A stretch of 49,675 bases of DNA, from the NCBI GenBank assembly GCA_018267545.1, contig JAFDYG010000094.1, positions 1-49,675 on the forward strand. Reading direction: 5' to 3'. Below are positions 1 to 49,675 of this stretch, piece after piece (position 1 is the first letter of the stretch; each line of letters starts with the position of its first letter). The DNA is from Bacteroidota bacterium. Lineage in GTDB: Bacteria; Bacteroidota; Bacteroidia; Chitinophagales; Chitinophagaceae. The notes below the pieces were generated by a model, which was given only the letters and a program-made list of their open reading frames with translations, did not search any database and was not told the DNA's origin. The translations under genes and the position numbers were made by a program.

Positions 1-1
1 A

Positions 2-1942
2 GTAAAAATAGGCGACCTCCTCCTGGGCAACAATCATCCCATTCGCGTACAGACGATGACCACCACCGATACCATGGATACCCTGGCTACCGTGGAACAA
101 TCCATTCGTTGTATCGAAGCGGGAGCCGAGCTGGTCCGCATCACTGCACCAAGCAAGAAGGAAGCGGAAAACCTGCTGAATATCCGCAACGAACTTCACC
201 GCCGCGGCTATAAAACTCCGCTCGTTGCAGATATCCACTTTACCCCCAATGCAGCCGAGATTGCCGCACGTATCGTAGAAAAGGTCAGGGTCAACCCGGG
301 GAACTATATCGACAAAAAGAAATTCGAACTCATCGAATATACCGATGCGGAATACAACGAAGAGATCGACCGCATACGCCAGCGCTTCACCCCGCTGGTA
401 AAAATCTGCAGGGAATACGGCACGGCCATGCGTATCGGCACCAACCACGGCTCGCTCAGCGACCGCATCATGAGCCGCTATGGCGACACGCCGATGGGGA
501 TGGTGGAGAGCGCGATGGAGTTTCTTCGGGTAGCCAGAGACGAAAGCTATCACAATATCATTCTCAGCATGAAGTCCAGCAATCCGCTGGTGATGGTACA
601 GGCGTATCGTCTGCTCATCCGCCAGATGGAGGAAGAGTTCGGCGCTTGCTATCCCCTGCACCTGGGGGTTACCGAAGCGGGCGACGGAGAAGACGGCCGT
701 ATCAAGTCGGCCATCGGCATCGGCACCCTCCTGGAGGATGGCATCGGCGATACGATTCGCGTCTCGCTGACCGAAGACCCCGAATTCGAGATTCCCGTTT
801 GTAAGGACCTGGTCAAGCGCTATCAGGACCGCACCCGGGGCAGCGAAATTCCGCCCGTCGAAAAAATCCCCTACTCTCCCTTCGAGTATAAACGCAGGGT
901 CTCCCGCCAGTTGACGGGCATCGGCGGCCAGCACGTACCCGTCGTCATGGCCGACTTTATGCAAGCGGCTTCGATCAGCCGGGAAGACCTAAACGCCATC
1001 GGCTATAGCTATGATGCGGGCAGCGATAAATGGAACATCGGCGACGCCGCAGCGGATTTCCTCTACACAGCTAAAAAAAGCGTCGACTTCGACCTGCCCG
1101 GCACGCTAAAGCTCGTCTGCGATCACTCCGCCTGGCTGGAGATGGACGACCAATCCAAATACTTCCCCCTGTTCCAGGGTAATGAATACGACCCTGCCGG
1201 AGAACGCTCGGATACCCTCAACTTCGTCGCGCTCGACGCGGCGTCCGATGCCGCCGCCGACTTTACGGAATCCCTAAAAGATGACGCGACTATCGTCCTG
1301 GCGATCTATTCATCGCACCCCCAGGCCATGCTATCCGTAAGGAGATTCGTCATGGAGCTGATACACCGCGACGTTCGCAGCCCATTGATCCTCGCCGTCG
1401 AAAGCAGCGACACGACGATCGACGAGCAGCTGATCCATTTCTCCGCCGAAGCCGGCGCGCTCCTGCTCGAAGGCATGGGCGACGGACTCTGGCTGATGAA
1501 CAATCCCAAGAAGATCGTCAACACCCGTGTCAGCGGCCGTACTTATTTACAGACAAAGAATAACCACCAGTTCCTCAACAATACGGCCTTTTCGATCCTG
1601 CAGGCTACGCGTACGCGGATCTCTCGCACCGAATATATCTCCTGTCCTTCTTGCGGACGAACGCTCTTCGACCTCCAGGAAACCACGGCGAAGATCCGCG
1701 CAGTGACCCACCACCTGAAGGGCGTGAAGATCGCCATCATGGGCTGTATCGTCAACGGTCCCGGCGAAATGGCCGACGCCGACTTCGGCTATGTGGGCAG
1801 CGGCGCGGGTAAGATCACCCTGTATAAAGGAAAGGACGTCGTAAAAAGAGGCGTAGACAGTGCCATCGCCGTAGAAGAGCTTATTGCATTGCTAAAAGAA
1901 AGCGAAGTTTGGATTGACCCAATAATGTCCGTTACACATTAA
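2..1942 (+). CDS. ispG: 4-hydroxy-3-methylbut-2-enyl diphosphate synthase, long form (5' partial)
   Basis: This is the [4Fe-4S] enzyme that converts MEcPP to HMBPP in the MEP isoprenoid pathway in the cytoplasm. The reading frame is open from base 2 (V-K-I-G-D-L-L-L-G-N-N) and runs into the ATG at 56, so the true start lies before the window. The N-terminal TIM barrel (ELVRITAPSKKEAENL, then a VADIHF motif) is followed by the large central insertion typical of plant, Chlamydia and Bacteroidota IspG. The C-terminal iron-sulfur domain shows CPSCGR and GCIVNGPGE, which carry the cluster-ligating cysteines. More than 640 residues fit the long form. The next gene begins 12 bases downstream. Identity is very secure. 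Confidence 0.97.
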   Translation, partial: VKIGDLLLGNNHPIRVQTMTTTDTMDTLATVEQSIRCIEAGAELVRITAPSKKEAENLLNIRNELHRRGYKTPLVADIHFTPNAAEIAARIVEKVRVNPGNYIDKKKFELIEYTDAEYNEEIDRIRQRFTPLVKICREYGTAMRIGTNHGSLSDRIMSRYGDTPMGMVESAMEFLRVARDESYHNIILSMKSSNPLVMVQAYRLLIRQMEEEFGACYPLHLGVTEAGDGEDGRIKSAIGIGTLLEDGIGDTIRVSLTEDPEFEIPVCKDLVKRYQDRTRGSEIPPVEKIPYSPFEYKRRVSRQLTGIGGQHVPVVMADFMQAASISREDLNAIGYSYDAGSDKWNIGDAAADFLYTAKKSVDFDLPGTLKLVCDHSAWLEMDDQSKYFPLFQGNEYDPAGERSDTLNFVALDAASDAAADFTESLKDDATIVLAIYSSHPQAMLSVRRFVMELIHRDVRSPLILAVESSDTTIDEQLIHFSAEAGALLLEGMGDGLWLMNNPKKIVNTRVSGRTYLQTKNNHQFLNNTAFSILQATRTRISRTEYISCPSCGRTLFDLQETTAKIRAVTHHLKGVKIAIMGCIVNGPGEMADADFGYVGSGAGKITLYKGKDVVKRGVDSAIAVEELIALLKESEVWIDPIMSVTH

Positions 1943-1954
1943 AGCCATTGACCG

Positions 1955-2908
1955 GTGAATCGCATCGACCGACTTCATGCCATACTCACTCACCTGCAGA
2001 GTAAGAAGAAAGTGACGGCCCAGGAAATGGCCGATCGCTTCAACATCAGTCTGCGTACGGTATATCGGGACGTAAAGGCACTGGATGAATCGGGGGTGCC
2101 CGTCATCGGCGAAGCGGGTACAGGCTACACCATCATGGAAGGCTACCGGCTTCCTCCCGTCATGTTTACCCAGGAAGAAGCCAGCGCCCTGCTCCTCGGC
2201 GCCAAGCTCGCGGAGCAATTTACCGACGGCTCGGTCAAGCGGCATTTCAACGCGGCCCTCTTCAAGATCAAGGCCGTTTTGAGATCGACCGATAAGGAAT
2301 ACGTCGACAGCCTGACGGAACACATCGAGATCATCACCCGCTACTCACCCGACAGCGAATCCCCGCAGCAGTTCCTTTCGCTGCTGCAACAGGCCGTGGT
2401 TCATAAGTATATCGTGCACCTGCACTACAGGTCCAACAAAAAGGAAGAAGTCACCCAACGGGACGTAGAGCCCATCGGCCTGCTGCATTATGGCTCCGCC
2501 TGGCATCTCATCGGCTGGTGTCAGCTTCGCCAGGGCTATCGGGACTTTCGCCTCAGCCGGATGCTCGGTGTTTCACTGAGCTCGACGACCTTCGACCCCA
2601 GCGCCCACCCTTCCATCCGGGAATACATCAAGCAGATCATGGCCGAATCGGACCTGCAGGAGGTCGTCGTCCTTGTCAAAAAGGAAATTGCCAAATATTT
2701 ACAGGAGCAGAAATACCTGAATGGATTTGTCTCCGAAGAAGACCTCGGAGACTGCGTCCGGATGAAATTCCTGACCGGGTCCCTTCATTATTTTGGCCGC
2801 TGGCTCCTGATGTACACCATCCACGTTTCGGTGGAGGAACCGGAAATCCTGAAGGCCCAGATAAAGGAATTATCCCAGAAATTATTTGCCCACCACCAGA
2901 GCTACTGA
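1955..2908 (+). CDS. WYL-domain HTH transcriptional regulator (YafY/DeoR-like)
   Basis: A 317-residue regulator of the YafY type. Residues 1-60 form an HTH (VTAQEMADRFNISLRTVYRD), followed by the segment typical of this family (GEAGTGYTIMEGYRLPP). A WYL ligand-sensing domain follows at about 140-230, including DFRLSRMLG, and a WCX-type tail completes it. WYL domains bind nucleic-acid or small-molecule ligands; the ligand here is unknown. The start is GTG at 1955, 12 bases after ispG, and the HTH begins at once, so no upstream start is needed. It is followed by a GyrI-like effector-binding protein, which suggests a small sensory pair. Targets cannot be read from the sequence. Confidence 0.9.
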   Translation: MNRIDRLHAILTHLQSKKKVTAQEMADRFNISLRTVYRDVKALDESGVPVIGEAGTGYTIMEGYRLPPVMFTQEEASALLLGAKLAEQFTDGSVKRHFNAALFKIKAVLRSTDKEYVDSLTEHIEIITRYSPDSESPQQFLSLLQQAVVHKYIVHLHYRSNKKEEVTQRDVEPIGLLHYGSAWHLIGWCQLRQGYRDFRLSRMLGVSLSSTTFDPSAHPSIREYIKQIMAESDLQEVVVLVKKEIAKYLQEQKYLNGFVSEEDLGDCVRMKFLTGSLHYFGRWLLMYTIHVSVEEPEILKAQIKELSQKLFAHHQSY

Positions 2909-2965
2909 CATACTGTTGTCACACCTCCCCCTGACCTTTACCGGACTAAAAAACTGGAATTGACT

Positions 2966-3418
2966 ATGCTTATCCGTGTTCATCCTCCCATGGCTGTCCT
3001 CTATAGCACTCACCAGACAACCCTGGGAGAATTAAAGAATTATGCCGGCACCTCCGTCCGGGAGCTGTATCGATACGTGGCCGATCTGGACCTCCTGATC
3101 TGCGGCCCCCAGTATTGGTTCTACTATGGGGCGGACGGGAAGCCGGAGACGAAATTTACCCTCGAAGTCGCCCTGCCCGTTCAGGGGCGGATACCGACCA
3201 CCCTGCTGCCGATTTTCAAACAGGTCCCGGCTTTTAAATGTCTCTGTTCCCGGTATGAAGGCCCCTGGGAGGGGCTGAAGGGAGAATATGAGAGAATGTT
3301 CAAATATATAGCCGCCGAGGGGCTAAAACCTAGCGGCTTTGCAGCAGAATCGTTTCTTCACATCGATTTTGCCGCGCCTGCCGACCAGATTACCGAGATT
3401 CAGGTGGGGCTTCTTTGA
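2966..3418 (+). CDS. GyrI-like / AraC effector-binding-domain protein
   Basis: A stand-alone protein of about 150 residues that resembles the GyrI-like small-molecule-binding domain (SHS2 fold). It has an early VLYSTHQTTLGEL strand-helix, a central FYYGADGKPETKFTLEVALPV, and a C-terminal Y-E-G-P-W motif with LHIDF. These proteins bind drugs or hydrophobic ligands, and some hydrolyse cyclopropanoid toxins. No DNA-binding part is present. ATG 2966 is preferred over the in-frame TTG at 2960. It directly follows the WYL regulator, so a shared ligand-response role is an inference. The stop codon at 3416-3418 is close to the next gene. Confidence 0.75.
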   Translation: MLIRVHPPMAVLYSTHQTTLGELKNYAGTSVRELYRYVADLDLLICGPQYWFYYGADGKPETKFTLEVALPVQGRIPTTLLPIFKQVPAFKCLCSRYEGPWEGLKGEYERMFKYIAAEGLKPSGFAAESFLHIDFAAPADQITEIQVGLL

Positions 3419-3444
3419 CCCCCTCCGTTTTTTGTAATACTTTG
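3414..3444 (+). promoter_or_regulatory. Weak Bacteroidota-type promoter candidate for the epimerase gene
   Basis: TTTG at 3414-3417 is followed about 20 bases later by TACTTTG (3438-3444). This is close to the Bacteroidota -33/-7 pattern (TTTG ... TAnnTTTG) but one base short in the -7 box. It lies 18 bases before ATG 3463. Confidence 0.3.
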
Positions 3445-3462
3445 CAGAAAATAAATCCGCAA

Positions 3463-4416
3463 ATGAAATTTTCGATTCGGCGTACCACTGAAAACGAGCT
3501 TCAGCAGGTGATCATCAGGGATAACGATAACGGTACTGAAGTTGCCCTGCTCCCCGATTTTGGCGCTACGCTGCATTCCTTCAAGGTTCAAAAGAACGGC
3601 GAGTCTTGCAATATCATCGACGGCTACCGGGACCTGTCCGAATTGAAAAAGGAGATGCCCCGGTCTTTCAAAGGCCCCAAGCTCTCCCCATTCCCCTGCC
3701 GAATCCCGGACGGAAAGTACGCCTTCGACAATAAAGAATACCAATTCGACAACCTGTTCGCCGATGGAACGGCTATTCACGGGCTGCTTTACAACAAAGC
3801 CTTCGGGATCATGGACGAGCAGGCCGATGACAACTCCGGCAGCGTATCTATGGAATATTTCTATAAGCAGGACGATGCCGGCTACCCCTTCGACTATAGC
3901 TGCCAGGTAAAGTACAGCCTGCACGCGGATAACGTCCTGGAAGTGACCACGACGGTGATCAACCACGGCAAGAGCCATATGCCGCTGGCCGATGGCTGGC
4001 ATCCCTATTTCAAGCTGGGCGGCAAGTCCAACGACTGGCTGCTGCAGTTTCATTCCTCGGCGATCGTGGAGTTCGACGAACGCCTGGTGCCGACCGGCCA
4101 CCTCTCTCAGTACGAAATCTTCAAAGAGCCAAAGCTGCTGGGCGACACCTTCCTGGATAATTGTTTTACCGTAAAACCCGGGATCGTCAGCGCGGTCTGT
4201 GAGATCTCGAATCCCGGGATCGGCCTAAGCGTTAGCTTCTTCCCGGACCCCACCTATCCCTATCTGCAGATCTATACGCCGGCTACCCGCGATAGCATTG
4301 CTATCGAGAACCTTAGCGGCGCGCCAGACTGCTTTAACAATAAAATGGGTCTGCTCATCCTGGAGCCCGGCCACTCACAAATATTTACACTGCGTTATAA
4401 GGTTAACGTCGGGTAA
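3463..4416 (+). CDS. Aldose 1-epimerase family protein (GalM-like)
   Basis: A 317-residue galactose-mutarotase-like beta-sandwich protein that probably interconverts alpha and beta anomers of an aldose in the cytoplasm. Expected active-site blocks are visible: the AIHGLLYNKAFG histidine, the GWHPYF histidine motif near the middle, and a C-terminal IENLSGAPDCFN block that supplies the usual glutamate. ATG 3463 gives a start directly before the first beta strand (MKFSIRR). An upstream TTG at 3415 would overlap the previous gene and adds no conserved sequence. It has no signal peptide. The sugar specificity is unknown. Confidence 0.88.
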   Translation: MKFSIRRTTENELQQVIIRDNDNGTEVALLPDFGATLHSFKVQKNGESCNIIDGYRDLSELKKEMPRSFKGPKLSPFPCRIPDGKYAFDNKEYQFDNLFADGTAIHGLLYNKAFGIMDEQADDNSGSVSMEYFYKQDDAGYPFDYSCQVKYSLHADNVLEVTTTVINHGKSHMPLADGWHPYFKLGGKSNDWLLQFHSSAIVEFDERLVPTGHLSQYEIFKEPKLLGDTFLDNCFTVKPGIVSAVCEISNPGIGLSVSFFPDPTYPYLQIYTPATRDSIAIENLSGAPDCFNNKMGLLILEPGHSQIFTLRYKVNVG

Positions 4417-4448
4417 AAAGTTAATTTGCCAAACAAATATTTGAACTG

Positions 4449-5201
4449 ATGAAATTTGTAAAGTTTATCCTACCTGTAGCGATCGTATTGTTCTTTACCG
4501 GTTGTCTGGATATCAATGAAAACGTAGAAATAAAGAAGGACGGCAGCGGACAGATGGTGATGGATATGGACATGAGCCAGATGATCGAAATGATACAAAC
4601 CATGGGTAAAGAGGCGCTGGCGGAGAAGGGGGTTAAGAACATGGATACGACCATCAACCTGAAAGATGTCGTCGATACGGCCAGCGGCCTTAGCGCTGAA
4701 AAGAAAGCCCTGCTCCGTCCCGGTAAAGTACATATCAAGCTGAATCTCGAAGACAAGGTCTTCAAGACCAATATGACCTTCCCTTTTACCAGCCAGGAAA
4801 ACTTCCAGAAGCTGTACACGGCGATGGGTGACGGCTCCCTGAGCAGCACGAGTCTGTTGAGCGGTATGGGCGGCGGCGGCGAAGGCGGACCCAGCCCCGA
4901 CGTCAACCAGTTCAATGGCATCTATGACTTCACCTGCAAGGACGGTCTGATGGCTAAGAAGGTAAATGAAGCCAAATGGAAGGCCCTGAAGGACGACCCG
5001 CAGATGGCCCAGATCAAGCAAGCGTCTCAGATGGGCGTGGAGATCAATTATACGACGACGATCGTCCTGCCCCGCGCCGTGAAGAAGGTGGATAACCCGC
5101 TGGCGAAGCTGTCGGAGGACAAGAAGACCGTCATCATGAAGTACAACCTCATCGACGTCTTCGACCATCCCGAGCAGTTCAACTACCGAATCGAATACTA
5201 G
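4449..5201 (+). CDS. Lipoprotein of unknown function
   Basis: A 250-residue predicted lipoprotein. A short hydrophobic signal (KFVKFILPVAIVLFFTGC) ends in an F-T-G-C lipobox with Cys at residue 19. After it comes LDINENVEIKKDGSGQ, a pattern common in Bacteroidota lipoproteins of the LppM-like type (DINENVxI-x-x-DGSG). The remainder is rich in Met and acidic residues, with a short Gly-rich loop near residues 140-150. No catalytic motif is recognised. It starts a run of three closely spaced genes (gaps of 6 and 11 bases), which suggests an envelope operon with the next two. Confidence 0.8.
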   Translation: MKFVKFILPVAIVLFFTGCLDINENVEIKKDGSGQMVMDMDMSQMIEMIQTMGKEALAEKGVKNMDTTINLKDVVDTASGLSAEKKALLRPGKVHIKLNLEDKVFKTNMTFPFTSQENFQKLYTAMGDGSLSSTSLLSGMGGGGEGGPSPDVNQFNGIYDFTCKDGLMAKKVNEAKWKALKDDPQMAQIKQASQMGVEINYTTTIVLPRAVKKVDNPLAKLSEDKKTVIMKYNLIDVFDHPEQFNYRIEY

Positions 5202-5207
5202 TCCTAT

Positions 5208-5975
5208 ATGAAACCCTTACTCCTTGCTGGCCTCTTTCTGGCCGTGACCTTCTTTGCCTGTAATCAGCATCCCGCGCCAGCCGCTGCGACTGTTGCCGCG
5301 GGAGCCGGTATCTCCGATTCACTGGCTATCCGCGCCATGGGCACCTATACGGGCCGTTTCGGCAGGAGCCTGATCACCGTCGTGATCAACTATATTTCCG
5401 GCAAGACGGTTTCCGGCTATGACGTTCACAAGGGCCTGCGCCGCAACTTCAATGGCGAGGTAACGCAACAGGGCGCCCTGCTCAACTTCATGGTGAAGGA
5501 ACCCGGGGATAACGCCTACGACGGCTCCTTTACCTTCTCCCTGGATACCGCCAGCTGGAAGATCAACGGGAAATGGCTGCCCGCCGACAGCAGCAGGCAA
5601 AAAGCCCAGGAGATAAGCCTGAGCCGGAGGGTGGAAGACAATGAAGATGACCCTTTTCACCTCTCTTATCTCTGGCTGTCCAATGGCTCTACGGACAGTA
5701 CGCTTCACTTTAGCTCGGACGGCACCTGCGTACTCGAATTCTATCCCAATACGGGGGATTCTACTTCGACCTCCCAATTGGTGACGGTAAAAGGAAATTT
5801 TGAAAAAGACACGAAGAATCGGATTCTCCGAATCGAATGGGAGAAGAATGAATTTATAAAACCCCTGTCGATGAAGCTGACCATGGACTCGTCGAGACAG
5901 GAGAACGATTCGATGTATATCCCGGCGAAACTACACGGCGATGGCTTTGTATTTACTCCGATGATGGCGGGTTAG
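5208..5975 (+). CDS. Lipoprotein of unknown function
   Basis: A 255-residue predicted lipoprotein. The signal MKPLLLAGLFLAVTFFAC ends in a lipobox with Cys at residue 18, followed by an Ala/Pro-rich linker. The mature part looks like a beta-rich domain (TYTGRFGRSLITVVINYISG) with later alternating strands such as TLHFSSDGTCVLEFYP, resembling lipocalin-like or META-like folds, but no family was firmly recognised. It begins 6 bases after the preceding lipoprotein and 11 bases before a membrane protein. The product is probably anchored in the periplasmic or outer-membrane leaflet. Confidence 0.75.
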   Translation: MKPLLLAGLFLAVTFFACNQHPAPAAATVAAGAGISDSLAIRAMGTYTGRFGRSLITVVINYISGKTVSGYDVHKGLRRNFNGEVTQQGALLNFMVKEPGDNAYDGSFTFSLDTASWKINGKWLPADSSRQKAQEISLSRRVEDNEDDPFHLSYLWLSNGSTDSTLHFSSDGTCVLEFYPNTGDSTSTSQLVTVKGNFEKDTKNRILRIEWEKNEFIKPLSMKLTMDSSRQENDSMYIPAKLHGDGFVFTPMMAG

Positions 5976-5986
5976 TCTTTTTGCAT

Positions 5987-6646
5987 ATGAGAGCAACCTT
6001 ACTTTTTCGTGTGCTCCTCCTTGTGGCGCTGGCCTTCTTCACCTTCCTGATGGTCAGGCTGACGCTTCCCTATACTGCCATGAGCAGCGACGTCGACTTC
6101 CTTAAAAGCAAACAGGCGATCTATCACCTGCCCTGGTGGCGGGATAGCTTCTATCTCCACGTCTTTACGAGCTGTCTGGTGCTGATAGCCGGGTTTACCC
6201 AGTTCAACCCCTGGCTGCTGCGGCGTTACCGGAGGGTCCACCGCTGGATGGGCTGGGTCTATCTCGTAACGGTGACCCTGATCAGCGGCCCCGCGGGTTT
6301 TGTCATGGGATGGTACGCCAATGGAGGACTGCCGGCGCGGACCAGCTTTATCCTGCTTTCTGTATTGTGGGTGACGCTGACGCTGTATGCGGGTTACTAT
6401 GCCGTGCGAAAGAAGTTTCAGCTGCACGGGGCCTTTATGTTTCGAAGCTATGCGCTTACCTTGTCGGCGATTACGCTGAGGGCCTATACCTGGCTCTTTG
6501 CGGTGGCGCAGGTTCACGCAAGCTCGAAGGAGATCTATATCACCACGACCTGGCTCAGCTGGGTGCCGAACCTGATCCTGGCGGAGATCTTGATTCGTAA
6601 AGGTTTTGTCGAAAGGGTATATTCGGAGACCCGCCGCCTCGGGTAG
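5987..6646 (+). CDS. DUF2306-family integral membrane protein
   Basis: A 219-residue membrane protein. Hydrophobic segments are visible near residues 5-25 (LLFRVLLLVALAFFTFLMV), 60-80 (TSCLVLIAGFTQF), 90-110, 120-140 (ILLSVLWVTLTLYAGYYA), about 155-170 and 190-210. The HRWMGWVYL motif and a later G-x-F-M-F-R-S-Y-A-L-T block match the DUF2306 family, whose function is unknown. ATG 5987 is chosen over TTG 5981. The gene ends at 6646, only two bases from the convergent TPR lipoprotein. No terminator is visible between them, so transcripts from the two sides probably overlap. Confidence 0.85.
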   Translation: MRATLLFRVLLLVALAFFTFLMVRLTLPYTAMSSDVDFLKSKQAIYHLPWWRDSFYLHVFTSCLVLIAGFTQFNPWLLRRYRRVHRWMGWVYLVTVTLISGPAGFVMGWYANGGLPARTSFILLSVLWVTLTLYAGYYAVRKKFQLHGAFMFRSYALTLSAITLRAYTWLFAVAQVHASSKEIYITTTWLSWVPNLILAEILIRKGFVERVYSETRRLG

Positions 6647-6648
6647 GC

Positions 6649-7773
6649 CTAGCGCATCGCCAGCGGAGCATCCGTCTTTTCGAACTTGCCGTTGGCGGCA
6701 ATCCGGTAGTGGCTGACCAGCTGTTCTTCCGTCTTTACGATGGGGTTGTCCGCGCCATAACCCGCTTGCTCGGGATCCTTCTGATAGATATTCTTGAATT
6801 CCCTGATCTCGAACGTATAATTGGGTTGAAGGGTGAAGACCTTGACAAAGTAGGACAATTGCTCCTGACCCGCTACGTGCAGCTTGTCGATGATCTTCCC
6901 TTTTGGATCATAGGTGACCAAGTAAAAGAACAAAGGAGGATGCACATTCCCGTCTTCCAGTCCCTCATCCTCGCCGGCATAGCAAAGCGCGGTATAAGCC
7001 GTATCCTGTTTGATCGCGGCAAAGAAATAATATTCTTTTCCCGCTTCTCTGGCAAACCGTTCGTTTCGCATCTCGGGTACAAAGCGCTCGTACTCGAAGT
7101 TGATGCCCTTTTCCATCGGATGCGAATTGATCCAGGCCGTATTGATGACCAGGGGCAACTGAACCGGAGAAAACTGACCCTTGAATTCCTCCCAGAGGAC
7201 CGCGGCCGGGTCTTTTACATTTCTACCGCCATTGAGCGCGGCGCTATAGGTCGTATTGAAATCGTACTTATTCCTGATGCTCTTGAACAGCTCATCCGTC
7301 CGGAACTTTTCCGGATTGGCATAACCCATCTGAAGGGCTACTTCCATATAGTGAATGGCCTCCGTTTCATCTTTACCGGCGTAGGCAGCGGCGATCTTAT
7401 ACACGACATTGGCGAGCGGCTTATAGTCCAGCTTTTCTGCAATATGCAGGGCGGACAAAGCCTCGTCATGAACGCCTGCGTCGAGCAGGGCGCTGCCGAG
7501 CTCATAATAGCCCTGCGCCGTCGGCTTGATCAAAATCGCCTTCCGGAAATAGGGGCAGCTCGCCATGGGGTTTTTCTTGTTCTTGTAAAGATCGATTGCG
7601 GTGGCCAGCTGTTTGCGGGAGGCTTTTTCGTCACCGGTATTCAGGGCCAAGCGAACCGAATCGATATTGTAAACGGCTGTTTCTGTCAGGGCAACCGGTG
7701 CTGGAACGCCAGGAGTGTTATGACAGGAGAAAAGGACGGCCGATACGAGGAGAAGGGATAAGTGGGGTTTCAT
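6649..7773 (-). CDS. TPR-containing lipoprotein
   Basis: A 374-residue predicted lipoprotein. The signal peptide MKPHLSLLLVSAVLFSC ends in an L-F-S-C lipobox with Cys at residue 17. A TPR-like helical section lies at about 45-160 (YYELGSALLDAGVHDEALSA, then KIAAAYAGKDETEAIHYME). The C-terminal half (170-374) contains FYLVTYDPKGKIIDK and looks like a small beta-rich domain of unknown family. It converges with the DUF2306 gene and is divergent from nadB across a gap of about 90 bases that must hold both promoters. No enzymatic motif was found. Confidence 0.8.
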   Translation of the reverse strand: MKPHLSLLLVSAVLFSCHNTPGVPAPVALTETAVYNIDSVRLALNTGDEKASRKQLATAIDLYKNKKNPMASCPYFRKAILIKPTAQGYYELGSALLDAGVHDEALSALHIAEKLDYKPLANVVYKIAAAYAGKDETEAIHYMEVALQMGYANPEKFRTDELFKSIRNKYDFNTTYSAALNGGRNVKDPAAVLWEEFKGQFSPVQLPLVINTAWINSHPMEKGINFEYERFVPEMRNERFAREAGKEYYFFAAIKQDTAYTALCYAGEDEGLEDGNVHPPLFFYLVTYDPKGKIIDKLHVAGQEQLSYFVKVFTLQPNYTFEIREFKNIYQKDPEQAGYGADNPIVKTEEQLVSHYRIAANGKFEKTDAPLAMR

Positions 7774-7865
7774 ATAATATGTACAAGAATTGAAACGAAA
7801 GATATAAATTTTTTGTTAGGCTTCAAATGGTGGTTCTGCGCTACCTTTACATCTATTTGATTCTT

Positions 7866-9464
7866 ATGGTTAAAACAGATTTTCTGGTTATTGGCTCCGG
7901 GATTGCCGGCCTCAGCTATGCGCTGAAAGTAGCCCAAAACCACCCCGATAAGAAGGTCCTGGTCATTACCAAGACGCAGGCGGATGAGACCAATACCAAG
8001 TACGCCCAGGGCGGTATCGCCGGCGTGACCGATTTCGAGCACGACAGTTACGATAAACATATACAAGATACCCTGATCGCCGGAGACGGCCTTTGCAACC
8101 CTCATACGGTGGAGATCGTCGTCAAGGAAGGACCGGATCGCATCCAGGAGATCATCGAGTGGGGGACCCGATTCGACAAGGACTCCGAAGGCGACTACAA
8201 GCTGGGCAAGGAAGGCGGTCACTCCGAGTTTCGCATCCTGCATCACAAGGACGTGACGGGTAAGGAAATCGAACGGGCGCTGCTGGACACCGTCGGCAAG
8301 CAGAAGAACATCGAGGTCGTCAAGCACTGGTTTGTCCTCGACCTGATCACCCAGCACCACCTCGGCTTCCTCGTGACCAAGTCTACACCGGACATCCAAT
8401 GCTATGGCGTCTATGCGCTTGACCAGCATACCAATAAGATCGTAAAAATCCTCTCCCGCATCACCCTGCTGGCTACCGGCGGCAACGGTCAGGCTTATCG
8501 CACGACAACCAATCCCCGCATCGCCACCGGCGACGGCGTCGCAATGGTCTATCGCGCCAAGGGCCGGATCGAAAACATGGAATTTATCCAGTTTCATCCT
8601 ACTGCGCTTTTCGAGCCTGGCATCAGCCCCTCATTCCTGATCACGGAAGCGGTCCGTGGCGACGGAGGCATCCTACGGAATGGCAAGGGCAGGGCCTTTA
8701 TGGAGAAATATGATCCGAGAAAGGATCTTGCGCCCCGCGACATCGTGGCGCGTGCGATCGACAGCGAGATGAAGAAGGCGGGTGTCGAGCACGTCTACCT
8801 CGACTGCAGGCATATGGACCAGCAAAAATTCATCGAGCACTTTCCGAACATCCACGCAAAATGCAAGTCCATCGGTATCGACGTTGCCGAAAACATGATC
8901 CCCGTTGCGCCGGCCGCTCACTATAGCTGCGGCGGCATCAAGGTCGACGAATGGGGCCATACATCGATCAAGAACCTCTACGCCTGCGGAGAATGCTCTT
9001 CTACTGGCCTGCACGGCGCCAACCGGCTGGCCAGCAATTCGCTGCTCGAGGCGCTGGTCTTCTCGCACCGCTGTTTCCTGGATAGCATCAAGCAGGTGGA
9101 CCTGGTCGAGTTTCACGACAATATTCCCGACTGGAATGCCGAAGGCACGACCGAGCCCGAAGAAATGATCCTGATCACTCAGAGTTTGAAGGAGCTGCAG
9201 CTGCTCATGAGCGACTATGTCGGTATCGTTCGTACGAATACTCGTCTGCAAAGGGCGCTGAAGCGGCTCGACCTCCTGCACGAAGAGATCGAATCCCTCT
9301 ATGAAACGACGGCCGTCTCTCCGCAGCTTTGCGAGGTGCGGAACCTCATCACCGTAGGTTATCTCATCGTCAAGGAAGCAGCTTTCCGGAAGGAAAGCAG
9401 GGGCCTCCACTTCAATACGGACTATCCGGATAAAAGCACTATTTTACAAAATATAGTCCTGTAA
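7866..9464 (+). CDS. nadB: L-aspartate oxidase
   Basis: This FAD enzyme oxidises L-aspartate to iminoaspartate, the first step of bacterial NAD synthesis, in the cytoplasm. The N-terminal FAD-binding Rossmann motif is clear (DFLVIGSGIAGLSYAL). It is followed by KYAQGGIAGV, the catalytic-domain FIQFHPTALF with GDGG, HYSCGGIKVD, and the CGECSSTGLHGANRLASNS block. The succinate dehydrogenase/fumarate reductase-type helical C-terminal domain is complete. The start is ATG 7866 (MVKTDFLV), giving 532 residues. An upstream in-frame ATG at 7827 would add only an atypical hydrophobic stretch. The stop overlaps the ATG of the next gene (TAATG), which implies translational coupling. nadA and nadC are not nearby. 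Confidence 0.96.
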   Translation: MVKTDFLVIGSGIAGLSYALKVAQNHPDKKVLVITKTQADETNTKYAQGGIAGVTDFEHDSYDKHIQDTLIAGDGLCNPHTVEIVVKEGPDRIQEIIEWGTRFDKDSEGDYKLGKEGGHSEFRILHHKDVTGKEIERALLDTVGKQKNIEVVKHWFVLDLITQHHLGFLVTKSTPDIQCYGVYALDQHTNKIVKILSRITLLATGGNGQAYRTTTNPRIATGDGVAMVYRAKGRIENMEFIQFHPTALFEPGISPSFLITEAVRGDGGILRNGKGRAFMEKYDPRKDLAPRDIVARAIDSEMKKAGVEHVYLDCRHMDQQKFIEHFPNIHAKCKSIGIDVAENMIPVAPAAHYSCGGIKVDEWGHTSIKNLYACGECSSTGLHGANRLASNSLLEALVFSHRCFLDSIKQVDLVEFHDNIPDWNAEGTTEPEEMILITQSLKELQLLMSDYVGIVRTNTRLQRALKRLDLLHEEIESLYETTAVSPQLCEVRNLITVGYLIVKEAAFRKESRGLHFNTDYPDKSTILQNIVL

Positions 9465-10189
9465 TGAATACTATTTCTCGCGCGATGATCCTGGCCGCGG
9501 GTCTTGGCACCCGGTTCAAACCCTGGACGGACCAGCATCCCAAAGCGCTTGCGCCCGTCAATGGAAAGAGCCTCCTCCAGCGTAACATCGAATACCTGCA
9601 AATCTTCGGCATTCGGGATGTCGTCATCAACGTCCACCATTTTGCGGGCCAGATCCTCCACGCCCTCGAAGTAAACAAAGGCTGGGGCAGCAGTTATACC
9701 ATCAGCGATGAAACCGATCTGGTCCTGGAAACAGGCGGCGGACTAAAGAAAGCCCGCCCATTTTTAGAAGACGCTCCCTTTGTCCTGATGAACGTCGACA
9801 TTCTGACCGACATGAACCTCTCGGCGATGATCGCGGATTTTATCCACCATAAGCCTCTCGCGGCCCTTGCCGTGACCAACCGGACCACCTCTCGTTATTT
9901 TCTCTTCGACCCCGCCGACCAGCTCTGCGGCTGGCGGAATGTACAGACGGGTCAGGAACGGATGGCGCGCCCGGCGGAGGCCTATGTCGAAAAGGCGTTT
10001 AGCGGCATCCACGTGATAGATCCTGCTATTTTCCCCCTGCTCGAACGAGAGGGAAAGTTCTCGATGGTGGACGTCTACCTCGACCTGGCCGCTAAGCACG
10101 TCATTCGTGGTTTCGATCACAGCCATTCCCGGCTCATCGATGTGGGCAAGCCCGAGTCGGCCGAGCGTGCAGCACAATTGTTTCCATAA
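9464..10189 (+). CDS. Sugar-1-phosphate nucleotidyltransferase (MurU/RmlA-like)
   Basis: A 241-residue GT-A-fold nucleotidyltransferase. It has the signature AMILAAGLGTRFKPWT followed by HPKALAPVNGKSLL, then ETGGGLKKA and a metal-binding NVDILTD in place of the usual D-x-D. Length and motifs fit the MurU (MurNAc-1-P uridylyltransferase) or mannose-1-phosphate guanylyltransferase-like group. A role in cell-wall recycling is possible but not proven, because no amgK-like kinase lies nearby. Its ATG overlaps the nadB stop by one base, and a strong hairpin terminator follows 7 bases after its stop. Confidence 0.88.
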   Translation: MNTISRAMILAAGLGTRFKPWTDQHPKALAPVNGKSLLQRNIEYLQIFGIRDVVINVHHFAGQILHALEVNKGWGSSYTISDETDLVLETGGGLKKARPFLEDAPFVLMNVDILTDMNLSAMIADFIHHKPLAALAVTNRTTSRYFLFDPADQLCGWRNVQTGQERMARPAEAYVEKAFSGIHVIDPAIFPLLEREGKFSMVDVYLDLAAKHVIRGFDHSHSRLIDVGKPESAERAAQLFP

Positions 10190-10196
10190 AAAATAA

Positions 10197-10222
10197 AGGG
10201 CCCCAAACGGGGCCCTCTTCTT
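10197..10222. terminator. Bidirectional intrinsic terminator between convergent genes
   Basis: A perfect GC-rich hairpin: GGGCCCC (10198-10204), loop AAAC, GGGGCCC (10209-10215), with a flanking A-T pair, A-rich on the left and pyrimidine/T-rich on the right. It sits between the nucleotidyltransferase stop (10189) and the minus-strand gene stop (10246), so it can serve both. Confidence 0.85.
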
Positions 10223-10245
10223 TGTAGCTATTGTGGTTGTATCGT

Positions 10246-10683
10246 TTACCATCTTCCTCTGTATCCGCCACGGCCGTGTGCGAAACGTTCGCGTTCAAAT
10301 CTTCCGCGGTCAAAACGTCCGTGATAATAATAACCGGCGTTCGCTCTCATAAAGTAAGGACGGTAGTGGGCATAGTAGACCCGGTCACGATAGTGGCCGT
10401 TCCAAACGGGGTAGTTATAATATGCATACCCGGGATACTCGGCTTCGAAAGCGACGGGGTCACAGTTTATGGGAGCGGGCGCATAGGCATAGCTGTCATC
10501 ATAAACCGGTTCCTGATAAACAGGGGCCTGTTGATAAACAACCGGTGCGGGTGCAGGGGCAACATAGACCCTGGGACCGGGAACGCGAAAGCCGACGTGT
10601 GCATTGATATATACTTGAGAATAACTTTTGGTAGCGATGAGGCTAGCGGCAAGTACGGCGGAAAGAATGAATACCTTTTTCAT
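10246..10683 (-). CDS. Secreted Tyr/Pro/Gly/Arg-rich low-complexity protein
   Basis: A 145-residue protein with a classical signal peptide (MKKVFILSAVLAASLIATKSYSQ, cleavage probably after Ser-Gln at about 23). The mature part starts VYINAHVGFRVPGPRVYVAP, then is rich in Pro, Tyr and Val (APAPVVYQQAPVYQEP), and ends in a Tyr/His/Arg/Gly-rich tail (GRFDRGRFERERFAHGRGG). Similar small secreted proteins occur widely in Chitinophagaceae; their function is not known to me. It stands alone, with about 110 bases upstream. That leader contains a 6-bp inverted repeat (GGATGT 10705-10710 / ACATCC 10725-10730). Confidence 0.75.
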   Translation of the reverse strand: MKKVFILSAVLAASLIATKSYSQVYINAHVGFRVPGPRVYVAPAPAPVVYQQAPVYQEPVYDDSYAYAPAPINCDPVAFEAEYPGYAYYNYPVWNGHYRDRVYYAHYRPYFMRANAGYYYHGRFDRGRFERERFAHGRGGYRGRW

Positions 10684-10797
10684 AATCGTAGATTTTTAGT
10701 TAGCGGATGTTTTTTTTCTGGTGTACATCCTTGTATATAAGATTTGAAAAAGGGATAAAGATTTAAAAGCCGAATGTTAAAGAATATGTAAAGACAA

Positions 10798-11361
10798 TCA
10801 GGCTTTGAACCCTATGATTGCCAGTGAGTTATCCGGCGAAAAAGAGGGGTGCTCGGTACGGATGCCCGTCAGCCCGGCGATATGGAAGTCTTCGAGGAGG
10901 TTGGAAGCGAGCTTGTGAAGATCGACTTCATCTCTTCTCTCTTCGAGGAGTAATACCAATCTCCCCTTGGTCCTTAATAGATTGGCTAGACGAAGCACTT
11001 CCTGACCAAGGTTCTGACAGGTGAGGTGAAGATTGAGTCCATAAACGGTATGGAAATAATGCCTGGGATAAGAAAGCTCATAGGGCTCTCCTATATGTAA
11101 TTGCAGGAGCTGCTGCTGAACGAATCGTTTATTCCGCCGGTAGGCTTGCTGATACAAAGGAATCGACGATTCGATACCCGCGATAAAACCGACGCGCAGG
11201 GCGCGGGCCACTTCCTCCGTCAGATGACCGGCGCCATAGCCTACTTCCAGCAGGTGCTGATAGGGTTGTATGTGCAGCTGCTGGAGAGCCCAGCTAAGGA
11301 AGGAACGATTGGGCAAGCGCGGGAACCAGCCCGGCTTGCTCGCGGCTACCAGGGAGATCAT
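10798..11361 (-). CDS. Class I SAM-dependent methyltransferase
   Basis: A 187-residue Rossmann-like methyltransferase. Motif I is LLEVGYGAGHLTEEVA, an acidic strand follows at IAGIESS, and a later strand reads GRLVLLLEE. The substrate is unknown. The start ATG at 11361-11359 overlaps the TGA of the upstream membrane-protein gene (ATGA), so translation is coupled; the longer in-frame version would overlap that gene by about 60 bases. It is the third gene of a sigma factor, small membrane protein, methyltransferase operon on the minus strand. It may therefore be controlled by the sigma factor. Confidence 0.82.
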   Translation of the reverse strand: MISLVAASKPGWFPRLPNRSFLSWALQQLHIQPYQHLLEVGYGAGHLTEEVARALRVGFIAGIESSIPLYQQAYRRNKRFVQQQLLQLHIGEPYELSYPRHYFHTVYGLNLHLTCQNLGQEVLRLANLLRTKGRLVLLLEERRDEVDLHKLASNLLEDFHIAGLTGIRTEHPSFSPDNSLAIIGFKA

Positions 11362-11702
11362 AAGCTGCCCTCCTGTGCTTCGAAATCCCCGCGACGTTCG
11401 CCCCAGCAGCGATTTTTCCAATTCTGCTTGAATTTCTCGCGCTCCTCCGGCGTCATATTCATCCAGCGCTTTTTGAGATCGTTCTTCCAGCGGTGCTTGG
11501 GGCCACCGCCACGAAAGCCGCTAAACAAGATCTTGGTCAGCAGCAGGAGACCAAGGGCCTGCCAGAACGTGACGACGGGCAGGTGGAAAAGCTCGGGCAT
11601 CAGCGCATTCCACAAGAGCATGACGATGCCGCCAAACACGAGACAACCGACAATGGCAAAGGCGATAAAACCGCATACTTTGCGCAACCAAAAACCTTTC
11701 AT
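11358..11702 (-). CDS. Small two-TM membrane protein downstream of ECF sigma factor
   Basis: A 114-residue protein with two hydrophobic segments, roughly residues 9-31 (VCGFIAFAIVGCLVFGGIVM) and 43-60 (VTFWQALGLLLLTKILFSGF). A basic cytoplasmic tail follows, containing MTPEEREKFKQNWKNR. Genes of this shape often follow sigma-70-family genes in Bacteroidota. It may be membrane-bound and regulatory, for example anti-sigma-like, but no zinc-finger anti-sigma motif is seen. It lies 11 bases after the sigma factor and overlaps the methyltransferase start by four bases. Confidence 0.78.
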   Translation of the reverse strand: MKGFWLRKVCGFIAFAIVGCLVFGGIVMLLWNALMPELFHLPVVTFWQALGLLLLTKILFSGFRGGGPKHRWKNDLKKRWMNMTPEEREKFKQNWKNRCWGERRGDFEAQEGSL

Positions 11703-11713
11703 ATTTTATGTTT

Positions 11714-12295
11714 TTAACTTTCCGTAATTTCTCTGTACAAAGCCAATAGTCTTTCCCGCAGGTGTAAAACCGCATATCTCTTTCGCGAGATCAGTGTATT
11801 GACATTCTCACCGGTCAGATCCCCTATTTCCTTAAAGGAAAGTTCTCCCAATTCATGCCATACGAAGACGGCCCGCTGTTCTTCCGGCAACTCATCCAGC
11901 GCAGCCTGCAAAGCCTTCCAAAACAGGTTTCGCAGATTGGCCGTTTCGGGCTGCGTGCTGTTATCCAATAGGATGGCTGCCAGATCGGGTCCACCTTCTT
12001 CGCTGGACTGCAAAAGCATTTCCAGGGACTCCGGTCGTTTCTTCCGGTATCGGTCCGTGATCTTGTTTCGGGCCACGGTGAAAAGCCAGCCGCTCATCTG
12101 CTCGATGGGCTCCGTATCTACCGTGGTAGTCAGCTGATACCAGACGTCCTGTAAAATATCCTCCGCGTCGGCTTCATTGCCGACCCGCTGGCGTATGAAG
12201 CCGAGCAGCCGCTTGCCCCACTGGCTCACGACCGAAGCGATATTTTTCCGGTTTGGAGTAGACATTCCCGGTGATATGCCCAGTATTTCATCCAT
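11714..12295 (-). CDS. ECF RNA polymerase sigma-70 factor
   Basis: A 193-residue ECF sigma factor. Region 2 is visible at about residues 30-95 (GNEADAEDILQDVWYQL and GWLFTVARNKITDRYRKK). Region 4 lies at about 130-185 (LPEEQRAVFVWHELGELSFK, then an HTH with TGENVNTLISRKRYAV). It would direct RNA polymerase to a specific regulon. The start at 12295 (MDEILGIS) or an internal ATG at residue 11 are both possible. It heads the operon with the small membrane protein and methyltransferase. It is divergent from a broken lipoprotein gene across a region with a perfect 12-bp palindrome. Confidence 0.92.
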   Translation of the reverse strand: MDEILGISPGMSTPNRKNIASVVSQWGKRLLGFIRQRVGNEADAEDILQDVWYQLTTTVDTEPIEQMSGWLFTVARNKITDRYRKKRPESLEMLLQSSEEGGPDLAAILLDNSTQPETANLRNLFWKALQAALDELPEEQRAVFVWHELGELSFKEIGDLTGENVNTLISRKRYAVLHLRERLLALYREITES

Positions 12296-12355
12296 CTATA
12301 TAGGAAGACGGACGAGACTGATGTATATTTTAAAATTTCTAAATTTTTTTGATCC

Positions 12356-12367
12356 CGTATTAATACG
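12356..12367. promoter_or_regulatory. Perfect 12-bp palindrome in divergent promoter region
   Basis: CGTATTAATACG is a perfect palindrome located between the sigma-factor gene (minus) and the lipoprotein gene (plus). It has the form of an operator half-site pair. The binding protein is unknown, and chance is possible in this AT-rich spacer. Confidence 0.35.
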
Positions 12368-12391
12368 CGTTAGCAAATGCATCCTTCCCTC

Positions 12392-12399
12392 TATTTTTG
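12392..12399 (+). promoter_or_regulatory. TAnnTTTG -7 box upstream of lipoprotein gene
   Basis: TATTTTTG matches the Bacteroidota -7 consensus TAnnTTTG exactly and lies 15 bases before ATG 12415. No exact -33 TTTG at the usual distance is seen, so this is a candidate only. Confidence 0.45.
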
Positions 12400-12414
12400 T
12401 TCAAACCTTAAATC

Positions 12415-13133
12415 ATGAAAAATTTAGCCCTTTCCATCGCTACGGCGATCCTTCTCCTTTCTTTGTCCAGTTGTCAGAAACTCCTCGAATATGCCGAATC
12501 TCACGGCTATCCCGCGCCGGTCAAAAGCCTGATCAGGAAAATAAACTACAGCGACAGTGCCCATTATGTTCCGGGCGTTCCCTTTACCGTTGAGACCAAT
12601 AGCTTTACATTTATTTACAATTCGGCCCATGATCCCATTTATGCCATAAGAGAGACAACCGGCACAGGCGTACCGAGCTATATTTTTCGGTATGATGCTT
12701 CCGGCCGGCTGACCGACCTCATCGCCGCCTATGATACGGCCATCACCATGACCAATGTAGAAAGCTGGCATAAATTTACTTATGAGCCACCTATCAATAC
12801 GATGCTCAGCACCGGATGACCCACTACAGCGTGTTTTTCAATCTTTTCAATCCCAGTCTCCCGTCGAGCTTCGACACCGCCTATTCGTATGACGTACATG
12901 GCAATACGGTCGGTATCGGGCATGACAACAAGGTCAATTTTAACCGTACCAGCAGGGTCTTGCAGTTCATTAATCAGGACTATAGCGTCAATAACCCTGC
13001 TGCAGTCTACACCTACAATAAAAACGGCTTGCCCACCACTGTGAAGTCATTGCCCGGCATACCGATCTTTATCGTACCTAACGAATCGCCCGCCCATCTT
13101 TCAGGCGCCACGCTGACGTATACTAACTATTGA
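12415..13133 (+). pseudogene. Frameshifted lipoprotein with YD-repeat-like segments
   Basis: Two frames appear to encode one protein. Frame A (12415-12819) starts with a lipoprotein signal (MKNLALSIATAILLLSLSSC) and continues through IFRYDASGRLTDLIAAYD to WHKFTY. It then reads a short unconserved tail to a TGA at 12817. Frame B is open from 12786, right after a TGA, and at once gives Y-Q-Y-D-A-Q-H-R-M-T-H-Y, then YSYDVHGNTVG and YTYNKNGLP. These are the same Y-D-x-x-G/H-x-x style segments as in frame A. Adding one base near 12784-12786 would fuse them into a protein of about 239 residues. It may be a true pseudogene, a recent mutation or a sequencing error. Independent ATGA-coupled genes are less likely. 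Its end overlaps the convergent umuC end by 7 bases. Confidence 0.75.
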
Positions 13134-14410
13134 ACGGTCTTCAGCTCGTCCCACCTGGTGGTATGCCGGCCGGAGCGAAGCTCCTGCCGCATCTTCCAGC
13201 TTTTATTCATCCCTGAAGATCCGAATTTTACGCTATCGTCGCGCATGCTGAAATTGATATTGTCGATCGTATTCATGAGAAACCGATGCTGGTTCTCAGC
13301 GGGTGCGGCGAAGAGATTGCCCTGGATAGAGTCGTCTGGGACCAGTCCGCTCAGCATGACCCCGGCTTTCTTGTAGGTCCGTCCATTCTCGAAAAGATGA
13401 TCTACCAGCTCGACAGCGGGCTTGATCAATTCGTGGGTCAAAGAGGTGGGCCGGGGTAGGGAAGTATGGCTGCTGACGCTGGGGCCATGGCGAAAGCTGG
13501 TGGTATACTCCAATTCCTTCGGGACGATAAAGACGCTAACGACACCTGCGGCGCTTTGCTGACGCCGCAGCTTCTCGGCCGCCCGGGAGATATAGGTGGC
13601 AACGGCTTCTTTTAATTCGTCTACGGCAGTGACGGGCCGCCCGAACATCCGGGTGGTGGCGATCATCTTTTTATTGACCAGTTCCTCCTCCATCACAATG
13701 GCGGGGATGCCCTTCAATTCCCTGATCAGCCGGACGCCGACCACTCCGCCCATATTGGTATGGGCCCATTCTTCGGGCATACGGCTCAGCTCCCAGGCGC
13801 TGGTGATGCCCCAGTTGATCAGCTTGGAGGCATAGGCCCGCCCGACTCCCCAGAGGTCGTCCACCCGGGTCCGGCGTAGGGCTGCGTCGATCGTCTCTTC
13901 TGTCGCCAGCACGGTGATGCAGCCCGTGGCCTGCTTGTCCTTCTTGGCGATACGGTTCGCCATCTTGGCCAGCGTCTTCGTGGGGGCTACGCCGATAGAA
14001 ACCGAGATCCCGGTCCACTGCTCCACCGTCTGCTTGACCTGGCGGGCAAAAGCATCGAGCTGGTCGATAGGGATATCATCCAGCTCCAAAAAGGCTTCAT
14101 CCACCGAATACACTTCGACCTTGTCCCTGTCTCCCATCAGGGTGCGCAGGGTATCCATCACCCGCCAGCTCATGTCTCCATACAGGTGGTAGTTCGAAGA
14201 AAAGACGGCGACGCCGTACTTTTCGATGATGTGCCGCGACTGGAAATAGGGGGCTGCCATCCCTACGCCCAGCTTGCGGGCCTCATCGCTGCGCGAGATG
14301 ATACAGCCATCGTTATTGCTGAGGACCGCAACGGGCTGGTTCCAGAGATCGGGCCGGAACAGCCGCTCGCAGCTGCAATAAAAACTGTTACAATCGACGA
14401 TCGCCTTCAT
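13127..14410 (-). CDS. umuC: Y-family DNA polymerase V catalytic subunit (UmuC)
   Basis: A 427-residue translesion polymerase of the UmuC type, which copies damaged DNA with low fidelity. Visible motifs are DCNSFYCSCERLF with the first catalytic Asp, NNDGCIISRS, the catalytic SVDEAFLEL (Asp-Glu), and GISVSIGVAPTKTLAKMANR. Thumb and little-finger regions follow. The C-terminal KSWKMRQELRSGRHTTRWDE is the DUF4113 tail typical of UmuC. Length is as expected. The ATG overlaps the umuD stop by four bases, so synthesis is coupled. All polymerase catalytic residues that I can see are intact, in contrast to its UmuD partner. Confidence 0.96.
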   Translation of the reverse strand: MKAIVDCNSFYCSCERLFRPDLWNQPVAVLSNNDGCIISRSDEARKLGVGMAAPYFQSRHIIEKYGVAVFSSNYHLYGDMSWRVMDTLRTLMGDRDKVEVYSVDEAFLELDDIPIDQLDAFARQVKQTVEQWTGISVSIGVAPTKTLAKMANRIAKKDKQATGCITVLATEETIDAALRRTRVDDLWGVGRAYASKLINWGITSAWELSRMPEEWAHTNMGGVVGVRLIRELKGIPAIVMEEELVNKKMIATTRMFGRPVTAVDELKEAVATYISRAAEKLRRQQSAAGVVSVFIVPKELEYTTSFRHGPSVSSHTSLPRPTSLTHELIKPAVELVDHLFENGRTYKKAGVMLSGLVPDDSIQGNLFAAPAENQHRFLMNTIDNINFSMRDDSVKFGSSGMNKSWKMRQELRSGRHTTRWDELKTVQ

Positions 14411-14841
14411 AAACTATGGATGACATAGGTGACAACACCCCAGATCGAAAACTCCGCGCCGGAAAGGTCCACATCGATCGGAGACAGCCGGCTCGTCTCG
14501 GGTACCAGCCGGATCTTATTAAAGGTCTTTTCCAGTCTTCGGATCAGCATCTCGCCATTGAGCGTTGCAATGATGACCTTTCCGCTGGCTGGCTTGACCG
14601 ACCGGTCCACGATTACTACGTCCCCATTGAAGATGCCCGCGCCGATCATCGCATCTCCGCTGACCCGCATAAAGAAAGTCGCTGGCTTATTCCGGACCAG
14701 CTGCTCGTTGAGGTCGACGCCCCTTTCCATATAATCGTCCGCCGCCGCGCCAAAGCCGGTTGCGTTGGCCGTGGGCACGTCCCATTGCGTAAAACGCTTG
14801 GTGCCCTTATAGCTCATTCCAAAAAATTGTTCGACTTCCAT
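14407..14841 (-). CDS. umuD: UmuD-like protein with degenerate Ser-Lys dyad
   Basis: A 144-residue UmuD/LexA S24-peptidase-fold protein without a DNA-binding domain. It is co-transcribed with umuC through an ATGA overlap. In E. coli UmuD, RecA-stimulated self-cleavage at Cys24-Gly25 uses Ser60 (SGDSM) and Lys97 (FTVKK). Here the motif reads VSGDAMIGAG, so the serine position is Ala64 (codon at 14650-14652). The lysine position in GEMLIRRL is Arg101 (codons 14536-14541). The cleavage site aligns to Thr28-Gly29. The fold, the DYMERGVDLNEQL segment and the gene length are otherwise intact. It is predicted to be unable to cleave itself; it may act uncleaved, be cleaved in trans, or be non-functional. 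Confidence 0.93.
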   Translation of the reverse strand: MEVEQFFGMSYKGTKRFTQWDVPTANATGFGAAADDYMERGVDLNEQLVRNKPATFFMRVSGDAMIGAGIFNGDVVIVDRSVKPASGKVIIATLNGEMLIRRLEKTFNKIRLVPETSRLSPIDVDLSGAEFSIWGVVTYVIHSL

Positions 14842-14883
14842 AAAGTGTGTTTTTCTCTGCCCTCTGAAAAAATATATTTTAGA

Positions 14884-14900
14884 TACTAATTTCTTTAGTA
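14884..14900. promoter_or_regulatory. Inverted repeat, candidate operator in umuD / 2H divergent promoter
   Basis: TACTAA-N5-TTAGTA is a perfect 6-bp inverted repeat with a 5-base spacer (17 bases in all). It lies 43 bases upstream of umuD and 38 bases upstream of the 2H gene. The dimension and position suit a LexA-like or HTH dimer site controlling both directions, but no known SOS-box consensus was matched. Confidence 0.45.
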
Positions 14901-14901
14901 A

Positions 14902-14914
14902 ATTTATGCTAAAT
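14902..14914. promoter_or_regulatory. Second short palindrome in the same divergent promoter
   Basis: ATTTA-TGC-TAAAT is a 13-base palindrome one base away from the TACTAA/TTAGTA repeat. It may be a second operator half or a chance AT-rich palindrome. Confidence 0.3.
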
Positions 14915-14937
14915 TATTGGTCATTTAAAATTATTTT

Positions 14938-15630
14938 ATGGAAACCGGGTTAGTAAAAACAACAAATTTTCCACCTTCCGCGCCTGGCCGGTTCGCCGCC
15001 GGTGCGGCCTTCCAGCCCTCCGCGGCCGATTATTCCTCGCAGGCCTATCGACCCTCCGCGGCCGATCTGCGCCGGGCGGAGTACCTGCTGGTCATCTATC
15101 CATATGGAGAGGTGAAAGACAAGCTCTTAGAAGAACAGGAGCAATTTTCTTCCGACTATGGCCTGAAAACCATAGCCCGCAACAAACCCCACATCACCGT
15201 CGCCGCTTTCCAGGCGGGCGAGCCGATGGAGGACACCCTGATCCGCTGGATCCAGCGCATCTGCAACCGCCACCGGAGCTTCGACGTGTCGCTGAATAAT
15301 TATAGCGGTTTTCCGCCGCATACCATCTACCTACGCGTGCAAGACCCCCAGCCCTTCCGGGAACTGATGCAGCAGCTGCGGGCGATCGACGATTTTATCC
15401 GTTCTTCGGGCTGCCCGCCCGTAAACCTGATTACCCGCCCCTATCTCAGCATCGCCGGAGGGCTCACCGAGCAGGTCTACAACAAAGCTATGCCCGAATA
15501 TTCGCGCCGGACCTTTCACGATACCTTTCATGTCGAAGAGCTGGTTCTTTTAAAGAGAAACCATTCCTTCGACGCCTGTAAGACCGTCAACATCTTCCGG
15601 CTGTTACCCGATACCGCTCAATCCCTTTAG
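14938..15630 (+). CDS. 2H-phosphoesterase / 2'-5' RNA ligase superfamily protein (paralogue 1)
   Basis: A 230-residue protein of the 2H phosphoesterase superfamily (LigT, CPDase and AKAP7-like), which act on 2',3'-cyclic or 2'-5' phosphates of nucleic acids. An N-terminal extension of about 45 residues has a repeated PSAAD motif (QPSAADY, RPSAADL). The first catalytic motif is intact (KPHITVAAF, His85/Thr87). The second reads R-P-Y-L-S-I, so its His is Tyr169 (TAT instead of CAT) while Ser171 remains. Hydrolytic function is therefore doubtful; RNA or nucleotide binding may persist. It starts at ATG 14938, divergent from umuDC. A similar gene follows after 142 bases with two hairpins between. 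Confidence 0.85.
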   Translation: METGLVKTTNFPPSAPGRFAAGAAFQPSAADYSSQAYRPSAADLRRAEYLLVIYPYGEVKDKLLEEQEQFSSDYGLKTIARNKPHITVAAFQAGEPMEDTLIRWIQRICNRHRSFDVSLNNYSGFPPHTIYLRVQDPQPFRELMQQLRAIDDFIRSSGCPPVNLITRPYLSIAGGLTEQVYNKAMPEYSRRTFHDTFHVEELVLLKRNHSFDACKTVNIFRLLPDTAQSL

Positions 15631-15649
15631 GAGGCCCTGGAAGGGCCTC
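15631..15649 (+). terminator. GC-rich hairpin directly after stop codon
   Basis: GAGGCCCT (15631-15638), GGA loop, AGGGCCTC (15642-15649): a perfect 8-bp stem that starts at the base after the TAG of paralogue 1. There is no T-tract, so it may be a Rho-independent-like, RNA-stability or processing element rather than a standard terminator. Confidence 0.55.
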
Positions 15650-15675
15650 GTCCAAAGGACAGACATTAGCGCTTT

Positions 15676-15714
15676 GCAGGAGATGCGCTAATTTTTGAAA
15701 AGCGCATCTCCTGC
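15676..15714. repeat. Perfect 14-bp inverted repeat between 2H paralogues
   Basis: GCAGGAGATGCGCT (15676-15689) and AGCGCATCTCCTGC (15701-15714) are exact inverted copies with an 11-base loop. Without a T-tract it is not a classic terminator. It could be an attenuator or a 5' leader hairpin of paralogue 2, whose ATG is 58 bases away. Confidence 0.7.
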
Positions 15715-15772
15715 ATATTATCCTGAACTAATAGACCGGCTGATGCTTTTGTCACTCTTTAAAAATGAAACT

Positions 15773-16411
15773 ATGCAACAAGCGATCAAACCCGTTGCTG
15801 CTGTCCTGAATGAAAATTATAAGAAACAGCTGGCGACCAACGAATATATGCTGGTGCTGAATCCGCGGGAGGAGCTCTGCAACCGCATCCAGCGCGTCAA
15901 GAAAGAATTCTATGACGCTTACCAGGCGCCCACCGCCATCGGCGGCAAGCCGCACCTGACCCTGGTGCGGTTCACCCAGCTGGACCTGATGGAAGAGCGG
16001 ATCGTACAGCGGCTGCGGACCATTTCGATGGGCTTTTGTCCCTTCAAGGTAGAGCTAAAAGACTTTGGCTGCTTCCCCTCGCACACCATCTTTATCAATG
16101 TCACCAGCAAGCTGCCCATTCGCGGACTGATCACCGAGATCAAGGACGTACAACGATTGATGCGGCTGGACAAGGACCACAAACCCCATTTTATCGACGA
16201 ACCGCACCTGCCCATCGCTCGCAAGCTCCTGCCCTGGCAGTACGAGAAGGGCTGGCTGGAATACAGCAACAAGTCGTTCACCGGCAGATTTGTCGCCGAC
16301 TCCATGCTGCTGCTTCGCCGCCGCGCCGGTGACCGCGCCTGGCAGATTGCGGAACGGCTCGTATTCCAGAACCTTCCCGTATCGACGCGTCAGGGGGACT
16401 TATTTGGCTAG
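15773..16411 (+). CDS. 2H-phosphoesterase / 2'-5' RNA ligase superfamily protein (paralogue 2)
   Basis: A 212-residue paralogue of the preceding gene, sharing the YMLVLNP/YLLVIYP start strand, the F-P-x-H-T-I centre and the general length. The first motif is intact (KPHLTLVRF, His61/Thr63). The second keeps its histidine but not the Thr/Ser (EPHLPIAR, His145, Pro147). Each paralogue thus has one damaged motif, at different positions. ATG 15773 is preferred; an in-frame ATG at 15743 and a TTG at 15695 lie within or just after the inverted repeat. It is followed by a hairpin directly after the stop and a radical SAM gene. It probably acts on RNA or nucleotides. Confidence 0.82.
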   Translation: MQQAIKPVAAVLNENYKKQLATNEYMLVLNPREELCNRIQRVKKEFYDAYQAPTAIGGKPHLTLVRFTQLDLMEERIVQRLRTISMGFCPFKVELKDFGCFPSHTIFINVTSKLPIRGLITEIKDVQRLMRLDKDHKPHFIDEPHLPIARKLLPWQYEKGWLEYSNKSFTGRFVADSMLLLRRRAGDRAWQIAERLVFQNLPVSTRQGDLFG

Positions 16412-16412
16412 G

Positions 16413-16426
16413 CGCGGGAACCCGCG
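16413..16426 (+). terminator. Short GC hairpin directly after stop codon
   Basis: CGCGGG-AA-CCCGCG, a perfect 6-bp palindromic stem two bases after the TAG of 2H paralogue 2, without a T-tract. It repeats the stop-proximal hairpin seen after paralogue 1. Confidence 0.4.
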
Positions 16427-16465
16427 ACGAAACCCCGCCCGCCTCATCTACTAAATCGAATTACC

Positions 16466-17554
16466 ATGTCTCAAGAACAAGAACAGGAAGGGATCCCCAT
16501 GCCCCTCCAATACCTCAAAGGCCGCGGCGCCCAATTCAATCCCAAGAACCGCTTCCTTAAAAACGAAATCGTCAAAGAGCACGTCGAAGGAATCGACGAC
16601 TGGGTCGAACCCAATATCGAAACCCAATACCTGGAAGACGTCGCCAAAAGCATCGTCAATAAGGTCGACAGCCCCGACGTCGGCATGTGGTACAGCATGA
16701 ACCCCTACCAGGGCTGCGAGCACGGCTGCACCTATTGCTATGCCCGTAACGCCCACGAATACTGGGGGTATAGCGCCGGTCTCGACTTCGAACGAAAGAT
16801 CATCGTCAAGAAGAATGCGCCCGAGCTGCTCCGCAAGTTCCTCATGAACCCCAAGTGGGAATGCCTGCCGATCTCCCTAAGCGGCAATACCGATTGCTAT
16901 CAGCCCGCCGAAAAAAAGTTCGGCATCACCCGCAAGCTCCTCGAAGTTTGCGCCGAATTCAACCAGCCCGTCGGGATGATCACCAAGAATGCGGGAATCC
17001 TCCGGGATAAAGATCTCCTCGGACAAATGGGTAAGAAGCGTCTCGTATCCGTCCTCGTATCCATCACCTCGCTCGACGAAGACCTGAGAAGGCTGATGGA
17101 ACCCCGTACCACCACGGCTAAACAACGGCTGAAAACCATCAAGGAGCTCGGCGAAGCAGGCGTACGCGTCGGCGTGATGCTGGGCCCCATGATCCCAGGC
17201 CTCAACGAGCACGAGATGCAGCGCATCATGAAGGCCGCAGCCGATAGCGGCGCCACCTTCTCGGCCTATACCTTTATCCGGCTCAACGGCGCCATCAAGC
17301 ACATCTTCCACGACTGGCTGTATAAGAGCTTCCCCGACCGGGCCGACAAGGTATGGCACTTTATCGAAGCCAGCCACAACGGCAAGGTCAACGACAGCCG
17401 CTGGGGGGTGCGTATGCGCGGAGAAGGTAATTACGCCCAGCTCGTAGCCCAGCAGTACGCGCGCTATACCCAGAAATACGGTCTCAACGCAGAACGCTGG
17501 GAGCTCGACTGCTCGCTGTTCAGAAGACCGGGCCAGCAAATGAATTTGTTTTAA
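16466..17554 (+). CDS. PA0069-family radical SAM protein (SplB-like)
   Basis: A 362-residue radical SAM protein of the PA0069/Rv2578c group, distantly related to spore photoproduct lyase SplB. The [4Fe-4S]-SAM motif is CEHGCTYC (Cys84, Cys88, Cys91). It follows MNPYQGCEHG and precedes YCYARNAHEYWGY, both typical of this group. Later blocks are ISLSGNTDCYQPAEKKFGIT and VMLGPMIPGLNEHE. Substrate and reaction are unproven. Family relation to a DNA-photolesion lyase and the umuDC neighbourhood suggest nucleic-acid repair, which is an inference. The start at ATG 16466 gives the usual length. An aminotransferase follows after 20 bases. Confidence 0.9.
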   Translation: MSQEQEQEGIPMPLQYLKGRGAQFNPKNRFLKNEIVKEHVEGIDDWVEPNIETQYLEDVAKSIVNKVDSPDVGMWYSMNPYQGCEHGCTYCYARNAHEYWGYSAGLDFERKIIVKKNAPELLRKFLMNPKWECLPISLSGNTDCYQPAEKKFGITRKLLEVCAEFNQPVGMITKNAGILRDKDLLGQMGKKRLVSVLVSITSLDEDLRRLMEPRTTTAKQRLKTIKELGEAGVRVGVMLGPMIPGLNEHEMQRIMKAAADSGATFSAYTFIRLNGAIKHIFHDWLYKSFPDRADKVWHFIEASHNGKVNDSRWGVRMRGEGNYAQLVAQQYARYTQKYGLNAERWELDCSLFRRPGQQMNLF

Positions 17555-17574
17555 CTTGGTGCAAATTCCTTTTC

Positions 17575-18696
17575 ATGCTTTACCGCCGCATGCCCATCGA
17601 AGTCGAATCGCCCGAACAGCTCGGTTATGACAGTATCCGTAATAATCTCTCCGAAAGCTCCTATACCGACGCCTTCTTTCGCGACATCGAGCTCGATAGC
17701 GCCGACCCGAACCACCCCGGCGCCTTCAACTTGCGCGACCTCGTTCTCTGTTACGGCGACCACGCCGGCCACCCCGGCCTACGGCAGCTGATTGTCGATG
17801 ACACCTCTTTAAAAAAAGACGATGTCCTCCTCACCATCGGTGCAGCCGGCGCCCTCTTTATCATCGCCACCACCCTGCTCGAGAAAGGCGACGAGCTGAT
17901 CGTAGTACGCCCAAACTATGCGACCAATATCGAGACGCCCCTTGCCATCGGCGCAGCCATTAAGTATATCGACCTGCAATTCGAAGAAGGCTTCCAGCTC
18001 GATATCGAAAAGGTAAAAGCAGCCCTAACGCCAAAGACCAGATACATCTCGGTCACCCATCCCCATAACCCCACCGGTGTTTGCCTCAGCGCAGAAGAAC
18101 AACGCTCTCTCATAAACATCGCAGAACAGCACGGCATTTATCTGCTGGTCGACGAGACCTATCGGGATATGGTCTTTGGCGAACAGCTGCCGATAGCCGC
18201 GACCCATTCGGAAAGAATCATCAGCGTCTCCTCCCTCTCCAAGACCTATGGTCTGCCCGGCCTTCGGACAGGCTGGCTCATCTGCCGCGACCAAAAATTA
18301 ATGGAACAATTCCTCGCGGCAAAAGAGCAAATCCATATCTGCGGCCCCGTGATCGACGAGGAGCTATCGTTTCGCTATCTGCTGCACCGCGACAAATATT
18401 ACGATCGCATCCGCAAGGATATCAAAGAAAAATTCACGATCACAAAAAACTGGATGGAACGACAGACGCACTTCGAATGGGTAGAGCCTCAGGGCGGCTG
18501 CGTCTGCTTTCCAAGGACAAAGGACAAACACACGCTCGACTATAAATTATTACTGGAGAAATACGGCACCTATGTCGGCCCCGGACACTGGTTCGACATG
18601 CCCGATCATTATATGCGTATCGGCTTTGGATGGCCCACGAAAGAAAGACTGGAAGAAGGATTGGCCGCACTTGAAAACTGCCTTATTGCCCGCTGA
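17575..18696 (+). CDS. Class I/II PLP-dependent aminotransferase
   Basis: A 373-residue fold-type I aminotransferase. Cofactor-binding blocks are present: GAAGALFIIATTLLEKGDE, the THPHNPTGVCLS Asn block, LLVDETYRDM, and SVSSLSKTYGLPGLRTGW with the PLP lysine at 223. A late M-R-I-G-F-G block carries the carboxylate-binding Arg. It resembles aspartate/capreomycidine-synthase-like enzymes; the exact substrate is not clear. The first ATG (17575) precedes MPIEVESPEQ, so a start at residue 6 is possible. It follows the radical SAM gene by 20 bases and converges with the Hpt gene, whose stop is 10 bases away. Confidence 0.9.
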   Translation: MLYRRMPIEVESPEQLGYDSIRNNLSESSYTDAFFRDIELDSADPNHPGAFNLRDLVLCYGDHAGHPGLRQLIVDDTSLKKDDVLLTIGAAGALFIIATTLLEKGDELIVVRPNYATNIETPLAIGAAIKYIDLQFEEGFQLDIEKVKAALTPKTRYISVTHPHNPTGVCLSAEEQRSLINIAEQHGIYLLVDETYRDMVFGEQLPIAATHSERIISVSSLSKTYGLPGLRTGWLICRDQKLMEQFLAAKEQIHICGPVIDEELSFRYLLHRDKYYDRIRKDIKEKFTITKNWMERQTHFEWVEPQGGCVCFPRTKDKHTLDYKLLLEKYGTYVGPGHWFDMPDHYMRIGFGWPTKERLEEGLAALENCLIAR

Positions 18697-18706
18697 CCCA
18701 GCGCCG

Positions 18707-19102
18707 CTATTGCCCGTTGAACGCAACAAGCCTCGCGTGCTCGCTCTCGATGATCGACTTGGCGCCGATCAGCTTTTCGAACAACACCGCATAGTCACCC
18801 GCCAGGTCGGCACAGCTGGAGGTTAAACAAGCATCTTCGAAACGGAGACAATTGGATTGAAGATCGGTCAAACCGACAAAACCAAATAAGGGTTTTATCT
18901 TATGTATCGCACTTTTGAGGGCTAAAGAGTCTCCCTGGCGGAAACAGGTATTTATTTTTTGGACAAATCCGTCATATTCCATCAAAACATCGCTAAACGT
19001 TTCTTCTATCATTACATAATCGCCTGCATATAACTCGATTATGTAGGTACTGTTGATAGCATCGCTAAACACAAAGGTCTTATCGGACATTGGCTGCTGC
19101 AT
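18707..19102 (-). CDS. Histidine phosphotransfer (Hpt) domain protein
   Basis: A 131-residue single-domain Hpt protein that can carry a phosphoryl group between receiver domains. The phospho-accepting site is A-I-H-K-I-K-P-L-F-G-F-V-G-L, with His67. This matches the H-x-L-K-G-x-x-x-x-x-G helix of Hpt domains, with Ile and Pro variations. Flanking helices fit a four-helix bundle. Start at 19102 or at the internal ATG 19090 (MSDKTF). It is divergent from a hybrid histidine kinase that ends in a receiver domain but has no Hpt of its own, so it is the natural phosphorelay partner. The output response regulator is not in the window. Confidence 0.83.
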   Translation of the reverse strand: MQQPMSDKTFVFSDAINSTYIIELYAGDYVMIEETFSDVLMEYDGFVQKINTCFRQGDSLALKSAIHKIKPLFGFVGLTDLQSNCLRFEDACLTSSCADLAGDYAVLFEKLIGAKSIIESEHARLVAFNGQ

Positions 19103-19196
19103 ACGCTCGGTAGGATATACAACGGGTAGTTATAATAATTTATTGCCTTCGAACGTTCACGTAAAGGAATAGTAAAAAACCCTTATTCGACATCCT

Positions 19197-21314
19197 GTGA
19201 GCAACCCTTTCGTTTTTTTCCAATCCTTCTATGAGGATATTGTTTACTCCGGTCTTAGGGAGGATTATACCCACTCCAAGCGGAAAAAGACGATTCGTTT
19301 CAACCAGTTTATCCTGCTCATACTCATAGCGCACTTTGTCTGCGTCGTTTCCTATTTCTGTTTCGGTTTATATATCAGCGCCCTGATCAATCTCAGCGCA
19401 GCCTATATCTTCATTATCGCCTATCATCTCAACCTGCGCCGCCAATATCAGCTGGCCAGGATTCTGTCGATCCTGAACCTCAACCTCTACCTGGTGATCA
19501 TGAATTATATGGAGGGACTCAGGGCCGGTGAATACCTGTTTTATTTCCCCTACTTCCTGATCATGACCTTTATCATCAGCTTCCGTAAGAATTTCCGGGA
19601 GCTGGGCTTTGCTTACATGATCACGGCGGTATCGCTGTCGTTTTGTTTCTATGTTTGTCCACAGGAAAATTACTACCAGGTACACATCGTCAATATGTTC
19701 CCCCGGCTCTATGACAGCAATCTCATGTTGTCGCTGATGCTGACGACCTTTTTTTCCTATGCCATCGTACGGATCAATCGCAATAATGAGGAGGCGATTC
19801 TAAAGGAGAAACAATTCGGCGACACCATCTACAATACTTCCCTCGACGGCGTATTTATCCTGGATGCCCAGGCCCTGCTTATCGCAGACTGTAATAGAAG
19901 GGCGCTGGAGCTGCTCGAGATCGACGATAAAAAGCTGATCGTCGGCGCGCCCGTGGACAGCCTCTTTACAAAAGAACATATCCAGCTATTCACCCACATA
20001 AAAGGTGACGCGGACAGTTGGCAGGGCGAGCTTTCCCTTACTTCAAAAAAGGACAACACCGTCTTTGCTTTCGTCAACGTAGTCTCCTTCTTTGAGATCG
20101 ACCGGCATTTCTGGAAGATCAGCATTCTCGATATCTCCGAGATCAAGATGGCTCAGTTCGAGCTGATGAAGGCCAAACAAAAAGCGGAATCCGCCTCTCG
20201 TGCCAAGAGCCGCTTCCTCTCGAACATGAGCCACGAACTGCGTACTCCTCTCAACGGCATCATCGGCGCGTCCAACTTACTATTACAGGAACAATACCTC
20301 GAAGAACAGCGCTCACACCTGGAGATCCTCAAGTTCTCCTCCGAGCACATGATGACCCTCATCAACGAAATCCTGGATTTCAATAAGATCGAATCGGGCC
20401 GCTTCGAGCTGGAAAGCGTACCCGTCAATATGCGGGCTTTCCTAAAAAAGCTCGAAGCCCAGTTCTCCGTCCAGGCCCACGCAAGGGGACTCTTGTTTTT
20501 GGTGGACATCGACGAAAACCTCGAAGCGGAATTTCTAACCGACGAGACCCGTCTCAACCAGGTGCTCAGCAACCTCCTCTCCAACGCCATCAAATTCACC
20601 CAGACCGGCGGTATCACGCTCGGTGCGAGGAAGGTCTCTTCCAGCAGCAAGAAGTCTGTCGTCCAATTTATGGTGCAGGATACGGGCATCGGAATACCGA
20701 CGCATAAACAGCAGGAGATATTTGATAGTTTTACCCAGGCGGATACCGACACCACCCGTAAATACGGCGGCACCGGTCTCGGTCTTGCCATCAGCAAGAA
20801 GCTGGTAAGCCTCTTCTCGGGCGAACTGCTCCTGAAAAGCGAAGAAGGAAAAGGAAGCACCTTTTACTTTACCATCGAGCTCGAGATCAACGAAAACGCA
20901 AAGCTTTATATCAACGACGAAAAGGTCAAGCACCTGCCCGGCTTCGACCGGCTCAAGGTGCTCATCGCCGAAGACAACTTCGTCAATATGTCCGTCGCCC
21001 GGAAATTCCTCACCAAGTGGGGGATCGAAGTACACGAGGCCGTCAATGGCCTGGAAGCCGTCGAGAAATTCCGGCGGGGCAGCTTCGACCTCGTCCTGAT
21101 CGACCTGGAAATGCCCGAGATGGACGGCATCACGGCCCTCGCCGAGATCAGGAAAAGTCATCCCTCCGTTCCCGCCATCGCCTTTACAGCGGCCGTGTAT
21201 GAAGATATGCGCGTCGACCTCATGAAGAAAGGTTTCATGGAAGTGGTGCCCAAACCCTTCCGCCCCGAAGACCTCCACAACAAGATCCAAAAGCTCGTCG
21301 CCAACCGCGCGTAG
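19197..21314 (+). CDS. Hybrid sensor histidine kinase with C-terminal receiver
   Basis: A 705-residue membrane hybrid kinase. Residues 36-190 hold about six membrane segments. A PAS-like sensor (205-315) follows, starting near DTIYNTSLDGVFILD. HisKA is at about 335-405 with SNMSHELRTPLNGII (phospho-His346). The HATPase has NLLSNAIKFTQTGG, DTGIGI and GGTGLGLAIS. A receiver domain occupies about 580-700 with LIAEDN and the phospho-Asp636 in LIDLEMPEMDG, then a conserved Lys in VPKPF. The GTG start at 19197 is the only reasonable one. The gene is divergent from the Hpt gene. The signal is unknown. Confidence 0.94.
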   Translation: MSNPFVFFQSFYEDIVYSGLREDYTHSKRKKTIRFNQFILLILIAHFVCVVSYFCFGLYISALINLSAAYIFIIAYHLNLRRQYQLARILSILNLNLYLVIMNYMEGLRAGEYLFYFPYFLIMTFIISFRKNFRELGFAYMITAVSLSFCFYVCPQENYYQVHIVNMFPRLYDSNLMLSLMLTTFFSYAIVRINRNNEEAILKEKQFGDTIYNTSLDGVFILDAQALLIADCNRRALELLEIDDKKLIVGAPVDSLFTKEHIQLFTHIKGDADSWQGELSLTSKKDNTVFAFVNVVSFFEIDRHFWKISILDISEIKMAQFELMKAKQKAESASRAKSRFLSNMSHELRTPLNGIIGASNLLLQEQYLEEQRSHLEILKFSSEHMMTLINEILDFNKIESGRFELESVPVNMRAFLKKLEAQFSVQAHARGLLFLVDIDENLEAEFLTDETRLNQVLSNLLSNAIKFTQTGGITLGARKVSSSSKKSVVQFMVQDTGIGIPTHKQQEIFDSFTQADTDTTRKYGGTGLGLAISKKLVSLFSGELLLKSEEGKGSTFYFTIELEINENAKLYINDEKVKHLPGFDRLKVLIAEDNFVNMSVARKFLTKWGIEVHEAVNGLEAVEKFRRGSFDLVLIDLEMPEMDGITALAEIRKSHPSVPAIAFTAAVYEDMRVDLMKKGFMEVVPKPFRPEDLHNKIQKLVANRA

Positions 21315-21399
21315 TTTGCGCATATACCACGAAGAGGGTATTAGTGTACGCGCGCAAAATTATTTTTTGAAATACTTGTTATTTAGTGGAAAAGATATT

Positions 21400-21407
21400 T
21401 ACTTTTG
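21400..21407 (+). promoter_or_regulatory. Consensus -7 box heading the RNA leader region
   Basis: TACTTTTG matches TAnnTTTG. A CTTG at 21375-21378 lies at a plausible -33 distance. Transcription would start near 21414 and run through two hairpin-terminator units toward the Ro60 gene. It follows the hybrid kinase stop by 85 bases. Confidence 0.6.
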
Positions 21408-21413
21408 TAGAGT

Positions 21414-21570
21414 AACAAAAATACGCACCATGCTACGACAATATACACATACAAAGTCTATTTCCTGGTATAACCAGGTGAAGGACTGTATATCCGCGGG
21501 GCAAAGTGCTGCATAACCAATCAAAAAAAATCCAGCATAATAAAAGCCCCGCCCACACGCGGGGCTTTTT
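21414..21570 (+). ncRNA. Putative small structured RNA 1 / leader with short ORF
   Basis: A predicted transcript of about 157 bases from the 21400 promoter to the terminator at 21546-21570. It contains a perfect CCTGGT-ATA-ACCAGG hairpin (21464-21478), flanked by AGTC/GACT that extends the stem across an internal loop. It also includes a 28-codon ORF at 21430-21516 (starts MLRQYTHTKS, ends SAGQSAA) with no Shine-Dalgarno sequence, so coding is uncertain. It lies upstream of a Ro60 orthologue, where bacterial Y RNAs are often encoded. That identity is a hypothesis; a leader/attenuator is the alternative. Confidence 0.45.
21546..21570 (+). terminator. Intrinsic terminator 1 upstream of Ro60 gene
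   Basis: GCCCCGC (21546-21552), CCACAC loop, GCGGGGC (21559-21565), then TTTTT (21566-21570), preceded by A residues that extend the stem. A textbook intrinsic terminator. Confidence 0.88.
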
Positions 21571-21589
21571 CGTATGAAAACCACGAGAA

Positions 21590-21731
21590 AACAAAATACA
21601 ATACTGGTCCTCCTTGCGCCCTCGAAGCGCGAGCAGGCAAAGTATTGCCCAGGACCAGGTTCCACAAACTAACCATTGCCAGCGCAGGCACGATAGTGAG
21701 TAACCCGGTCAAAAAATGACCGGGTTTTTTT
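21590..21731 (+). ncRNA. Putative small structured RNA 2 (Y-RNA-like candidate)
   Basis: Between the two terminators lies a nested stem-loop: CTGGTCCT (21604-21611) pairs with AGGACCAG (21651-21658). Inside it TTGC (21614-21617) pairs with GCAA (21637-21640) and CTCG (21621-21624) with CGAG (21630-21633). The CTGGTCC strand resembles the Ro-binding strand of vertebrate Y RNAs, which read CUGGUCCGA there; the match is short. A 32-codon ORF (21574-21672) crosses the stem and looks incidental. It may be a separate RNA or the second half of a long leader. No own promoter was found. Confidence 0.4.
21702..21731 (+). terminator. Intrinsic terminator 2 immediately upstream of Ro60 gene
   Basis: AACCCGGTCA (21702-21711), AAAAA loop, TGACCGGGTT (21717-21726) and a T-tract to 21731. 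A perfect 10-bp stem that ends 30 bases before the Ro60 ATG. No promoter box is visible in those 30 bases, so the gene must be reached by readthrough or an unrecognised promoter. Confidence 0.9.
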
Positions 21732-21748
21732 ATAATGTTTAAAGCAAG

Positions 21749-21755
21749 AAGGAGG
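21749..21755 (+). promoter_or_regulatory. Strong Shine-Dalgarno sequence before Ro60 gene
   Basis: AAGGAGG, 5 bases before ATG 21761. Such a full anti-16S match is uncommon in Bacteroidota, where most starts lack it, and it fixes the start codon. Confidence 0.75.
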
Positions 21756-21760
21756 TCGTC

Positions 21761-23326
21761 ATGAAATTTAACTTTAGCCTGAAAGGAAGACAACCCGCCG
21801 GTACACACTACACTTTCATAAAAGCGGGTGTGCCCGACGCACAATGGGAATTGTATACAGCCCTGCTGAACTTTTCCCTCAACCCTTCCAACGACTCTCT
21901 ACTATCGATCCGCACAACCATTCGCCGCAGTGACCCGGAATTGATTGCGAGCCTGGCGCTCTATTTCCGTGAACAAAACAATTTCAGCCGCCTGGCCTTC
22001 CTGCTGAGCGCAGAGCTCGCTATCCTGCAAGGCAACGACGAACGGATCGGCGCACTGGTGGCCCGCATCGTCCGCCAGGTCAGCGACCTCCCGGCATGGC
22101 TGGAGTATTTCCAGGCCGCAAAGACCGGACAAAAGCCGGGCCGTGCTGCTCAGCCGGGCCGCGCCATCCGCAAGCAGTTGAACACGCTGTTCAGCCAGCT
22201 CGACGAATACCAATTCAGCCGATATAGCAAACACCTGCAGACGGGTCTAAAACAAGCTATCTTGTCCTTACAGCCGCGTGCAGTCAACCGTGAGCAGAAG
22301 GCTTTATTTGTAAAAATCCTAAAGGAACAGTTCCCTGTCCGTTCCACCTGGGAACAGGAATGGCACGCACTGCATCAGCACCACTACGACGGCCACGAAC
22401 AGCGTCAGGTGATCCTTCGGGATAAATGGAAAGAAGGCATCTCTACATTCCGTATCGGATACACGGCCTTGCTGGACAACCTACAGCCGATGCTCTGCAC
22501 CGGCGTCAGCGGAAAAGTCCTGAAGCTGGCCGCCGAATACCTCGGCAACGCCGCAGCCGCGTCGAGGGCCAACCATTCCCCGTTGCGGATGCTGGAAGTA
22601 TACCGTTCGCTCCGCGATATGGACCAGGGCGGCGCAGTCCTGCTCATCGACGCGCTAGAGCAAGCCGTCTACCACAGCAGCTGGGCCCGCTCCGGTTTTG
22701 GAAAGAACGCCGTATCCGTCATTGCAATGGACATCAGCGACAGCATGAAACGTCCGGTTGGCGGACCTGGCAGCGCATTGCGCTTCGACATCGCCCCCTT
22801 GCTGGCCTTGTTGTGGAAGAGCCGTGGCGACCAGGTCATCACCGGCTTTATCGGCAATACATGGAAGCCTTTGGACATCTCGGGACAGCCGCCCATCGTT
22901 CCCTCGGAACAGGGCGCCCACGTCCGGCAGTATACCTATTCCGTGCTGGCGACTACCGATGAGCTTCGTCTGCGGGAAGGAGAAGCCGGCTATGCAACCA
23001 ACGCCCACCTCATCCTGCAATCCTTGCTGCGCAGAGGGCAGATCGTCGATAAGATCCTGGTCTTCACCGACAGCCGGCTATGGGATCGCCGCTCGTTTAA
23101 TCAGTCTGCGGACAGCGACCTGCATGGCGCATGGAAGGCCTATAAGCAAATGGCTCCACAGGCAAAGCTGTACCTGTTCGACCTGGCAGGCTATGGTGAC
23201 AAGTCGTTGGAGTGCCCCGAAGAAGACGTGTTCCTGATCAGCGGCTGGCAGGACCGGATCTTCGACGTGCTCCAGGCTCATGAGGAGGGCAAGAAGTCCT
23301 TTGAGCCCCTCCATAATATGCGTTAG
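21761..23326 (+). CDS. rsr: Ro60-like TROVE and vWA domain protein (Rsr-type)
   Basis: A 521-residue orthologue-like member of the Ro60/Rsr family. The first 300 residues form the helical-repeat TROVE ring that binds misfolded RNA and Y RNA. The C-terminal vWA domain has a MIDAS motif at 324 (DISDSM, D-x-S-x-S), followed by GFIGNTWKPLDI and the late VFTDSRLWD acidic site. Bacterial Rsr proteins assist 23S rRNA maturation and, with Y RNA and PNPase, RNA decay under stress; this comes from other species. The upstream 350 bases contain two structured, terminated RNA segments. The following gene is a small membrane protein. Confidence 0.9.
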   Translation: MKFNFSLKGRQPAGTHYTFIKAGVPDAQWELYTALLNFSLNPSNDSLLSIRTTIRRSDPELIASLALYFREQNNFSRLAFLLSAELAILQGNDERIGALVARIVRQVSDLPAWLEYFQAAKTGQKPGRAAQPGRAIRKQLNTLFSQLDEYQFSRYSKHLQTGLKQAILSLQPRAVNREQKALFVKILKEQFPVRSTWEQEWHALHQHHYDGHEQRQVILRDKWKEGISTFRIGYTALLDNLQPMLCTGVSGKVLKLAAEYLGNAAAASRANHSPLRMLEVYRSLRDMDQGGAVLLIDALEQAVYHSSWARSGFGKNAVSVIAMDISDSMKRPVGGPGSALRFDIAPLLALLWKSRGDQVITGFIGNTWKPLDISGQPPIVPSEQGAHVRQYTYSVLATTDELRLREGEAGYATNAHLILQSLLRRGQIVDKILVFTDSRLWDRRSFNQSADSDLHGAWKAYKQMAPQAKLYLFDLAGYGDKSLECPEEDVFLISGWQDRIFDVLQAHEEGKKSFEPLHNMR

Positions 23327-23350
23327 GCCATATTGTCAAATTTGGCTAAC
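23322..23350 (+). terminator. Weak hairpin overlapping the Ro60 stop codon
   Basis: GTTAG(g)CCA at 23322-23330 can pair with TGGCTAAC at 23343-23350 with one bulged G. There is no T-tract beyond ttg, so termination is uncertain. Confidence 0.25.
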
Positions 23351-23383
23351 TTGACGATTCAAATCAGAAAATCGTCAATATAT

Positions 23384-23929
23384 ATGGAACCTCCCTCATG
23401 GCCAGCGCGCTTTGCCCGCCTGAGACAGTTATTCTGGTTGTTCTTACTGCTGACTATCGGCTACATGATCTGGGTAAGAAATTATCTCTCTCCTCTAAGT
23501 TCTGGCGATATCGTTCAATTTGAAATTGCCAAAACGGTAAGCAAGGCCCAGACCATGATACAAGATTGGAAATTGACGGGGAAGTATGACCAGATGGTGA
23601 AGAGCACTTATTTCGCCTACATCTTCATGTTCCTCTATACGATCGCCATCGGTGTCGGCTGCCGCTTCATATCCGCTTGCACGGGCAACGAGATCATGAT
23701 CAAGGGCGGCCGGGGTTTTGCATGGCTGATACTGGTTGCCACTATCTGCGACGTCATCGAGAACATCGCCCTCTCCCATACCCTTAACGGAAATATCTCC
23801 CAGTGGAGCGTTTCCCTCGCGTACAATCTCGCACGAGTCAAGTTCTCGATCGTCATCGTTTGCCTGCTTTTCATGATCGCCTGTTTCCTTTATTGGGGCA
23901 TCAACAAGCTGACAGGAGAGGAGGAATAA
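23384..23929 (+). CDS. Membrane protein of unknown function
   Basis: A protein of 181 residues from ATG 23384 (MEPPSWPARF); the TTG at 23333 would add 17 residues without conserved features. Four hydrophobic segments are visible: LFWLFLLLTIGYMIWV near 16-32, AYIFMFLYTIAIGVGCRF near 78-95, FAWLILVATICDVIENIAL near 110-128 and IVIVCLLFMIACFLYWGI near 155-172. Short loops and an acidic C-terminus (TGEEE) complete it. No family recognised. It stands between the Ro60 gene and the polysaccharide locus and may be independent of both. Confidence 0.7.
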   Translation: MEPPSWPARFARLRQLFWLFLLLTIGYMIWVRNYLSPLSSGDIVQFEIAKTVSKAQTMIQDWKLTGKYDQMVKSTYFAYIFMFLYTIAIGVGCRFISACTGNEIMIKGGRGFAWLILVATICDVIENIALSHTLNGNISQWSVSLAYNLARVKFSIVIVCLLFMIACFLYWGINKLTGEEE

Positions 23930-24020
23930 GGCCTCCATCACCCGGTAAAGAAGGGGGCATAACGCTAGTAAATTCCTGCAAATCAACGCGACATAAAATT
24001 TATTTGAAATTAAAATCGCT

Positions 24021-24028
24021 TATATTTG
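24021..24028 (+). promoter_or_regulatory. Consensus -7 box of the polysaccharide operon
   Basis: TATATTTG matches TAnnTTTG. A TTTG at 24003-24006 lies upstream with a somewhat short spacing of about 14 bases. It is the best promoter candidate for the operon beginning at 24345. Confidence 0.55.
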
Positions 24029-24188
24029 TAGCAAGAGGGTATAAAGGGTTATTAAATAATAATTTGTAATCGGACGTACAATAAAACCTGGAAAAACTTG
24101 TTTTTTGTCGCGAGAGCCTTCAGCATCTTAAATTATATATTCTTGTGAAGAATCGGGTTGTTCGATCTATTGTCAATAATGGATTTGG

Positions 24189-24231
24189 AAGGGTATAGTC
24201 AGCAGTCGAAAGAGTGCTCGCCTATACCCTT
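24189..24231 (+). promoter_or_regulatory. Long stem-loop in operon leader, possible antitermination target
   Basis: AAGGGTATAG (24189-24198) pairs perfectly with CTATACCCTT (24222-24231). Inside, AGCA (24201-24204) can pair with TGCT (24215-24218). Only TTTG follows, so it is not a full intrinsic terminator. It lies 114 bases before the UpxY-like gene. In Bacteroides, UpxY proteins act on the leader of their own capsule operon. Confidence 0.5.
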
Positions 24232-24344
24232 TGTCATTGATAGAGGGGTATGTTGTCGTTGATCGAGGCTATGAAAGGGGTGAATTGAAAATATTTGATA
24301 ATCAAACAGTTGCAAGATTTTTATGTGACTGAGAGGGCGAAGCT

Positions 24345-24851
24345 ATGTCTATGGGGTCAAAGGTTTGGTATGCCGTTTACACACGGCCGCGCTGGGAAAA
24401 GAAAGTATACAGCCTGCTGACCGACGAGGGGCTGGAAGCCTATTGCCCCCTCAACAGAGTGCGAAAGAAGTGGAGCGACCGGATCAAATGGGTAGAAGAA
24501 CCCTTGTTCAAATCCTACGTGTTCGTCAAGATCGCAGAGGAAGATCAAACAAGGGTCAGGATGGTTAACGGGATAGTGAATTTTGTATATTGGCTGGGCA
24601 AGCCAGCCGTCGTAAAGGAAAAGGAAATCGAGACCATCCGCAAGTTCCTGAATGACTATGACGAAGTGTGGGCGGAACCGCTGGGCTTGCGAACCGATAC
24701 AAAAGTGACGATCCGCCAGGGCGCCCTGATGGACAAGGAAGCAAGAGTGATGAAGGTGCTGAACAACAAGGTGAGGGTGGTGATCGAAAGCATCGGCTAT
24801 TCGCTGGTGGCCGTGATCGACAAGTCGAATGTGACCGTTGTCCGAAAATAG
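24345..24851 (+). CDS. UpxY-family NusG-like transcription antiterminator
   Basis: A 168-residue NusG paralogue. The N-terminal NGN domain starts KVWYAVYTRPRWEKKVYSLL, with the typical YCPLNRVRKKWSDR and LFKSYVFVKI. A C-terminal KOW domain at about 115-168 includes TDTKVTIRQGALMDKEARV and VVIESIGYSLVAVID. UpxY proteins of Bacteroides capsule loci prevent early termination in the operon leader. Being the first gene after a 310-base leader with a stem-loop supports the same role for this operon of more than 25 kb. ATG 24345 or 24351 are equally possible starts. No UpxZ-like inhibitor gene is seen. Confidence 0.92.
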   Translation: MSMGSKVWYAVYTRPRWEKKVYSLLTDEGLEAYCPLNRVRKKWSDRIKWVEEPLFKSYVFVKIAEEDQTRVRMVNGIVNFVYWLGKPAVVKEKEIETIRKFLNDYDEVWAEPLGLRTDTKVTIRQGALMDKEARVMKVLNNKVRVVIESIGYSLVAVIDKSNVTVVRK

Positions 24852-24881
24852 ATTTATTCTAAAGATAATATCGCTGGACTC

Positions 24882-25730
24882 ATGCAAATCGTATCTCCTT
24901 TAAAAGCCATTTTTTTCTGTGTTACGGCCCTTGTGCTGGCTTCGGTGACCCTCTGCTCCTGCGGCGATACCCGGCAGCTCGTTTATATGCAGGGAAAATT
25001 CGACACGGCTAAGCTGAGCCAGGTAACGATACCCGAACCCGTCATCCAGAAGGGGGACCTGATCAGCATCGTCGTATACAGCGACAACCCCGCCGCAACC
25101 GCCCTATATAACCAGTTTGTGATTGCAGGCGCCGGCAGCACTTCGGGCTCCAATACCAACCCTGGCGGCGGCACCGGCTCGCAAAGCGGCATCACCTCCA
25201 CTCCTGCCGCATCCTCCCCCGGCTACCTCGTCGACGAAATGGGAAATATCGAGTTTCAGGGTCTCGGTCTCTTACACATCGCCGGCCTCACCCGTATGCA
25301 GCTGAAAGAACTCCTGGATTCGAAATTGAAAGAATTTCTAAAGAACCCCTACTACAGCATCCGTTTCCTCAACTACCGCTTCACCATACTGGGTGAAGTG
25401 ACCCGCCCCGGGATTTACAATATACCCGGAGAACACCTTTCTCTAATGGAGGCACTGGGCCTTGCCGGTGACCTGACCTTTTATGGCCGCAGGGACAATG
25501 TCCTCATCATGCGCGAAGCCAATGGCGTCAGGACCTACGAACGGCTGGACCTCAGGAAGCCCGAGATCATGGCATCCCCCTATTACTACCTGCAGCAAAA
25601 CGACGTCGTACTCGTAGAGCCTACCAAAAGGAAAGTGGCCGCCAACGACCAGGTCACCGCCCGCAATGTTACGCTCGCCGCTACGATCGTCTCCACCATC
25701 GCCATCATTTACAGCATTTTTAGAAAATAA
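24882..25730 (+). CDS. wza: Polysaccharide export outer-membrane lipoprotein (Wza/OPX family)
   Basis: A 282-residue OPX protein that forms the outer-membrane exit channel for the polysaccharide. The signal peptide ends in a lipobox L-C-S-C with Cys at 27. The polysaccharide export sequence begins at PVIQKGDLISIVVYSDNP. It is interrupted by a Gly/Ser/Thr-rich insertion of about 30 residues (85-117), then resumes at YLVDEMGNIEFQGLG. An SLBB domain follows (TILGEVTRPGIYNIPGEHLS). A hydrophobic C-terminal segment (LAATIVSTIAIIYSIF) could be an additional anchor, as in Bacteroidota OPX proteins. It lies upstream of its co-polymerase partner with a gap of 15 bases. Confidence 0.92.
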   Translation: MQIVSPLKAIFFCVTALVLASVTLCSCGDTRQLVYMQGKFDTAKLSQVTIPEPVIQKGDLISIVVYSDNPAATALYNQFVIAGAGSTSGSNTNPGGGTGSQSGITSTPAASSPGYLVDEMGNIEFQGLGLLHIAGLTRMQLKELLDSKLKEFLKNPYYSIRFLNYRFTILGEVTRPGIYNIPGEHLSLMEALGLAGDLTFYGRRDNVLIMREANGVRTYERLDLRKPEIMASPYYYLQQNDVVLVEPTKRKVAANDQVTARNVTLAATIVSTIAIIYSIFRK

Positions 25731-25745
25731 CCAGCTAGCACTCTC

Positions 25746-28169
25746 ATGACTGAAAATATTAACGACCTGATAAGCTACGACAACGTAAAGTCGAATCGTT
25801 GGACCATGGCGCCCAGGGAGTTTCTTTACAAGTACCTGCACTACTTGCCATTTGTCATCTTATGCCTGGCCATCTCCGTTGCATTGGCCTATATAAAGAT
25901 CCGCTATTCGACACAGCTCTTCCGCGTCGAATCTTCCATGCTGATCAAAAACGACGATAACGGCTCCGCTTCTAAGGACGAGAAGTTTCAGCAGTTGCTG
26001 ATGACGAAGAATGTCACCAATCTGAGCAACGAGATGACCCTGCTCCGGTCCAGCCCAGTGCTGGAGAGAGTAGTCAAGGACCTGGGTCTGCAGGTCCGCT
26101 ATTACAATAAGGGAAGCGTAAGGACCAGCTATATCTACCCCGACCCTCCCTTCTCCCTGGAACTGCTGCACCAGGTCGACACGGCCGCAGCCTTCGGCTG
26201 TAAGGTGGTCGTCGTCAACGAGCACCAGTTTATGCTGGGCGAGGCCAAGACGCTGTATACCTTCGGCCAGGAGATCCAGAGCGGCGGCAACCGTTTCCGT
26301 CTCCTGCGTAATGTCGGAATAGCCCTCGACGCATTCAAGAGCATGATCTTCGAGGTCGTCAAGGTGCCGGTGAGCGATGTCGCGAGGGAGTTTTCGGGCA
26401 GCCTGCGAATTGCTCAGCCGAATACGGAGTCTACCATCCTGGCGCTGACCTTCGAAAGCGAGAACAGCCACCTCGGCAACGATATTCTGAATACCCTGAT
26501 GGCAGTCTACGATACCCTGATGGTGGAAGACCGAAACCGGGTCGCCAGCAATACACTTCGCTTTATCAACGACCGTCTCTATGAGCTGGACGATACCCTG
26601 CGGGGCGTAGAAGGAAACCTGCGGAACTTCAAGGCGGAAAACCAGGTATTCGACATCAGTGAACAGTCGAAGGTCTACCTCGATAAGATGGGGGAGAACG
26701 GCAAGCAAAGGACGGAGATCGAAGTAAAGATCGGGATCGTCGATTACCTGATGAAGTATATCTCCGACCAGAAGAATGTCCACGAGCTGGTGCCGACGAA
26801 CCTGGGCATCGAAGAACCCGCCCTGATGCAGTTGGTCTCCGAGTACAACAAGATGACGCTCGAACGAGATAATAATCTAAAGACCACTTCTCCCAACAAC
26901 GGCTTGATCGTGGGAATGGACAATGCGCTGGACAAGCTCCGCCGCGATATCTACGAAGCCCTCTCGAGCGTCAAGCACGCCTACGGTATCGCATCGGGCA
27001 GCCTGGACGTGCAGGACCGGAAGATGCACGACTACCTGACCTCGCTGCCGGGCAAGTCCATGCAGCTCCTGACAAAGGAACGCCGTCAAAAGATCCTGGA
27101 AGAACTATACTCCCTATTGCTGCAAAAGAGACTCGAAATATCCCTGTCCTCCGCTTCTACCATTTCCAATTCGAAAGTGATAGAGCCGGCCCGGGGAGAA
27201 GGAACGATGACGAGCCCTGACGGCAAAAAGATCTACGTCTTTTATTTCCTCATCGGCCTGGTCGTCCCCGTCGGTATCATCGCCATCCGCGAGCTGCTCC
27301 AGGATAAGGTAAGCGGCCGCGCGGACGTAGAGAAATTTACCGCCGCCCCCATCCTGGGCGAGATCGGACACTCCACGTCGGAACAGTCGCTGGTCGTGAT
27401 GCGCAACAGCCGCCGCCTGGTGGCTGAACAATTCCGAGTCATCCGGACGAACCTCCAATATATCATCGCCAAAAAGGAACGGCCGGTCATTATGGTGACC
27501 TCCTCGTTCAGCGGCGAGGGAAAATCTTTTATCAGTACAAATATTGGAGCCGTAATGGCGTTATCTGGGAAGAAGACAGTTATCATGGAATTCGACATTC
27601 GCAAACCCAAGATCGTATCGGGCCTCGACCTTAAACGGAAGATGGGGATCACCAACTATATCATCGGCAAAGCTTCGTTCAACGACCTGCTGGTAAAGGT
27701 GGAAGGAGTCGATGACCTGTACGTAATCCCTTGCGGACCGATTCCGCCGAACCCTGCCGAGCTCCTCCTGGATAAGAAACTGGACGAGCTGATGCAGGAA
27801 GTCATGGAGAACTTCGAGGCCGTAATCATGGATACGGCTCCGATCGGTCTGGTTAGTGACGCCGCTACCCTGTCGCATTATGCCGACTGTACCCTATACG
27901 TCGTAAGAGAAGGCTATACCTTCCGCAATCAGATGCGGATGGTAGAAGAGCTGTACCAGAGCAAGAAGCTCAAGAGCCTTTGCCTGGTATTGAATGATGT
28001 CAACAAAGAAGGCGGCTATTATGGAAGCTACTACTATGGCCGCGGCGGCGGCTACTATGGCGGATACGGCTATGGCGCCAACTCCGGATATTTCGAAGAC
28101 GAGAAAAAGAAGGGCAAGAGGACGCTCGGCCAACGCCTGGGCAGCCTCCGGAAGAAAATATTCGGCTGA
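25746..28169 (+). CDS. wzc: Wzc-type polysaccharide co-polymerase / BY-kinase
   Basis: An 807-residue inner-membrane protein controlling polysaccharide chain assembly and export. The Wzz-like periplasmic domain is bounded by membrane segments near 35-55 (FVILCLAISVALAYI) and 498-516 (VFYFLIGLVVPVGIIAI). It contains coiled-coil segments (about 260-310). The cytoplasmic BY-kinase domain has Walker A TSSFSGEGKSFISTN near 584, Walker A' VIMEFDIRKPKI, and Walker B VIMDTAPIG near 690. A Tyr/Gly cluster (about 755-783, with YYGSYYYGRGGG) forms the autophosphorylation tail. It is complete. Its pairing with an ABC exporter is noted in the findings. Confidence 0.94.
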   Translation: MTENINDLISYDNVKSNRWTMAPREFLYKYLHYLPFVILCLAISVALAYIKIRYSTQLFRVESSMLIKNDDNGSASKDEKFQQLLMTKNVTNLSNEMTLLRSSPVLERVVKDLGLQVRYYNKGSVRTSYIYPDPPFSLELLHQVDTAAAFGCKVVVVNEHQFMLGEAKTLYTFGQEIQSGGNRFRLLRNVGIALDAFKSMIFEVVKVPVSDVAREFSGSLRIAQPNTESTILALTFESENSHLGNDILNTLMAVYDTLMVEDRNRVASNTLRFINDRLYELDDTLRGVEGNLRNFKAENQVFDISEQSKVYLDKMGENGKQRTEIEVKIGIVDYLMKYISDQKNVHELVPTNLGIEEPALMQLVSEYNKMTLERDNNLKTTSPNNGLIVGMDNALDKLRRDIYEALSSVKHAYGIASGSLDVQDRKMHDYLTSLPGKSMQLLTKERRQKILEELYSLLLQKRLEISLSSASTISNSKVIEPARGEGTMTSPDGKKIYVFYFLIGLVVPVGIIAIRELLQDKVSGRADVEKFTAAPILGEIGHSTSEQSLVVMRNSRRLVAEQFRVIRTNLQYIIAKKERPVIMVTSSFSGEGKSFISTNIGAVMALSGKKTVIMEFDIRKPKIVSGLDLKRKMGITNYIIGKASFNDLLVKVEGVDDLYVIPCGPIPPNPAELLLDKKLDELMQEVMENFEAVIMDTAPIGLVSDAATLSHYADCTLYVVREGYTFRNQMRMVEELYQSKKLKSLCLVLNDVNKEGGYYGSYYYGRGGGYYGGYGYGANSGYFEDEKKKGKRTLGQRLGSLRKKIFG

Positions 28170-28198
28170 TTTCCAATTGATCCTAGAAACTCAAATAA

Positions 28199-29050
28199 AT
28201 GACTGAGCAAAGCAACACTGTCCAAGCCGAACTGATCATTGAGCCAGGACGGACCGAGAAAAACTACTGGAACGATCTCTGGCGTTTTCGTGAACTTTTT
28301 ATCATACTGAGCTGGAAAGACATCAAGGTCCGGTACAAACAAACCGTCATCGGCGCCGCATGGGGAGTGATCAGGCCGTTGCTGACGATGGTGATTTTTA
28401 CATTTGTCTTCGGAAGGCTCGGTAACCTGGATAAAGGCAGCACCATTCCCTATCCCATCCTCGTCTTTGCGGGCCTGCTGCCCTGGCAGTTCTTTGCCTC
28501 TGCTCTTTCTGACTCCAGCAATAGCCTGGTCACCAATACCAATCTTATTACCAAGGTCTATTTTCCCCGGCTGATCATTCCGGCCAGCTCTATCATCGTG
28601 AGTCTCGTGGACCTGGGTATCAGTTTCCTGCTGTTGGTAGTGGTCATGTTCATTTTCAAATTCGTCCCACCCATACAAATTCTCCTGCTTCCCCTCTTTA
28701 CGATAATGGCGTTTCTGATCTCCTTCGGCGCAGGCCTTTACATCACCGCACTGAACGTAAAATACCGGGACTTCCGGTACGTCGTACCCTTTATCGTCCA
28801 GTTGGGAATTTATGTCACTCCCGTAGGCTATAGCAGCGCCATCATCGCTCAGAAGTACTCCGAAAAGATCCGCTTCTGGTTCTCGCTGAACCCGATGGTC
28901 GGTGTGATCGACGGGTTCCGCTGGTGCATCACCGGCGAACCCATCTATATGCCGGGATTCCTCCTTTCATCCGTCGTTATCCTACTATTCCTGTGGCTGG
29001 GCATCACCTACTTCAGGAGCACAGAAAAATCATTCGCCGATAATATCTAA
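28199..29050 (+). CDS. wzm: ABC-2 polysaccharide transporter permease (Wzm)
   Basis: A 283-residue permease of the ABC-2 type that moves lipid-linked polysaccharide across the inner membrane. The amphipathic start FRELFIILSWKDIKVRYKQT precedes six hydrophobic segments. They include LTMVIFTFVFGRL, FAGLLPWQFFASAL, DLGISFLLLVVVMFIF, LPLFTIMAFLISFGAGLYI, IVQLGIYVTPVGY and LSSVVILLFLWLGITYF. The N-P-M-V-G-V-I-D-G-F-R motif is typical for Wzm. It is followed after 3 bases by its ATPase partner. The gene is complete and identity is clear. Confidence 0.95.
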   Translation: MTEQSNTVQAELIIEPGRTEKNYWNDLWRFRELFIILSWKDIKVRYKQTVIGAAWGVIRPLLTMVIFTFVFGRLGNLDKGSTIPYPILVFAGLLPWQFFASALSDSSNSLVTNTNLITKVYFPRLIIPASSIIVSLVDLGISFLLLVVVMFIFKFVPPIQILLLPLFTIMAFLISFGAGLYITALNVKYRDFRYVVPFIVQLGIYVTPVGYSSAIIAQKYSEKIRFWFSLNPMVGVIDGFRWCITGEPIYMPGFLLSSVVILLFLWLGITYFRSTEKSFADNI

Positions 29051-29053
29051 GAA

Positions 29054-30295
29054 ATGCCCCTTCCAGTCATAAAAGCAGAAAATCTTTCGAAGAACTTCGT
29101 CATCGCGCACGAGGCCCCGGAACGTTATCAATCCCTTCGGGATGTCATTGCCAAGAAGGCCGGCAATCTCCTGGGCCAGGGTAAGAAAAAAAGCACCACC
29201 AAGGAAGAGTTCTTCGCCCTCAAAGACGTCAGCTTCGACATCCATGCCGGTGACCGCGTCGGGATCATCGGCCGCAACGGAGCCGGCAAGAGTACGCTGC
29301 TAAAGCTGCTCAGCCGGATCATGGAACCGAGCAGCGGCCGTATCACCATGCGGGGAAGAGTAGCGAGCCTGCTGGAGGTAGGTACCGGCTTTCACCCCGA
29401 GCTTACGGGCCGCGAGAACATATTTTTAAATGGCGCCATCCTCGGGATGAGCCGGAACGAAATCCGCCGCAAGTTCGACGAGATCGTCGACTTCGCAGAG
29501 GTCGAAAAATTCCTCGATACCCCCGTCAAACGATATAGCAGCGGTATGTACGTGCGTCTCGCCTTTGCCGTAGCCGCACACCTGGAGCCCGAAATCCTGA
29601 TCGTGGACGAGGTCCTGGCGGTTGGAGACGCCCAGTTCCAGAAGAAATGCCTCGGCAAGATGGAAGACGTCAGCAAGAATGAAGGCCGGACGGTCTTGTT
29701 CGTAAGCCATAACATGGGTGTCATCGCCCAGCTGTGTCAAAAGGCGATCCTCCTGAAACAAGGCCAGGTAGTCAGCTACGACAGCGCATTCAACGTCATC
29801 AATAGCTATATAGCCATGGACCAGGCCGGTACCAACGTGTACCTGCCCAGCGACGACACCGCCCGCCGGAAAGAAAACTTCTTCACCCGCATCGCCAGCG
29901 AAAACGAGAAGGGAGAAGGCGCGACCGACTATTCCTTCGATGACGGCATCGTACTGGACTTCCGGTTCTCGCTAAAGGTAAGGACGTCCAATCTGCAAAT
30001 CGGCATCGGTATCAACGACAAGCTCCAGAACCGGATCTTTACGGTCCTGAAGCCGATCGACTTCTTCCGCCAGAACGGCTCGAATGAATACGTCGGTAAG
30101 GTCAAGCTGCCTGCGCGCATCATCGCCCCCAATATCTACTCCTTCGCCTGCGCCATATGGACCCGGGAAGGACACGTATATGACTACGTAGATAACGTCT
30201 GTCCGGTGAAGATTCACGACAACGGCACCAACCTCGCCCTCTACGAAGGCATCGACTACGGCAGCGTGATCGTCGACGCAGAATGGTTCAGCTAA
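29054..30295 (+). CDS. wzt: ABC polysaccharide transporter ATPase with C-terminal carbohydrate-binding domain (Wzt)
   Basis: A 413-residue ATPase. The nucleotide-binding domain (about 1-245) has Walker A GRNGAGKSTLL (near 73), a Q-loop region FHPELTGRENIFLNG, signature RYSSGMYVRLAFAV, Walker B ILIVDEVLAVGD and switch His SHNMG. From about 270 to 413 there is a beta-rich Wzt_C-like domain (ending VIVDAEWFS), which in O-antigen exporters recognises the chain terminus. This predicts export of a full-length, end-modified chain. It pairs with the preceding permease. The downstream acetyltransferase and methyltransferases could make the terminating modification; that is inference. Confidence 0.94.
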   Translation: MPLPVIKAENLSKNFVIAHEAPERYQSLRDVIAKKAGNLLGQGKKKSTTKEEFFALKDVSFDIHAGDRVGIIGRNGAGKSTLLKLLSRIMEPSSGRITMRGRVASLLEVGTGFHPELTGRENIFLNGAILGMSRNEIRRKFDEIVDFAEVEKFLDTPVKRYSSGMYVRLAFAVAAHLEPEILIVDEVLAVGDAQFQKKCLGKMEDVSKNEGRTVLFVSHNMGVIAQLCQKAILLKQGQVVSYDSAFNVINSYIAMDQAGTNVYLPSDDTARRKENFFTRIASENEKGEGATDYSFDDGIVLDFRFSLKVRTSNLQIGIGINDKLQNRIFTVLKPIDFFRQNGSNEYVGKVKLPARIIAPNIYSFACAIWTREGHVYDYVDNVCPVKIHDNGTNLALYEGIDYGSVIVDAEWFS

Positions 30296-30303
30296 ATTAG
30301 ACT

Positions 30304-30927
30304 ATGCTAAAGCGCCTGATCAAGAAGCTCCTCGTCAAAGCCTACATGGCCGCCAAGATCGACTATGAGATCAAACAGGCCGCGGACAGAAAGACGTTCC
30401 TGGAGTCCGTTGCCGTCATCCATCCCGAATCGATCATCGGCGAGGATATGATCATACAGAACTCGACCGGTGACCGGACCAGGATCTCCATCGGCGCAAG
30501 ATCCTGGGTACGGGGACATCTCATGGTATTCGCACACGGCGGTAAAGTCACGATCGGAGAAGACTGTTTTATCGGTCCAGATACCAAAATCTGGTCGGCC
30601 ATCGACATCCGAATCGGCAACCGCGTGCTGATCTCGCACAACGTAAACATCCACGACAACAATTCCCACCCGCTGGATTCGAAGGAAAGACACGAAGACT
30701 TTCAACATATTTTCAAAGCGGGTCTCCGGGTGGAAAATAATTTGATGGAAAAAGAAGTTATTATCGAAGACGACGCATGGGTCGGCTTCAACTCGACCAT
30801 CCTGAAGGGAGTGCGGATAGGTAAAGGGGCGATCATCGGGTCCAACAGCATCATCACCAAGGACGTCCCCCCCTATGCCATCGTGGTCGGCAAGTCGCAG
30901 TCGGAGATCATCAGATACACTACGTAA
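30304..30927 (+). CDS. Left-handed beta-helix acyltransferase (WbbJ-like)
   Basis: A 207-residue acyltransferase of the hexapeptide-repeat family (galactoside/serine acetyltransferase-like). Hexapeptide runs are visible: IIGEDMIIQNSTGD, VTIGEDCFIGPDTKIWSAID, IRIGNRVLISHNVNIHDNN, and a C-terminal VIIEDDAWVGFNSTILKGV followed by IGKGAIIGSNS. The HDNNSHPLD loop supplies the usual catalytic His region. It probably O-acetylates a sugar of the polysaccharide. It is complete and starts 8 bases after wzt. The sugar and position cannot be told. Confidence 0.9.
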   Translation: MLKRLIKKLLVKAYMAAKIDYEIKQAADRKTFLESVAVIHPESIIGEDMIIQNSTGDRTRISIGARSWVRGHLMVFAHGGKVTIGEDCFIGPDTKIWSAIDIRIGNRVLISHNVNIHDNNSHPLDSKERHEDFQHIFKAGLRVENNLMEKEVIIEDDAWVGFNSTILKGVRIGKGAIIGSNSIITKDVPPYAIVVGKSQSEIIRYTT

Positions 30928-30948
30928 CAGGCCTTTAAAAAAGAATAA

Positions 30949-31728
30949 ATGGACATCGGATTTCACTTGAAAAAGCTCGGCTGGATGATCAGGAACTACC
31001 GGAACATCCGAACAAGCACCAGCTACCTTTCCAATCACTTCGGCGGGCCTATTACCTACGACGCAGACAGCCTGGTCACATCCAATAACTGCGATTTTAT
31101 TACCGAGCCCCGCTTCGCCAAAGCGTATGCCGCAGCCGCCGCCACCAATCCCTGGCCCGGATTTACCCTGCAATGGCGGGTTTATACGGTTTGCTGGGCG
31201 GCCGAGCACGTAAAGCGACTCGAGGGAGACTTTGTCGAATGCGGAGTCAACACCGGCGCCTATTCACGGGCCATCATCGATTACATCGACTTCAACAAGA
31301 CGGGAAAAACCTTTTTCCTGCTGGACACCTATGAGGGAATGCCCGAGCACCTGGTAAAAGAAGAGGAGAAGCAGGTTGGCGTAAGTCATTACCTGGGCTC
31401 CAACTACAAGAACGTTTATCAGCAGGTGCTCGACACATTCGCTCCTTTTAACGTAAAGGTCATCAAGGGCGTCGTCCCCGACACGCTGCCCGAATGCAAG
31501 ACCGATAAGATCTGCTTCCTGTCTATCGACATGAACTGCGTAGAACCGGAAATAGAAGCCGCTACGTATTTCTGGGATAAGATAGTACCCGGCGGCGTCA
31601 TGGTCCTCGACGACTATGGCTTCCCTATGCACATCTACCAGAAGAGGGCGTTCGACGCCTTCGCCGCGGAGAGAGGATTACAAGTACTATCCCTGCCCAC
31701 CGGTCAGGGAATTATCTTTAAAGTATGA
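30949..31728 (+). CDS. TylF/MycF-like SAM-dependent sugar O-methyltransferase
   Basis: A 259-residue methyltransferase resembling the macrocin O-methyltransferase (TylF/MycF) family. Visible blocks are GDFVECGVNTGAYSRAIIDY (motif I), FFLLDTYEGMPEHLVKEEE, LSIDMNCVEPEIEA and the metal-binding acidic pair in GGVMVLDDYGF. These enzymes methylate sugar hydroxyls using a divalent metal. A methylated sugar in the chain, or a methyl chain terminator, is likely. It starts 21 bases after the acyltransferase, and its stop overlaps the next ATG by four bases. Confidence 0.88.
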   Translation: MDIGFHLKKLGWMIRNYRNIRTSTSYLSNHFGGPITYDADSLVTSNNCDFITEPRFAKAYAAAAATNPWPGFTLQWRVYTVCWAAEHVKRLEGDFVECGVNTGAYSRAIIDYIDFNKTGKTFFLLDTYEGMPEHLVKEEEKQVGVSHYLGSNYKNVYQQVLDTFAPFNVKVIKGVVPDTLPECKTDKICFLSIDMNCVEPEIEAATYFWDKIVPGGVMVLDDYGFPMHIYQKRAFDAFAAERGLQVLSLPTGQGIIFKV

Positions 31729-32621
31729 GAATATTCGTCCTCGGGTCCGACGGCTTCATCGGCAGCAACGTCGTAAAGTATTTCAAACAGCGCGGACATG
31801 AAGTCTATAAGTCGGACATTACGCTAAAAGACGAAGAGAACTATCTGGCCCTTCACCCCGAACGCGTCAACTTCGACGAGCTGATCTCCGCCGTCAAGCC
31901 CGACGTCTGTCTGAACGCCACGGGCGCCGCCAACGTACAATTTTCCTTTCAGCAGCCGGCCCTGGACTATACCCTGAACGTCGCCAACGTCTACTGGATG
32001 CTGGAGGCGCTCCGCAAGGCCGCACCCGAGTGCCGGTTCCTCAACCTGTCCAGCGCCGCCATATACGGGAACCCCGTCAGCCTGCCCATCGCAGAAACGG
32101 CCATGATCAATCCCCTTTCCCCCTACGGGTGGCATAAGGTGTATAGCGAGCAGGTCTGTAAAGAGTTTCATACCCATTTTTCCATACGCTCGGCAAGCCT
32201 TCGCGTATTTTCCGCCTATGGCCCTGGCCTGAAGAAACAGTTGTTCTGGGACCTCTATCAAAAATTGACGAAGCCCGGTACCAAAAAGGTCGAAATGTTC
32301 GGCACCGGCGCAGAGTCGAGGGATTTTATATACGTCCGGGATATCGCCCGCGCCATCGAATGCGTTATAGAACGCGCAAGCTTCGAGGGCGAAGCGATCA
32401 ACATCGCCAGTGGGGCAGAGACGACCATCGAGGAAGCCGTGCATACGTTTAGAGACATGGCTGCCCCCGGTATCGATCTCCAGTTCAACGGCGCAGAGAA
32501 AAAAGGCGACCCCAAAAACTGGCGGGCCGATATTACTACCCTGCGCTCATTGGGCTTCGAAGCCTCGGTTAATATGAAAGAAGGACTCCAGGGTTATCTG
32601 GACTGGTTAAAAAGCTTATGA
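31725..32621 (+). CDS. NAD-dependent epimerase/dehydratase (extended SDR)
   Basis: A 298-residue extended SDR acting on a nucleotide sugar. The NAD motif is FVLGSDGFIGSNVVKYF. The active site has LNLSSAAIYGNP (Ser) and SPYGWHKVYSEQ (Tyr-x-x-x-Lys). A substrate-binding region contains ESRDFIYVRDIARAI. The product sugar is unknown; 4-epimerase, 4-reductase or dehydratase chemistry are all possible. The ATG overlaps the TylF-like stop (ATGA). It is one of three such SDRs in the operon, and the least like LegB. Confidence 0.9.
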   Translation: MRIFVLGSDGFIGSNVVKYFKQRGHEVYKSDITLKDEENYLALHPERVNFDELISAVKPDVCLNATGAANVQFSFQQPALDYTLNVANVYWMLEALRKAAPECRFLNLSSAAIYGNPVSLPIAETAMINPLSPYGWHKVYSEQVCKEFHTHFSIRSASLRVFSAYGPGLKKQLFWDLYQKLTKPGTKKVEMFGTGAESRDFIYVRDIARAIECVIERASFEGEAINIASGAETTIEEAVHTFRDMAAPGIDLQFNGAEKKGDPKNWRADITTLRSLGFEASVNMKEGLQGYLDWLKSL

Positions 32622-32625
32622 AACG

Positions 32626-33795
32626 ATGAACCCTGAATTGGTTTTTATCTGTCAGTATAAAATGGGAGGCGTTCAGAACTACTACCAGAACATGGTCAAG
32701 TCGAGCTCCTTCGATGGTTTTCGCACAAGGGTCATCTACACGAAAAGAGACGGCGATACCGAAACGCCCCTTCCTCATCTTTTCAACAGCACCGACGAGG
32801 AGCACGTCTTTAGCTACAACGAGGCAGACGGCACGTATAATAATTTTAAGGAATTAAAAAAGCTAATTTCGGACCAGCCGGGTATCGTCTTTACCAATTT
32901 CCCGCTGGAGCTGGGCTGCTTGCACGTCTATGGCAGTCGCAAGACCGTCGTCTTTGCGGTTCACGACGAATGGTATATCCAAAACGCCATCCGCTATGGC
33001 TTTTTGATCGACGTATACATCTGTCACAACCCCGGAATCTTCGAAGAGCTTCAGCGCCTCATGCCCGACCGCAGGGGCGATATCTATTATTTGCCCTATG
33101 GGATCGTACCGGCGCCCGGCGTCCGGCAAAGCAATCCCTCGGGTAAGCTAAAGGTCCTTTTTATCGGACGGCTCCACCCGCTGAAGGGGATCTTCGACAT
33201 CCCGCTGATCGACGACCAGCTAAAGAAAGCGGGCGTCCAGATCGACTGGACCATTATCGGAGACGGTCCGGCACGGGAAGAATTTCTGGGACAGATCGGC
33301 AGCCGTCCCAATTTCAACCACCTTTCCCCCGATACTTCGGAAGAGGTGCTGCAGACAGCCATGCAGAACGACGTGTTTATCCTCCCTTCGCGTCTCGAAG
33401 GGATGCCCGTCTCGCTGCTGGAGGCCATGAGCGCAGGCCTGGTTCCGGTGATCGCCGACTTCAACAAGGGGATCCGCTCCGTCGTCACCGCGGACATTGG
33501 AAGGGTGCTGCCGGTTGGCGACGTCGAAGCCTTTGCGACGGCTATCGCCGACCTCGACAAGGACAGGTCGATGCTCGACACGATGGGCCGAGCGTCACGA
33601 CAAAAGATCGAATCTTCCTTCGACGCCGTCCGCAATACCCAGGCCTACTACGAGCTGTTTAAAAAATATCAGAGCCTGAAGAGCGATAAGAAAAGTCCGC
33701 TGCCGGTCCACTATGGTACCGGCCGGCTCGACAAGCCGTATATCCCCGGCGGGCTGTTAAAAATATTTCGACACCTAAAAAAGGGCTCCGTTTAG
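32626..33795 (+). CDS. Family 4-type glycosyltransferase (GT-B)
   Basis: A 389-residue GT-B glycosyltransferase. The N-terminal domain begins LVFICQYKMGGVQNYYQNMV. The C-terminal domain has KVLFIGRLHPLKGIFDIPL, WTIIGDGPAREEFL and the donor-binding FILPSRLEGMPVSLLEAMSA. This fits retaining GT4 enzymes with the E-x7-E element. The donor and acceptor are unknown. It starts 4 bases after the epimerase. It is cytoplasmic or membrane-associated, acting on the growing lipid-linked chain. Confidence 0.92.
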   Translation: MNPELVFICQYKMGGVQNYYQNMVKSSSFDGFRTRVIYTKRDGDTETPLPHLFNSTDEEHVFSYNEADGTYNNFKELKKLISDQPGIVFTNFPLELGCLHVYGSRKTVVFAVHDEWYIQNAIRYGFLIDVYICHNPGIFEELQRLMPDRRGDIYYLPYGIVPAPGVRQSNPSGKLKVLFIGRLHPLKGIFDIPLIDDQLKKAGVQIDWTIIGDGPAREEFLGQIGSRPNFNHLSPDTSEEVLQTAMQNDVFILPSRLEGMPVSLLEAMSAGLVPVIADFNKGIRSVVTADIGRVLPVGDVEAFATAIADLDKDRSMLDTMGRASRQKIESSFDAVRNTQAYYELFKKYQSLKSDKKSPLPVHYGTGRLDKPYIPGGLLKIFRHLKKGSV

Positions 33796-33802
33796 CCGGA
33801 AG

Positions 33803-34741
33803 ATGCATACTATGAACAGATGCTTGGTAATTGGCGGCAGTGGTTTTATCGGTACACACGTAATCAGAAGACTGCTGCAGTCCGGCCGCGAGGTCTCGAT
33901 CCTGGATATCCGGGATTCCGCCGAGTTCAAGGGAAGGGTGACCTTCTTCGACAATTCCGCCCTCGGCGACGAAGACCTGGTCCGCCTGTTCGACGAGCAC
34001 GACGAGGTGGTCGACCTGGCCTATCTGAGTAATCCCAAGACCAGCTATAGCGACCCACTGAAGGACATCATCGAAAACCTGCAGAGCACGGTAAAGCTTT
34101 TTACGCTGGCGGCCGAAAGCAAGCGGCTGAAGAAATTCCTGTATGTTTCCTCGGGCGGCGCGCTTTACGGAAATACCGCCGTCGAGCTGATCGACGAAGA
34201 GCACGCGACCAATCCGATCTCGCCCTACGGCATCACCAAGCTGGCGATCGAGAAGTACGGCTTTATGTTTCGCTATTCGAAGGACTTCCCCTTCCTGGCC
34301 GTAAGACCCTCCAACGCCTATGGCCCCGGACAGGGCGCAAATAGAGGACAAGGCTTTGTCGCTCAGGCGATATACAATATTACGCACGGAGACCCCGTTG
34401 TAATCTTCGGAGCGGAAGGAACGATACGCGATTACATTTATATAACGGACCTGGCGGAAGGAATCTTCGCCGTGCTGGAAAAGGGTAGGATCGGTGAGAT
34501 GTATAACCTGGCTACCGGCGTCGGTCTGTCGAACTTGCAGATCATACGGGTGCTGGAAGAGCTTTGCGCCACCAGGGGGCTGAACGTAAAATATCAGACC
34601 CTGCCGGAACGCAAGTTCGACGTCAACAAGAATATCCTCGACTGCAGCAAGATCGAACAAGACTGTCAGTGGCGTGCAAGGGTCGGTATCACGGATGGAT
34701 TGGTTAACACCCTGGATTATTCCCTTACGAACAGGTTATGA
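33803..34741 (+). CDS. NAD-dependent epimerase (UDP-glucose 4-epimerase-like)
   Basis: A 312-residue extended SDR. The NAD-binding motif is LVIGGSGFIGTHVIRRLL. Catalytic blocks are YVSSGGALYGN and SPYGITKLAIE (Tyr-x-x-x-Lys), then VRPSNAYGPGQG and a late RDYIYITDLAEGI. This is closest to GalE-like sugar epimerases. Start at ATG 33803 or at the internal ATG 33812 (MNRCLV); the latter places the NAD motif nearer the terminus. Its stop overlaps the following glycosyltransferase ATG by four bases. Substrate unknown. Confidence 0.9.
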   Translation: MHTMNRCLVIGGSGFIGTHVIRRLLQSGREVSILDIRDSAEFKGRVTFFDNSALGDEDLVRLFDEHDEVVDLAYLSNPKTSYSDPLKDIIENLQSTVKLFTLAAESKRLKKFLYVSSGGALYGNTAVELIDEEHATNPISPYGITKLAIEKYGFMFRYSKDFPFLAVRPSNAYGPGQGANRGQGFVAQAIYNITHGDPVVIFGAEGTIRDYIYITDLAEGIFAVLEKGRIGEMYNLATGVGLSNLQIIRVLEELCATRGLNVKYQTLPERKFDVNKNILDCSKIEQDCQWRARVGITDGLVNTLDYSLTNRL

Positions 34742-35928
34742 GAATTCTTATCGTCGGCATGCCCTTTAGTATTCATATAGTCAGGTGGATCAGCCTGATC
34801 GACAAAAAGGAGCATGAGGTCCATTTCTTTAGCTCGTTCTACTATGCCAAGCCGCACGCGGCGCTTTCCGACGTTATTTTTCACGACTATCCCGATAACT
34901 TCGCCGATAGATTAAAAGGCAAGTCTACTTACCGTACCTTCTCGAACAAAAAACGCCCCATCGACAGTTCTTTTTTCTGGAAATGGATGGAGAAGGGTTC
35001 GAGATTTTTAAAATACAGAAAGGATCACCTGGCCTGCCTGGCGCAGACGATCGAATCGATACGCCCGGACGTGGTTCATACCATGGAAAGCCAGCACGCG
35101 GGCTACCTGATGAGCGAATACGTTCAATCCAACCAGGGGCCCAAACCCTTTTGGATTCACACGACCTTCGGGATTGACCTGGACTATTTCCAGTATTTCC
35201 CGGAGCACAAGAAGAAGCTCGAAAAGATGTTCACCGGAATCGACCTGTACCTGGCCGAAGGCGACCGCGATATAAATCTGGCAAGAGGACTGGGGTTCAA
35301 GGGACGGGTACAGAAATTTCCTTCAGCCGGCGGGGGATATGACCTCGGAAAATTTTCCGGAAACCACGGCCTGGCGCCTTCCAAAAGAAAGCTAATTTTG
35401 GTAAAGGGCTATCAGGATTCCGTAAGAAGAGGCCTCTCGGCGATTCGCTCCCTCGTCCTGTGTAAGGACGTCCTGCAGCATTTCGACGTGGTGGTCTACT
35501 CCTGTGCAAACGAAGTAAAAGATTATATTCAGTATATCAACTCGAAAGAAGGTATGAACATCGGCATGTACGAGTCGACCGGCTACGACGAGTGGCTGAA
35601 GACTCTTTCGAATGCCAGGATTTCCGTCACCTGCAACCTGAGCGACGGCATCCCTTCCTCTCTTTTCGAGTCGATGCTGATGGGGGTATTTCCCGTTCAG
35701 TCTTACGCGACCTGTGCGGACGAATGGATCGAGCACGGCAAGACCGGACTCTTTATACCCCCGGAAGACCCGGAAGTCATCGCCGCGGCTATCCGCCAGG
35801 CTTTGACGGACGATAGCCTGGTCGACGGCGCGGCTCCTCTGAACTATGAGAAAGTCGCTTCGGCATTGTCCAGTGATAAGGTTCAGACAGACGTACGTAA
35901 TCTATACACGCAAGCAGTTAATTCATAA
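34738..35928 (+). CDS. Glycosyltransferase (GT4-like, GT-B fold)
   Basis: A 396-residue predicted GT-B glycosyltransferase. It begins MRILIVGMPFSIHIVRWISL, which matches the typical start of surface-sugar GT4 enzymes. It continues with IRPDVVHTMESQHAGYL, then the donor-domain NARISVTCNLSDGIPSSLFE and the C-terminal GLFIPPEDPEVIAAAI. The usual E-x7-E is present in a modified form (S-D-G-I-P-S-S-L-F-E-S-M-L-M-G). It lies between an epimerase (ATGA overlap) and a methyltransferase. Donor unknown. Confidence 0.88.
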   Translation: MRILIVGMPFSIHIVRWISLIDKKEHEVHFFSSFYYAKPHAALSDVIFHDYPDNFADRLKGKSTYRTFSNKKRPIDSSFFWKWMEKGSRFLKYRKDHLACLAQTIESIRPDVVHTMESQHAGYLMSEYVQSNQGPKPFWIHTTFGIDLDYFQYFPEHKKKLEKMFTGIDLYLAEGDRDINLARGLGFKGRVQKFPSAGGGYDLGKFSGNHGLAPSKRKLILVKGYQDSVRRGLSAIRSLVLCKDVLQHFDVVVYSCANEVKDYIQYINSKEGMNIGMYESTGYDEWLKTLSNARISVTCNLSDGIPSSLFESMLMGVFPVQSYATCADEWIEHGKTGLFIPPEDPEVIAAAIRQALTDDSLVDGAAPLNYEKVASALSSDKVQTDVRNLYTQAVNS

Positions 35929-35952
35929 TTCCTATATTTTTAAACCTTTCAC

Positions 35953-36699
35953 ATGACACTCTTAAGGCCTTTGAAAGAGACCATATCCCAAAGATGCATA
36001 ACGCGGTTTTCCAGGATGAACCGTCTTGGATTAAGCGTCAACTATATAAAGGGAGAGGGCATTGAGATCGGCGCGCTCAATCTTCCTATGTTCGTCCGTC
36101 CCGGCGTAAAGGTCCGGTACGTAGACCGCATCAGCGCGGAGGAACACGCCAAGATCTTCCCCGATATGCCCCTGAAGTCCATGGTTCACGTAGACATTAT
36201 CGACAACGGGGAAACGCTTCAAACGGTAGGCGCCGCTACACAGGATTTTGTCATCGCCAATCACTTCATCGAGCACTGCCAGAACCCGGCAATGACCATC
36301 GAAAATTTATTACGGGTCCTGAAGAAAGGCGGCGTCCTCTTCATGGCTATCCCGGATAAACGCTACACCTTCGATATCGACCGGGACCTGACGGACATGG
36401 AGCACTTCATCCGCGATTACCGGGAAGGTCCCGCATGGTCGGAAGAGTCGCACTACCAGGACTTCGTAAGAAAAACTGAATGGTCCAAGAATGCCAAGAA
36501 CGATGAAGACATCGCAAAAACCATCCAGCACCTGAAGGATATCAATTTCTCGATCCACTTTCACGTCTGGTCCCACCCGACGATGATCGACTTCTTCCAG
36601 ATGCTTCGGAAAGAGCTCCGCTTCCCATTCGAAATAGAAATGACAATGGCCCCCCTGCCGGGTAGTAATGAAGGCATATTCATCTTAAAAAAGTTATGA
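35953..36699 (+). CDS. Class I SAM-dependent methyltransferase domain protein
   Basis: A 248-residue protein. YIKGEGIEIGALNLPMFV stands in the place of the SAM motif I. DFVIANHFIEHCQNPAMTIE and LLRVLKKGGVLFMAIPDKR match the Methyltransf_11-like motifs II and III seen in capsule-locus proteins. The E-I-G-A-L-N-x-P opening is common in sugar or lipid methyltransferases beside glycosyltransferases. It could modify the polysaccharide or its terminus. It starts 24 bases after the glycosyltransferase and overlaps the next gene by four bases. Confidence 0.85.
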   Translation: MTLLRPLKETISQRCITRFSRMNRLGLSVNYIKGEGIEIGALNLPMFVRPGVKVRYVDRISAEEHAKIFPDMPLKSMVHVDIIDNGETLQTVGAATQDFVIANHFIEHCQNPAMTIENLLRVLKKGGVLFMAIPDKRYTFDIDRDLTDMEHFIRDYREGPAWSEESHYQDFVRKTEWSKNAKNDEDIAKTIQHLKDINFSIHFHVWSHPTMIDFFQMLRKELRFPFEIEMTMAPLPGSNEGIFILKKL

Positions 36700-37784
36700 T
36701 AAACGTTACCAAAGCTTTTCTGCCGCCGCTAGAAGAATATACCAAATATCTCCAGGGTATCTGGGACAGGTGTCATCTCACCAACCATGGCCCGCTCGTA
36801 AACGAGCTGGAGGAGAAGCTCAGAGAATATCTTGGCGTCAAACATTTTTTCTTTGTCAATAATGGCACCATCGCCCTTCAGATCGCCATCAAGGCCCTGA
36901 ACCTGGGAGGAGAGATCATCACCACTCCTTTCTCGTACGTGGCGACAACCTCTTCCATCGTCTGGGAAAATGCGCAGCCGGTCTTCGTGGACATCCACCC
37001 CGAAACGCTGACCATTGACGTGGATAAGATAGAGGCGGCCATCACCCCGAGTACTTCGGCCATCCTGGTCACACACGTATACGGTATCCCCTGCGACGTA
37101 GAGAAGATAAAGGAAATCGCAGACCGCCGGGGTCTGAAAGTGATCTATGACGCGGCGCACGCCTTTGGCGTCAAGTATAAGGGAAAGTCCCTGCTGGAAT
37201 ATGGCGACATCTCCACTCTTAGCTTCCACGCGACCAAGCTCTTCCATACCGTGGAAGGCGGCGGGATCGTCACCAATGACGACGAGCTGATGCACCGCAT
37301 TTCCTATATGAGGAACTTCGGCCACAAAGGCCAGGAAGACTTCTGGGGCCTTGGTGTCAACGGCAAGAACAGCGAGATGCACGCCGCCATGGGACTTTGC
37401 GTGATGCCCTATATCTCCGAGATCCTCGCGAAGCGCAAAGAGCTTTCCGAGACCTACGATAAACATTTTTCTTCCATGGGTGTCCGCATCCAGCGGCCCA
37501 CGGTACCGCCCGGTACCGAATACAACTACGCCTACTATCCCGTGCTATTCGAGACCGAAAAACAACTGGTCTCGGTGAAGAATGTATTGAATGCGGCCTA
37601 TATCCATCCCCGCCGCTATTTCTATCCTTCCCTGCACACGTTACCCTACCTGAAAGACAAAATCAGCTTGCCTGTGACCGAATCCGCTTCCGCCCGCGTG
37701 CTTTGCCTGCCCCTTTTCCATGAGCTGACGGCAGACAGCATTAGAAGAATCTGCGCTATCATAGCGGAAATCCTTAAATATTGA
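36696..37784 (+). CDS. DegT/DnrJ/EryC1/StrS aminotransferase
   Basis: A 362-residue sugar aminotransferase that converts a 4- or 3-keto nucleotide sugar to an amino sugar using PLP and glutamate. Visible blocks are VNNGTIALQIAIKAL, TTPFSYVATTSSIVWENAQP, VIYDAAHAFGVKY and SFHATKLFHTVEGG with the PLP Lys181. A late Y-Y-P-V-L block follows. It is paired with the NeuD/PglD-like acetyltransferase 4 bases downstream, so together they could produce an N-acylated amino sugar. It is distinct from the LegC gene further on. Confidence 0.93.
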   Translation: MINVTKAFLPPLEEYTKYLQGIWDRCHLTNHGPLVNELEEKLREYLGVKHFFFVNNGTIALQIAIKALNLGGEIITTPFSYVATTSSIVWENAQPVFVDIHPETLTIDVDKIEAAITPSTSAILVTHVYGIPCDVEKIKEIADRRGLKVIYDAAHAFGVKYKGKSLLEYGDISTLSFHATKLFHTVEGGGIVTNDDELMHRISYMRNFGHKGQEDFWGLGVNGKNSEMHAAMGLCVMPYISEILAKRKELSETYDKHFSSMGVRIQRPTVPPGTEYNYAYYPVLFETEKQLVSVKNVLNAAYIHPRRYFYPSLHTLPYLKDKISLPVTESASARVLCLPLFHELTADSIRRICAIIAEILKY

Positions 37785-37788
37785 TTTC

Positions 37789-38406
37789 ATGATCATATTA
37801 GGCGCCGGAGGGCATGCAAGAGAAATCATCGGTGTGCTCTCCGAGCTGGAGGAATTGGAAAACCTCTGTCTGTATGATGACGTCACCCCGCATCCGCAGG
37901 CGACGCTGTACGACCGTTTTCCAATATTGGCCACAAAAGCCGCGGCTGCCGAAGCCCTGGCAAAAGACCCGCGCTTCCTCCTCGGCGTCGGTAAACCCGC
38001 CCTGCGCAAGAAGCTGTCGGACGATTTCAAATCGCGGGGAGGCCGGTTGACCTCGGTCATCTCCCCCTTTGCCCGCATCGGACGCTTCAACGTATCGCTT
38101 GGCGATGGCCTCAACATCATGACGGGCGCCGTCCTGACCTCGGACATCGTCATCGGCGAAGGCACCCTTATCCATATCAACGTAACCGTTCACCACGACT
38201 GTATAATCGGAGACTACTGCGAGCTGTCCCCGGGATGTCATATCCTCGGCAAGGCAGAGATCGGCCACCTGACCTCCATCGGCAGCGGCGCCGTCGTCCT
38301 GCCGGGTGTGAAAGTCGGTAGTCGGGTAATAGTCGGTGCAGGAGCCGTTGTGACATCCAATATTCCGGACGGTGTCACCGTTAAAGGAGTCCCCGCGAAA
38401 ATTTAA
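37789..38406 (+). CDS. NeuD/PglD-family sugar acetyltransferase (LegH candidate)
   Basis: A 205-residue acetyltransferase with the family's Rossmann-like N-terminus (MIILGAGGHAREIIGVLSEL). The left-handed beta-helix follows (HINVTVHHDCIIGDYCELSP, GHLTSIGSGAVVLPGVKVGS). This architecture is shared by NeuD, PglD and LegH. In the legionaminate pathway LegH acetylates the 4-amino group after LegC, and no other such gene is seen near LegB/LegC. It is therefore the best LegH candidate, though it could instead serve the adjoining DegT enzyme. The catalytic His lies in the HHDC stretch. Confidence 0.88.
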   Translation: MIILGAGGHAREIIGVLSELEELENLCLYDDVTPHPQATLYDRFPILATKAAAAEALAKDPRFLLGVGKPALRKKLSDDFKSRGGRLTSVISPFARIGRFNVSLGDGLNIMTGAVLTSDIVIGEGTLIHINVTVHHDCIIGDYCELSPGCHILGKAEIGHLTSIGSGAVVLPGVKVGSRVIVGAGAVVTSNIPDGVTVKGVPAKI

Positions 38407-38409
38407 ATT

Positions 38410-39555
38410 ATGACCATTATCCGGAAGACCGTCCATTCTATCAATCGCACCGGCAGACTCCTGCTCAAGCCGCGCGCCTGGAAAAGGCTTCGCGTTGAAT
38501 CCGGGGTACGGCGTCAGCAGAACAGGGCAATCCGCCTGCTGGACCGCAAGACGGACCGGCTTATCGTCTTCCTCGTTCCCGGTGCGGACAAGCTTACCGG
38601 GGCCGAACGCATTTCCGGAGGCATCATCTCCATCACCTCGCTAAAGGAAGAGTCCGGTCTGCTAAAAGAGGTCCATGGGGCAGAGGTGATCCTCTGCACG
38701 ATGCCCGAAGAATATTTGTTATTCCAGCATAAGCTGTTCGCCAATAATAGCCCCGTGTTCCGCTTCCCCCAGCTGCGGCAGCATTTTTCCCACGTAAAGG
38801 AAGTGCTGTTCCACCTGCCGGAATTTTGCAGCCGCGACTTTATAGGGATGCTCGACAAAAAAGATCGGGAATGGATCGCCGGTCTGCAGAAGGTCCACAT
38901 CAACGTGCTCAACCAGAATATCCTGCTGATGCCTTCCGTGGAGGAGCTGCACGGTCTGAAGGAGATCGCCCACCAGCTGACCATGACCACGGCCCACCAG
39001 CGGTACTGTACGCCGGTCCAGCGCCAGCACTACGGAGTGCCCCTGCACAAGTTCTCGGTGTGGATTAGCCCGGAAAAATATACGTTCAAAAAATACAAGG
39101 ATAAGGAAAACCTGATCGTCGTGTCCCCCGATGGACACCCGATGCGCGATACGGTGCTCGAACGGCTGAATGCAATACCGGGTCTGCGCGTGCAGATCAT
39201 CCGCAACCTCACCTACGAGGAGTTCAAGGCCACGGTCGCCAAAGCGAAGTGGACCCTCACCTTCGGAGAAGGTCTGGACGCTTATATCATCGAGCCCATC
39301 TTCAGCGGCGCGATTGGCTTCGCCGTTTATAACGAAGACTTCTTTACCCCCGATTTCAAAGACCTGCCGACCCTGTACTCCTCCTACGATGAGCTGCTGG
39401 CCAGAATAGCCGGCGACATCGAAAGGCTGGACAAGGAAGCCGCTTTTGAACCCTATCAGAAAGAACAATACGATATCCTGACCAAGTATTATAGCTTTTC
39501 CGAATACCGGAGCAACCTCCGTTTATTTTACGAAGGCAAATACACATTCCAATAG
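38410..39555 (+). CDS. Uncharacterised glycosyltransferase-like protein
   Basis: A 381-residue protein without a family that I recognise. The first 60 residues are basic (Arg-rich, MTIIRKTVHSINRTGRLLL), followed by alternating strands. A second half resembles a GT-B donor domain: LIVVSPDGHPMRDTVLERLN, then AKWTLTFGEGLDAYIIEPIF with SGAIGFAVYNEDFF, which has the look of the E-x7-E region. No signal peptide or membrane segments. Its place between a LegH-like gene and a GT2 gene (gap of 3 bases to each side) suggests a role in chain synthesis. Confidence 0.6.
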   Translation: MTIIRKTVHSINRTGRLLLKPRAWKRLRVESGVRRQQNRAIRLLDRKTDRLIVFLVPGADKLTGAERISGGIISITSLKEESGLLKEVHGAEVILCTMPEEYLLFQHKLFANNSPVFRFPQLRQHFSHVKEVLFHLPEFCSRDFIGMLDKKDREWIAGLQKVHINVLNQNILLMPSVEELHGLKEIAHQLTMTTAHQRYCTPVQRQHYGVPLHKFSVWISPEKYTFKKYKDKENLIVVSPDGHPMRDTVLERLNAIPGLRVQIIRNLTYEEFKATVAKAKWTLTFGEGLDAYIIEPIFSGAIGFAVYNEDFFTPDFKDLPTLYSSYDELLARIAGDIERLDKEAAFEPYQKEQYDILTKYYSFSEYRSNLRLFYEGKYTFQ

Positions 39556-39558
39556 TTG

Positions 39559-40530
39559 ATGGAAAACCCGCTCGTCACAGTCATTACGGTTACTTACAAT
39601 TCGGGTAAATACGTCCGGGACGCCATAGAGAGCGTGCTGCATCAGAACTACGAGAATATCGAATATATCATCGGGGACGACCACTCCTCCGACGATACCT
39701 GGGAGATCATCAGCTCCTATAGAGATCCCCGCATCAAGGCCTATCGCAATCCTTCCAACCTTCGGGAGTACCCAAACCGGAACAAGGCGCTGGAGATGGC
39801 CACCGGGAAATACGTGATCTTTATCGACGGAGACGATATGGTTTATCCCCACGGCCTCCGATATATGGTCACGATGCTGGAAGCCTTTCCTTCTTCGGGT
39901 CTGTTGGTGGTGGGATACGATAAAAATGCTTTTATCTATCCGCTGGAATTCGGCCCGGAACAAATATATAAGCTGCAATATTCGGGCAAGGGCTTTCTAT
40001 CGGCGAGCATGGTAGGAAATTTGTTCCGTACCCAGGCGCTCAAGGATGCCGGCGGCTTCCCCACCGGACTGGTCTGCGGCGATTATTATGTCAGGCTAAA
40101 AATCTGCCAGCGCCACCACTGTCTGGTCATCGGCGGCAATCCCGTCTGGGCAAGGGCTACGCCGGGTCAGGCGTCCTCCCAGGTGGCTACGACAAAGGGC
40201 TATCTGGAAGTCGTACGGATCGATCAGGAATTTATCGGCGCCTCCGACTCCCCACTCAGTGAACCGGATAAGACACTCGCAACGCGCAACGTGTCCTATC
40301 CCGCGGCGCGCAAGATCGCCCGAAGCCTGGTTACCCTGCACTGGAAGGAAGCCCGGTACATGATGAAGACCCTGGGCTGGACCTGGACCGACCTAAAGAC
40401 GTACTTGTCGGCAATGCCCGACAATTCTTATATGAGCGAATATAATTCGACCCATCTCTTACGAATGGATCTTAGTAAAAACCCTTTCTCAACAAACTAC
40501 AAACGTATCAGCAATGGATCTTCGGAATAA
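39559..40530 (+). CDS. Family 2 glycosyltransferase (GT-A)
   Basis: A 323-residue GT2 enzyme. The GT-A start VTVITVTYNSGKYVRDAIES is followed by YIIGDDHSSDDTWEIIS (first acidic motif) and YVIFIDGDDMVYPHGL (the metal-binding D-x-D, here DGDD). A third block GKGFLSASMVGNLFRTQAL precedes the C-terminal helices. It is an inverting transferase that probably adds one sugar of the repeat. ATG 39559 is preferred over the TTG at 39556. Its end overlaps the LegB gene by 17 bases. Confidence 0.92.
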   Translation: MENPLVTVITVTYNSGKYVRDAIESVLHQNYENIEYIIGDDHSSDDTWEIISSYRDPRIKAYRNPSNLREYPNRNKALEMATGKYVIFIDGDDMVYPHGLRYMVTMLEAFPSSGLLVVGYDKNAFIYPLEFGPEQIYKLQYSGKGFLSASMVGNLFRTQALKDAGGFPTGLVCGDYYVRLKICQRHHCLVIGGNPVWARATPGQASSQVATTKGYLEVVRIDQEFIGASDSPLSEPDKTLATRNVSYPAARKIARSLVTLHWKEARYMMKTLGWTWTDLKTYLSAMPDNSYMSEYNSTHLLRMDLSKNPFSTNYKRISNGSSE

Positions 40531-41512
40531 AAAGGTTCTGATCACCGGAGCAGATGGATTTATCGGCAGCCACCTGGTCGAAGCCCTCCTCGAAGAGGGG
40601 TGCCAGGTTAGGGCATTTTGTTATTACAATTCCTTCAACTCCTGGGGATGGCTCGACAGCCTGCCAAAGGACGTGCTGAGTAAGATCGACATCTTCACCG
40701 GCGACGTCCGTGACCCCAACGGCGTCCGCACGGCCATGGAAGGAATGGAGATCGTTTTCCACCTCGCCGCCCTCATCGCAATCCCCTACTCGTATCATTC
40801 ACCCGACTCTTATGTGGACACGAATATCCGGGGGACGCTCAACATCGTACAGGCCGCCCGCGACCTGAAAACGGAACGCGTGCTGGTGACTTCCACTTCC
40901 GAGGTATACGGAACGGCGCTCTATGTCCCGATCGACGAAAAGCACCCCCGGCAGCCCCAGTCGCCCTACTCCGCGACCAAAATAGCCGCGGACTGCATGG
41001 CGGAGTCCTTCTACCGCTCCTTCGACCTTCCGGTGACCATCGTCCGTCCCTTCAATACCTTTGGCCCCCGACAGTCGGCTCGCGCTATCATCCCGACGAT
41101 CATCACACAGCTCCTGAACGGCAAGAAAGAAATCCGTCTGGGTGATCTTTCTCCCACCCGCGACCTGCTGTTTGTAAAAGACACGGCAAAGGCGTTTATC
41201 GAGATCGCAAAATGTACTAGCCTGATAGGACACGACGTTAATATTGCCACCGGCTCGGAAATCAGCATCGGCGACCTGGCGACGAAACTGATCGCACTGA
41301 TCAGCCCCGACGCAACACTGGTAAGAGATGAGGAACGAATCCGGCCTCAGAAATCGGAAGTCCACCGTCTCTGCGGCGACAACAAGAAGCTGCTGGAACA
41401 TACGGGCTTCAAACCCAAACACACCTTCGACGAAGCTTTGAAAGCTACGATCGAATGGTTCAGCCGCCCGGAAAACATAAAGCAATATAAAGCGGATATC
41501 TATAATGTATAG
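40514..41512 (+). CDS. legB: NDP-N-acetylglucosamine 4,6-dehydratase, LegB-like
   Basis: A 332-residue extended SDR matching the LegB group, which converts GDP- (or UDP-) GlcNAc to the 4-keto-6-deoxy sugar. NAD motif ITGADGFIGSHLVEALL, then AFCYYNSFNSWGWLDSLP, a stretch characteristic of LegB and related dehydratases. The catalytic TSTSEVYGTA and SPYSATKIAADCMAE (Tyr-x-x-x-Lys) follow, as does RPFNTFGPRQSARAIIPTI. It starts the legionaminic-acid block of the operon, with an overlap of 17 bases to the upstream GT2 gene and 8 bases to LegC. The PtmE-like gene further on suggests the GDP form. Confidence 0.93.
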   Translation: MDLRNKKVLITGADGFIGSHLVEALLEEGCQVRAFCYYNSFNSWGWLDSLPKDVLSKIDIFTGDVRDPNGVRTAMEGMEIVFHLAALIAIPYSYHSPDSYVDTNIRGTLNIVQAARDLKTERVLVTSTSEVYGTALYVPIDEKHPRQPQSPYSATKIAADCMAESFYRSFDLPVTIVRPFNTFGPRQSARAIIPTIITQLLNGKKEIRLGDLSPTRDLLFVKDTAKAFIEIAKCTSLIGHDVNIATGSEISIGDLATKLIALISPDATLVRDEERIRPQKSEVHRLCGDNKKLLEHTGFKPKHTFDEALKATIEWFSRPENIKQYKADIYNV

Positions 41513-42653
41513 CGAGATCGTCCAATTCATCCGGGAGACCTTCCGCACACCGGAAGGGTTTATCCCGCTCCACGAGCCCAGATTCACCGGGAACGAGAAG
41601 AAGTATGTGCTGGATACGATCGATTCTACCTTCGTATCATCCGTTGGCGCCTATGTCAACAAGTTCGAAGAGATGGTTTGTCAGATCACGGGAGCGAAGC
41701 ACGCCATCGCCGTCGTCAACGGGACCGCCGCCCTGCACATGGCCATGCTGCTGGCGGGTGTCGAGCCTGGCGACGAGGTCATCACACAGCCGCTGACCTT
41801 TGCCGCGACCGTCAACGCGATCAAGCACGCCTATGGCATCCCGCATTTCGTTGACGTCGACCGGGACACGATGGGCATGAGCCCGGCCCGGCTCGAAGAA
41901 CGCCTCGCGTCCATTGCGGAAATCCGGGACGGAATCTGCTACAACAAAGAAACGGGTCGCCGCATCATCGCCTGCGTCCCCATGCATACTTTCGGCCTGC
42001 CCCTGCGGATCGATGAGATTGCCGCTATCTGCAAAAAATACCAGATCAAATTGGTCGAAGACGCCGCAGAATCACTTGGCGCTTTCTACAAAGGCAAGCA
42101 CACCGGCCGTTTTGGGATCATGGGAACGCTCAGCCTGAATGGAAACAAGACCGTGACCAGCGGCGGCGGCGGAGCCATCTTTACCGACGACGACCAGCTC
42201 GGCCTCCGCGCCAAGCACCTGACGACAACGGCAAAAGTGCCGCATCCCTGGGCCTTTATCCACGACGAGGTAGGCTATAACTACCGGATGCCCAACCTTA
42301 ACGCAGCCCTGGCCTGCGCCCAGCTGGAACAGCTGGACAAGTTCGTCGACAACAAGCGGGAGCTGGCGGATATCTATACCGGCTTTTTCAAGAAACAGGG
42401 GATTCCCTTCGTAAGAGAGATAAAAGACGCCAGGGCCAACTACTGGCTGATGACGATCCTGCTTCCGGACTCCGAACAGCGGGACGCGTTTCTAAAATAT
42501 ACCAACGACAACAAGGTGATGACAAGACCAGCCTGGCAGCTGGCTAGCACCCTGCCCATGTACAAAGACTGTCCCGCGGGCGACTTGTCGACGGCCATCC
42601 AGCTGGAACAGCAGATTGTGAATATACCGAGCAGCGTAAGAATAAAACCATGA
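41505..42653 (+). CDS. legC: LegC-family sugar aminotransferase
   Basis: A 382-residue DegT-type aminotransferase that aminates C4 of the 4-keto sugar made by LegB. Visible blocks are FIPLHEPRFTGNEKKYVLDT, which is the LegC-type start, VVNGTAALHMAMLLAGV and PLTFAATVNAIKHAYGIPHF. LVEDAAESLGAFYKG and NGNKTVTSGGGGA with PLP Lys215 follow. Its length of 382 fits LegC. The ATG overlaps LegB, and its stop overlaps the next ATG. It is well placed between LegB and the nonulosonate synthase. Confidence 0.93.
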   Translation: MYSEIVQFIRETFRTPEGFIPLHEPRFTGNEKKYVLDTIDSTFVSSVGAYVNKFEEMVCQITGAKHAIAVVNGTAALHMAMLLAGVEPGDEVITQPLTFAATVNAIKHAYGIPHFVDVDRDTMGMSPARLEERLASIAEIRDGICYNKETGRRIIACVPMHTFGLPLRIDEIAAICKKYQIKLVEDAAESLGAFYKGKHTGRFGIMGTLSLNGNKTVTSGGGGAIFTDDDQLGLRAKHLTTTAKVPHPWAFIHDEVGYNYRMPNLNAALACAQLEQLDKFVDNKRELADIYTGFFKKQGIPFVREIKDARANYWLMTILLPDSEQRDAFLKYTNDNKVMTRPAWQLASTLPMYKDCPAGDLSTAIQLEQQIVNIPSSVRIKP

Positions 42654-43660
42654 GCAACAAAACCATTATCATAGCCGAAGCCGGCGTCAACCACAACGGC
42701 AGCATGGACCTGGCCCGGCAGCTGATCGACGCGGCGGCCGACGCAGGCGCCGACTATGTCAAATTCCAAACCTTCAAGGCCAAAAAGCTGGCCAGCAAGT
42801 CGGCCGGAAAGGCGTCGTACCAACAAAAGACGACGGCCGCAGGCGAGAGCCAGCTGGAGATGCTCCAAAAACTGGAGCTCGACGAGTCGGCCCACGACGA
42901 GCTGATCCGCTATTGCAAGCTTCGCAAGATCGAATTCCTGTCCACCCCCTTCGACATGGACAGCATCGACCTGCTGAAAGGACTGGGGATCAAGCTGGGT
43001 AAGATACCCTCGGGAGAAATCACCAACCTACCCTATCTCCGCAAGATGGCCGACAGCTTCGAAGAGCTGGTGATATCGACGGGGATGTCCGACATCAAAG
43101 AGATCGGTGAAGCCATCGACGCCATTACAAGCCGCGGATTCTCAAAGAAAAATATTACGGTGCTCCACTGCAATACGGAGTACCCGACGCCGTTCGAAGA
43201 CGTACACCTGCGGGCCATGCACGCAATCGCCGAGCAATTCGGGGTTAGGACCGGCTATTCCGACCATACCCCGGGCATCGAGGTGCCGGTAGCGGCAGTC
43301 GCGCTGGGTGCGGTGATGATCGAAAAGCATTTTACCACGGATAGAAATCTGGAAGGCCCCGACCACAAGGCGTCGTTGGAGCCGGCCGAGCTGAAGCAGA
43401 TGATCTCCTCGATCCGGCACATCGAAATGGCGCTGGGGACCGCGGTCAAGCAGCCCTCGCCTTCCGAGATCAAGAACAAGGCGATCGCCCGTAAGAGCAT
43501 CGTGGCAGCGAAAGGCATCCGCAAGGGTGAGATCTTTACCGAAGACAATCTGACCGTAAAGCGCCCCGGAACGGGACTAAGCCCCATGTTCTGGGACCGG
43601 CTCCTCGGACAGGCGGCTTCCCGAGATTTTGAAGAAGACGAGCTAATCGATTTATTATGA
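42650..43660 (+). CDS. legI: N-acetylneuraminate/legionaminate synthase (NeuB/LegI)
   Basis: A 336-residue condensing enzyme joining phosphoenolpyruvate to a 6-deoxy-diacetamido hexose to form the nine-carbon acid. The TIM-barrel domain shows IIAEAGVNHNGSMDLARQL, DYVKFQTFKAKKLASK, LSTPFDMDSIDLL and KIPSGEITNLPYL. ISTGMSDIKEIGEA and LHCNTEYPTPFEDVHL complete it. A C-terminal SAF/antifreeze-like domain begins near 275 (ARKSIVAAKGIRKGEIFTED). All family hallmarks are present. Legionaminate rather than sialate is inferred from the LegB/LegC/PtmE neighbours. Confidence 0.95.
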   Translation: MSNKTIIIAEAGVNHNGSMDLARQLIDAAADAGADYVKFQTFKAKKLASKSAGKASYQQKTTAAGESQLEMLQKLELDESAHDELIRYCKLRKIEFLSTPFDMDSIDLLKGLGIKLGKIPSGEITNLPYLRKMADSFEELVISTGMSDIKEIGEAIDAITSRGFSKKNITVLHCNTEYPTPFEDVHLRAMHAIAEQFGVRTGYSDHTPGIEVPVAAVALGAVMIEKHFTTDRNLEGPDHKASLEPAELKQMISSIRHIEMALGTAVKQPSPSEIKNKAIARKSIVAAKGIRKGEIFTEDNLTVKRPGTGLSPMFWDRLLGQAASRDFEEDELIDLL

Positions 43661-44829
43661 AAGCAGCTGCTCTAAATATATGTGTAGTGACCGGCTCGAG
43701 GGCGGAATACGGCTTGCTGTATCCGCTGATGCGCCTGATCAAAAAAAAGGCGGGCGTCAATCTGCAGCTGATCGTTACCGGCATGCACCTTTCACCCGAA
43801 TTCGGTCTGACATTTAAACAGATCGAGTCGGATGGGTTCACTATCCATGAAAAAATCGAAATGCTGCTTTCCGCAGATACGGACGCAGCCATCACCAAGT
43901 CGACCGGCCTGGGGCTGATCAGCTTCGCGGGCGCCTTCCAGCGCCTGAAACCAGACTGGGTCGTGATCCTGGGGGATCGGTTCGAGAGTTTTGCCGCGGC
44001 AATCGCCGCCCACCTCGCCGGACTCCCGATCGCCCACCTCCACGGCGGCGAGCTGACGGAAGGAGCGACCGATGACGCCATGCGCCACGCCATCACCAAG
44101 ATGTCGTACCTGCATTTTACCTCTACGGAAAGCTATCGCAAAAGGGTCATCCAGCTTGGAGAAGACCCCAAACGCGTTTTTAATACCGGAGCGATCGGCC
44201 TGGATAATATAAAAGGATTGAAGCTGCTGTCGAAAAAGAAGCTGGAGCAGGAGCTGGCATTCCCGATAAACGAAAACACGATCCTGGTGACCTATCATCC
44301 GGTGACCCTGGAAAAAGACCAGGCGCTGAAACAGATGAACCAGCTGCTCCAGGCCCTGGATAAGTTCCCCGAGCTCCGCATCATCTTCACCCTTCCCAAT
44401 GCCGACGCCGGCGGCCGCGAGATCATCCGGCTGATCAACGAGTATGTCGCACGGCACACGGAAAATACCCGGGCATATACCAGCCTCGGTCAGTTGAAAT
44501 ACCTTTCCACACTGCAATACATCACCGCGGTCGTAGGCAACTCGTCCAGCGGGATTTTGGAAGTACCTTACTTTAACATCCCCACGGTCAATATAGGCGA
44601 CAGACAAACAGGACGGATAAAGCCCCCCTCCGTTATCGATACCGCTACGGATGCCAGGAGCATCGTCTCGGGAATCCGGAAGGCGCTGACACCCTCCTTT
44701 GCGGCGATCAGCAAAAAACCGGTGCATCTCTACGGCAAAGGCGATACCGCAATCAGGATCCTGTCGACCATTCAACGCTTTGGCAAACCCTCAACTATCA
44801 AGAAAAAATTCTTCGATCTACCGTCATGA
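43657..44829 (+). CDS. legG: Hydrolysing NDP-sugar 2-epimerase (NeuC/LegG)
   Basis: A 390-residue NeuC-like enzyme that epimerises C2 and removes the nucleotide, giving the free sugar for the synthase. GT-B fold: ICVVTGSRAEYGLLYPLMRL, TGMHLSPEFGLTFKQIESDG, VVILGDRFESFAAAIAAHLA and AHLHGGELTEGATDDAMRHA. The later VVGNSSSGILEVPYFNIPTV follows. The catalytic Asp/Glu positions in G-D-R-F-E and H-G-G-E are intact. Start overlaps the synthase stop. LegG is preferred over NeuC from the context. Confidence 0.94.
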   Translation: MKAAALNICVVTGSRAEYGLLYPLMRLIKKKAGVNLQLIVTGMHLSPEFGLTFKQIESDGFTIHEKIEMLLSADTDAAITKSTGLGLISFAGAFQRLKPDWVVILGDRFESFAAAIAAHLAGLPIAHLHGGELTEGATDDAMRHAITKMSYLHFTSTESYRKRVIQLGEDPKRVFNTGAIGLDNIKGLKLLSKKKLEQELAFPINENTILVTYHPVTLEKDQALKQMNQLLQALDKFPELRIIFTLPNADAGGREIIRLINEYVARHTENTRAYTSLGQLKYLSTLQYITAVVGNSSSGILEVPYFNIPTVNIGDRQTGRIKPPSVIDTATDARSIVSGIRKALTPSFAAISKKPVHLYGKGDTAIRILSTIQRFGKPSTIKKKFFDLPS

Positions 44830-45875
44830 ACAACTGGAAGAAAAATATCATACGGGAAGACAGCACTATCCGGCAGGCACTCGGCACCCTGAATGAGAAC
44901 GTCAACATCGCCAACGTCCTGTTTGTAGTAAGCGAAAACGGCAAGCTCCTGGGAACGCTCACGGATGGCGACGTCCGGCGAGGCTTTCTAAAAGACATCA
45001 CGGTCGGCGCAAAGGTGACAGAGGTGATGAACCGGGAGTTTTCTCGCCTGGTAGCCGGGAAGATCGACGGCGACGCCGTCCAGCGGATCCTGGATAAGAA
45101 AATCAACTTCGTTCCGCTGCTGGACGAAAACGGCGTAATGGTAGACCTGCTCAACCTGAAGGAATACCGGAGCGCCATCCCCCTCGAAGCGGTGATCATG
45201 GCCGGAGGGAGGGGCGAGCGGCTGCTGCCGCTGACGCGCACGACACCAAAGCCGATGCTGAAGGTAGGGGAGAAGCCGATCATCGAATATTCTATCGACA
45301 GACTGGCTCGTCACGGAGTCAAAAACATCCATATCAGCATCAACTACCTGGGTCATATCATCGAAGACTATTTCAAGGACGGCTCGGAGAAAGGACTGGA
45401 TATAAAATATATCCGCGAAGACAGACCGCTGGGCACCATCGGGTCGCTGACGCTCGCGGAACCCTTCCAGCACCAGACGATCCTGATCATGAACAGCGAC
45501 CTGCTGACCAATATCGACTTTGGTCATTTCTATAACGAATTTATCCAGTCGGGCGCCGATATGGCGGTTGCCGCGGTTCCACACCACGTCGACCTGCCCT
45601 ACGCGATCCTCGAGCTCGACGAAGACCGCGTCATCTCCCTGCAGGAGAAGCCCCGCTATACCTATTTCGCGAATGCCGGTATCTACCTCATCAAGAAGGA
45701 GCTGCTGGACTATATACCTAAAGACGGCCACTTCAACGCCACCGACCTGATGGAGAAAGTGCTGACCGAGAAGAAGAAGCTGATCAACTACGCCATCCTG
45801 GAATACTGGCTCGACATCGGCCGCATGAGCGACTTCCAGAAGGCGCAAGAGGATATCAAACACTTACCTTTCTGA
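44826..45875 (+). CDS. ptmE: PtmE-like CBS-nucleotidyltransferase
   Basis: A 349-residue protein with two CBS motifs (about 1-115, including LLGTLTDGDVRRGFLKDI and VPLLDENGVMVDLLNLKEY). A nucleotidyltransferase domain follows: EAVIMAGGRGERLLPLTRTT, PKPMLKVGEKPIIEYSI and TILIMNSDLLTNIDF. In Campylobacter, PtmE charges GlcN-1-P with GTP, feeding GDP-sugar into the legionaminate pathway. It is adjacent to the NeuA/LegF gene and overlaps the 2-epimerase by four bases. CBS domains imply control by an adenosine nucleotide; that is inference. Confidence 0.92.
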   Translation: MNNWKKNIIREDSTIRQALGTLNENVNIANVLFVVSENGKLLGTLTDGDVRRGFLKDITVGAKVTEVMNREFSRLVAGKIDGDAVQRILDKKINFVPLLDENGVMVDLLNLKEYRSAIPLEAVIMAGGRGERLLPLTRTTPKPMLKVGEKPIIEYSIDRLARHGVKNIHISINYLGHIIEDYFKDGSEKGLDIKYIREDRPLGTIGSLTLAEPFQHQTILIMNSDLLTNIDFGHFYNEFIQSGADMAVAAVPHHVDLPYAILELDEDRVISLQEKPRYTYFANAGIYLIKKELLDYIPKDGHFNATDLMEKVLTEKKKLINYAILEYWLDIGRMSDFQKAQEDIKHLPF

Positions 45876-45879
45876 ACTT

Positions 45880-46608
45880 ATGCCGGAGAAGATCGAGAAT
45901 ATACTATGGCTGATCCCCGCCCGTGCCGGCTCGAAATCGGTACCCGGGAAGAACATAAAGCCGCTGAACGGCATGCCGCTGATGACCTACCGGATCAAAA
46001 CCGCGCTGGCGCTGTCGCCCGCGGAGAAGGTCTGGTGCTCGACCGACGATAAGGACTATGCGGAGATCGCCAAAAAAGCGGGTGCGACCATTCCCTTTAT
46101 GCGGCCGGCAGAGCTGGCGACCGACACCGCCTCCTCGGCAGACGTAGTGCTGCACGCAATGGACCACGCAGAAAAGGGCGGCTGGAAGCCCGACTTCCTC
46201 GGTCTGCTGGAACCGACCTCACCGCTGGTCTTCAAGACGGATCTCCTCCAGGCCTGCCAGCGGCTGCAGGAAGACCCACAGGCCAGCGCCATCGTCGCAG
46301 TGCGCGAAGCAAGACCCAACACCATCTTTATACAGGACGAGACCCAATATATGGACGAGCTGGCGCAGCGCCTGGAGAACCGCGCAAAGATGGGCCGCCA
46401 GGCATTCAAACGCCAGATCACGCCGAGCGGCGGATTCTATATTACCCGCTGGGACGCCTTCCGCGAGAAAAAAACTTTTTATACCGCAGCCACCCTGCCC
46501 TATCTCCTGCCCGAACCCTGCACCCTCGAGATCGACGACCCGATCGACTGGCAGTTCGCCGAGTTCCTGCTGGAAAAAGAGATTGTTGACCCTAAAAAAA
46601 TATTTTGA
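45880..46608 (+). CDS. legF: CMP-nonulosonate cytidylyltransferase (NeuA/LegF)
   Basis: A 242-residue acylneuraminate cytidylyltransferase that activates the nine-carbon acid as its CMP sugar. Hallmarks are LWLIPARAGSKSVPGKNIKP, STDDKDYAEIAKKAGA and MRPAELATDTASSADVVLHA. LGLLEPTSPLVFKTDLL and the IDDPIDWQFAE region follow. The size and motifs are complete. It starts 4 bases after PtmE. Legionaminate as substrate is inferred from the operon. Confidence 0.94.
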   Translation: MPEKIENILWLIPARAGSKSVPGKNIKPLNGMPLMTYRIKTALALSPAEKVWCSTDDKDYAEIAKKAGATIPFMRPAELATDTASSADVVLHAMDHAEKGGWKPDFLGLLEPTSPLVFKTDLLQACQRLQEDPQASAIVAVREARPNTIFIQDETQYMDELAQRLENRAKMGRQAFKRQITPSGGFYITRWDAFREKKTFYTAATLPYLLPEPCTLEIDDPIDWQFAEFLLEKEIVDPKKIF

Positions 46609-46613
46609 GTAAC

Positions 46614-47906
46614 ATGACTTACGCAGAACGCTTACACGCTGTCATCCCCGGTGGGGCGCATACCTATTCCCGCGGCGACGACCAGTTCCCCGCCAACGCC
46701 CCTTCGATCCTGGTAAAGGGCAAGGGAAGCCGCGTCTGGGACCCGAACGGTAAAGAATATATCGACTATGGAATGGGTCTTCGCTCCGTCAACATCGGAT
46801 ACGGCAACGAAGAAGTGGCGGCGGCCGTTTATGAAGAGGTGCTGAAAGGAAATAATCTCACCCGCGCTTCGATCACCGAGCTGGAAGCAGCGGAGTTGAT
46901 CACGCAGTTGATCCCCTCTGCAGAGATGGTCAAGTTCGCCAAGCACGGTTCTACCGTGACGTCTGCTGCGGTCAAGCTTGCCCGGGCTTATACCGGCCGT
47001 AAATATATCATCGTCCCCTTCGAGCATCCCTTCTTCTCCTTCGACGACTGGTTCATCGGTTCGACCGTCGTAAATCGCGGCGTGCCCGAAGAGCACAGCA
47101 GCCTGACGCTGAAGTTTCATTATAACGACCTGGAATCTCTCAAAAAACTATTCGACGAGCATCCCGGCCAGATCGCCGGGGTGATGATGGAGGCCGCGAC
47201 GACACAACCACCCGCCAAAGGTTTCTTGTCCGGCGTACGAGACCTCTGCCATGCCAACGGTGCGATCTTTATCATCGACGAGATGATCACCGGCTTCCGC
47301 TGGCATATGCAGGGCGCCCAAAATTATTTCGACATCGAACCCGACCTTTCGACATTTGGAAAAGCGATGGCCAACGGCTTTGCCGTCGCGGCGCTGACGG
47401 GCAAGAAGGAGATCATGGGCATCGGTGGTATCCTGCAGGAAGGCGCCGAACGCGTGTTCCTGACTTCTACCACCCACGGCGCGGAGATGAGCGCGCTTGG
47501 CGCTTTTATAAAGACGATGGAGATCCTGCAAAGAGACCGGGTGGTCGATCATTTCTGGAACTACGGCCGGGAGTTGATGGAAGGAATGAACGGCATCGCA
47601 AAGGACCTCGGAATCGGAGAAAACTTCTATACCGAAGGCTTCGCCTGCTCTCCCAACTATATCACCAAGGACAAGGATGGCCAGGCTTCGCTCGCCTTCC
47701 GCACGCTCTTTGCCCAGGAGATGGTCAGTCACGGAGTGCTGATGCCCTACCTCGCACTTTCGCAGGCGCACGGCCCGAAAGAGTTGGAACAGACGCTCGA
47801 AGCGGTAAAAAAATCCCTCGCAGTATATAAGAAGGCGCTCGGAGAAGGGATCGACAAATACCTGCATTCAAAACCCATCCGTCCGGTTTTCAGAAAATAC
47901 AATTAA
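46614..47906 (+). CDS. HemL-like class III PLP aminotransferase in nonulosonate operon
   Basis: A 430-residue class III aminotransferase resembling glutamate-1-semialdehyde aminomutase. It starts TYAERLHAVIPGGAHTYSRG, then FAKHGSTVTSAAVKLARAYT, FIIDEMITGFRW and STFGKAMANGFAVAAL with PLP Lys250. A housekeeping hemL would not be expected in a polysaccharide operon. The gene is probably specialised for a sugar or nonulosonate intermediate, such as amination of a modified legionaminate. ATG 46614 is preferred; the TTG at 46605 overlaps the previous stop. An SDR follows 4 bases later. Confidence 0.9.
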   Translation: MTYAERLHAVIPGGAHTYSRGDDQFPANAPSILVKGKGSRVWDPNGKEYIDYGMGLRSVNIGYGNEEVAAAVYEEVLKGNNLTRASITELEAAELITQLIPSAEMVKFAKHGSTVTSAAVKLARAYTGRKYIIVPFEHPFFSFDDWFIGSTVVNRGVPEEHSSLTLKFHYNDLESLKKLFDEHPGQIAGVMMEAATTQPPAKGFLSGVRDLCHANGAIFIIDEMITGFRWHMQGAQNYFDIEPDLSTFGKAMANGFAVAALTGKKEIMGIGGILQEGAERVFLTSTTHGAEMSALGAFIKTMEILQRDRVVDHFWNYGRELMEGMNGIAKDLGIGENFYTEGFACSPNYITKDKDGQASLAFRTLFAQEMVSHGVLMPYLALSQAHGPKELEQTLEAVKKSLAVYKKALGEGIDKYLHSKPIRPVFRKYN

Positions 47907-47910
47907 TCGC

Positions 47911-48648
47911 ATGCTGAGCCTGAAAGACAAGGTCATCGTTATCACAGGAGCAAAAGGATTGCTTGGACGTTCCATAGTCACCGCCCTGCAGTCGGCGTCG
48001 GCCGAGGTCGTATGCGTAGACATCGCCCCGGGCAATGAGGACAAATATTACCGCGTAGCCGATACGACCAGCGAAGAGCAGGTTCGGGCACTCGTCCAAT
48101 CGATCGTAAAAGACTTCGGTCGCATCGACGGATGGGTGAACAACGCCTATCCCCGCACTTCCGACTGGGGGAACAAGCTCGAAGATATCAAGATGGATTC
48201 CTGGCGGAAGAACGTCGACATGCACCTCAACAGCTACTTTATGTGCTGCCAGATCGTGCTGGGACAAATGAAGGAACAGCGGCAGGGGGCGCTGGTCAAT
48301 ATGTCCTCGATCTATGGCCTTGTCGGTCCGGACTTCTCCATCTATGAAGGAACACCCATGACCATGCCGGCAGCCTATTCGGCGATCAAGGGCGGACTGG
48401 TAAACCTGACCCGCTATCTCGCGGCCTATTTTGGTCCCAGCCAGGTGCGGGTCAACTGCGTTTCGCCCGGCGGCATCTTCGACAACCAGCCCGAGCCCTT
48501 CGTTCAACAATACGAAAAGAAAGTACCTTTGCGCCGGCTGGGGAAGCCCGCTGATATCGCGCCGGGGGTTGCCTTCCTCCTGTCCGACGACGCCTCCTAT
48601 ATCAGCGGACACAACCTGGTCATCGACGGAGGATGGACCGCGATCTAA
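47911..48648 (+). CDS. ptmA: Short-chain dehydrogenase/reductase (PtmA-like)
   Basis: A 245-residue classical SDR. NAD(P) motif VIVITGAKGLLGRSIVTAL, then IDGWVNNAYPRTSDWGNKL, LVNMSSIYGLVGPDFSIYEG and the catalytic AAYSAIKGGLVNLTRYLA (Tyr-x-x-x-Lys). VNCVSPGGIFDNQPEPFV and the YISGHNLVIDGGWT tail follow. The YEGTPM loop and context resemble PtmA of Campylobacter flagellin-glycosylation loci, which supports the legionaminate pathway. It lies between the HemL-like enzyme and a probable glycosyltransferase. The actual substrate is unknown. Confidence 0.88.
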   Translation: MLSLKDKVIVITGAKGLLGRSIVTALQSASAEVVCVDIAPGNEDKYYRVADTTSEEQVRALVQSIVKDFGRIDGWVNNAYPRTSDWGNKLEDIKMDSWRKNVDMHLNSYFMCCQIVLGQMKEQRQGALVNMSSIYGLVGPDFSIYEGTPMTMPAAYSAIKGGLVNLTRYLAAYFGPSQVRVNCVSPGGIFDNQPEPFVQQYEKKVPLRRLGKPADIAPGVAFLLSDDASYISGHNLVIDGGWTAI

Positions 48649-48684
48649 TCTTGCGTCACCCCCGCCGAGGAGGATCATTATCAC

Positions 48685-49675
48685 ATGGAGAAAATATTCG
48701 AAATAGAAGAACGATTTCCGGAAACAAAGGACATAAAGGTCAACGGCCTGCTCATCTGGCCGGTGTACCGTATCGCGCTACGGTTTCTACTATTAAAGTC
48801 TTCGTCTCAGGCTTCGCCGGCACATTCTCCCATCAAGCGCATGCTCGGCAGACTATACAGACAGCTCCGCTGCCTGCTCGAAGCCGCCAATCAGCTGTTC
48901 TCCTCCAAATGGTCCGGCCGCTATGACTACGTGATTTTCTCCAATGAGCTGGAGCGAAAGAAATTAGGTGACAAGACGATCGACAAGCTCGCAACGGGCT
49001 TGATCGAAGGCCTCGAAGGCCAGCGCGTGCTCCTGGTCAACTATCCCGGAGCGATGATGAAAAAGGAGACGAGCCAGCTTTCGCATCCCTATGTAGTCGA
49101 TGGCGGTCTCATCTGGCGGGTCGCCTATTTCCTGATGGGGGCAAGCCTCAAAACCTCAGAGGCAGACCGGCAGCTAATCGATAAAATCGTTACGACCTAT
49201 AACCTCCCCGAAGACGGAATGAACGATCTTGCCTTTTTCTTCAAGAAGGTAAAGGTCCTCTCCTTCCTGATGAAACGCTGGAAGCCCAAGGCCGTATTTA
49301 CCTGCTGCTATACCTATAGTGCTGAAATATACGTCGCAAGACAGCAGGGCATTCAGACGGTCGAGCTGCAGCACGGCATCATCAGCCCCCTGCACCCCGG
49401 CTACGAATCGAGGTTCAAAGCAGGCGATACCTTCACCGCCGACAGCCTGCTCAGCTTTGGCGAGAACAGTATCAAGGATCTCAGTGGAAACGTGGTCAAT
49501 CTGAAAAACACGAGGCCGGTCGGAAACTTTTACCTGGAACAGGTCTTCGAAGAACCCCTGGACCCGGAAATCCTGGCAGCCGTCGATGGATACGAAAGCT
49601 CCGTATGTGTACCTACGGATTATTTTACCGAAGAGGAACTGGTCAGCTTCGTCGTCAAGCTGGCCCGCCGCAGAC
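48685..49675 (+). CDS. Putative glycosyltransferase, 3' partial
   Basis: A frame open from ATG 48685 to the last base, at least 330 residues. A strong GAGGAGG lies upstream (48666-48672). It is preceded by the SDR stop. The N-terminal 60 residues are partly hydrophobic with basic clusters. Later blocks are GQRVLLVNYPGAMMKKE, TCCYTYSAEIYVARQQGIQT and VELQHGIISPLHPGY. The last has the Q-H-G motif common in capsule and surface-sugar glycosyltransferases of GT-B type. As the last recognised gene of a legionaminate block, it could be the nonulosonate transferase; this is a guess. No stop is in the window. Confidence 0.65.
   Translation, partial: MEKIFEIEERFPETKDIKVNGLLIWPVYRIALRFLLLKSSSQASPAHSPIKRMLGRLYRQLRCLLEAANQLFSSKWSGRYDYVIFSNELERKKLGDKTIDKLATGLIEGLEGQRVLLVNYPGAMMKKETSQLSHPYVVDGGLIWRVAYFLMGASLKTSEADRQLIDKIVTTYNLPEDGMNDLAFFFKKVKVLSFLMKRWKPKAVFTCCYTYSAEIYVARQQGIQTVELQHGIISPLHPGYESRFKAGDTFTADSLLSFGENSIKDLSGNVVNLKNTRPVGNFYLEQVFEEPLDPEILAAVDGYESSVCVPTDYFTEEELVSFVVKLARRR

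Follow-up and report, generated by a model that had tools for sequence, protein, structure and literature searches.

The window (the whole stretch of 49,675 nucleotides that was analysed, from a bacterium of the Chitinophagaceae) carries a umuD-like gene on the minus strand (14407..14841) with a product of 144 amino acids. This protein matches Pfam Peptidase_S24 (PF00717, 9e-24) and the NCBIfam model for the "autoproteolytic subunit" (PRK10276, NF007621; 128.1 bits, cut-off 110). PF00717 is the sole Pfam domain found in it, and an N-terminal DNA-binding domain of the UmuDAb or LexA type is absent. Next to umuD on the same strand is umuC (13127..14410, 427 amino acids), recognized from gene calls, profile matches and alignment. 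Its start at 14410 overlaps the umuD stop by four nucleotides (ATGA), and at the positions of E. coli D6, D101 and E102 it has D, D, and E. The partner is thus intact and coupled to umuD, as the original prediction had described it. It also carries QGNLF, which we take to resemble the E. coli clamp motif QLNLF. Between umuD and a divergent LigT-like gene stands a predicted SOS operator of the form CTAA-N5-TTAG, CTAATTTCTTTAG (14886..14898, no strand assigned). The divergent genes (14938-17554, plus strand) are two 2'-5' RNA ligase/LigT-like genes and a PA0069-family radical SAM gene. As the SOS box stands between umuD and this cluster, the cluster may be SOS-controlled too. Of the 85 loci with enough flank, at least 64 have such a LigT-like gene running divergently ahead of umuD.

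Both catalytic residues of UmuD are replaced. By reading and alignment, the place of the catalytic Ser60 is taken by Ala64 (GCG, 14650..14652, minus strand) within SGDAM, and that of Lys97 by Arg101 (CGA, 14539..14541, minus strand) within EMLIRRL. The former cleavage site, aligned with E. coli C24-G25, is Thr28-Gly29 (codons at 14755..14760, minus strand). The sequence around it is T-G-F-G-A-A, and Cys/Ala-Gly in an AGFPSP context is absent. The Ser-Lys dyad is therefore missing from the window UmuD as read, and both the dyad replacement and Thr28-Gly29 at the cleavage site, claimed in the original prediction, are confirmed on the minus strand. A dyad formed by other residues was considered and rejected on sequence grounds, since the first 88 core columns hold no clade-specific Ser. 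All 153 distinct window-type sequences have Lys at the column of E. coli position 48, without an accompanying clade-specific nucleophile. Because of S24 peptidase chemistry, it is near certain that window-type UmuD is unable to cleave itself.

The family sample comprises 394 genomes, of which 237 give a match at 1e-10; by a hand count of the listing, the best E-value is below 1e-40 in 195 of them and not in 42. Strongly matching loci (L227-L266) include Flavitalea (89% identical), Niastella, Chitinophaga, Flavihumibacter, Sediminibacterium, Lacibacter, and Limnovirga. Many of the remaining loci bear only a higher-rank title ("Chitinophagaceae", "Chitinophagales", "Bacteroidetes" or "Bacteroidota bacterium"); one is labelled "Sphingobacteriales" and one "uncultured bacterium". 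The family carrying window-type UmuD is taken as Chitinophagaceae. Beyond this family, identity in the best matches drops to about 50% or lower, and most of the alignments start near residue 27 and so leave out the arm.

The catalytic Lys column is Arg in all 153 distinct window-type sequences (the window included) and Lys in none; this set omits identical cores, open reading frames with under 24 residues ahead of the old site or with a site outside the script's pattern, and L141, which has a masked run of N. In the Ser column, 137 have Ala, 15 have Ser, and one has Thr, and the residue preceding the old scissile bond is Thr in 142, Asn in six, Ser in four, and Arg in one. Divergent members outside this set have Ala-Arg (L133, L134, L138, L145, and L208), Cys-Arg (L139) or Ser-Arg (L207), and the sequence of L184 ends before the Lys column. 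Loci L227-L266 are Ala-Arg in 35 cases and Ser-Arg in five. Control loci from other bacteria are Ser-Lys in 38 of 40, with one Ser-Arg (L280) and one Ala-Lys (L302); these two groups are the best 80 of 578 confirmed relatives, an uneven sample. Viral-contig controls, the best 80 of 326 confirmed relatives and likewise uneven, are Ser-Lys in 76, Ala-Arg in three, and Ala-Lys in one. From the canonical reference set the listed Arg-bearing names were removed, so that its 88 Lys of 88 are by selection. Close relatives with both Ser and Lys at these columns, which would speak for a mutation confined to a single genome, were looked for: no window-type relative has Lys.

The replacement appears to be old. 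All six Arg codons are used in the Arg column (153 sequences) and all four Ala codons in the Ala column (137). Synonymous differences are near saturation: among the 973 pairs with a core identity of 80% or more, mean pS is about 0.8. A tree of 174 rows, calculated from few columns after removal of the dyad columns and the cleavage loop, places 92 window-type and seven divergent rows on one branch (SH-aLRT 98); 86 of its 171 inner branches are open. Ser-bearing members are scattered at several places inside this branch, indicating that the residue in the Ser column has changed more than once while the Arg has stayed constant. Horizontal spread was rejected as an explanation: the plasmid, phage, and viral-contig matches listed are at most 49.2% identical, and the dyads were read for 80 viral-contig loci.

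The UmuC partner is kept. In 117 UmuC sequences, D101 and E102 are present in all and D6 in 116, with one gap. umuC starts within 400 nt downstream of window-type umuD in 107 of 152 testable loci. In the other 46 of 153 loci it is farther on the same strand (20), on the opposite strand (two) or absent from the available stretch (24, three of them with a short stretch). When 21 of these 24 genomes were searched, 20 were found to have a UmuC 55-66% identical to that of the window, and G201 gave no UmuC match at 1e-40. The window's own genome has a single UmuC. In L007, L229, and L249 a small gene sits between umuD and umuC, presumably an IS200/REP-type transposase lookalike as judged by eye.

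The SOS operator is also conserved. One CTAA-N5-TTAG in the window is not significant alone, as a match also occurs in 32 of 100 shuffled versions of the window. Upstream of umuD, the pattern is found in 148 of 152 distinct window-type loci, while the reversed pattern is found in none of the 152 and CTAA-N5-TTAG itself in none of 30 canonical genes of other bacteria. Other loci of the family, order, and phylum have it in 35 of 80. The window's own genome holds 23 such sites versus 100 of the reversed pattern. One of these stands 3 nt before the start of a gene on contig C549 (L002) encoding an XRE-S24 regulator with an intact dyad, likely the genome's own non-canonical LexA. CTAA-N5-TTAG is described in PMC8565304 as the operator of a Bacteroidetes non-canonical LexA network, located upstream of umuDC as it is in the window. 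In the parts of that paper dealing with the network, umuDC, recA, and splB are among its genes, and Chitinophagaceae are named among the families with large CTAA-N5-TTAG regulons. The SOS boxes of window-type loci and the XRE-S24 regulator fit this network as described there. The window umuDC is accordingly classed, from its predicted operator, as an SOS-controlled operon with umuC.

What distinguishes window-type UmuD further is its N-terminal arm (residues 1-28; 14758..14841, minus strand), which has the clade motif YxG[ST]Kx[FY]xQxx[VI]xTA[ND]AT, continuing with GF. In 154 sequences, the Tyr is present in 146, the Gly in 150, the Lys in 148, and the Gln in 147, and the Ala two positions before the Gly of the old site in all 154. 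When pairs of similar core identity are compared, the arm is more conserved in the window clade. For pairs whose cores are 60-69% identical, the identity of the arms is 0.53 in the window clade versus 0.26 without gaps or 0.30 with gaps in canonical-type UmuD, and at 50-59% it is 0.49 versus 0.21-0.26. The contrast fades at 80-89% (0.65 versus 0.60, 31 canonical pairs), and at 90-99% the values are 0.79 and 0.91 (only five canonical pairs). These data include L141, and the 50 pairs at 10-19% core identity are an artefact of it. By pN/pS, the arm of the window clade is conserved at the protein level and evolves about twice as fast as the core (0.25 versus 0.135, rough values because pS is near saturation).

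At the old site, FGAA in place of FPSP is made up of clade-specific columns (AGFPSP to ATGFGAA). A27 and G29 are invariant in alignment A3, and T28 and F30 nearly so. This strong conservation of A27-T28-G29-F30 is unexplained by a free arm. In AlphaFold2 (AF2) models, the core of the window UmuD fits E. coli UmuD' (target TM 0.91 to 1ay9), with block-mean pLDDT of 85-96 from residue 51 in a first run and 84-93 from residue 61 in a second. Docking of the arm as a pseudosubstrate was examined in both runs; residues 1-40 have block-mean pLDDT of 39-54 in each, and their placement is not confident. This low confidence may be due only to a shallow alignment or a missing partner.

Another form of UmuD without the Lys is found in the same family. 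The comparison set consists of 76 distinct UmuDs with an FPSP-like motif from Chitinophagaceae, its order, and its phylum. Nine of these, all from Chitinophagaceae (L151, L155, L165, L169, L176, L177, L179, L182, and L185), have their first Met right at the cleavage point and are thus made as UmuD'. L182 (from G242) belongs to the same genus as the window. In each of the nine, Lys is replaced by Arg. In UmuDs of FPSP type with an arm, Lys is kept in 63 of 66 (the exceptions are L163, L175, and L187). By the script rule a tenth sequence, L054, is also armless; it has Lys, and a search for a usual start codon found none. For the association between arm and Lys, the Fisher value is uncorrected for relatedness. 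Lys/Arg needs at least eight changes on the tree, so more than one event is likely. It seems that the catalytic dyad is kept only while an arm needs removal. The window clade is the odd case, in which the dyad is lost and the arm is both retained and conserved. Among IMG/VR contigs, L351, L354, and L379 have Ala-Arg columns yet a canonical AGFPSP site and an arm, apparently an independent loss of the dyad.

A second UmuD was not found in the window's own genome, where the other S24-type matches are only the dyad-bearing XRE-S24 regulator and a signal-peptidase-like protein; the search for another UmuD, LexA or S24 peptidase suggested with the original prediction thus gave these two proteins alone. 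At least two UmuD matches (cut-off 1e-10) occur in 28 of the 237 matching family genomes. In a sample of second copies, one from each of 15 carrier genomes and excluding third copies in two of them and the second copies of the remaining genomes, nine are Ser-Lys and six are Lys-less and start at the cleavage point. A canonical UmuD acting in trans is possible in a minority of genomes only. The suggestion that the protein is cleaved in trans is therefore less supported than the rest of the original prediction: it agrees with the nine Ser-Lys second copies, and the single UmuD of the window's own genome and the small share of genomes with two speak against it.

The sequences show one clade that has lost the Lys, the scissile motif and, in nearly all members, the Ser, and that keeps the SOS operator, umuC, and a conserved arm. 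These features probably reflect a Pol V subunit that is never cut, occurs throughout Chitinophagaceae, is controlled by transcription, and has a repurposed arm. DNA damage would cause the non-canonical LexA (XRE-S24) to derepress the umuDC operon, and full-length UmuD would pair directly with UmuC. The arm would no longer lock on the globular domain awaiting a cut and would be a permanent interaction element instead; the protein would behave like UmuD' yet keep its arm. The polymerase would be controlled via transcription, and perhaps turnover, rather than by RecA-triggered cleavage of UmuD. That the arm does not lock is suggested by its low AF2 confidence, and activity of the uncut UmuD is likewise our inference. 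The conserved arm would then need a partner. Engineered E. coli proteins offer precedents of both kinds. UmuD 3A escapes cleavage because its arms fail to bind the globular domain, and it is considered a UmuD' mimic in the relevant part of PMC5342242, where UV mutagenesis is also given as greatly reduced with UmuD 8 S60A. With UmuD K97A, UmuC is kept at the membrane and mutagenesis is strongly inhibited, according to a passage of PMC4552617. The K97A and S60A precedents count against the main reading, as do the fading of the arm contrast in close pairs, the faster change of the arm, the conservation of A27-T28-G29-F30, and the 24 of 153 loci without umuC in the available stretch. The 3A-like precedent is favoured over K97A because other UmuDs of the family have adopted the pre-cut form and because the SOS box and the catalytic residues of UmuC are kept.

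The K97A protein is also the model for an opposite reading, in which UmuD is a permanent brake that either keeps UmuC non-mutagenic or in a checkpoint state or directs it towards accurate bypass, with the arm binding the replicase or clamp. The conserved arm would suit this reading, as would the report, in part of PMC5342242, that arm length governs binding of the alpha subunit in E. coli. It is nevertheless unlikely, as the catalytic columns of UmuC and the SOS box of the operon are kept, and the family UmuDs that start at the cleavage point suggest selection for a UmuD'-like state. UmuD' might still arise if A-T-G-F were cut by a canonical UmuD copy, the XRE-S24 LexA-like regulator or a housekeeping protease. 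The near-invariant residues at the old site, the dyad-bearing XRE-S24 protein of the window's own genome, and the Ser-Lys second copies agree with such processing, which we consider improbable given that the FPSP part of the motif is lost and that second UmuDs are few. Furthermore, S24 cleavage is mostly intramolecular.

It is more improbable still that the arm and the S24 shell serve another partner as an adaptor independent of UmuC, with the link to Pol V loosening. The 46 loci without umuC starting within 400 nt downstream and the frequent divergent LigT-like gene point that way; the 107 loci that keep umuC within this distance, and the UmuC found in 20 of the 21 searched genomes lacking a linked one, point back to Pol V. 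Recent mutation, sequencing error, and chance are excluded by Arg in 153 of 153, varied codons, and near-saturated pS, and decay by purifying selection, the single clade, and the kept SOS box. Gene decay, or a mutation newly arisen in a single genome, would account for the loss of both catalytic residues and is hardly credible for a family-wide clade. A maintained pseudo-protease, as the original prediction proposed in place of decay, is borne out by these features and the intact UmuC.

The proposed never-cut subunit differs from the known systems in several respects. E. coli UmuD (PRK10276, NF007621; 1umu, 1ay9, 8gmt) shares with it the S24 fold, the umuC operon, SOS control, and an arm of about 24-28 residues. 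Unlike E. coli UmuD, the window UmuD lacks the Ser-Lys dyad and has T-G for C-G, FGAA for FPSP, and a conserved arm. UmuDs of the family that are born cleaved likewise dispense with cleavage, as does phage HumD, which we take to be UmuD'-like; the nine family proteins have also lost the Lys. These proteins are without an arm, whereas the window protein keeps and conserves one of 28 residues. Against the HumD model, the window UmuD scores 72.2 bits (cut-off 120). The engineered E. coli variants S60A and K97A (blocked) and 3A (UmuD' mimic) are also full-length and uncleavable, as parts of PMC5342242 and PMC4552617 describe, but window-type UmuD is natural and family-wide, and its dyad, cleavage loop, and arm have changed together. 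PMC8565304 examines the dyad of the regulators and, in the parts covering it, is silent on the dyad of Bacteroidetes UmuD. Among the open-licence papers listed, no title or abstract opening reports a dyad-less UmuD in Chitinophagaceae. The fold, the operon, and SOS control are already known; what appears to be new is that the cleavage switch is lost and a conserved arm is retained.

In textbooks, cleavage of UmuD is the post-translational step that gates mutagenic Pol V. With a natural, ancient UmuD under an SOS operator and without the cutting machinery, it becomes directly testable whether Pol V needs cleavage or just removal of the arm, and what an uncut arm can do. The automatic annotation "autoproteolytic subunit", whose model cut-off the window protein passes, is probably wrong for the window clade. 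The armless genes would be a second, parallel route, with the protease step discarded repeatedly in Chitinophagaceae. For the family as a whole, there is an even chance that the Pol V switch has been rewired lineage-wide, from a removable arm to a fixed conserved motif, and that Pol V would be activated without UmuD cleavage.
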